A stretch of 32,138 nt of DNA from Clostridia bacterium. Lineage in GTDB: Bacteria; Bacillota; Clostridia; Oscillospirales; Acutalibacteraceae. Under the pieces are notes generated by a model. It was not told the DNA's origin, did no database searches, and saw nothing but the letters and a program-made list of their open reading frames with translations. The stretch lies in contig JAFXCT010000128.1 of assembly GCA_017521365.1 (NCBI GenBank), positions 1 to 32,138 on the forward strand, given 5' to 3'. A program made the translations under genes and the position numbers. Below are positions 1 to 32,138 of the stretch, one piece after another (the stretch's first letter is position 1; every line of letters starts with the position of its first letter).

Positions 1-759
1 CAGCTTGAGAGCGAATTCAAGGGCTGTCTTGAGCTTGCAATCTATATGCTCAAAACTCTCGGTCTTTACGAAGACGTTTCCTACCGCTTCTCACAGTGGG
101 ATCCCGACGACAAGGAGAAATACATCGGTACTGTTGAGCAGTGGGATGAGGCACAGGGCATTATGGCAAAAATCCTTGACCACCTTGAAATCCCCTACAA
201 GGTCGGTATCGGCGAAGCTGCCTTCTACGGTCCGAAGCTCGACATTCAGATTAAGAACGTTCACGGCAAGGAAGATACGCTCATCACAATCCAGATTGAC
301 CAGATGCTTGCAGAAAAGTTCGGTATGGAATACGTTGATGCAGACGGCACAAAGAAGAACCCCTACATCATCCACCGTACTTCTATCGGCTGCTATGAGC
401 GTACACTCGCTCTTCTTATTGAAAAGTACGCAGGCGCCTTCCCCGTATGGCTTGCACCCGAGCAGATAAGAATCTGCCCGATTGCTGACAGACACCACGA
501 GGCTGCCAACGCCCTTGTTGAAAAGTTTGCCGCCGCAGGTCTTCGTGTATCGGCTGACTGCCGCAGCGAAAAGCTCGGCTACAAGCTGCGTGAAGCACAG
601 CTTGAAAAGATTCCCTACATCCTCGTTATGGGCGATAAGGAAATCGAAGAAGGCACAGTCGGCGTACGCAAGAGAGGCGAAGGCGATATCGGCGCAATGA
701 GCGTTGACGAATTCCTCGGCCTTGTACTCAGACAGCAGGCAGAAAAGGTGATTTTCTGA
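1..759 (+). CDS. thrS: Threonyl-tRNA synthetase, C-terminal part (5' truncated by window)
   Basis: The reading frame is open from the first base to a TGA at 757-759, giving about 252 residues. It charges tRNA-Thr with threonine in the cytoplasm. What is visible is the end of the class II catalytic core: a GEAAFYGPKLD segment, and the motif-3 region IHRTSIGCYERTLALLIEKY followed by FPVWLAP. The His of IHR is a zinc ligand in the family. The anticodon-binding domain follows, from about the LAPEQIRICPI strand to the end. The N-terminal TGS and editing domains lie outside the window, as would any T-box leader. dut starts one base after the stop, so the two are probably co-transcribed. Identity is secure; the gene is partial only because of the window edge. 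Confidence 0.95.
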   Translation, partial: QLESEFKGCLELAIYMLKTLGLYEDVSYRFSQWDPDDKEKYIGTVEQWDEAQGIMAKILDHLEIPYKVGIGEAAFYGPKLDIQIKNVHGKEDTLITIQIDQMLAEKFGMEYVDADGTKKNPYIIHRTSIGCYERTLALLIEKYAGAFPVWLAPEQIRICPIADRHHEAANALVEKFAAAGLRVSADCRSEKLGYKLREAQLEKIPYILVMGDKEIEEGTVGVRKRGEGDIGAMSVDEFLGLVLRQQAEKVIF

Positions 760-760
760 T

Positions 761-1207
761 ATGATAACCGAAATCAAATTTAAAAGGCTGCGTGAAAACG
801 CAAAAATACCGCAGAGAGCAACTGCAGGCAGCGCAGGTCTTGACCTTTGCGCCTGCATTGACGAGCCGATAACACTCGATAAGGGCGGCCACGCCCTTAT
901 CCCGACGGGTCTTGCAATAGCTCTTGATGACCCGGGCTATGCTGCTATGATTTTCGCCCGCAGCGGTCTTGCAATAAAGCACGGTCTTGCCCCGGCAAAC
1001 TGTGTCGGCGTGGTTGACAGCGACTACAGAGGCGAAATCTGTGTAGGTCTTATCAACCAGTACGAGGAGAGCTACACAATTCAGCCTGGTGAGAGAATTG
1101 CCCAGCTTGTCGTTATGCCCGTTTGCACCGCCCCGACGGTTGAGGTAACCGAAATTGACGAAACCGAAAGAGGCGCAGGCGGCTTCGGCTCAACGGGTAA
1201 ACAGTAA
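761..1207 (+). CDS. dut: Deoxyuridine 5'-triphosphate nucleotidohydrolase (dUTPase)
   Basis: A 148-residue trimeric-type dUTPase that hydrolyses dUTP to dUMP and pyrophosphate, keeping uracil out of DNA and feeding dTMP synthesis. All five family motifs are present in order: AGSAGLDL (about 22-29), ARSGLA (66-71), GVVDSDYRGEI with the catalytic Asp/Tyr (83-93), GERIAQLVV (110-118) and the C-terminal RGAGGFGSTG lid (137-146). Length is normal. The ATG follows the thrS stop by one base, and its ribosome site (AAGGTGA) lies inside the thrS end, so translation is probably coupled. The downstream gap carries the argG promoter region. Confidence 0.96.
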   Translation: MITEIKFKRLRENAKIPQRATAGSAGLDLCACIDEPITLDKGGHALIPTGLAIALDDPGYAAMIFARSGLAIKHGLAPANCVGVVDSDYRGEICVGLINQYEESYTIQPGERIAQLVVMPVCTAPTVEVTEIDETERGAGGFGSTGKQ

Positions 1208-1210
1208 ATA

Positions 1211-1228
1211 TTGTGTATTTATGCACAA
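1211..1228. promoter_or_regulatory. Possible distal ARG box-like palindrome
   Basis: TTGTGTATTTATGCACAA is an 18-bp near-palindrome just after dut. It resembles the other ARG boxes upstream of argG, but its centre is 2 bp shorter than the consensus spacing, so it may be a weak or unrelated site. Its centre lies about 41 bp from that of the next box, close to four helical turns. Confidence 0.4.
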
Positions 1229-1251
1229 TATCCCAAAAAAACAGCAAAAGT

Positions 1252-1269
1252 AATGCATATTTATGCAAT
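1252..1269. promoter_or_regulatory. ARG box (ArgR/AhrC operator), upstream copy
   Basis: AATGCATATTTATGCAAT is an almost perfect 18-bp palindrome matching the TGnAT-WWWW-ATnCA core of ArgR/AhrC operators. It lies just upstream of the argG -35 element (1277-1282). Its centre is about 43 bp from the next box, roughly four helical turns, which would suit cooperative or looped binding. Binding is inferred from sequence only. Confidence 0.75.
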
Positions 1270-1276
1270 AAAACAG

Positions 1277-1304
1277 TTGATTTTCTGCACAATAAGTGTA
1301 TAAT
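1277..1304 (+). promoter_or_regulatory. argG sigma-A promoter
   Basis: A -35 TTGATT (1277-1282), a 16-bp spacer and a perfect -10 TATAAT (1299-1304) lie 48 bp before the argG start. The -10 is covered by an ARG box, so an arginine-loaded repressor would block polymerase directly. Confidence 0.8.
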
Positions 1305-1333
1305 AATGCACATCGACTGAATAAAAATGAATT
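1295..1333. promoter_or_regulatory. Tandem ARG box pair overlapping the argG -10
   Basis: Box A at 1295-1312 (AGTGTATAATAATGCACA) matches TnTGnATWWWWATnCAnA except at its first base. Box B at 1316-1333 (ACTGAATAAAAATGAATT) fits one half-site fully and the other with one core mismatch. They are separated by exactly 3 bp (21 bp repeat), the classical spacing at which one ArgR hexamer occupies two boxes. Box A covers the -10 and box B the likely transcription start, which predicts arginine-dependent repression of argG and genes reached by read-through. No argR gene is in the window. Confidence 0.8.
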
Positions 1334-1352
1334 TTGAAAAGAGGAAACCGAA

Positions 1353-2582
1353 ATGAAAGAAATTAAGAAAGTTGTTCTTGCCTACTCGGGCGGTCTTGAT
1401 ACATCCATCATCATCCCCTGGCTCAAGGAAAACTACAACAACTGCGAGGTTATTGCAGTATCCGGCGACGTCGGTCAGGGCACAGAGCTTGACGGTCTTG
1501 AGGAAAAGGCTATCAAAACAGGTGCTTCCAAGCTCTACATCGAAAACCTTCAGGACGAGTTTGTAAACGAGTACATCTTCCCCACACTCAAGGCAGGTGC
1601 TGTTTACGAGAAGGATTACCTGCTCGGCACATCCTTTGCACGTCCCGTTATCGCAAAGAGAATTGTTGAAATTGCCAAGGCTGAAGGCGCAGACGCTATC
1701 TGCCACGGCTGTACCGGTAAGGGTAACGACCAGGTTCGTTTCGAGCTTGCAATCAAGGCTTTCGCTCCCGAAATGCAGATTATCGCTCCCTGGAGAATCT
1801 GGGATATCAAGTCCCGTGAAGAGGAAATCGAGTACGCAGAGGCTCGCAACATTCCCCTTAAGATTAACCGTGAAACAAACTACTCCAAGGACAAGAACCT
1901 CTGGCACCTTTCCCACGAAGGCCTTGACCTTGAAGACCCCGCAAACGAGCCGCAGTACCTCAAGGAAGGCTTCCTTGAAATGGGCGTTGCTCCCGAGGCT
2001 GCTCCCGACAAGCCCACATACATAACTCTCTCTTTCGAGAAGGGTGTTCCCGTAGCTCTTGACGGCGTTAAGATGGGCGGCGTTGAGCTCATCACAAAGC
2101 TCAACGAAATCGGCGGCGCAAACGGTATCGGTATTGCTGACCTTGTTGAAAACAGACTTGTCGGTATGAAGTCCCGTGGCGTTTACGAAAACCCCGCAGG
2201 TGCTATCCTCTACAAGGCACATCAGGTACTTGAAACAATCACACTCGACAGAGATACACAGCACTACAAGGAGCAGGTTGCTCTCCGCTTTGCAGAGCTT
2301 GTTTACTTCGGCCAGTGGTACACTCCCCTTCGTGAGGCACTCAGCGCATTTGTTGACAAGACACAGGAAACAGTTACCGGCGACGTTAAGCTCAAGCTCT
2401 ACAAGGGCAATATGATAAACGCAGGCGTAACCTCTCCCTACACCCTCTACAGCGAGGACTTTGCAACCTTCGATGCAGACGAGGTTTACGACCAGAAGGA
2501 TTCCGCAGGCTTCATCAACCTCTTCGGTCTGCCCATCAAGGTACGTGCAATTCTTGAAGCAGAGCGCAACGCAGACAAATAA
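1353..2582 (+). CDS. argG: Argininosuccinate synthase
   Basis: 409 residues, a normal length. It condenses citrulline with aspartate using ATP to give argininosuccinate, the penultimate arginine step, in the cytoplasm. The N-terminal PP-loop AYSGGLDTS (residues 10-18) binds ATP, and the [15 protein letters not shown] segment (about 115-129) is the conserved synthase signature. The start is set by the GAGG ribosome site about 8 bp upstream of the ATG. It is the first gene of the arginine cluster and sits directly under the ARG-box promoter. A hairpin terminator follows before argH, so argG may be expressed above the rest of the cluster. Confidence 0.98.
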
Positions 2583-2608
2583 TTAACATTAATTAAACAT
2601 AATAACAA

Positions 2609-2640
2609 GGGCGGAGTTATCTCCGCCCGAATGTTGTTTT
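2609..2640 (+). terminator. Intrinsic terminator between argG and argH
   Basis: GGGCGGAG (2609-2616), a TTAT loop and CTCCGCCC (2621-2628) form a perfect 8-bp stem, followed after GAATG by TTGTTTTT. The U tract is interrupted, so it is probably leaky: I see no strong promoter between it and argH, and the remaining arg genes need read-through. Confidence 0.7.
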
Positions 2641-2685
2641 TCAGCTACCGCAAAGAATCCAATAAAAAGGCAGGATTTAAGAAAT

Positions 2686-3996
2686 ATGAAACTCTGGGCA
2701 GGCCGCTTTTCAAAGGAAGCAGACCAAAGAACAAACGATTTCAACTCATCCATAAAATTCGACAGCCGTATGTACCGTGAGGATATTGACGGCTCAATCG
2801 CCCACGCCGTTATGCTCGGCACGCAGGGCATTATTCCCGTTGAGGACTGTGAAAAAATCATCAACGGCTTAAAGCAGATTAAAGAGGATATTACATCGGG
2901 CGCACTTCTTATCGACCCCGATGCGGAAGATATACATACCTTCATCGAGCAGACCCTTACCGCACGCATTGGCGATGCAGGCAAGAGACTGCACACAGGC
3001 AGAAGCCGCAACGACCAGGTTGCAACGGATATCCGCCTCACCCTGCGCAAGGAATGCGAAGAGGTTATGGATATGCTCCGCCACCTGACGGATACGATAT
3101 TCAACAAGGCACACGAAAACGAAAACACAATTATGCCCGGCTACACCCACCTTCAGCGTGCACAGCCGATTACCTTCTGTATGCAGCTTTCCGCTTATGT
3201 GAGCATGCTTGAAAGAGATATGGGCAGGCTTGCAGATGCCAAGGCGAGAATGAACTATTCTCCGCTTGGCAGCGGCGCGTTAGCCGGCACAACATACCCG
3301 ATTAACAGAGCAATGACGGCAGAGCTTTTAGGCTTTGACGGTGTTGTGGAAAACACGCTTGACGGCGTTTCGGACAGAGACTTCTGCCTTGAAATCGCCT
3401 CCGCGCTCTCAATTCTTATGGTACATCTCTCCCGTCTTTGCGAGGAGATTATTCTCTGGTGCAGCTGGGAATTCAAATTCGTTGAGCTTGACGATGCTTT
3501 TTCAACGGGCTCAAGCATTATGCCGCAGAAAAAGAATCCCGACCTTGCCGAGCTTATCAGAGGCAAATCGGGCAGAGTTTTCGGCGACTTGATGGCACTG
3601 CTCACCGCAATGAAGGGTCTTCCGCTTGCATACAACAAGGATATGCAGGAGGATAAGGAAGCCATTTTCGATGCTATCGACACGGTTAAAATGTGTATGA
3701 CGGCACTTGACCCGATGATAGACACGATGCGCGTTATTCCCGAGAATATGCGCCGTGCGGCAGCCGAAGGCTTTATCAACGCTACGGACTGCGCCGACTA
3801 CCTTGTCGGCAAGGGTCTCCCCTTCCGTGACGCTTACAAGGCAACGGGTGAGCTTGTTGCGCTTTGTATCAAGGAAAAACTCACGCTTGAAACACTTCCG
3901 CTCGATATGTACAAAAACGTATGCGAGCTGTTTGATGAAGACGTTTACAAGGCAATCAACCTCGAAACCTGTGTAAAGAACAGGATCAAAAAATAA
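2686..3996 (+). CDS. argH: Argininosuccinate lyase
   Basis: 436 residues, slightly shorter than the roughly 460 usual for the family because the C-terminal region is short. It splits argininosuccinate into arginine and fumarate, the last biosynthetic step. Diagnostic features are HTGRSRNDQ (about 103-111), the catalytic His in GYTHLQRAQP (about 152-161) and the superfamily signature GSSIMPQKKNPD (275-286), which contains the catalytic Ser loop. It follows argG after a terminator hairpin and precedes argC by 37 bp. The ribosome site is weak (AGGATT), compared with the stronger site of argG. Confidence 0.97.
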   Translation: MKLWAGRFSKEADQRTNDFNSSIKFDSRMYREDIDGSIAHAVMLGTQGIIPVEDCEKIINGLKQIKEDITSGALLIDPDAEDIHTFIEQTLTARIGDAGKRLHTGRSRNDQVATDIRLTLRKECEEVMDMLRHLTDTIFNKAHENENTIMPGYTHLQRAQPITFCMQLSAYVSMLERDMGRLADAKARMNYSPLGSGALAGTTYPINRAMTAELLGFDGVVENTLDGVSDRDFCLEIASALSILMVHLSRLCEEIILWCSWEFKFVELDDAFSTGSSIMPQKKNPDLAELIRGKSGRVFGDLMALLTAMKGLPLAYNKDMQEDKEAIFDAIDTVKMCMTALDPMIDTMRVIPENMRRAAAEGFINATDCADYLVGKGLPFRDAYKATGELVALCIKEKLTLETLPLDMYKNVCELFDEDVYKAINLETCVKNRIKK

Positions 3997-4033
3997 AAAT
4001 AAGAATAAGAAACAAAACAAGGAACTGAACACT

Positions 4034-5071
4034 ATGAAAATCAAAGCAGCCGTTATCGGCGCAACCGGCTACGCAGGCGCAGAGCTTGTCCGCCTTTTAC
4101 TCAAACACCCCGACGTAGAGCTGACCGCCCTTTGCTCCAAGAGCTTTGAGGGTCAGAAGCTTTCCGATATATACCCGTCCTTCCTCGGTCTTTGCGACAA
4201 GGTATGCATTAACCAGAGCGAAGCCGTTGATATGGCAGACGTTGTTTTTGCCTGCCTGCCTCACGGCCTTTCCGAGCCGCTTGCCGCCGAATGTCTTGAA
4301 AAGGGCAGAAAATTCATCGACCTCGGCGCAGACTTCCGCCTTGAGAGCGAAGAGGAATACACCGAGTGGTACGACAAGCCCTTTGACAGGCCCGAAATCC
4401 ACGAAAAGGCTGTTTACTGCATTCCCGAGCTTTTCAGAGAAAAGGCAAAGGGCGTTGACATAATTGCAAACCCCGGCTGTTATCCCACCTCGGCCGCACT
4501 CGGTCTTGCACCCGCAATTGAAAACGGCCTTGTTGAAACGGACAGCGTTATCATCGACTCCAAGTCAGGCGTTACGGGCGCCGGCAGAGGCCTTTCACAG
4601 ACCACCCACTACCCCGACTGCAACGAGGCATTCTCGCCCTACAAGGTAGGTGTGCACCGCCACACACCCGAAATTGAGCAGACACTTTCAAAGGTCGGCG
4701 GTAAAAAAATCAACGTCACCTTCGTCCCCCATCTTCTTCCCGTCAACAGAGGCATTGTTTCCACAATGTACGTAAAGCTCAGGGACGGCGTTACAAAGGC
4801 GCAGGTAAGAGAAGCCTACGAAAGCAAGTACGCAGCCGAGCAGTTTGTCCGTGTGCTCAAGGACGGTCAGACAGCAAACTTAAGAAACGTTAAGTTCACA
4901 AATATGTGCGATATTTCACTGCACATTGATTCAAGAACAAACACTCTCATAGTTGTTTCAACTATTGACAATATGGTCAAGGGTGCGGCAGGTCAGGCAG
5001 TACAGAACATGAATCTGCTCTACTCCCTGCCCGAAGAAACAGGTCTTGACCTCATCCCCCCTGCATTTTAA
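4034..5071 (+). CDS. argC: N-acetyl-gamma-glutamyl-phosphate reductase
   Basis: 345 residues, the usual length. It is the NADPH-dependent reductase that converts N-acetylglutamyl phosphate to the semialdehyde, the third step of ornithine synthesis. The N-terminal Rossmann motif is GATGYAGAELVRLL (9-22). The catalytic Cys149 lies in NPGCYPTSAALGLAP (147-161). It sits between argH and argJ in the same orientation with short gaps and is clearly co-transcribed. Identity is certain from the two motifs and the operon context. Confidence 0.98.
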   Translation: MKIKAAVIGATGYAGAELVRLLLKHPDVELTALCSKSFEGQKLSDIYPSFLGLCDKVCINQSEAVDMADVVFACLPHGLSEPLAAECLEKGRKFIDLGADFRLESEEEYTEWYDKPFDRPEIHEKAVYCIPELFREKAKGVDIIANPGCYPTSAALGLAPAIENGLVETDSVIIDSKSGVTGAGRGLSQTTHYPDCNEAFSPYKVGVHRHTPEIEQTLSKVGGKKINVTFVPHLLPVNRGIVSTMYVKLRDGVTKAQVREAYESKYAAEQFVRVLKDGQTANLRNVKFTNMCDISLHIDSRTNTLIVVSTIDNMVKGAAGQAVQNMNLLYSLPEETGLDLIPPAF

Positions 5072-5103
5072 TCCAATCCCCGTAGTTTAGGAGATACAAA
5101 CAA

Positions 5104-6318
5104 ATGGAATTTATTAAAGGTACAGTTACTACACCGCTGGGCTTTGTTGCAAACTCTGTCCACTGCGGTATCAGAAAAAACAAATCCAAGCACGACCTTG
5201 CGCTTGTTTACTGCGAAAAGCCCTGCACGGCTGCCGCAATGCACACGAGCAACCTCGTCAAAGGTGCGCCCAACAGGGTCACCGCCGCAAACCTTGAAAA
5301 CGGTATTGCACAGGCTATCATCTGCAACTCTGGTATAGCAAACACCTGCGCCGCAGACGGCATTGAAAAGGCAGAGGCTATGTGTGCCCTTGCCGCAGGT
5401 GTCCTCGGCATTGACGCAAAAGACGTTGTCGTTGCTTCAACGGGCGTTATCGGCCCCTCCATCAACATTGAGCCGATTGCAAGCCACATCGACGTACTTA
5501 AAGAAGGCTTAAGCCGTGACGGCGGTGAAAAGGCGGCAATCGCAATTATGACCACCGACACACACGAAAAGCAGGTCTGCGTTAAGTTTGAGCTTGACGG
5601 CAAAGCCTGTTACATAGGCGGTATGGCAAAGGGCAGCGGTATGATTATGCCGAATATGGCAACTATGCTCTGCTTCCTTACAACCGACGCTGCTGTAAGC
5701 GCAGAGATGCTCAAGAAAGCTCTAAACGCAGTTGTCTGCGACACCTTCAATATGGTATCCGTAGACGGTGACACCTCCACAAACGATATGTGTGCAATTC
5801 TCGCTTCGGGTCTTGCAGGCAACGCAGAAATCGCCGAAGAAGGCGCAGACTTTGACACCTTCAAGGAAGCACTTTTCGAAGCGCTCCGTTACCTCTCCCG
5901 TGAAATTGCACGTGACGGCGAAGGCGCAACAAAGCTTGTTGAGGCATACGTACACGGTGCAAAGGATATCGCAACGGCAAAAACCGTTGCAAAGTCCGTT
6001 ATCAACTCTTCACTTCTCAAAGCCGCAATGTTCGGCGCAGATGCCAACTGGGGCAGAGTTCTCTGCGCAATCGGTTACTCAGGTGCAGAGCTCAACATCA
6101 ACGGCGTTGACGTTGACTTTGTAAGTGCCAAGGGTAGGATTGCCGTATGCCGTGACGGTGCAGGCATTGAGTTTGACGAGGATATTGCAAAGACGATACT
6201 TCTCGAAAACGAAATCACAATCGACATCAGGCTTTCCGACGGCGAGGCTGAAGCTACCGCTTGGGGCTGTGACCTCACCTACGACTACGTAAAAATCAAC
6301 GGCGATTACCGCTCATAA
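5104..6318 (+). CDS. argJ: Bifunctional glutamate N-acetyltransferase / ornithine acetyltransferase
   Basis: 404 residues. It transfers the acetyl group from N-acetylornithine to glutamate and, in bifunctional forms, also uses acetyl-CoA, thereby recycling acetyl groups in the ornithine pathway. The precursor is expected to self-cleave before Thr187 in KGSGMIMPNMATML (176-189), leaving that Thr as the nucleophile at the N terminus of the beta chain. ASTGVIG (111-117) builds the oxyanion site. It is followed 13 bp later by argB. No argA is present nearby, which fits a bifunctional ArgJ, although mono- versus bifunctionality cannot be read from sequence by eye. Confidence 0.97.
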   Translation: MEFIKGTVTTPLGFVANSVHCGIRKNKSKHDLALVYCEKPCTAAAMHTSNLVKGAPNRVTAANLENGIAQAIICNSGIANTCAADGIEKAEAMCALAAGVLGIDAKDVVVASTGVIGPSINIEPIASHIDVLKEGLSRDGGEKAAIAIMTTDTHEKQVCVKFELDGKACYIGGMAKGSGMIMPNMATMLCFLTTDAAVSAEMLKKALNAVVCDTFNMVSVDGDTSTNDMCAILASGLAGNAEIAEEGADFDTFKEALFEALRYLSREIARDGEGATKLVEAYVHGAKDIATAKTVAKSVINSSLLKAAMFGADANWGRVLCAIGYSGAELNINGVDVDFVSAKGRIAVCRDGAGIEFDEDIAKTILLENEITIDIRLSDGEAEATAWGCDLTYDYVKINGDYRS

Positions 6319-6331
6319 AGAGGTAAACACT

Positions 6332-7180
6332 ATGGAAATTTCAAATTTTGACCGTTCACAGATTCTGGTGCAGGCACTCCCCTACATCCAGAAATACTAT
6401 AACAAGGTTATCGTTATCAAATACGGCGGCAACGCTATGATTAACGAGGATTTAAAGCAGGCTGTTATGGAGGATATCGTTCTTCTTTCGCTTGTCGGCA
6501 TCAAGGTTGTACTTGTCCACGGCGGCGGCCCCGAAATCAACGATATGCTGAAAAAAATCAATAAAGAGAGCAAATTTGTTGACGGTCTGCGCTACACCGA
6601 TGAAGAAACAATGGAAATTGTTCAGATGGTGCTTGCAGGCAAGGTAAACAAGGACCTTGTAGCCCTCTTGCAGAACAAGGGCGGCAAGGCCATCGGCCTT
6701 TGCGGTATGGACGGCGGTATGATTACGGCAGTAAAGCACCGTGAAAAGGACCTCGGCTTTGTCGGCGATATTACCGACATCAACATTCAGCCCGTGCTTG
6801 ACGTGCTTAATGCCGGCTATATCCCCGTTATTTCTACCGTTGCAGGCGGCGACCACGCCTTCAACATCAACGCTGACCTTGCGGCAAGCAGAATTGCGGC
6901 CGTACTCGGCGCAGAAAACCTTATTCTTATGACCGATATTTCGGGTCTTCTCAAGGACAAGGATGACGAGAGCACGCTTATCAAGGAGCTTAACGTAAGC
7001 GAAGTACCCGCACTCAAAAAGCAGAACATCATCAAGGGCGGTATGATACCCAAGGTTGACTGCTGTGTTGAGGCAGTACGCAGAGGCGTAAAGCACGCAA
7101 TCATAATGGACGGCAGAATTGAACACTCCATACTCATAGAGCTTCTTACCAATGAAGGTATAGGCACAATGTTCAGATAA
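6332..7180 (+). CDS. argB: Acetylglutamate kinase
   Basis: 282 residues. It phosphorylates N-acetylglutamate with ATP, the committed and usually feedback-controlled step. KYGGNAM (30-36) and VHGGGPEI (62-69) are the amino-acid kinase nucleotide and substrate motifs, and TDISGLLKD is the later nucleotide-site motif. The protein begins with about 25 extra residues forming an amphipathic helix (ILVQALPYIQKYY). In this family that is the N-helix of hexameric arginine-inhibited enzymes, so I infer feedback inhibition by arginine. It lies between argJ (13 bp) and argD (13 bp) and is tightly coupled in the operon. Confidence 0.97.
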   Translation: MEISNFDRSQILVQALPYIQKYYNKVIVIKYGGNAMINEDLKQAVMEDIVLLSLVGIKVVLVHGGGPEINDMLKKINKESKFVDGLRYTDEETMEIVQMVLAGKVNKDLVALLQNKGGKAIGLCGMDGGMITAVKHREKDLGFVGDITDINIQPVLDVLNAGYIPVISTVAGGDHAFNINADLAASRIAAVLGAENLILMTDISGLLKDKDDESTLIKELNVSEVPALKKQNIIKGGMIPKVDCCVEAVRRGVKHAIIMDGRIEHSILIELLTNEGIGTMFR

Positions 7181-7193
7181 TGAGGCAGATAAT

Positions 7194-8369
7194 ATGAATT
7201 TTGAACAGATTAAAGAAATGAACAACTCCTCCGCAATGCCCACCTACGGCCGCTACGAGCTTGCAATTGCAAGCGGCAAGGGTGCCGTTGCAAAGGATTT
7301 TGACGGCAGGGAATATATAGATTTTACGTCGGGCATAGGTGTCAACTGCCTTGGCTACGCAGACGAGGGCTGGGCAGAAGCAGTCAGCACTCAGGCGCAC
7401 ACCCTCAGCCACATCAGCAACCTCTACTACTGCGAGCCGACTGCAAAGCTGACAAAGCAGCTCACCGACGCAACAGGCTTTGACAAGGCTTTCCTCGGCA
7501 ATTCGGGCGCAGAAGCCAACGAATGTGCAATAAAGCTTGCCAGAAAATACAGCTACGATAAATACGGCGAGGGCAGATACGAAATAATCTCCCTCAACAG
7601 CTCCTTCCACGGCAGAACGATGAACACACTCACCGCAACCGGTCAGGATGCGCTTCACCCTGCCTGCTTTGCCCCCTATCCGCAGGGCTTTGTTTACTGC
7701 GACAAGGATATTGACTCCGTAAAGGCTGCCATAAGCGACAAAACCTGCGCTGTTATGATGGAAATGATTCAGGGTGAGGGCGGTGTTATTCCGCTTGACA
7801 AGGACTTTGTAAGTGCCGTGTGTGCACTTGCAAAGGAAAAGGATATCCTTATTATTATTGACGAGGTGCAGACGGGTATCGGCAGAACAGGCAAACTTCT
7901 TGCACACGAAAACTACGGTATAAAGCCCGACATCGTAACCCTTGCAAAGGGTCTTGGCGGCGGTCTTCCGATAGGTGCCTGCCTTTGCACGGCAGAGCTC
8001 GGCACAACAATGGGCGCAGGCAGCCACGGTTCAACCTTCGGCGGCAACCCGATAGTCTGTGCAGGCGCAAGCTACGTACTTGAAAAGGTTAATAACCCCG
8101 ATTTTCTCAGCACAGTAAAGGCTAACGGCGAATATATCCGCGAAAAGCTTTCTGCCTTCAAAAACGTAAAATCCATACGCGGTATGGGTCTTATGATAGG
8201 TATTGAGGTTGAGGGTAAAACGGGCGCAGACGTTGTCAAAAAGGCAATAGAAAACGGCGTAATCTGCCTCACGGCAAAAACACTCGTCCGCCTCCTGCCC
8301 CCGCTAAACATCACAAAAGAAGAAATTGACCTCGGCCTTGAAAGACTGAAAACAGTTATAGAAGAATAA
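7194..8369 (+). CDS. argD: Acetylornithine aminotransferase
   Basis: 391 residues, a PLP-dependent class III aminotransferase. It converts N-acetylglutamate semialdehyde to N-acetylornithine using glutamate. The PLP-binding Lys252 lies in TLAKGLGGGLPIGA, with the pyridine-binding Asp in IIDEVQTGIGRTG (221-233) and the phosphate-binding GNSGAEAN (102-109). Length and motifs match ArgD rather than GABA aminotransferase, and the operon position supports this. It is the last gene of the cluster and is followed by a strong terminator. An argF (ornithine carbamoyltransferase) would normally follow but is absent here. Confidence 0.96.
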   Translation: MNFEQIKEMNNSSAMPTYGRYELAIASGKGAVAKDFDGREYIDFTSGIGVNCLGYADEGWAEAVSTQAHTLSHISNLYYCEPTAKLTKQLTDATGFDKAFLGNSGAEANECAIKLARKYSYDKYGEGRYEIISLNSSFHGRTMNTLTATGQDALHPACFAPYPQGFVYCDKDIDSVKAAISDKTCAVMMEMIQGEGGVIPLDKDFVSAVCALAKEKDILIIIDEVQTGIGRTGKLLAHENYGIKPDIVTLAKGLGGGLPIGACLCTAELGTTMGAGSHGSTFGGNPIVCAGASYVLEKVNNPDFLSTVKANGEYIREKLSAFKNVKSIRGMGLMIGIEVEGKTGADVVKKAIENGVICLTAKTLVRLLPPLNITKEEIDLGLERLKTVIEE

Positions 8370-8376
8370 ACTAATA

Positions 8377-8407
8377 AAGCGTATCGTTCTGATACGCTTT
8401 TCTTGTA
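8377..8407 (+). terminator. Terminator of the arg operon
   Basis: AAGCGTATC (8377-8385), loop GTTCT, GATACGCTT (8391-8399), then TTTCTTGT. A perfect 9-bp stem 7 bp after the argD stop. malQ begins 15 bp downstream with no recognisable promoter of its own, so malQ may depend on read-through or on a promoter inside argD. Confidence 0.85.
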
Positions 8408-8422
8408 ATACGGAGTGATTAA

Positions 8423-9868
8423 ATGAACAGCAAAAAACGCAAAAGCGGCGTGCTAATGCACGTTTCCTCTTTACCCGGTGAATACTCAACAGGCAGCTTC
8501 GGCAGGGAAGCAAAGGAATTTATTGATTTTTTAAGCAGCTGCGGCTTTTCAATGTGGCAGGTGCTGCCCTTCTGCCTTGTAGATGAGTGCAATTCACCCT
8601 ACAAATCCTATTCGGCTTTCGGCGGCAATCCTTATTTTGTTGACCTGCCCACACTTTTTGAGCAGGGCTTGCTGACAAAAGAGGAGCTTGACTCCTGCCG
8701 CCAGCAGACACCGTACAGCTGTGAATTCGTACGCCTTTACCACACGAGAACAGCCGTGCTTATGAATGCGGCAAAGCGTGTTGACGAAAGCCTGAAAAGC
8801 AAGATTTCGGCTTTTATTGACGGCAACGTTTATTTAAAGCAGTTCTGTGAATTTATGGCGCTGAAAAAAGCCAACGGTGAAAAGCCGTGGACCGAATGGA
8901 CGGTAACGGATTACGACCCCGAGGTGCTTTTCCTGTGGCAATTTATTCAGTACGAGTTTTTCACACAATGGGCTGAAATCAAGAAATATGCCAATGGCAA
9001 AGGCATAAAGATAATCGGCGATATTCCGATTTATGTTTCGTTCGATTCCTGCGACGTCTGGGCAAATAGAGAGCAGTTCCTGCTTGACAAGGACAACGTA
9101 CCCACCTGCGTTGCCGGTGTACCGCCCGATTATTTTGCCGAGGAGGGTCAGCTGTGGGGCAACCCGATTTATGACTGGGCAAAAATGGAAAAGGACAACT
9201 TCAAGTGGTGGCGAGCAAGACTCGGCCACAACCTTGATATGTTTGACGCAGTAAGGATTGACCACTTCCGCGGCATTGAAAGCTACTGGAGCGTTGACGG
9301 CAAGGCAACTACAGCCAAAAACGGCAAATGGGTGAAGGGTCCTGGCGAAAGGTTTGTCGATATGGCAAAGGAAATCGCCGGCGAAAAGCTGATTATTGCC
9401 GAAGACCTCGGCGACATTACAAAGGAAGTTATCGACCTTGTGGAATACAGCGGCTTCCCCGGAATGAGGGTTTTCCAGTTCGGATTTTTAAGCGATAACG
9501 ACAATCCTCATCAGCCGCACAACTACACCGACAACTGCATTGCATACACCGGCACTCACGATAACAACACTCTGCTCGGCTACGTGTGGGAGCTCGGCGA
9601 AGAAACAAGGAAGGGTATGCTCGAATACTGCGGATATTATTCACCCGACTGGAACAACGGCTATTCTGCTATCATCCGCACAATTTTTGCTTCCCACGCA
9701 GATACCGTTATTCTTCCCATACAGGATTTGCTCGGCTACGGCTCCGACACACGCCTTAATATTCCCGGCAAGGCGGACGGCAACTGGCAGTACAGAGTTA
9801 CCGCCGAACAAATCGCCTCAATTGACAAAAACCGCTGGAAAAGGCTCAACTACCTTTACAGAAGATAA
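8423..9868 (+). CDS. malQ: 4-alpha-glucanotransferase (amylomaltase, GH77)
   Basis: 481 residues, the usual length for a bacterial amylomaltase. It transfers alpha-1,4-glucan segments between malto-oligosaccharides, releasing glucose, in the cytoplasm. The GH77 hallmarks are QVLPFCLVDECNSPYKSYSA (46-65), the nucleophile Asp280 in VRIDHFRG, the acid/base Glu327 in IIAEDLGD, and Asp380 in YTGTHDNNT. There is no signal peptide. The GGAG ribosome site is 8 bp before the ATG. It stands alone between the arg operon and the secreted glycan genes; no maltose transporter or phosphorylase is nearby, so it probably serves general glycogen or maltodextrin turnover. Confidence 0.97.
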   Translation: MNSKKRKSGVLMHVSSLPGEYSTGSFGREAKEFIDFLSSCGFSMWQVLPFCLVDECNSPYKSYSAFGGNPYFVDLPTLFEQGLLTKEELDSCRQQTPYSCEFVRLYHTRTAVLMNAAKRVDESLKSKISAFIDGNVYLKQFCEFMALKKANGEKPWTEWTVTDYDPEVLFLWQFIQYEFFTQWAEIKKYANGKGIKIIGDIPIYVSFDSCDVWANREQFLLDKDNVPTCVAGVPPDYFAEEGQLWGNPIYDWAKMEKDNFKWWRARLGHNLDMFDAVRIDHFRGIESYWSVDGKATTAKNGKWVKGPGERFVDMAKEIAGEKLIIAEDLGDITKEVIDLVEYSGFPGMRVFQFGFLSDNDNPHQPHNYTDNCIAYTGTHDNNTLLGYVWELGEETRKGMLEYCGYYSPDWNNGYSAIIRTIFASHADTVILPIQDLLGYGSDTRLNIPGKADGNWQYRVTAEQIASIDKNRWKRLNYLYRR

Positions 9869-9897
9869 TTGCAAGTCAATACCCGTTATGTTATAAT
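9869..9897 (+). promoter_or_regulatory. Promoter of the DUF4838 gene
   Basis: TTGCAA (9869-9874), 17-bp spacer, TATAAT (9892-9897), beginning on the base after the malQ stop codon. The GGAGGGG ribosome site at 9915-9921 then serves the ATG at 9928. Confidence 0.75.
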
Positions 9898-9927
9898 TAA
9901 GAAAAATCCACCACGGAGGGGATAATA

Positions 9928-11811
9928 ATGCTCGCATACGTTAAAGGCTTTTTCTATTTTATTGAAGTACTCCTTCTTGTTATCGGTGTAATTCCCGTCA
10001 GCACCGACGGTGTTGACTACGGCGGCGGTGAATACTCCGCACCTGAAATCAACACACCTATGTACATAGTTGAAAACGGCGAAACGGATTTCGTTATTGT
10101 TACAGCAGACGGTGCAGACGCTTGCATTATGACTGCTGTTGAAGAATTGCAGACCTATGTTGAAAAAATCAGCGGTGCTAAGCTTCGACACGTAACGGAA
10201 AGCTCATACGCCGAAGGAAAAGCTATCGTGCTCGGTGAAACAGGGCTTAACGTAACCGATACAGACTGCTCAGCAATCGGTGAGGACGGCTTCCTGATTT
10301 ATTCCGACGGCGAATATCTCCTTATTAACGGCGAGGACAGCCGAGGCACGCTTTACGGTGTTTACACGCTGCTTGAAGAATATTTCGGCGTGCGCTGGTT
10401 CACACCCACGCTTGAGCGTGTGCCGACAAGCGAGGATTTGGTTGTAGATGCGGCGATTGACAGAATTGTTGAGCCGTCGTTTACCGTGCGAAGAAACGCC
10501 TGCCCCGGCACAAATTCCTCACACTATGCAAGAAACAAAATCAATGTCACCTTCTGGGACGAAATGGAAAACCACGGCGGTGCAATGACCTTTGTGCTGT
10601 GGGATGTTACGCTTGACACGCTTGTACCCGATTCCCTGTTTGCAGAGCATCCGGAGTATTTTGCAATGAATCCCGACGGTACACGAACAACAGACCACGT
10701 CTGCCTCTCTCACCCCGAGGTGCTCCCCATTGCAATTGCTAACGGCAGGCAGGCTATTCTTGACTGTCCCAGAGAAACCGCAAAATATATCCATATAGGT
10801 CAGAAGGACAATTCAAATTACTGCCATTGTGAAACCTGCGAAGCTCTTTACGCAAAATACGGTGCAATCAGCGCACCGACTATCATTTTCACAAACGCCT
10901 TTGCAGATGCGCTTGACGATGAATTTCCCGATATGACCTTCACCTTCTACGCCTACGGGGAAACCGACAGACCTCCGACTGACCTGTCGCTTCGCTGCAA
11001 CAAAAATGTTGTGCCCGTGCTTTGCGGCATACACAGAGCCTGCCGCAGCCACCCGATTACGGAATGCGGCGCTATTGACGGCCATGAAACTTTCGACAAT
11101 CTCTTTGTAGAGCAGGAGCCCTTTGTAGCCGAGGATCACGCTGTATGGACAAAGCTGGCAGACAGAACCTTTATTTACGATTACACCATTAACTTCCTCA
11201 ATTCCGCACAGTTCTTCTCCAACCTTGAAACAATGCAGTCCACAATGGCATATATGCACGATATAGGCATTACGGGCTATGTCTACAACTGCGGCGACGG
11301 CCACAGCGCAGCCTTCAACGAGCTGAGAAACTACCTGCTTTGCAAGCTCCAATGGGATGTCAACGCCGACGTTGAATACCTTATGATGGACTTTATGAGC
11401 GAGTATTACGGCGAAGAAGCGGCACCGTATATCAAGGAAATTCTTGATATTCAGGCTGCACAGACAGCCGCTACAGCCCACGCCTTTGATTTTGACTGGC
11501 ACTATCAGGCAGGCTTCTATCCGTTCTATAAAGTAATTGAGCTGGATAACCTGTGGAAAAAAGCGCTGAACGCAGACATTACCGAAGAACAGCTTTTCAA
11601 CGTCGAGGTTGCAAACCTGAGCTGGGAATACTTCAAGGCTAACCAGTTTATCGGCAAATACTCCTTCCTCAACCCCGGCAGACTTAAGGCAAACGAAGAG
11701 CTTTATGACAGCTTCCTTGCCCATAACGTCCACCGTGTCTCCTCCTTCGGACTTATCCCGACAGATAAAGCTCAAGTTGACTTTATGTTAAGACCGTTCA
11801 ATTGGGGTTAA
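9928..11811 (+). CDS. Secreted DUF4838-family protein with hexosaminidase-type N-terminal domain
   Basis: 627 residues. An N-terminal hydrophobic segment (about 5-24) exports or anchors the protein. Residues about 52-158 resemble the small alpha/beta domain found before GH20 and GH67 catalytic barrels: a helix starting at AVEELQTYVEKISGA, strand AIVLGETG, strand GFLIY, then NGEDSRGTLYGVYTLLEEYFG. The central region has the family pattern IHIGQKDNSNYCHCETC with a CxxC pair, typical of DUF4838 (a TIM-barrel-like domain near glycoside hydrolases). The C-terminal part is helical (MMDFMSEYYGEEAAPYIKEIL). Substrate and reaction are unknown; involvement in glycan breakdown is inferred from the domains and neighbours. 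It has its own promoter and ends at a bidirectional terminator. Confidence 0.8.
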   Translation: MLAYVKGFFYFIEVLLLVIGVIPVSTDGVDYGGGEYSAPEINTPMYIVENGETDFVIVTADGADACIMTAVEELQTYVEKISGAKLRHVTESSYAEGKAIVLGETGLNVTDTDCSAIGEDGFLIYSDGEYLLINGEDSRGTLYGVYTLLEEYFGVRWFTPTLERVPTSEDLVVDAAIDRIVEPSFTVRRNACPGTNSSHYARNKINVTFWDEMENHGGAMTFVLWDVTLDTLVPDSLFAEHPEYFAMNPDGTRTTDHVCLSHPEVLPIAIANGRQAILDCPRETAKYIHIGQKDNSNYCHCETCEALYAKYGAISAPTIIFTNAFADALDDEFPDMTFTFYAYGETDRPPTDLSLRCNKNVVPVLCGIHRACRSHPITECGAIDGHETFDNLFVEQEPFVAEDHAVWTKLADRTFIYDYTINFLNSAQFFSNLETMQSTMAYMHDIGITGYVYNCGDGHSAAFNELRNYLLCKLQWDVNADVEYLMMDFMSEYYGEEAAPYIKEILDIQAAQTAATAHAFDFDWHYQAGFYPFYKVIELDNLWKKALNADITEEQLFNVEVANLSWEYFKANQFIGKYSFLNPGRLKANEELYDSFLAHNVHRVSSFGLIPTDKAQVDFMLRPFNWG

Positions 11812-11824
11812 ATTAAATAAACAT

Positions 11825-11866
11825 AATACCGCCGTATGGAATTATCCACACGGCGGTATTTCTATG
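11825..11866. terminator. Bidirectional terminator between convergent genes
   Basis: AATACCGCCGT (11825-11835) pairs with ACGGCGGTATT (11850-11860), closed by a TGGA/TCCA extension around a small loop. T-rich sequence follows on the + side, and the minus side reads into TTATTATG-like A/T sequence. It serves the DUF4838 gene (+) and the LRR gene (-), whose stops lie only 61 bp apart. Confidence 0.85.
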
Positions 11867-11872
11867 TATTGA

Positions 11873-14107
11873 TTAATAAATCACTCTGTTAATACCAAAC
11901 AGATTCTTAAAGAATGAGAGGAACTTCTGCCAGAAGCCAGCTTTTGAAACTATGGTAATTTCGTCCAAAATCTCCTCGCCGTCGGCGTTGGTAACGGGGT
12001 TTTCTTCCTCGTCAACCAGTTTTGCATAAACCGTCGGGTTGCCGTTGGCAATAGATGTTACTCGGCACTCCAATCCATCCTCACTCACCCAAGTTGAAAC
12101 ACCTGCACCCTCAACAAACCAAGCAACCGCATAGCCCTCGGAAATTTCGATTTCTTCGAGCTGTAAAACAAGGGTTTCACCGAAGTTAACTGTTGTTTTG
12201 GACGGCTGGTTAATTACAGGTGTGCTGTCTTCCCAATCGTCGGTCGGGTTATCGGGATTTACGGGGTCGTCGGGCTGTGTAGGGTCGGACGGTGTGTGAC
12301 CCTCGTGACCCGTGCAAACTCTGAAATCAAAACCGTTTTCCTCGGCGTACGCCCTTAAATAGTCACTGTCCGTCTTTGCGCAGATATAGAAATCGTATTC
12401 GTCGCCACCTATGAAATTATACAGATCAATATACTCTATGCTGTCGGGAATATGAACAGAATTAAGGGATTCGTTATACCCAATCACATTTGTGCTTAAG
12501 TGAGTAATACCTTCGGGAAGAATGAGATAACCGCTTATATCACAGCCGTCAAACACGCTGTAACCTAAGCTGATATGATGACCGTCCGTTTCGGTGAAAT
12601 ATATGTTTCTCAGGTCGTTACAGCTGCCGAAAGCATCTGTACCTATATATTCAATCGTTGCAGGGAAAGTAATGCTGTTAAGCTTGCCGTCGTAAAATGC
12701 GCGGAAGCCTATAAAGCGCAGATTATCCGAAATAACTATGCTCTTAAGACTTTCACAGCGAATAAAGCTACCGCCGCCAACACCTACTACGCTGTCGGGC
12801 AGAATTATGCTTGTAATCCCGAGGTTACTGTCAACGTATTCAGAGCCGGTAACAGTCAACGTACCCTCTTTTACCCTGAACGTGCCGCTTGCGTTTTCGC
12901 TTATTGCAACGAGATGATTGTTTATATACAGACCGTAACCCGACCAGTTTTCCTCGTTAAAAATAGCGGCGTAAAAATTCTGATGTCCGATATAAAATAC
13001 GCTGTCGGGAATCGTTATGTCATCAATATCGGAAATATAGTTTATGGCTGATGCCGCTATGGTTGTAGTACCGTCCTTGACGGTATAGCTTTTCAAGCTT
13101 GTGTCAATATAAGCAAGATGTGTGCCTATATAAATTGCGCCGTCTTCCCAGTTTTCATCATTGTTCCAATAAGCAGTATTGGAAAACGTGTTACAAACAA
13201 ACGAAGTATGCTCGGGTATTGTAATATCCGCAAGAGCCGTACAGCCAAAAAACGCACTGTTTTCAATATAATATACGCTGTCGGGAATTACAATTTCTTC
13301 AAGACTTGTACAGCCGTAAAAAGCGCTTGCGCCTATTTCGCTGACACCTGACGGAATGGTTATGCTTTCAAGGCTTGAACAGCCGTAAAACGTGTTCGGA
13401 AATATCGTAGAAATTGAGTCGCCCCAATTTACCGTTCGGAGATTGATACAGTTTTTAAATGCGCTTGAGCTGTCAGCGCCAACTGAAACTACCGTATCGG
13501 GAATGGTAACGGATTCAAGATACTGGCAATTTTCAAAAGCTCTGCCGTTGACAGCCGTAACATAGTCCGGAACAGTGTAGCTTGTTCTCCTGTTACCCGT
13601 GGGGTAGAAAAGAAGCGTTGAATCTTCAAAAAGCACACCGTTTTCGTCACTGTAATACTTTGTGTTACCTTCGGCAACCGTAATTTCTTCAAGTGCGGTA
13701 CAGCCCTCAAAGGCATACGGGTCGCCGGCTGTAAGCCAGATATATTTCGTTGTGCTTGCGGGGATATGAATTGTTTTAAGAGCCGTGCAGTTTTTGAAGG
13801 CGGCAGGCTGAATTGAGGTTACACCCTCGGATATGGTAATGCTTGTAATCGCCGTGCAGTCCTCAAAAGCATAATACCCTATTGAGGTTACGGGGTAGCC
13901 GCCGAGAGTTGCAGGAGTAACTATGTCACCGCTTATTGAGGTATCGCAATCGGTTATGGTTGCCTGATTGTCCCTTACGTAATAGGTATAGTAGCCCGAG
14001 GTGTATTCACCCTCGGCACTTGCGCTGAATGTAAAGCCGCCAAAGGCTGATAACAGCAGTAATACTGCCATTATCATTGACAATGATTTTCTGATCGTTG
14101 TTTTCAT
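11873..14107 (-). CDS. BspA-type leucine-rich-repeat secreted surface protein
   Basis: 744 residues from the ATG at 14107-14105, chosen because AGGAGG lies 10 bp upstream (14118-14123); an in-frame ATG at 14170 lies upstream of the terminator hairpin and lacks this site. A signal peptide covers about 1-31, ending ASA. Residues about 35-590 are LRR_5/BspA repeats with the pattern AFxxCxxLxxIxIPxxVxxIG. A Pro/Asp-rich linker (DPTQPDDPVNPDNP) leads to a beta-rich C-terminal domain and a final amphipathic tail, FWQKFLSFFKNLFGINR. There is no LPXTG signal. Such proteins bind host proteins or other cells in some species, but the ligand here is unknown. A structured leader with a terminator precedes it. 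Confidence 0.88.
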   Translation of the reverse strand: MKTTIRKSLSMIMAVLLLLSAFGGFTFSASAEGEYTSGYYTYYVRDNQATITDCDTSISGDIVTPATLGGYPVTSIGYYAFEDCTAITSITISEGVTSIQPAAFKNCTALKTIHIPASTTKYIWLTAGDPYAFEGCTALEEITVAEGNTKYYSDENGVLFEDSTLLFYPTGNRRTSYTVPDYVTAVNGRAFENCQYLESVTIPDTVVSVGADSSSAFKNCINLRTVNWGDSISTIFPNTFYGCSSLESITIPSGVSEIGASAFYGCTSLEEIVIPDSVYYIENSAFFGCTALADITIPEHTSFVCNTFSNTAYWNNDENWEDGAIYIGTHLAYIDTSLKSYTVKDGTTTIAASAINYISDIDDITIPDSVFYIGHQNFYAAIFNEENWSGYGLYINNHLVAISENASGTFRVKEGTLTVTGSEYVDSNLGITSIILPDSVVGVGGGSFIRCESLKSIVISDNLRFIGFRAFYDGKLNSITFPATIEYIGTDAFGSCNDLRNIYFTETDGHHISLGYSVFDGCDISGYLILPEGITHLSTNVIGYNESLNSVHIPDSIEYIDLYNFIGGDEYDFYICAKTDSDYLRAYAEENGFDFRVCTGHEGHTPSDPTQPDDPVNPDNPTDDWEDSTPVINQPSKTTVNFGETLVLQLEEIEISEGYAVAWFVEGAGVSTWVSEDGLECRVTSIANGNPTVYAKLVDEEENPVTNADGEEILDEITIVSKAGFWQKFLSFFKNLFGINRVIY

Positions 14108-14117
14108 TTTGTGTTTA

Positions 14118-14123
14118 CCTCCT
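14118..14123 (-). promoter_or_regulatory. Strong ribosome binding site that fixes the LRR gene start
   Basis: A perfect AGGAGG on the minus strand, 10 bp before the ATG at 14107. It follows directly after the T run of the leader terminator, so the hairpin and the initiation site are almost contiguous. Confidence 0.85.
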
Positions 14124-14159
14124 AAAAATAAAAAGTGCGCCCACCGAAGATGAGCGCAC
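14124..14159 (-). terminator. Intrinsic terminator inside the LRR gene leader (attenuator)
   Basis: On the minus strand GTGCGCTCA (14159-14151), loop TCTTCGG, TGGGCGCAC (14143-14135) form a 9-bp stem with one U-G pair, followed by TTTTTATTTTTA. It lies between the promoter and the ribosome site of the same gene, so full-length mRNA requires read-through or antitermination. Confidence 0.82.
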
Positions 14160-14182
14160 AAAAAACGCAAACCCCGGTAGTC

Positions 14183-14340
14183 GCCAAACTAACATATGTG
14201 AAAATGGATGCAAATCCACAACAACAATTGTCGGAGTTTGAATTTTTATCAAATTCCCAATTGTTGTTGGCAAAAATAAGTGCAATTATCCCGTAAAAAG
14301 AAAAAACACACCCGATTTTCACATATTAAGTTAGTTTGGC
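14183..14340 (-). ncRNA. Unidentified structured leader RNA upstream of the LRR gene
   Basis: An outer stem pairs 14330-14340 with 14183-14193 (11 bp) and, after a 3-nt bulge (14327-14329), 14315-14326 with 14194-14205 (12 bp). An inner hairpin pairs 14258-14269 with 14219-14230 (12 bp) and, past a small bulge, 14249-14257 with 14233-14241 (8 of 9 bp). The promoter -10 at 14348-14353 (minus) predicts transcription starting about 14341, right at the 5' edge of the outer stem. The terminator hairpin follows at 14159-14124. Together this has the layout of a cis-regulatory RNA, but I recognise no known riboswitch or T-box motif. An alternative is a miniature inverted-repeat element. Confidence 0.6.
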
Positions 14341-14347
14341 ATTATTT

Positions 14348-14376
14348 AATATACCACATTTGCGCAAGTTATTCAA
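14348..14376 (-). promoter_or_regulatory. Promoter of the LRR gene
   Basis: On the minus strand TTGAAT (14376-14371), 17-bp spacer, TATATT (14353-14348). The predicted start near 14341 gives a leader of about 234 nt. Confidence 0.65.
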
Positions 14377-14439
14377 CAGTATTTTTAAAAAGCAAAAAAA
14401 TTGCGGTTTGTCGAACAAATGAAAGATGTTGTTGCCGAT

Positions 14440-14579
14440 GCCTCCCTCTGACGAGGGAGGTGGGTTTTGCGTAAGCAAAACTCGGAGGGAGAGAAAATAT
14501 ATTGAAACAGCAGCGTTATTAATCTCTCCCTCAGTCAAAATCGCAAGCGATTTCGACAGCTCCCTCGTCAGAGGGAGCC
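14440..14579. repeat. Inverted pair of double-hairpin palindromic repeats
   Basis: Copy A (14440-14494, + strand) and copy B (14579-14523, minus strand) share the start CTCCCTCTGACGAGGGAG and the end GGAGGGAGAGA/TGAGGGAGAGA. Each copy contains two hairpins: a TGAC-looped CCTCCCTC/GAGGGAGG stem, and a second stem (GTTTTGC/GCAAAAC in A, AAATCGC/GCGATTT in B). In the second hairpin the arms differ between copies but pairing is kept. A 28-bp A/T-rich spacer separates the copies. I recall similar REP-like sequences in intergenic regions of gut Oscillospirales; no other copy occurs in this window. The rest of the 14341-14690 gap holds the LRR promoter and the GH92 terminator. Confidence 0.8.
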
Positions 14580-14630
14580 GAACATAACAGCATCATAACA
14601 GACAGACAAACTGTAATTTGAGCAACAAAC

Positions 14631-14667
14631 AAAAAGCAGGCACTCACACGTTGGTGAGTGCCTGCTT
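14631..14667 (-). terminator. Terminator of the GH2-lipoprotein-GH92 operon
   Basis: AAGCAGGCACTCAC (14634-14647), 6-nt loop, GTGAGTGCCTGCTT (14654-14667): a perfect 14-bp stem. On the minus strand it is followed by TTTTTGTTTG. It lies 24 bp beyond the GH92 stop. Confidence 0.9.
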
Positions 14668-14690
14668 TAATTTTATAATGTTATTAATAA

Positions 14691-16946
14691 TTATGCGTCT
14701 TTGCTCATTTCAAATACGAGCTCGCCGCCTGCCATCAGCTGTTCGTGGGTTACGTAAACGCCGTCGAGCTTTGTGCCGTTGAGGGTGATGCTCTTGACGT
14801 AAACGTTATCGTCGGACTGATTGTTGGCGGTAATTTTAAGGGTATTGCCGTTTGAGAGGGTAACCGTTGCGCTGTCAACGCAGGGTGAGCCAATCCAGTA
14901 CTGGTCTGTACCCGCAAGCGGATAGAAGCCGAGGGACGAGAAGACGTACCATGCGCTGAGTGCGCCGCCGTCGTCGTTACCGTCAAGGCCGTTGATATCC
15001 GTGCTGAAGCGCTCGTCAAGTGTCCAGCGCACCCACTTTTGTGTCAGGTCTTTTCTGCCCGCATTGGAGAAAAGGTACGCTGTGTGCAGGTCGTGCTCGT
15101 TACCAATCCAGTAGCCCGCACCGGGGTCAATACCGCCACGTGAGGGCGAAGCGGACTCCATAAAGTCCTCAAGCTCGCTGACGAAATATTCCTCGGAGCC
15201 GAAAAGCTCAATCATACCGTCAATATCGTGCAGAGCGTTCCAGCGCCACTGCTTTGCGCTGCCCTCGGAGTAGCAGTTTGCAAATTTCTGAATAAGCACC
15301 ATATCGTAGAAATAGGTGATGTTGGGGTTGAAATTCCAGACGAAGCTGCCGTCCGAATTTCTTGCCTGGAAATACTTTGTTTCGGGGTTGAAAAGGTTTT
15401 TGTAGTACATCGATTTTTCGGTGTACCTTTCAGCGTCCTCTTCCTTGCCGAGAAGCGTTGCAAGCTTGGCAATTGCGGCATCCTGCCACGCATATTCAAG
15501 CGTATGGCTGACGGATTCCTCGTTGCCTGCAAGGTCCTGCGGAATGTAACCGTATTCGTTGTAAACCTCTACGCAGTCTCTGCCGTCCCTGTTGACACGG
15601 TTGTCAGAGGTGTTCTTCATAGCGTTGTAAAGCGTTTCAACGTCAAAATCCGTAAAGCCCTTGATGTAGCTTTCCGTAATCATAATATTTGCCGGATCAC
15701 CGAACATTGAGCCTGTGTAGCCTGCGCCCTGCGGCCATCTCGGAACAGCGTTCACGCCGCCCTGCTTTGTCATTTCAACAAGGCTCTTGAGGCAGTCCTC
15801 CTGCACGTCGTGAGCAATCAGCGTATAAAGCGGATGAGTTGAACGCACGGTATCCCAAAGCGACATATCCGTGCGGTAGGTGTAACCCTCGGCAACGTGC
15901 GCCTGCTTGTCAAATCCGAGGTATTCGCCGTTTACATCAGTAAAGTTGCTGGGCATAGTCATCGAATGATAAAGCGCTGTATAGAAAACGGTCTTTGTTT
16001 CGTCGTCAGCCTGAATATCGGCTACAGAAAGGCGGTCTTCCCAGAGTGCAACCGCTTCTTTTCTGACATCCTCAAAACTCTTGTCCTTGGTTTCGGTTTC
16101 AAGGTTGAGGATTGCGTTATCCTTGCTCACAAAGCTGACTGCAAGCTTAAGCTCAACGCTTTCGCCTTCGATTGAACCGAAATTGACATCAACACCGAGA
16201 TTGTTTTCCTCACCCGTTACGGTAAGTGATTTGATTTCCTTGTCAAACCTTGCGGCAAAGTACGTCGGCAGTCCGCCGTATCTGCCTGCAAACTGACCGG
16301 GAAGGAGACAGTAGCCGGTAAGAATACCTGTTTCCTCGTCGTATTCTGCCGTAGCGTTTGATGCCGTTCTTGTGCCCGTTGAGCTTGTGACATCAATGTA
16401 AAGGCGTGCGTCATCCTTATCAAGGAAGGTGTAGCGGTGTACACCCGTATGTACGCTTGCCGTCATTTCGGCAAGGCAGGCTGTGCTCGGCAGATAGACC
16501 GAATAGTAACCTGCCGAAGCGGTTTCGTTTTTGTGGGAATAAGGCATTACACCCGGCTTATTCGTGCCCGTTACGGGGGTTACACGGAACATACTGTAAT
16601 CCTCCGCACCCGTGCCCGAAAGACGTGAATGGCTGAAGCCCTTGATATGGCCGTGCTCATAGTAATAGCCCGATGTGTTTGTTTTGACAATATATGCGCC
16701 GCCGACAAAGCAGGTGTCGGGGCCGAGCCTTATAAGGCCGAACGGAGTTGTTGCCGCAGGGCTGAGCATAGCACAGGTCCACGGAATGCCGCCCGTACCG
16801 ATAAACGGGTCAACGTACTTTGTGAATTTACCCGTTTCAACCTCGGGCATATCGACCGATTTGAGGCTGACACCGCCTATGAGACACGAAAACAGAGTTT
16901 CCACGGTAACAAAGGCAGATACAAGAATTCTGATAAAGGTAATCAT
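14691..16946 (-). CDS. Secreted GH92 family alpha-mannosidase
   Basis: 751 residues. A hydrophobic signal segment covers about 3-27. GH92 enzymes are calcium-dependent exo-alpha-mannosidases. Family landmarks are VDPFIGTGG (45-53), the GYYYEHGHIKGFSHSRLSG segment (93-111), a GNEHDLH motif with the presumed catalytic acid Glu617, and GLDGNDDGGALSAWYVFSSL with the base Asp pair 658-659. The usual forms GNEPSHH and NDDCGQ are altered to GNEHDLH and NDDGGA, so linkage preference may differ from the well-studied alpha-1,2 enzymes. The ribosome site AGGAG precedes the ATG by about 11 bp. It is the last gene of an operon, 26 bp after the lipoprotein gene. Likely substrates are mannan or N-glycans. 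Confidence 0.88.
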   Translation of the reverse strand: MITFIRILVSAFVTVETLFSCLIGGVSLKSVDMPEVETGKFTKYVDPFIGTGGIPWTCAMLSPAATTPFGLIRLGPDTCFVGGAYIVKTNTSGYYYEHGHIKGFSHSRLSGTGAEDYSMFRVTPVTGTNKPGVMPYSHKNETASAGYYSVYLPSTACLAEMTASVHTGVHRYTFLDKDDARLYIDVTSSTGTRTASNATAEYDEETGILTGYCLLPGQFAGRYGGLPTYFAARFDKEIKSLTVTGEENNLGVDVNFGSIEGESVELKLAVSFVSKDNAILNLETETKDKSFEDVRKEAVALWEDRLSVADIQADDETKTVFYTALYHSMTMPSNFTDVNGEYLGFDKQAHVAEGYTYRTDMSLWDTVRSTHPLYTLIAHDVQEDCLKSLVEMTKQGGVNAVPRWPQGAGYTGSMFGDPANIMITESYIKGFTDFDVETLYNAMKNTSDNRVNRDGRDCVEVYNEYGYIPQDLAGNEESVSHTLEYAWQDAAIAKLATLLGKEEDAERYTEKSMYYKNLFNPETKYFQARNSDGSFVWNFNPNITYFYDMVLIQKFANCYSEGSAKQWRWNALHDIDGMIELFGSEEYFVSELEDFMESASPSRGGIDPGAGYWIGNEHDLHTAYLFSNAGRKDLTQKWVRWTLDERFSTDINGLDGNDDGGALSAWYVFSSLGFYPLAGTDQYWIGSPCVDSATVTLSNGNTLKITANNQSDDNVYVKSITLNGTKLDGVYVTHEQLMAGGELVFEMSKDA

Positions 16947-16972
16947 ACAGAGCGTTCTCCTGTCTTAAAAAA

Positions 16973-17845
16973 TTAATAAGTGATAGTGTAATCTTTTTCA
17001 AACGTAAAGCCCATTGTGCCGCTGTGCGTACCGAAAAGGTTTACACGCATAATCAGCACGAGCGGAGTGGTATAGTTGGTGTGTATAACGTTACCCGTAG
17101 TCTTATCGATTGTTGCCTTTACGACACAGTTATAATACTGCGTTGAAAACTCCTCAACGAACGACGCTTTTTCGGCAACCTCGTGGGTTTCAATTACATC
17201 ACAAACAGCGCCTACACCGACACCTGCCGTAGGATTCTTATGGTCCTTGAGCTTAATGGTAATTTCGTAAGTGCTGCCCTTGTCCTCGCACACGGCGGAG
17301 GTTACCCACTCGGGCTTGAGCTTACTAACGTAATTCTGCTCGGGCACTATGTATTCGGCAACGATATCCTCTTTTGCCGTCCATACCGTAGGCTCGGTAT
17401 CGTCCCCCATAACCTTGGGAATCATTTCCTTGGCAAAGCTGTCAAGGGCACCGGGAATCTGAGTCTTATCCTCGTTGACGGTGCGCTTCTCGTAGTTTTT
17501 AACCACCTTTGAAGCGTTGGTCTTGATTCGGTTTGCCGCCGTATTGAAAAGCTCAACTATTTCTTCCTTGGTCTGCGGAACAGCCTCGGAAACCTCCTCG
17601 GTTGAGCTTTCTTCACTCGTTGCTTCGGAGGTTTCTTCCTCTGCCTGTGTTTCGCTTTCTGCAACAGAAGAAGGCTCTTGCGTTACGTCAGCATCAACAT
17701 TCTGAACTGACTCTGTCTCGGAAGAAAGGGATTCTTCTTTCTGCTCAGGCTCGGGCTGTTTGCCGCAGCCCGAAACCAAAAGAAGCGATATAACAAGTGT
17801 AACCGAAATCAATGCCGTAAGAAATTTATTCCTGCGCTTTATCAT
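16973..17845 (-). CDS. Lipoprotein of unknown function
   Basis: 290 residues from the ATG at 17845, chosen because GAGGGG lies 8-12 bp upstream; an ATG five codons earlier (17860) overlaps that site. The signal peptide ends in a lipobox LLVSGC, with lipidated Cys27. Residues about 30-85 are a Glu/Ser/Thr-rich flexible linker. The C-terminal domain (about 90-290) has an opening helix (KEEIVELFNTAANRIKTNA) then mainly beta strands ending EKDYTITY. I do not recognise a named family. It lies 26 bp from both GH2 and GH92 in one operon, so a surface glycan-binding or enzyme-associated role is possible, but that is inference from context only. Confidence 0.75.
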   Translation of the reverse strand: MIKRRNKFLTALISVTLVISLLLVSGCGKQPEPEQKEESLSSETESVQNVDADVTQEPSSVAESETQAEEETSEATSEESSTEEVSEAVPQTKEEIVELFNTAANRIKTNASKVVKNYEKRTVNEDKTQIPGALDSFAKEMIPKVMGDDTEPTVWTAKEDIVAEYIVPEQNYVSKLKPEWVTSAVCEDKGSTYEITIKLKDHKNPTAGVGVGAVCDVIETHEVAEKASFVEEFSTQYYNCVVKATIDKTTGNVIHTNYTTPLVLIMRVNLFGTHSGTMGFTFEKDYTITY

Positions 17846-17871
17846 ACTTACACCCCTCATATTTTTATCTG

Positions 17872-20148
17872 TTATTTTTTAGGCTTTTTAACCTTGTTGA
17901 GCATAGCGTTGATTTCAAGAATCTGCTCCTTGGTGAATTTTCCGCCGAGCATTGAGAAAATACGCTTTACGGTGAAGCCCTTTGCCATACCGTAAACGTT
18001 CTTAATCATACCCATATCGAGCTTGAAGCCTGCAACCTCAAAGCCGGCAACCTCGGCCTTCTTGCCCTTTTCCTTGCCTGCGCTCATAGTGTTCTTGATT
18101 TTGAGCAGAATCTTAACCATTGCAAGCTTACCGCTAAGAGTTGACATAATATCGCCGATGGTGTCGTTGATTGAGAATCTGCCGTCGGGCATAGTGATGT
18201 CAAACCAGTTGATAACCTCGCCTTCCTCTTTCATAATGTAGGCTTCGTTGGGCTTGTCAACCTTGCGGATTACGGCGGTATCCTCAAGCTCGCCTGCCTT
18301 GACGGTGAGCGTTGTTTCGCCGACGTTCTTTACGTTGAAGTAGAAGAAAGGATACTTGCCCTTTTTTTGCTTGCCTACGCTTTCGCCGTTTGCAAACAGC
18401 TCAACCTCGTCAAGGTTGGAGTAAACTGTAACCTTGGTTACGTCCTCTACCCTGTCGATATATCTCTTTGAGCAAAGGTGAAGCACGGGTGACTCGGAAA
18501 GCCACGCCTTGTATGCGTAGAAGGAATCCTTCTTATACTTTCTGTCAAAGGTAACCAGACCCTTGTGGTTCATACCGTTTTCGCCGCCCTCGGCTCTTGC
18601 GTCTGCGGCAAAGTCAAACATATTCCACACGTGGGTTGCCCAAAGATAGGGTCTTTCGGCAATCTGCTTGATAAGCTCCTCGTGATAGAAGGCCTGGTAT
18701 TCTTCCGTGTAGTCGCCCTGCATAGGCGTTGACGTGTGCCAGTCGAGAGCCTCACAGCCGTATTCGCTTATTCCGATAGGCTTGTTGGGGTACTTCTTGT
18801 GGAATTCGTCAAACCACGGGCCGTTCATATCCGTAGTACCGCCGTACCAGCCGAAATAGTGGTTGTAGGAAAGCACGTCGCTGATGTGAACGTACTCAGC
18901 ATCAATTGAGCACATTGAAACGGAAGCAATCGTTGTAAGTCGGGTTTTATCCATTTCGTGGCAAAGCTCGTTGAGCTTTTTGTGGTTGCGGATAAGGTCA
19001 GGGTCGTTGGCACCGGCAATGGTGATTTCGTTTGAAAGACCCCAAACGACGATTGACGGGTGGTTGTAGTTCTGTGAAACAAGCTCCTTCATCTGGGAAA
19101 CCGTGTTGTCGTAGCCGCCCGGCATATGACGGGAAATATAAGGGATTTCCGCCCAGAGAACAAGGCCTGCCTCATCGCAAAGGTCGTAGAAGACCTGTGA
19201 GTGCTGATAGTGTGCAAGGCGGATTGTGTTTGCGCCCATTTCAACAATGAGGTCAAGGTCCTCCTTGTGGTGCTCGGGAAGAAGTGCGTTACCGATACCG
19301 GGTCTGTCCTGATGGCGTGATACACCGCGCAGCGGATACTCTCTGCCGTTGAGGATGAAGCCCTTTTCGGGGTCAATTTTAAACGTGCGGCAGCCGAAGC
19401 GTGTCGAAACCGTGTCAACCTCCTCGCCCTTATAGATAAGGGTTGCCTTGGCGGTGTAGAGGTAGGGGTCCTTAAGACCGTCCCAGAGGTGTACGTTTTC
19501 TATTGTGATTTTAACCTCGTCGTCTTCCTCGCCGACAGCCGAAGCAATAACCTCACCGTCTGCAATAATATCGTATTTAACGGTGCAGTCATCATCGTCA
19601 TTGATAAACGTTTCGATTTCAACAACTGCGTTACTGCCCTTGATTTCGGGGGTAACCTTTATTCCGGGTGCTCCGTAATAATCGAGGTCAAAGTGCCTCT
19701 CGCCTACGCCGATAACCTTTACGTCACGGTAAATGCCGCCGTAGAAGGTAAAGTCCGCATTCTGGGGATAAACCCTGTCGTTGGGCGAATTATCAACCGC
19801 AACGGCGAGGGTGTTTTCGCCCTTTATATCCTCAAGCTTAACACGGAAGGTTGAATAGCCGCCGTCGTGCTTTGCAATGCTCTTACCGTTCCAGAAAACC
19901 TCACAGGAGGAGTTTACGCCGTCAAACTGAAGGTATTTAACCTCACCTGCAGGCAGCTCATCCGCCTCCAGAGCTTTTGCAAAATAACAGGTGCCTCTGT
20001 AGTAGTCGTTGCCGCCGTCCTGACCGTCCTGACCGTTCCATGTATAGGGCAGGTTGACCTCCTGCCAGCCTGTGGGCAAAGAAGCAGGTGCAGCCTTGGC
20101 TTCCTTGGAAAAGAGCCAGCCGCCGTTGATTACATTGATATTTCTCAT
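17872..20148 (-). CDS. GH2 family glycoside hydrolase (beta-galactosidase-like), cytoplasmic
   Basis: 758 residues with no signal peptide. Domain order is a jelly-roll sugar-binding domain (about 1-150), an immunoglobulin-like domain (about 170-260) and a TIM barrel (about 265-550). The acid/base is Glu374 in WGLSNE and the nucleophile Glu462 in ISEYG. HVWNMFDFAADAR and NHKGLVTFDRKYKKDSFYAYKA are typical of GH2 barrels. A further Ig-like domain runs to about 630. The last roughly 120 residues (NWFDITMPDGRFSINDTIG and a Lys-rich helical tail) are an extension I cannot assign. The substrate could be beta-galactoside, beta-mannoside or beta-glucuronide; co-operonic GH92 makes mannose-containing glycans plausible. 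It is the first gene of the minus-strand operon, under a consensus promoter. Confidence 0.9.
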   Translation of the reverse strand: MRNINVINGGWLFSKEAKAAPASLPTGWQEVNLPYTWNGQDGQDGGNDYYRGTCYFAKALEADELPAGEVKYLQFDGVNSSCEVFWNGKSIAKHDGGYSTFRVKLEDIKGENTLAVAVDNSPNDRVYPQNADFTFYGGIYRDVKVIGVGERHFDLDYYGAPGIKVTPEIKGSNAVVEIETFINDDDDCTVKYDIIADGEVIASAVGEEDDEVKITIENVHLWDGLKDPYLYTAKATLIYKGEEVDTVSTRFGCRTFKIDPEKGFILNGREYPLRGVSRHQDRPGIGNALLPEHHKEDLDLIVEMGANTIRLAHYQHSQVFYDLCDEAGLVLWAEIPYISRHMPGGYDNTVSQMKELVSQNYNHPSIVVWGLSNEITIAGANDPDLIRNHKKLNELCHEMDKTRLTTIASVSMCSIDAEYVHISDVLSYNHYFGWYGGTTDMNGPWFDEFHKKYPNKPIGISEYGCEALDWHTSTPMQGDYTEEYQAFYHEELIKQIAERPYLWATHVWNMFDFAADARAEGGENGMNHKGLVTFDRKYKKDSFYAYKAWLSESPVLHLCSKRYIDRVEDVTKVTVYSNLDEVELFANGESVGKQKKGKYPFFYFNVKNVGETTLTVKAGELEDTAVIRKVDKPNEAYIMKEEGEVINWFDITMPDGRFSINDTIGDIMSTLSGKLAMVKILLKIKNTMSAGKEKGKKAEVAGFEVAGFKLDMGMIKNVYGMAKGFTVKRIFSMLGGKFTKEQILEINAMLNKVKKPKK

Positions 20149-20184
20149 AGAGCCCTCCGTTTTGTTTATTATAGTCTAATTTTA

Positions 20185-20212
20185 ATTATATATCATTAAA
20201 GAAAAATGTCAA
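20185..20212 (-). promoter_or_regulatory. Promoter of the GH2-lipoprotein-GH92 operon
   Basis: On the minus strand a perfect TTGACA (20212-20207), 16-bp spacer and perfect TATAAT (20190-20185). This is the closest match to sigma-A consensus in the window, which would be strong unless repressed. Confidence 0.8.
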
Positions 20213-20226
20213 TCTGTAAATTGACA
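20207..20226. promoter_or_regulatory. Inverted repeat joining two divergent -35 elements
   Basis: TGTCAAT (20207-20213), 6-bp centre, ATTGACA (20220-20226). Each arm contains the -35 hexamer of one divergent promoter. A dimeric repressor on this dyad would shut both the GH2 operon and the papain-like/phosphatase operon. Part of the symmetry follows simply from two TTGACA elements back to back. Confidence 0.5.
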
Positions 20227-20249
20227 CTGCCTAAATACTATGGTATACT
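20221..20249 (+). promoter_or_regulatory. Promoter of the papain-like/phosphatase operon
   Basis: Perfect TTGACA (20221-20226), 17-bp spacer, TATACT (20244-20249), about 40 bp before the ATG. Confidence 0.8.
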
Positions 20250-20288
20250 GTATTACACGTTCAAGTAAAATGAAGGAGGAAAAAGAAT

Positions 20289-20975
20289 ATGAAAAATTTC
20301 AGGAAAATCCTCGCACTTTTAATCGCCGTGATTACCGTTATCGGCGTGTTTGCAATTCCCGCAACAGTCAGTGCAGAGGAAGTTGACGAAACCGAGGAGC
20401 CCATAGTTGCAAGAATGTACCTCGGCCATAAGCCCAGAAACAACAATATGTCCGGCCACACCTGGATTTACATTGAAAACCTGACCAATCACGACATTCA
20501 GGTCGGTGCCTTTACCGTAAAGAAGGGCAAGGGCGTTTCCACGGGTACATACGGCACCCAGATTAACGACGGCAAGGGCCTTTACTACAACGTTGAGGCT
20601 TGGCGCTACAAGAATTCCGACCCCGAAAGCTACATTTACCTCAGCAAGGACCTTACCGAGTCCCAGCTTGAGAAGGTCAGCAGCAGAATTCTTATGGCAG
20701 GCACGTGGTCCTATCTTCTCAACTGCGGCTACTACGCACTCGGTATCTGGAACTGTGTTCCCGGAAAAACAATTTGGTACTTGGTATGGCCCTTCCTCAC
20801 TCAGGTTCAGATGCTTACCTTCTCCGAATGCAGCACAGGCTTCCAGATGATTAAGCCCAAGAAGACCGATTGCTACAAGCAGATAGGTACGGGCAATCAG
20901 GCTTACCTCATTCAGGTTGACCCCACAAACCCCAAGAACATTCCCGAAGACGCAACAACAGCACCGGCACAATAA
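20289..20975 (+). CDS. Secreted protein with a candidate permuted papain-like (NlpC/P60-type) fold
   Basis: 228 residues with a strong AGGAGG ribosome site. A signal peptide covers about 1-29 (VSA cleavage). The mature part contains SGHTWIYIENLT with His57, then NVEAWRY (101-107), a helix DLTESQLEKVSSRI, and WSYLLNCGYYALGIWN with Cys146. The order His, Glu, Cys with an aromatic-rich NCxxYAxxxWN motif resembles circularly permuted NlpC/P60-like amidases (YiiX/DUF4105-like). Family membership is inferred from motif shape only, not from a named hit. The tail is Pro/Thr/Ala-rich. It is co-transcribed with the phosphodiesterase-like gene 23 bp downstream. If correct, it would be a peptidase, amidase or acyl hydrolase acting outside the membrane. 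Confidence 0.6.
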   Translation: MKNFRKILALLIAVITVIGVFAIPATVSAEEVDETEEPIVARMYLGHKPRNNNMSGHTWIYIENLTNHDIQVGAFTVKKGKGVSTGTYGTQINDGKGLYYNVEAWRYKNSDPESYIYLSKDLTESQLEKVSSRILMAGTWSYLLNCGYYALGIWNCVPGKTIWYLVWPFLTQVQMLTFSECSTGFQMIKPKKTDCYKQIGTGNQAYLIQVDPTNPKNIPEDATTAPAQ

Positions 20976-20998
20976 ACCGAAAAACGGAGTTGTAGACA

Positions 20999-21949
20999 AT
21001 GAGCATTTCAGCAAAAATACTCAGCATTATTCTTTTTATTCCTGCGCTCTGCGGTCTTTACAAAGCAGACACTGAAGACACCGAGGCACTATACCTTGCA
21101 AACATTGAAAGCGTAGGCTATGAAAACACGGTTGAAACCGCAATCCCGATGACGGAACTTTACAATATGGTTGTTGACCACTTCAAGGCTCCCCTGCCCG
21201 AAGGCAAGACCGAGAAGAAGGCAATCATCATCGGTTACGACGGCTGCCGTGCAGACGTCGTATCACTTGCAAACGGTAAGTACAGCGCCATTGCAAAGCT
21301 CGTAAACGAGGGCGGTTCAATCAACCTCGGCTACTGCGGCGGTGTAAACTATCCCGACGGCGAGAACACGCAGGACACTTCAACAGCTCCCGGTTGGTGC
21401 TCGGTACTCACGGGTGTATGGGCAGACAAGAACGGTGTTTACGGCAACGGTCAGCCCAAAAGTCTCGAATACAAAACGCTTCTGACCACACTCGTTGAAG
21501 ACGGTACGATTGAGTCCTCCGCTTTCCTCACCAAGTGGAACGGTCACTTCACAAACGAGGATTCCACTTATCTCCCCGAAAAGCAGTACTGTGAGGAGAA
21601 CGGTCTCAACGTCAGCTTCACAAAGTGCAACGGCCACGAGGCAACCGTAATTGAAACGAACAAACAGCTTTCCGAAGAAAACTGCCCCGATTTCACAATC
21701 GCAATCTACGAGGGAACGGACAGCGCAGGCCACGGCTTCGGCTTCTCGTTCAACAACCCCGTATATAAAGCAGGCTTTGAGCGCTGCGAAAAGTTTGCGT
21801 ATTCAACACTCAGAACAATTGAGGGCAGAGACAGCTACGAAACCGAGGATTGGCTGATTATCATCACCTCCGATCACGGCGGCATAGGCACAAACCACGG
21901 CGGTGCTTCCGTGCAGGAAAGAATGATATTCATCGTAACAAATGAATAA
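20999..21949 (+). CDS. Alkaline phosphatase superfamily protein (type I phosphodiesterase/nucleotide pyrophosphatase-like)
   Basis: 316 residues. An N-terminal hydrophobic segment (about 5-20) suggests export. The two-metal site of the superfamily is readable: Asp81 in IIGYDGCRAD, the nucleophile Thr129 in TSTAPGW, Asp241 and His245 in YEGTDSAGHGFGF, Asp292-His293 in TSDHGG, and His300 in TNHGG. All expected ligands are present, so it should be an active phosphomonoesterase or diesterase, or a sulfatase/phosphonatase relative. The substrate is unknown. At 316 residues it is compact compared with ENPP enzymes (about 400 or more). It is the second gene of the divergent operon and is followed by a clear terminator. 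Confidence 0.85.
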   Translation: MSISAKILSIILFIPALCGLYKADTEDTEALYLANIESVGYENTVETAIPMTELYNMVVDHFKAPLPEGKTEKKAIIIGYDGCRADVVSLANGKYSAIAKLVNEGGSINLGYCGGVNYPDGENTQDTSTAPGWCSVLTGVWADKNGVYGNGQPKSLEYKTLLTTLVEDGTIESSAFLTKWNGHFTNEDSTYLPEKQYCEENGLNVSFTKCNGHEATVIETNKQLSEENCPDFTIAIYEGTDSAGHGFGFSFNNPVYKAGFERCEKFAYSTLRTIEGRDSYETEDWLIIITSDHGGIGTNHGGASVQERMIFIVTNE

Positions 21950-22005
21950 AGCTACATAAGGGAGTATTTGTTTCTCAAGTAAAATTCCCCGTATATTTCA
22001 AGGCG

Positions 22006-22040
22006 ACAGCCGCTGAGTTTTTTCTCAGTGGCTGTTTTTT
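22006..22040 (+). terminator. Terminator after the phosphodiesterase-like gene
   Basis: ACAGCCGCTGAG (22006-22017), TTTTTT loop, CTCAGTGGCTGT (22024-22035) with one G-T pair, then a T run to 22040. Confidence 0.9.
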
Positions 22041-22082
22041 AATCTTAAGTGCCGTATATACCGCTGCGAAGTCATTTCTTTC

Positions 22083-22111
22083 TTGCTTTTTTTATTATTA
22101 AATGTTATAAT
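22083..22111 (+). promoter_or_regulatory. Promoter of the SGNH/MBOAT pair
   Basis: TTGCTT (22083-22088), 17-bp spacer, TATAAT (22106-22111), about 40 bp before the TTG start. Confidence 0.7.
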
Positions 22112-22153
22112 TTCAGCCGATATCCGTTGTATTTTCATCAGGAGGATAACAAA

Positions 22154-23164
22154 TTGAAAAAGGTTTTTATATGGCTTTTAAAGGCGTTTACGGCAGGATT
22201 AGCTGCCCTGTGCATTGCCAATCTGCTCTGTTTTTTCTATTATAATCTGCCCGTTCACTATACCAATAAATCCGGAACAACGGATTATTATTGGGATGCT
22301 GACCATTTTTCGTCCCGAGGCACCGAGGGCTTTGCCTTGACCAAAACGGACGAAAACGGCTTCGTCAACACCTTCCCGTATAAAAAAGAAACCGTTGACG
22401 TGCTTATTATGGGTTCTTCCCACACGGAGGGCTTTAACGTTAACGAGGATGAAAACTACACATACCTTCTCAACAGCAAATTCCTTGAAAACGGTTTGGA
22501 TAAATACGCCTACAGCATCGGCACATCCGGCCACGGACTTTTGAGAAACCTCAAAAACCTTGAAAATGCGCTTGAAGCGTACCGACCGCAGGAGTACGTT
22601 GTAATTGAAACCACCAAGATTGATTTTGATACGGAGGATTTGGAGCAGCTTAACAGCGGAACCTACGAAACGCTCAAGTCCTATGATTCCGGCTTTATCT
22701 ATGCCCTGCAGAAAATTGATTATTTCCGACTGGTTCACACCCAGTACAACAGCTTTATAAAGAGCAGCGACAATGAAGACGACTCACCGTCGCCGGTGCA
22801 AACGGAAGCTGCGGTAACGGACGAATACATTCAGCTTCTGGATACGGCAATACGCAACGCCGCTAAAACAGCTTCCGACAAAGGCTGTACACTCGTTGTG
22901 TTTTACAGCCCTTCTTTAGAAATAGATTATAACGGCAACGTAATAAAGCGGGAATACACTCAGGTACAGCAAAGCTTTATAACCGCTTGCGGGAAATACG
23001 GCGTAGATTTTATAGATATGTCCGAAGCGTTCACGGCAATGTACGAAACAACCGACCGTCTTCCCTTCGGCTTTTCCAACACGGCTGTCGGTACAGGCCA
23101 TATCAATAAATACGGTCATGCCTGCGTTGCTCAAGAGCTTTACGACTTTATGATTGGAGGGTAA
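22154..23164 (+). CDS. SGNH/GDSL-type hydrolase partner of an O-acetyltransferase (AlgJ/AlgX-like)
   Basis: 336 residues from a TTG start at 22154, chosen because AGGAGG lies immediately upstream (about 22140-22145); the frame is open further back but there is no other ribosome site. One N-terminal membrane segment (about 8-30) leaves the rest outside the cell. SGNH block I is LIMGSSHTEGF (84-94), with Ser89 the likely nucleophile. The conserved C-terminal block is GTGHINKYGH, with His316. The Asp usually found three residues before that His is replaced by Gly, as I recall for relatives beside MBOAT genes. It is coupled to the MBOAT gene (5-bp gap), so I infer O-acetyl transfer to an extracytoplasmic polysaccharide. 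Confidence 0.78.
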   Translation: MKKVFIWLLKAFTAGLAALCIANLLCFFYYNLPVHYTNKSGTTDYYWDADHFSSRGTEGFALTKTDENGFVNTFPYKKETVDVLIMGSSHTEGFNVNEDENYTYLLNSKFLENGLDKYAYSIGTSGHGLLRNLKNLENALEAYRPQEYVVIETTKIDFDTEDLEQLNSGTYETLKSYDSGFIYALQKIDYFRLVHTQYNSFIKSSDNEDDSPSPVQTEAAVTDEYIQLLDTAIRNAAKTASDKGCTLVVFYSPSLEIDYNGNVIKREYTQVQQSFITACGKYGVDFIDMSEAFTAMYETTDRLPFGFSNTAVGTGHINKYGHACVAQELYDFMIGG

Positions 23165-23169
23165 GCAGC

Positions 23170-24612
23170 TTGGTATTTACGAGCATTGAGTTTTTTGTTT
23201 TTTTCCTTGCAGTTTATCTGCCGATTCTTCTGTTCAACCTCAAGCCGCTTCGCAATAAGCTTTCCGAAAAGACACAGCTTAGCTGCAAGCACTTCATACT
23301 TCTCGTTTCCAGCTATATTTTTTACGGTTGGTGGGATTATCGCTTTTGTCTGTTAATGCTTTTGCTCACCTTCGTTTCCTGGTTAAGCGCAAAAAACATC
23401 AGCCAAAACAAGCACAGACGGCTGTTTACTGTAACAGGCATAGTTTTTCCGCTTGTCATTCTCGGCTTCTTTAAGTATTTCAACTTCTTCGTTGACGGAT
23501 TTACTTCCCTTTTCGGTATCGAATCCGCAGGCGCACTGAACATAATTCTCCCCGTAGGCATTTCCTTTTATACCTTCCAGTCAATGAGCTATACCATTGA
23601 CGTGCTCAAGGGCACAATTGCGAGCCACAGCTTTTCCGACGTTGCTCTGTACATTTCGTTTTTCCCGCAATTGGTGGCAGGCCCCATCGTCAAGGCGGCG
23701 GATTTTATGCCCCAGTTAAAGAAAAACGAGCCCCTGAATTTATGCGATTTATCTGTCGGCCTTCAGATTTTTATGTTCGGTCTGTTCAAGAAAATCGTTA
23801 TTGCCGACAATCTTTCCGTTTTTGTTGACGATGTTTTTGCCAAGCCCCTTGCTTTTTCCTCGCTGTCGGTAATTCTTGCCGTAATATCGTATTCCGTTCA
23901 GATTTACTGCGATTTTTCGGGATATTCGGATATGGCTATCGGCGTTGCAAGGTGCTTCGGCTACAATTTCCGCCCCAACTTCAACATTCCCTATATTTCA
24001 AAAAACGTGTCCGAGTTCTGGAAAAGGTGGCACATCAGCCTTTCCGGCTGGTTGCAGGAATATCTTTACATTCCGCTGGGCGGCAACCGCAAGGGCACGG
24101 CACGCAAATATATAAACCTTTTGCTGACTATGGTGCTCGGCGGCCTGTGGCACGGCGCAAATTACACCTTTGTTTTTTGGGGTCTGCTGCACGGAGCTGC
24201 CCTGTGTGTGCATAAGCTGTGGCTGACGCTGAAGAAAGGCAAAAAGAGCTCCGGCGTTATCACGTCGGCGGCTTCGGTGCTGTTCACTTACGCCTTTGTT
24301 TGCGTGTGCTGGGTATTTTTTCGTGCGGAAAATTTCAAAACAGCAATTGACGTTTTATCAAAAATGTTTATCTGGAGCGGCGGCATAAACCAGATTTTCT
24401 TCTGGTCCGTTTTCAGCATAGTCCTGCTTGTTGCCGCAACGGCTGCAGCAGCTTTAAAAGCCAAAAAGGAAGGCAAAAAATCCGTCAACGGCTACTATCC
24501 CGTTTTCGATTTGAACAAAATAAGCGGATTAATAATCTTCTTCTCCGAGATTATGCTCATCATTATGTTTGCGTACACCGGTTCAAATCCGTTCATCTAT
24601 TTCCAGTTTTAA
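23170..24612 (+). CDS. MBOAT family membrane O-acyltransferase (AlgI/DltB-like)
   Basis: 480 residues with about ten hydrophobic segments. It starts at TTG 23170; its GGAGG site overlaps the last codons of the SGNH gene, so the two are translationally coupled. Landmarks are SSYIFYGWWDYRF (about 47-59), GISFYTFQSMSYTID, FPQLVAGPIVKA, YCDFSGYSDMAIG, the cytoplasmic EFWKRWHISLSGWLQEYLY loop, and LGGLWHGANYTFVFWG with the catalytic His328. The family passes acetyl groups from acetyl-CoA across the membrane to a periplasmic or extracellular acceptor handled by the SGNH partner. Without a polysaccharide synthesis locus nearby the acceptor is unknown. No clear terminator follows before the next promoter. 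Confidence 0.93.
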   Translation: MVFTSIEFFVFFLAVYLPILLFNLKPLRNKLSEKTQLSCKHFILLVSSYIFYGWWDYRFCLLMLLLTFVSWLSAKNISQNKHRRLFTVTGIVFPLVILGFFKYFNFFVDGFTSLFGIESAGALNIILPVGISFYTFQSMSYTIDVLKGTIASHSFSDVALYISFFPQLVAGPIVKAADFMPQLKKNEPLNLCDLSVGLQIFMFGLFKKIVIADNLSVFVDDVFAKPLAFSSLSVILAVISYSVQIYCDFSGYSDMAIGVARCFGYNFRPNFNIPYISKNVSEFWKRWHISLSGWLQEYLYIPLGGNRKGTARKYINLLLTMVLGGLWHGANYTFVFWGLLHGAALCVHKLWLTLKKGKKSSGVITSAASVLFTYAFVCVCWVFFRAENFKTAIDVLSKMFIWSGGINQIFFWSVFSIVLLVAATAAAALKAKKEGKKSVNGYYPVFDLNKISGLIIFFSEIMLIIMFAYTGSNPFIYFQF

Positions 24613-24633
24613 AAGCTGTCTACGAAGCGTAGG

Positions 24634-24662
24634 TTGTAAGTGCGTCCGGCTTAGCTTATAAT
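24634..24662 (+). promoter_or_regulatory. Promoter of the XRE-desulfoferrodoxin gene
   Basis: TTGTAA (24634-24639), 17-bp spacer, TATAAT (24657-24662). The ribosome site GGAG follows at about 24674. Confidence 0.7.
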
Positions 24663-24685
24663 AGCCGTGCAAAGGAGAAATGCTT

Positions 24686-25270
24686 ATGAACAACTACATT
24701 ACAGGTGCAACCGTAAAACGTCTTCGTGAAGAAAAAGGTCTTACACAGGCACAGCTTGCCGACAAAATCGGCGTTTCCGCCAAGGCTGTTTCAAAGTGGG
24801 AAACAGCAAAGGGCCTGCCCGATATAACGCTGATTGAGCCGCTTTCGCAGGCACTCGGCGTTTCGGTGCTGGAGCTTATGTCGGGCGATACGGTTATAAA
24901 CCAAAACGTTTCTGCGAACATTCTTCGCTCAAAATTTTACGTTTGTCCCGTTTGCGGCAACATTATCCGCACGACGGGTGATACGGTAATAAGCTGCTGC
25001 GGCATTACCCTGCCCCCTCTTGAAGCCGAAGAAACGGACGCAGCGCACGAAATAAAGCTTGAAAAGGTTGAAGACGAATATTATTTAACGGTAAACCACG
25101 AAATGACTAAAACACACTTCATTTCGTTTGTTGCCCACCTCACCTCGGACAAGGTGAATTTCGTCAAATTCTATCCCGAGGGCAACGCCGAAACCCGTAT
25201 GCAATTACGGGGCAAAGGCTGGCTGTACCTTTACTGCAACAAACACGGGCTGATGAAGCAGAAAATTTGA
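24686..25270 (+). CDS. XRE-family HTH fused to a desulfoferrodoxin (superoxide reductase-like) domain
   Basis: 194 residues from the ATG at 24686; an ATG two codons earlier is too close to the AGGAG site. Residues 8-65 are an XRE helix-turn-helix (LTQAQLADKIGVSAKAVSKWE). Residues 84-110 match the desulforedoxin iron site: CPVCGN (Cys87, Cys90) and CCG (Cys104, Cys105). Residues 118-191 match the catalytic domain of superoxide reductase, with ligands His121, His138, His144, Cys184 and His187 (CNKHGL). The Glu-Lys pair that normally precedes the first His (EKH) is replaced by Ala-Ala. I infer a redox or superoxide-responsive regulator rather than an efficient enzyme. The stop codon overlaps the -35 of the next promoter. 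Confidence 0.88.
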   Translation: MNNYITGATVKRLREEKGLTQAQLADKIGVSAKAVSKWETAKGLPDITLIEPLSQALGVSVLELMSGDTVINQNVSANILRSKFYVCPVCGNIIRTTGDTVISCCGITLPPLEAEETDAAHEIKLEKVEDEYYLTVNHEMTKTHFISFVAHLTSDKVNFVKFYPEGNAETRMQLRGKGWLYLYCNKHGLMKQKI

Positions 25271-25296
25271 CAACAATTCGTTTTCCGTGCTATACT
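25267..25296 (+). promoter_or_regulatory. Promoter of the GH99-like gene
   Basis: TTGACA (25267-25272), 18-bp spacer, TATACT (25291-25296). The -35 hexamer contains the TGA stop (25268-25270) of the upstream XRE-desulfoferrodoxin gene. Confidence 0.7.
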
Positions 25297-25324
25297 GCCT
25301 TTGAACGCAACGGCTCGCTGAGCA

Positions 25325-25385
25325 GGGTCGGATATTATCCGCCCGATAGGTTGTATAAGAATTTGCGGGCGCATAATATGCGCCC
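25325..25385 (+). other. Two hairpins in the 5' untranslated region of the GH99-like gene
   Basis: GGGTCGGATATTATCCGCCC (25325-25344) and GGGCGCATAATATGCGCCC (25367-25385) can each fold on themselves; the second is perfectly symmetric. Neither is followed by a T run, so they are not terminators. They may stabilise the mRNA or act as a protein-binding dyad. They lie between the promoter and the AGAGG ribosome site. Confidence 0.5.
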
Positions 25386-25404
25386 ATACAAAAGAGGTAT
25401 GAGT

Positions 25405-26529
25405 ATGAAATACGATATAGCAGCATTCATCTGGCCGTCCTACACGGGCGACGAGCCCCGTACACGCATTTTCTGGCCCGAGGGCTACGGCGAATGGCAA
25501 ACCGTCAAGGCAATGACAAACAAGGGCTACAAGGGCTGCCGCTGGCCGAGAATTCCGACCTGGGGCTACGTAAACGAGGCCGACAGCCGTGTTATGGAAA
25601 TGCAGATTAAATGCGCCGTTGACTACGGCGTAAACGTATTTATTTACGACTGGTACTGGTACGACAACCGTCCGTTTCTTGAAAACTGCCTGAACGACGG
25701 CTTCCTTAAGGCACGCAACAACACGGATATGAAATTTATGCTGATGTGGGCAAACCACGATGCGACCCACCTGTGGGACAAGCGCAATTCCGACAGCGAC
25801 CTTTCCACCGTTATATGGAGCGGTGTGGTAACGCCCGAAATCTTTTCAAACATCTGCGACAGAACGATTGAAAAATATTTTAAAAAGGAAAACTACTACA
25901 CGATTGATGGCTGCCCCGTTTATATGATTTTTGACCTTGATAATTTCATCCGTTCCTTCGGTACGAGTCAGGAATGTAAAAAAGCTATCGAAGAATTCCG
26001 CAGAAAGACGGTTGAAGCAGGCTTCAAGGGGCTTCATTTCCAGGTTGTATATTGGGGAAACAAGGTTTTTAACTGGCTGAGTGATAACGATGAGTGCAAA
26101 GGCTGTAAAGAATATGAGCTTTACAGCTACCTCGGTATAGATTCCGTAACGAACTACAACTGGGGCGGCTCGGTGCACTTCGACGGCGACTACAAGGACC
26201 TGACCGAAAAATACTGCCAAAAACTTGAAGAAGCAACGGAAAAGCTTGATATTCCTTACTATCCCAACATTTCCGTCGGCTGGGACAACAACGTAAGATT
26301 TTACGATTTTATGCCCGGCGTTGTTGAAAACAACACTCCGGAGAACTTTAAAGCCGCCTGTGAAAAGGTAAAAGCCTTTACAGACGACTCAATGAGCAAG
26401 GGCATTATGAAAGCACCGTTCATCACCGTAAACAGCTGGAACGAGTGGACGGAAACAAGCTACCTCCAGCCCGACGACCTCTACGGCTACGGCTACCTCG
26501 AAGCAATTAAAGAAACGTTTGATAAATAA
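25405..26529 (+). CDS. GH99-like / WbsX-family protein (glycan-acting, cytoplasmic)
   Basis: 374 residues from the ATG at 25405, preferred over the ATG at 25399 because of spacing from AGAGG. There is no signal peptide. Family features are an opening strand AAFIWPSYTGDEPRTRIFWPEG, the aromatic segment VFIYDWYWYDNRPFLENCL, FMLMWANHD, YMIFDLDNFI, and the C-terminal TVNSWNEWTETSYLQPD, followed by GYGYLEA. Pfam places such proteins in a WbsX glycosyltransferase / GH99-like TIM-barrel group found in polysaccharide loci and in glycan-use loci. Hydrolase versus transferase cannot be decided here. It has its own promoter and terminator. The gut-type neighbours favour a role in mannan or related glycan metabolism, which is inference. 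Confidence 0.82.
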   Translation: MKYDIAAFIWPSYTGDEPRTRIFWPEGYGEWQTVKAMTNKGYKGCRWPRIPTWGYVNEADSRVMEMQIKCAVDYGVNVFIYDWYWYDNRPFLENCLNDGFLKARNNTDMKFMLMWANHDATHLWDKRNSDSDLSTVIWSGVVTPEIFSNICDRTIEKYFKKENYYTIDGCPVYMIFDLDNFIRSFGTSQECKKAIEEFRRKTVEAGFKGLHFQVVYWGNKVFNWLSDNDECKGCKEYELYSYLGIDSVTNYNWGGSVHFDGDYKDLTEKYCQKLEEATEKLDIPYYPNISVGWDNNVRFYDFMPGVVENNTPENFKAACEKVKAFTDDSMSKGIMKAPFITVNSWNEWTETSYLQPDDLYGYGYLEAIKETFDK

Positions 26530-26535
26530 ACAACA

Positions 26536-26580
26536 CGAAACTCCGCCTGCCGATTGCTCGGTAAGCGGAGTTCGTTTTTG
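26536..26580 (+). terminator. Terminator of the GH99-like gene
   Basis: CGAAACTCCGC (26536-26546) pairs with GCGGAGTTCG (26565-26574) with one bulged A and a small inner CCG/CGG stem, followed by TTTTTG. Confidence 0.82.
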
Positions 26581-26618
26581 CTTTTTATTTACCCGGAATT
26601 TTTACTCCGATTCCTTTA

Positions 26619-26846
26619 TCATTTAGTACAAGCCTTTATCAGTCCTATTACGCCTGCAATAAGTAACACGGGCAGGAGAAGCAGCAAGCCGCCTGCAAAA
26701 ATCAGCAGCACGATAAGCAAGGGTATAGACAGCACAAGAAGGCATATTGCGGCAATTTTAGCCGCACCCCACGTCAGCTTAAGTGCCAGCCTGAAAGCAC
26801 AAACCAAAAGAACAACTGCAAGCACGGTAAAAAGAATTTCAAACAT
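26619..26846 (-). CDS. Small membrane protein of unknown function
   Basis: 75 residues from an ATG at 26846, preceded by AAGGAG (26855-26860 on the minus strand). It is almost wholly hydrophobic: two long membrane segments, about 3-18 and 30-65, the latter VLSIPLLIVLLIFAGGLLLL and onward, ending in a polar KACTK tail. A -10 TATAAT lies at 26884-26879 (minus), but no good -35 accompanies it, which suggests control by an activator or by the repeats just upstream. I recognise no named family. The gene is downstream of, and co-directional with, the Cys-motif HTH regulator. I reject the overlapping + strand frame because it lacks a ribosome site. Confidence 0.7.
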   Translation of the reverse strand: MFEILFTVLAVVLLVCAFRLALKLTWGAAKIAAICLLVLSIPLLIVLLIFAGGLLLLLPVLLIAGVIGLIKACTK

Positions 26847-26891
26847 TTAAATCACTCCTTCGTATTTCCTTTGACTATATTATACTGTGTT

Positions 26892-26955
26892 AACGCCAAT
26901 AACGCCACAGCACTTTGTGCAAAAAACGCCTGTTGATTTTTACACTTTGTGCAAA
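26892..26955. repeat. Clustered short repeats upstream of the small membrane gene
   Basis: CACTTTGTGCAAA occurs twice (26911-26923 and 26943-26955), 32 bp apart, about three helical turns. The first is part of the palindrome GCACTTTGTGC (26910-26920). AACGCC occurs three times (26892, 26901, 26925). The cluster lies just upstream of the small gene's -10, so it could be an operator array. Confidence 0.5.
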
Positions 26956-26969
26956 TTTAAATGCAACAA

Positions 26970-27470
26970 TTATCCGCCTGTTATTTCGTTATACTTTTCC
27001 ATATTGATTTTCTTATCGGCGAGCATCTGCTCAACCCACAGCTGCAGGGTTTCAACGGTAACCGAAATGTGCTCAAGCTCTTTCTGAATGCTGACGAAGT
27101 CCTTGATTTCGCCGTCGTCAATCGTGCCGTCGGCGGTAATTTCAATCAGCCGCTCCTGACGCTTTTTCATAGAATTGAGTGAGGAGAGCATTTCGAGCAC
27201 TATCTGCGCAAGGTCCTTTACCTTGATTTCGGGAACGTATTTTCTGCCGATGGGACAGCCCTTTGAGCAGTAACGGTTGCAAAGCGTGGGTTCGCCGTAA
27301 ATTTCCGAAAGCAGCATAACCTCGTCGGGCGTTATCGGAAATTTGCCGTTTTCTATTCTTTCAAGCCGCTCGGGCTGAATGGGGTTGTTCAGCAGCAGCG
27401 ATTTATCGCAGACCTCGTCCCTTGTAAGTCCGTGGCTCTTGCGTATTTCCTTGTAGATTGTATCCGACAT
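26970..27470 (-). CDS. Helix-turn-helix regulator with CxxxCxxxC motif
   Basis: 166 residues from the ATG at 27470, preceded by GAGAGGTG; the frame continues upstream into promoter sequence without another ribosome site. Residues about 5-58 form an XRE-like helix-turn-helix (LTRDEVCDKS, then ERLERIENGKFPITPDEVMLL). CNRYCSKGCPIG follows, with Cys64, Cys68 and Cys72. The C-terminal part (about 84-160) is helical and probably a coiled coil. I recall this Cys arrangement in Firmicutes HTH proteins; it may bind a metal or iron-sulfur cluster, but that is inference. It is transcribed divergently from the FAD oxidoreductase through overlapping promoters, so that gene is a likely target, along with the small membrane gene downstream. 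Confidence 0.8.
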   Translation of the reverse strand: MSDTIYKEIRKSHGLTRDEVCDKSLLLNNPIQPERLERIENGKFPITPDEVMLLSEIYGEPTLCNRYCSKGCPIGRKYVPEIKVKDLAQIVLEMLSSLNSMKKRQERLIEITADGTIDDGEIKDFVSIQKELEHISVTVETLQLWVEQMLADKKINMEKYNEITGG

Positions 27471-27492
27471 AATTTTTACACCTCTCAACGCT

Positions 27493-27521
27493 AATATATC
27501 ATACTTTCTATCTGCTTGCAA
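27493..27521 (-). promoter_or_regulatory. Promoter of the HTH regulator (shares its -35)
   Basis: On the minus strand TTGCAA (27521-27516), 17-bp spacer, TATATT (27498-27493). The same six base pairs serve as the -35 of the divergent promoter. Confidence 0.75.
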
Positions 27522-27544
27522 CTTATAGGCGGGTGTGATATACT
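27516..27544 (+). promoter_or_regulatory. Promoter of the FAD oxidoreductase (shares its -35)
   Basis: TTGCAA (27516-27521), 17-bp spacer, TATACT (27539-27544). TTGCAA is its own reverse complement, so it reads identically for both divergent promoters. Confidence 0.75.
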
Positions 27545-27591
27545 TTGAATCGGTAAATAACACTACTTATATTTATTATCGGGTGATAAGA

Positions 27592-28851
27592 ATGATTAAA
27601 AAATATGAGCTTCATACGGATGTGCTCGTTCTGGGCAGCGGCCCGTCGGGCTTTGCGGCGGCTTATACTGCCGCAAAAAACGGTGCAAAGGTCGTTCTCG
27701 TTGAGCAGGGCGGTGAGGTTGGCGGAATTTCAACCTCGGGACTTATGAGCCATTGGACGGGCAGCTGCGGCAGTCCGCTTTATTATGAAATTTTAAAAAG
27801 AACGGCGCAGGGCAACGAGGGCGAATTCAAGGATAAAATAATTGAGCTTATTGACCCCGAAAAGCTGAAAACGCTTTACCTTGAAATGCTCGATGAGGTT
27901 GGCTGTAAGCTGATGCTTTACACCTTTGCGCAGGATGCAATCTGCGACGGGGACAGGGTGCTCGGCGCAACCGTTTTCAACAAATCGGGCACAACGGATA
28001 TTTTTGCCAAAATTACGGTTGACGCCACGGGTGACGGCGATATTGCCGCCGCAGCAGGCGCAGAGTTTGTCCTCGGCAGAGAGAGCGACAACAAAATGCA
28101 GCCCGCAACGCTTATGTTCAAGGTTGGCGGCGTTGATTACGGGCGAGCCGTATTTCTGGGCTCGTTTGAGTCTACGTACCAAACGCCTGACGGTGAGCTT
28201 CAGGCACTTGCAAAGGAGCATATCCCCTACCCTGCAGGACACATTCTCACCTATAAATCGACGCTTCCCGGTGTTGTTACCTGCAATATGACGAACGCCG
28301 TTGAAATTGACGGCACGGTTGCCGACGACCTGACAAGGGCAACACTTACCTGCCGCAGGCAGATGGACGATATAGTCAGCTACCTTCGCAGGTTTGTGCC
28401 GGGCTATGAAAACTGCTTCGTCATCAGCTCGGCATCGCTTATCGGTATACGGGAAACGAGGCATTTCAAGGGCAGATACACGCTCAACGAGCAGGATATT
28501 CTTGAGGCAAAGGTGTTTGACGATTACGTCGTAAAGGATGCCTATTTCAATTTTGACGTGCACAACATTACGGGCGCAGGGCTTGACAAAACGGGTGCAC
28601 AGAAGCACTTTAAGCAGAAAAACGGCTACACTATCCCCTACCGCTGTCTTATCCCCGAGGTTAAGGAAAACCTTCTGCTTTGCGGCAGAAATATATCGGG
28701 CACGCATATTGCACACTCCAATTTCAGAGCTATGCCGATTTGTGTCGGCATAGGCGAGGCGGCAGGTGCCGCAGCATATATCAGCACAAGCCAACACCGC
28801 ACGCTTAGTGAAATTGACGCAAAGGAAATAAGAGAAGTTATCGGGATATGA
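27592..28851 (+). CDS. FAD-dependent oxidoreductase (FAD_oxidored family)
   Basis: 419 residues from the ATG at 27592, with GGGTGAT upstream. The N-terminal dinucleotide-binding motif is LVLGSGPSGFAAAYTAAKNG (12-31), ending in the acidic VLVEQ strand; GGISTSGLMSHW follows. VDATGDGDIAAAAGA is the second FAD motif. Near the C terminus, LLLCGRNISGTHIAHSNFR and the GIGEAAGAAAYIS helix match the PF12831-type group. There is no signal peptide. Substrates of this group are mostly unknown, and the genes are often found in glycan or sugar-acid loci. Divergence from a Cys-containing HTH regulator suggests substrate- or redox-linked control. No terminator is visible before the next promoter. Confidence 0.85.
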   Translation: MIKKYELHTDVLVLGSGPSGFAAAYTAAKNGAKVVLVEQGGEVGGISTSGLMSHWTGSCGSPLYYEILKRTAQGNEGEFKDKIIELIDPEKLKTLYLEMLDEVGCKLMLYTFAQDAICDGDRVLGATVFNKSGTTDIFAKITVDATGDGDIAAAAGAEFVLGRESDNKMQPATLMFKVGGVDYGRAVFLGSFESTYQTPDGELQALAKEHIPYPAGHILTYKSTLPGVVTCNMTNAVEIDGTVADDLTRATLTCRRQMDDIVSYLRRFVPGYENCFVISSASLIGIRETRHFKGRYTLNEQDILEAKVFDDYVVKDAYFNFDVHNITGAGLDKTGAQKHFKQKNGYTIPYRCLIPEVKENLLLCGRNISGTHIAHSNFRAMPICVGIGEAAGAAAYISTSQHRTLSEIDAKEIREVIGI

Positions 28852-28889
28852 ATTATAAAAACACATAACCGCTTCGTCGGGGCTGACAC

Positions 28890-28918
28890 TTGCAAAATTC
28901 CGATACGAAATATATAAT
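28890..28918 (+). promoter_or_regulatory. Promoter of the beta-helix protein
   Basis: TTGCAA (28890-28895), 17-bp spacer, TATAAT (28913-28918), the same hexamers and spacing as the DUF4838 gene promoter at 9869. Confidence 0.75.
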
Positions 28919-28971
28919 ATATCCGTAAGGCGGAAACGTCTGCGGCAAAAACGAACAAAGGGTGATGAGAA

Positions 28972-30894
28972 ATGTTTTCACAAATAATTGCGGTAATAAT
29001 GAGCGTGCTTACTGCGCTTTCGGCTCCGTTTTCACAGCTTTTCTCGGAAATTGAGCTCAAGAACGAGCTTTCCAAGGGCAGCTACGAAAGCCCGTATATC
29101 GTAAGACCGCTCGACGGAATAACCGTAAACGGCGTGTCAATTGACGAATACTGCGTAACAGCACCGCAGGGTGATTTGTACGCCTATGCCGCCGAAACGC
29201 TTGTCAACGAGCTTTACAAGGCCTGCGGCGTTAAAATTGCCGTGAATAACGGCGCAACGCAAAAGGCTTTTATAATAAATGAAACGCTCGGTGAAAACGA
29301 CAGCTTCAGCCTTAAGGTTGAAGACGGCAGCGTTTATATTTCGGGCAGTAAGGGCACGGGCATTTCCAGAGGTATTGCCGCCTTTGCCGACGAATACCTG
29401 CTCAGCGCACAGGGCACCTATGATTTCAAGGACGGCTACGAGTACACAAAAACCTTTACCGATTACGTAACCTATGCGGATTTCGGTGCAGTCGGCGACG
29501 GTAAGGCAGACGACCTTGAGGCAATTGTAAAAACCCACGAATATGCCAACGCAAACGGCCTGAGCGTTTTTGCTGACGAAACCGCAACCTATTATATCGG
29601 CGGCGCAAGCAAAACCGCCTACATCAAAACAAATACCGACTGGTCAACGGCGCACTTTATAATTGACGACACGGCTGTAGAAAACATAGGCTCGTGGATA
29701 TTCAACGTTGCCCCGTCACAGAACTCCAAAAACATTACCGACAAGGTTTCGCCGCTTAAAATTGATGCAACGAGCATCGGCACAACGCTGGACGAAAAAA
29801 GCCTTGTCGTGCTTTACGATTCCAACACAAAGCGCTATATCCGCAAGGGCGCAAACCAGAACTCGGGCAGCACCCAGACGGACGTTATACTCGTTGATGA
29901 AAACGGCAGTATTGACCCCGCAACTCCCCTTATCTGGGACTTTGATGCGGTTACAAACGCCGTAGCCTACCCCATTGACAGCGAAACCCTGACAATAAAC
30001 GGCGGCGTCTTTACAAGCATTGCAAACAACGCCCCCTCCGAATACACCTACTACTCCAGAGGTATTCAGATAAGACGTTCCAACACGGTTGTTGACAGAC
30101 TGTACCACATCGTCACCAACGAGGGCAAAACGGGCGCACCCTATTCAGCCTTTGTCAGCCTTTCCTGCTGTGCAGACGTCACCGTTAAAAATTCCACCTT
30201 CACGGGCCACAAGAAGTACAAGACCATAGGCTCGGCAGGCACAAGCGTTACAATGGGCACCTACGATATAGGCGGTGCAACAGCGGTTAACGCCAAGTTT
30301 ATCAACTGCAACCAGACCAACGACATAACCGACACCGACTACTGGGGAATTGCGGGCACAAACTACTGCAAAAACCTCGTGTATGACGGCTGTGCCCTTT
30401 CACGCTACGATGCACACCAGGGCGTTCTAAACGCAACTATTAAAAATTCCGTTCTCGGCCACCACGGAATAAAGCTGATTGGCAGCGGAACGGCGCTGAT
30501 TGAGAACACCACCGTTTTAGCCGAGGATTTTGTGGACCTTCGCTCCGACTACGGCTCAACCTGGAACGGCGATTTCATTATCCGAAACTGCAAGTTCTAC
30601 CCCACGGGTGTCAGCACGCACATAATCAAGGCGGAAAACTCCGAGGACCACGACTTCGGCTACACCTGCTATCTGCCGCAAAGGGTCGATATTGACGGCC
30701 TCTACGTGCACAGACTCGGCATAAATTACCTTTTCAGCAAGGTTAACCCCGACCACAAAAACGAGTCCTACACAGCACAGTTCCCCGTTGTTCCTCCGCA
30801 GGAAATAACGGTTAAAAATTACAGCAACCTGCTTTTCGGCAGCCTTGCCGTTTCGCAGAACAAGGCGATTTTCCAAACGGAAATCACGGAATAA
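28972..30894 (+). CDS. Secreted right-handed beta-helix protein with hexosaminidase-type N-terminal domain
   Basis: 640 residues. A signal segment covers about 1-24. Residues about 58-148 resemble the small domain preceding GH20/GH67 barrels (YAAETLVNELYKACGVKI, AFIINETLG, SLKVEDGSVYISGS, GISRGIAAFADEYLL). YADFGAVGDGKADDLEAI (168-185) is the classic opening of pectate-lyase-3/GH28-like beta-helices. The remainder is repeated short strands with NxxF-type turns (VKNSTFTGH, KNLVYDGCALS, IKNSVLGHHG, IENTTVLAE, IRNCKFYP). Catalytic residues are not obvious, so lyase, hydrolase and binding roles all remain possible. It has its own promoter and terminator. The N-terminal domain recalls that of the DUF4838 protein at 9928. 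Confidence 0.8.
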   Translation: MFSQIIAVIMSVLTALSAPFSQLFSEIELKNELSKGSYESPYIVRPLDGITVNGVSIDEYCVTAPQGDLYAYAAETLVNELYKACGVKIAVNNGATQKAFIINETLGENDSFSLKVEDGSVYISGSKGTGISRGIAAFADEYLLSAQGTYDFKDGYEYTKTFTDYVTYADFGAVGDGKADDLEAIVKTHEYANANGLSVFADETATYYIGGASKTAYIKTNTDWSTAHFIIDDTAVENIGSWIFNVAPSQNSKNITDKVSPLKIDATSIGTTLDEKSLVVLYDSNTKRYIRKGANQNSGSTQTDVILVDENGSIDPATPLIWDFDAVTNAVAYPIDSETLTINGGVFTSIANNAPSEYTYYSRGIQIRRSNTVVDRLYHIVTNEGKTGAPYSAFVSLSCCADVTVKNSTFTGHKKYKTIGSAGTSVTMGTYDIGGATAVNAKFINCNQTNDITDTDYWGIAGTNYCKNLVYDGCALSRYDAHQGVLNATIKNSVLGHHGIKLIGSGTALIENTTVLAEDFVDLRSDYGSTWNGDFIIRNCKFYPTGVSTHIIKAENSEDHDFGYTCYLPQRVDIDGLYVHRLGINYLFSKVNPDHKNESYTAQFPVVPPQEITVKNYSNLLFGSLAVSQNKAIFQTEITE

Positions 30895-30903
30895 ACTAAA
30901 CAA

Positions 30904-30949
30904 AAGCATCTCCGAACAGCTTTGTCAGTTCGGGGATGCTTATATTTTT
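30904..30949 (+). terminator. Terminator of the beta-helix gene
   Basis: AAGCATCTCCGAAC (30904-30917), 10-nt loop, GTTCGGGGATGCTT (30928-30941) with one T-G pair, then TATATTTTT. Confidence 0.88.
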
Positions 30950-30968
30950 CGGCAAATTCAAACAATAT

Positions 30969-30997
30969 TTGCATTTTTTTGCATTTGTGTTTATAAT
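30969..30997 (+). promoter_or_regulatory. Promoter of the ECF sigma gene
   Basis: TTGCAT (30969-30974), 17-bp spacer, TATAAT (30992-30997). A second TATAAT at 31011-31016 is preceded by TGC (extended -10), giving a possible alternative start. TTTGCATTT is repeated in the region. No ECF-type AAC/CGT signature is seen, so self-activation is not supported. Confidence 0.6.
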
Positions 30998-31032
30998 TGT
31001 TTATTATTGCTATAATTATTCAGGGGTGTGCT

Positions 31033-31557
31033 ATGAACAATTCAATGCAGGAAATATACACTCAGATATGGAACGATAATATCCAGACAATAAGAGCTGT
31101 TTGTTATGCCAAGCTAAACGGACGGCGTGAGGATGCGGAGGATATGGTGCAGAACGCATTCGGCCTGCTGTGGAAAAAGCTGCTGACAGGCACCGTGCCG
31201 CCAAACCCGAAGGCGTGGCTGATTAAAACGGTAAAAAACCTGTCATACGAGCAGTACCGCAGCAACGCCCAGAACACCGACAACATTTCGTCCACACCCG
31301 TTGACGAAGGCTTCCGCACCCGATATTCCGACGCAGACGTTGCCCAATTGCTTGAACAGCAGGAGCATAGCGAAGCGCTGCTGAAAGCGTTTAACGAAAA
31401 CTTCACCCAAGAGGAAAAACAGATTATCATTTACGACAGAGTAGACGGAATTCCGCAGGCGAAAATTTCACAGCTTTTCTGCCAGAAGCCGGGCTCTACA
31501 AGGGTCAGAATACACCGCCTAAAGCACAGGCTGAAGCTGATAAACCCCCAAGAATAA
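31033..31557 (+). CDS. ECF-type RNA polymerase sigma factor
   Basis: 174 residues from the ATG at 31033, with GGGGTG upstream. Sigma region 2 is seen at about 10-80: REDAEDMVQNAFGLLWKKL for core binding, then NPKAWLIKTVKNLSYEQYR for -10 recognition. Region 4 is seen at about 115-168: FTQEEKQIIIYDRVDGIPQA, then a recognition helix before RVRIHRLKHRLK. It redirects polymerase to a small regulon. The gene 66-75 bp downstream encodes an anti-sigma-like membrane protein, the usual pairing. The gap between them contains an A/T-only palindrome. The signal and regulon are unknown. Confidence 0.88.
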   Translation: MNNSMQEIYTQIWNDNIQTIRAVCYAKLNGRREDAEDMVQNAFGLLWKKLLTGTVPPNPKAWLIKTVKNLSYEQYRSNAQNTDNISSTPVDEGFRTRYSDADVAQLLEQQEHSEALLKAFNENFTQEEKQIIIYDRVDGIPQAKISQLFCQKPGSTRVRIHRLKHRLKLINPQE

Positions 31558-31623
31558 AAATTTTTTAAAAAATTTTTTGATGTGTGTAACATTTTGTAAA
31601 TAAAAATCATTATAGGAGTAGTT

Positions 31624-32138
31624 TTGGCAATTATGAACGATAAAACCAAAATCACAAAAGAGTTGCTTGAAAAGTTCATATCCGACAGCAGCACCGAGCT
31701 TGACCTTGCCGAGGTAGAGGCGTTTATGGACTCCGAAATTGAAAAGCCCGAGGACGAAATGGACACCGAGCTTATTGATATGTGCGCCACGGTTCTGGCA
31801 AAGGCATACAACAGCGGCTTCAACAAGGACGAGCAGACGGAAATGTACCGCCCGTGGGAGGAAAAAAGCAATCCCGTCAAAAGGAGCGTTCGCTTTAAGC
31901 ACGTTGTTGCGGCGGCAGCAATACTCGTGCTTGTTTGCGTGATAGCCCTTTCCGCAGGCGCAAAGCTGTTTGACAGCCCCTCGCTGCCAATCCGCTTTTA
32001 CGCCAATTATTTCAGATTAATGCTGAATAACGACGAGCCGACAACTGAAGCCCCCAACGGCACGCAAGCCCCAACACCGCCGGATAATCTCGACGCATTT
32101 ATGCTGCCCGAAGCATTGCTCAGCGATGAGTATGAAAA
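31624..32138 (+). CDS. Probable membrane anti-sigma factor (3' end outside window)
   Basis: The frame stays open to the window edge. The TTG at 31624 is taken as the start because the only ribosome site, AGGAG (31614-31618), is 5 bp away; the in-frame ATG at 31633 would be 14 bp away. That choice is uncertain. About 171 residues are visible. The N-terminal part (about 1-85) is acidic, helical and cytoplasmic (KELLEKFISDSSTELDLAEVE). A single membrane segment at about 90-108 (HVVAAAAILVLVCVIALSAG) follows a basic stretch, then a Thr/Pro/Asn-rich outer linker. Its position after the ECF sigma gene and its one-pass topology suggest an anti-sigma factor; I see no classical zinc HxxxCxxC motif. 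Confidence 0.7.
   Translation, partial: MAIMNDKTKITKELLEKFISDSSTELDLAEVEAFMDSEIEKPEDEMDTELIDMCATVLAKAYNSGFNKDEQTEMYRPWEEKSNPVKRSVRFKHVVAAAAILVLVCVIALSAGAKLFDSPSLPIRFYANYFRLMLNNDEPTTEAPNGTQAPTPPDNLDAFMLPEALLSDEYE

Follow-up and report, generated by a model that had tools for sequence, protein, structure and literature searches.

Transcriptional riboswitches, among them c-di-GMP-I/II, SAM and preQ1, combine an aptamer with an anti-antiterminator, an antiterminator and a terminator, and multi-copy surface-gene regulons are known for the c-di-GMP riboswitches. In trp-type attenuators, neighbouring strands pair exclusively in a chain (1:2, 2:3, 3:4). The elements used with antiterminator proteins (LicT/BglG, ANTAR, LoaP) are much shorter hairpins than the leader described here. 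This leader (RNA 14340-14124, minus strand) lies in a stretch of 32,138 nucleotides from a Clostridia bacterium (contig JAFXCT010000128.1 of assembly GCA_017521365.1), hereafter the window. Judged by sequence comparison, it belongs to an RNA family of Clostridia with many copies and is very probably a cis-acting transcription attenuator. The riboswitch/attenuator layout is already familiar, and the family is new and absent from Rfam 15. Its unusual features are a near-fixed register between promoter and stem and the occurrence of tandem units that seem to carry their own promoters.

Architecture of the leader and its predicted start

All parts of the leader lie on the minus strand. The -35 hexamer TTGAAT (14371..14376; the family consensus at this place is TTGA) is separated by a 17-nt spacer from the -10 region TGTGGTATATT (14348..14358), which includes an extended -10 TG, and 7 nt separate the -10 hexamer TATATT (14353-14348) from the outer stem. 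This stem has 23 bp, made up of the 11 bp of P1 (14340-14330 with 14193-14183), a 3-nt bulge and the 12 bp of upper P1 (14326-14315 with 14205-14194); upper P1 is seen in the fold, and P1 in the fold, in covariation and in the promoter register. Inside lies a hairpin of 20 bp within 14269-14219, in which P2 (14258..14268 with 14220..14230) surrounds strand A (14250..14256) and its partner B (AAAAATTCAAACTCCG, 14232..14247), which would serve as the anti-antiterminator strand. P2 and A were assigned from the fold and from swap tests, B from pairing tables and swap tests, and so was strand C (CCGGGGTTTGCGTTTTT, 14161..14177), which follows P1 and can pair with either B or D. Strands D (14146..14159) and E (14135..14145) are the 5' and 3' arms of the intrinsic terminator (14159-14135), and D together with 14143-14145 forms the 3' arm of a predicted antiterminator. 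The T tract (14124..14134) is directly abutted by the Shine-Dalgarno sequence AGGAGG (14118..14123). The leader folds at -90.3 kcal/mol, which is 7.6 SD below 200 dinucleotide shuffles (-56.4 ± 4.5 kcal/mol, none as low). Thus the promoter, the bulged 23-bp stem, the inner hairpin of roughly 20 bp, the terminator and the contiguous AGGAGG named in the preliminary description are all present in the sequence. Just upstream of the leader, at 14425-14594, there is a separate imperfect inverted repeat of the GGCTCCCTCTGACGAGGGAGC type with 38-nt arms 94 nt apart, and a resembling stretch was also found upstream of the copy in locus L026.

We collected 228 distinct copies of the element, after dropping elements shorter than 135 nt, identical ones and six weak opposite-strand matches. 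They come in two forms, a long one of ~212 nt (116 copies, the type of the window) and a short one of ~160 nt (112 copies). The covariance model used in the searches was built from 12 copies, with the P1 and terminator pairs only; as these 12 were picked up through their resemblance to the window, the model may overlook remote forms. Of the 228 copies, 128 derive from loci retrieved in a motif scan (at least 120 stretches), and the scan pattern itself includes letters of C, D and of the terminator loop.

A TGnTATAAT-type extended -10 promoter is conserved in the 227 copies with enough upstream sequence. The spacer measures 17 nt in 170 of them, and the distance from the -10 to the first P1 base is 6 nt in 172 and 7 nt, as in the window, in 18. 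Given that the promoter is nearly fixed relative to P1, the first base of the RNA is predicted to coincide with that of P1, here 14340. This agrees with the start at the stem edge that had been proposed earlier, and places it at P1 and not downstream of 14183.

Conserved stems and a relay of exclusive helices

Covariation was assessed on structure-blind alignments against our own tree-based null, and pairs were called significant at E up to 0.05. The 112 short copies gave two significant P1 pairs. The 116 long copies gave four (E 9e-9 to 2e-3), one terminator pair and a pair at the edge of B:C (positions 92-181, E 0.012; A-U 39, G-C 50). They also gave two non-helical signals, both linking position 162 with the P1 pair 8-151 (E ~4e-3). 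In the numbering of the window copy, position 162 lies in the joint after P1, and its covariation could reflect a base triple or a lineage effect. With the same null no significant column covariation was found inside B:C or C:D, where the strands B, C and D hardly vary. In a model-fitted alignment of 89 copies, which leans towards the model, 99.2% of the P1 and terminator cells are paired (P1 alone 99.0%), and 194 double changes were counted against a mean of 48.3 in shuffles. P2, tested as the stretches on either side of B, fits its own strands far better than those of other copies (z -15.9, 35 representatives). Covariation among relatives, the check suggested in the preliminary description, is therefore strong in the outer stem across the 228 copies, and the leader has a conserved, structured 5' UTR domain of the kind by which riboswitches are recognized.

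The strands A to E would act as a relay in which neighbouring helices exclude each other, namely A:B, B:C, C:D (the antiterminator) and D:E (the terminator), and the comparisons below support this arrangement. No antiterminator had been found by eye before; an 11-bp pairing that would compete with the terminator is nonetheless possible in the window, between 14178-14172 plus 14168-14165 (ACCGGGG, GCGU) and 14157-14154 plus 14149-14143 (GCGC, CUUCGGU). Its computed energy is -13.4 kcal/mol, against -17.9 for the terminator and -15.3 for B:C. The terminator being the stronger of the two, the ON state would need kinetics or a helper. Across the family, C (UCGGAGYU..UGCGU) is complementary to D and the terminator loop (GCGU..CUUCGG), which may explain why both the loop CUUCGG and UCGGAG are conserved.

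Pairing tables point the same way. B:C, which lies outside the covariance model, has 92.2% of its cells paired in the first 12 copies. Among the 112 short-type copies most B:C positions are canonical in more than 100, the two weakest in 75 of 89 and 80 of 111, and at one position G-C (64 copies), A-U (33) and G-U (12) alternate. The C:D table covers short-type copies only and is canonical at 108-112 of 112 for six of nine positions, the other three reaching 85/89, 99/102 and 109/111; because the scan pattern holds letters of C and D, C:D conservation in this table and in the 128 motif-fetched copies is partly built in. Pairing of C with D is also stronger for the real C (-9.2 kcal/mol) than for shuffled C (-5.5 kcal/mol) in 86 copies.

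In the swap test we compared the fit of a copy's own strands with that of strands taken from other copies. With 55 representatives z was -6.7 for B-C, -4.4 for C-D and -13.1 for D-E, and -0.05 for the inner-D control. A set of 35 representatives gave -7.2 for A-B, -4.7 for C-D and -8.9 for D-E; its B-C value is biased because B was picked with the help of C, and the B-C tests with 55 and 43 representatives use the whole inner region. The 43 representatives derive from the 100 copies that had not been fetched by the C-D motif, of which 86 could be parsed, and they yielded -5.7 (A-B), -6.0 (B-C), -4.8 (C-D) and -12.1 (D-E). For B-D and C-E, own strands fit no better than those of other copies in these tests, and the negative control A-D gave -2.9 with 43 and -1.8 with 35 representatives. 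The long types taken alone, to which the window belongs, gave lower values, namely -0.6 (B-C) and -1.1 (C-D) in the 55-set, -1.4 (A-B) and -2.1 (C-D) in the 35-set, and -2.5 (B-C) and -2.4 (C-D) in the 43-set; these values are weak because C hardly varies there. Support for A:B likewise comes mainly from short-type copies. Mutually exclusive helices in the expression platform, a further mark of riboswitches, are thus seen by comparison, weakly so in the long types alone. Parsing into strands succeeded for all but 16 of the 228 copies; two copies were unparsed in a smaller strand set, and L094:3703-3920 was visibly misparsed in the 55-representative test.

Folding predictions contain both outcomes. 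Of the parsed copies, 54 of 108 short ones and 38 of 104 long ones contain the antiterminator in their full nested fold; when the folded segment is restricted to C through E, the numbers are 27 of 108 and 39 of 104, respectively. The nested minimum fold of copy L052 combines the rod with a 13-bp antiterminator and lacks the terminator.

Target genes, spread and alternative explanations

The gene behind the leader in the window (11873..14107, minus strand, ATG 14107-14105) encodes a BspA-type leucine-rich-repeat protein of 744 aa with a signal-peptide-like N-terminus and an LRR_5 (Pfam) match at E 9e-78. The preliminary description had presented the leader as preceding a BspA-type surface protein. 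The protein type holds, and the one instance described there belongs to a family with many copies, which are not confined to BspA genes. Among the 114 distinct genes within 30 nt behind the element, 78 have signal-peptide-like N-termini, and within the same loci the rule marks 56 of 75 such genes against 77 of 260 other genes, both counts relying on a home-made hydrophobicity rule. Pfam families among the 114 include LRR_5 (17), dockerin (7), CHAP (6), AMP-binding (4), lectin C (3) and zinc ribbon (3), all lower bounds because many proteins are cut at locus ends. The family thus appears to be placed mainly before genes for predicted secreted and membrane proteins. Some targets are neither, for example a small protein rich in cysteine, 72-129 aa long and marked by CxGN and clustered cysteines, that was repeatedly found behind the element (L156:4457-4702, L143:7222-7608, L203:1527-1742, L243:1732-1947, L252:1265-1483 and L167:188-406); a Pfam scan of two of these proteins gave no match.

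The position of the genes bears on the possibility that promoter, rod and terminator make up a stand-alone, trans-acting RNA of ~215 nt and that the gene behind it is incidental. Each unit does have its own promoter and terminator, and there is no Shine-Dalgarno-preceded open reading frame within 400 nt behind 29 of the 206 copies (the counts leave out 22 of the 228 copies with less than 450 nt downstream). Moreover, 16 tandem element pairs were found, with up to four units in a row in L159 and a promoter-like stretch, identified by eye, before each second unit (tandem loci L159, L180, L089, L094, L144, L167, L130, L203, L188, L208, L038, L041 and L074). Upstream tandem units would mostly yield short terminated RNAs, and plain attenuation gives no explanation for their own promoters. 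Against this, 118 of 206 copies have a start codon with a Shine-Dalgarno sequence no more than 30 nt behind them, compared with 0 of 212 for the divergent side; start codons also bunch at a distance of 8-27 nt (79 of 143 in a smaller set), and the C:D antiterminator would have no obvious purpose in such an RNA. We therefore consider a stand-alone small RNA quite improbable.

The leader could also belong to a riboswitch or protein-leader family already known, at a distance too great for the Rfam models to detect. Its riboswitch layout would fit, as would the surface-gene regulons mentioned above for c-di-GMP. The Rfam scan proposed in the preliminary description covered the window and 20 homologous loci with Rfam 15, and no family, T-box, c-di-GMP-I/II, SAM, preQ1 and 6S included, matched the element at gathering score. 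Relaxed thresholds, applied to two copies, returned sub-threshold matches to unrelated families alone, the best over the element being a microRNA family (E 0.016) and the trpB motif (21.9 bits against a cut-off of 59). The earlier view that the leader is undescribed and fits no known class is in line with these scans, and we regard a missed known family as very improbable. A 6S RNA identity was rejected, since the window has no 6S match and the 6S match of this genome lies elsewhere (C109, 76.7 bits). Our literature search found no paper describing the element. It is not mentioned in the abstract of PMC8040213 or in the passages of its Results that we examined, and the 3161 candidates of that study may include an overlap.

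A third alternative is a mobile palindromic (MITE-like) cassette, with P1 as the terminal inverted repeat and copies spread by transposition. An inverted repeat and tandem copies are indeed present, and copy numbers can be high. As to the spread of the family, on which the main reading also rests, a DNA search found copies in 8 of 11 genomes of the genus, including a second one in the window's own genome, downstream of a tRNA-Leu gene. Covariance-model matches occur in 10 of 11 genus genomes (E up to 0.01), and two genomes have 13 matches each among the matches listed; these include weak opposite-strand matches at places already counted, one in G003 (one of the genomes with 13 matches) and two in G006. 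Further out, the model matched at least 112 of 300 family genomes, which represent at least 57 of the 135 genera in that sample (E up to 0.001). With the limit set at E 1e-4, it matched at least 101 of 295 order genomes, at least 75 of 291 class genomes and 1 of 199 genomes of the phylum sample (the window's own). Copy numbers and rates from family to phylum are lower bounds because 7 to 11 candidates were scored per genome, and the five samples overlap in part. According to their record titles, the motif-bearing contigs belong to metagenome-assembled or uncultured Oscillospiraceae, Ruminococcaceae, Clostridiaceae and other Clostridia, and many of those among the matches listed come from ruminant and deer gut. 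Transposition would also suit the copy in a sister species (L022:174-389, G002:C18) that is 99% identical to window:14125-14340. There the DNA match ends in the T tract and the leader precedes a seemingly different, larger LRR gene (open frame of 1275 aa), a sign of recent leader exchange as a cassette. What speaks against a MITE is that copies diverge widely in sequence while their stems remain paired, that the promoter, C, D and E are conserved outside the inverted repeat, and that orientation to the genes is strict, making this a most improbable origin.

Other neighbours of the copies were recorded as well. In three genomes a tRNA-Leu (GAG) gene lies upstream of a copy on the same strand within ~520 nt (L021:768-851, L034:787-870, L062:2239-2322), tRNA matches were found in 5 of the 20 homologous loci scanned with Rfam, and a Gut-1 RNA (RF01706) lies near one copy at L068:1861-1937. 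A phage origin of the element was considered as well: MT835503.1, an unverified record from human faeces labelled Bacteriophage sp., contains a full copy (L209:338-536, 129.7 bits) before an EcoRI methylase family gene. No copy turned up when viral contigs were scanned for a single exact motif, one so narrow that diverged copies could escape it.

Finally, a leader-peptide attenuator of the trp kind, based on ribosome stalling, shares the logic of exclusive helices and is scarcely credible here: there is no excess of Shine-Dalgarno open reading frames (at least six codons in 15 of the 228 leaders, below the shuffled mean of 31.4, range 24-42), and the predicted RNA start at the stem leaves no room for a leader peptide before it.

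The proposed switch and its relation to known systems

The evidence supports a riboswitch-like attenuator, and the layout proposed in the preliminary description fits what we found, namely a structured 5' domain, a conserved candidate antiterminator, a terminator and a Shine-Dalgarno sequence. The first base of P1 would be the transcription start. When the switch is ON, B would be kept in the rod, paired with A inside P2, leaving C free for D; the C:D antiterminator would then exclude the terminator and the polymerase could read on to the Shine-Dalgarno sequence behind the T tract. When it is OFF, B would capture C across P1 in a pseudoknot of ~15 bp, so that D pairs with E and transcription would end in the T tract (14134-14124). 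Given that the joint after P1 has ~7 bases, P2 must probably open for the B:C pseudoknot.

The balance between rod and pseudoknot would be tipped by a signal acting on the 5' domain. A ligand binding there is the leading candidate, which we put forward tentatively, and a binding protein comes next. The many unlinked targets would argue for a cell-wide signal. A more speculative reading is a new riboswitch class of gut and rumen Clostridia, in which one cell-wide signal, perhaps a second messenger or a cue from nutrients or the envelope, might set the surface proteome (LRR adhesins, dockerin proteins, lectins, wall hydrolases and lipoproteins) by a rod-to-pseudoknot switch. If so, the terminated upstream units of tandem arrays may act as extra sensors or trans-acting RNAs. 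Hundreds of copies, many of them before surface or secreted genes of mostly uncultured gut bacteria, seem to share this one RNA control, and identifying the signal would reveal how such bacteria select the proteins they present to host and fibre. Being large, strongly structured and absent from Rfam 15, the family is directly testable and could join annotation.

How does such an attenuator relate to the known systems? With transcriptional riboswitches it shares a structured 5' domain, a covarying closing stem, a pseudoknot option, several copies per genome, an exclusive choice between antiterminator and terminator, and a Shine-Dalgarno sequence behind the terminator. Unlike known riboswitches, it has no Rfam match, its RNA is predicted to begin at the first base of the closing stem, and its family includes tandem units with apparent promoters of their own and is not tied to one pathway. 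The chain of exclusively pairing neighbouring strands resembles the trp-type attenuator, but the sequences show no excess of frames for a leader peptide. With 6S RNA it has in common a long, rod-like RNA of ~200 nt. As in the LicT/BglG, ANTAR and LoaP leaders, the antiterminator would exclude the terminator, whereas here, in the long type, it is preceded by a 5' domain of ~160 nt.
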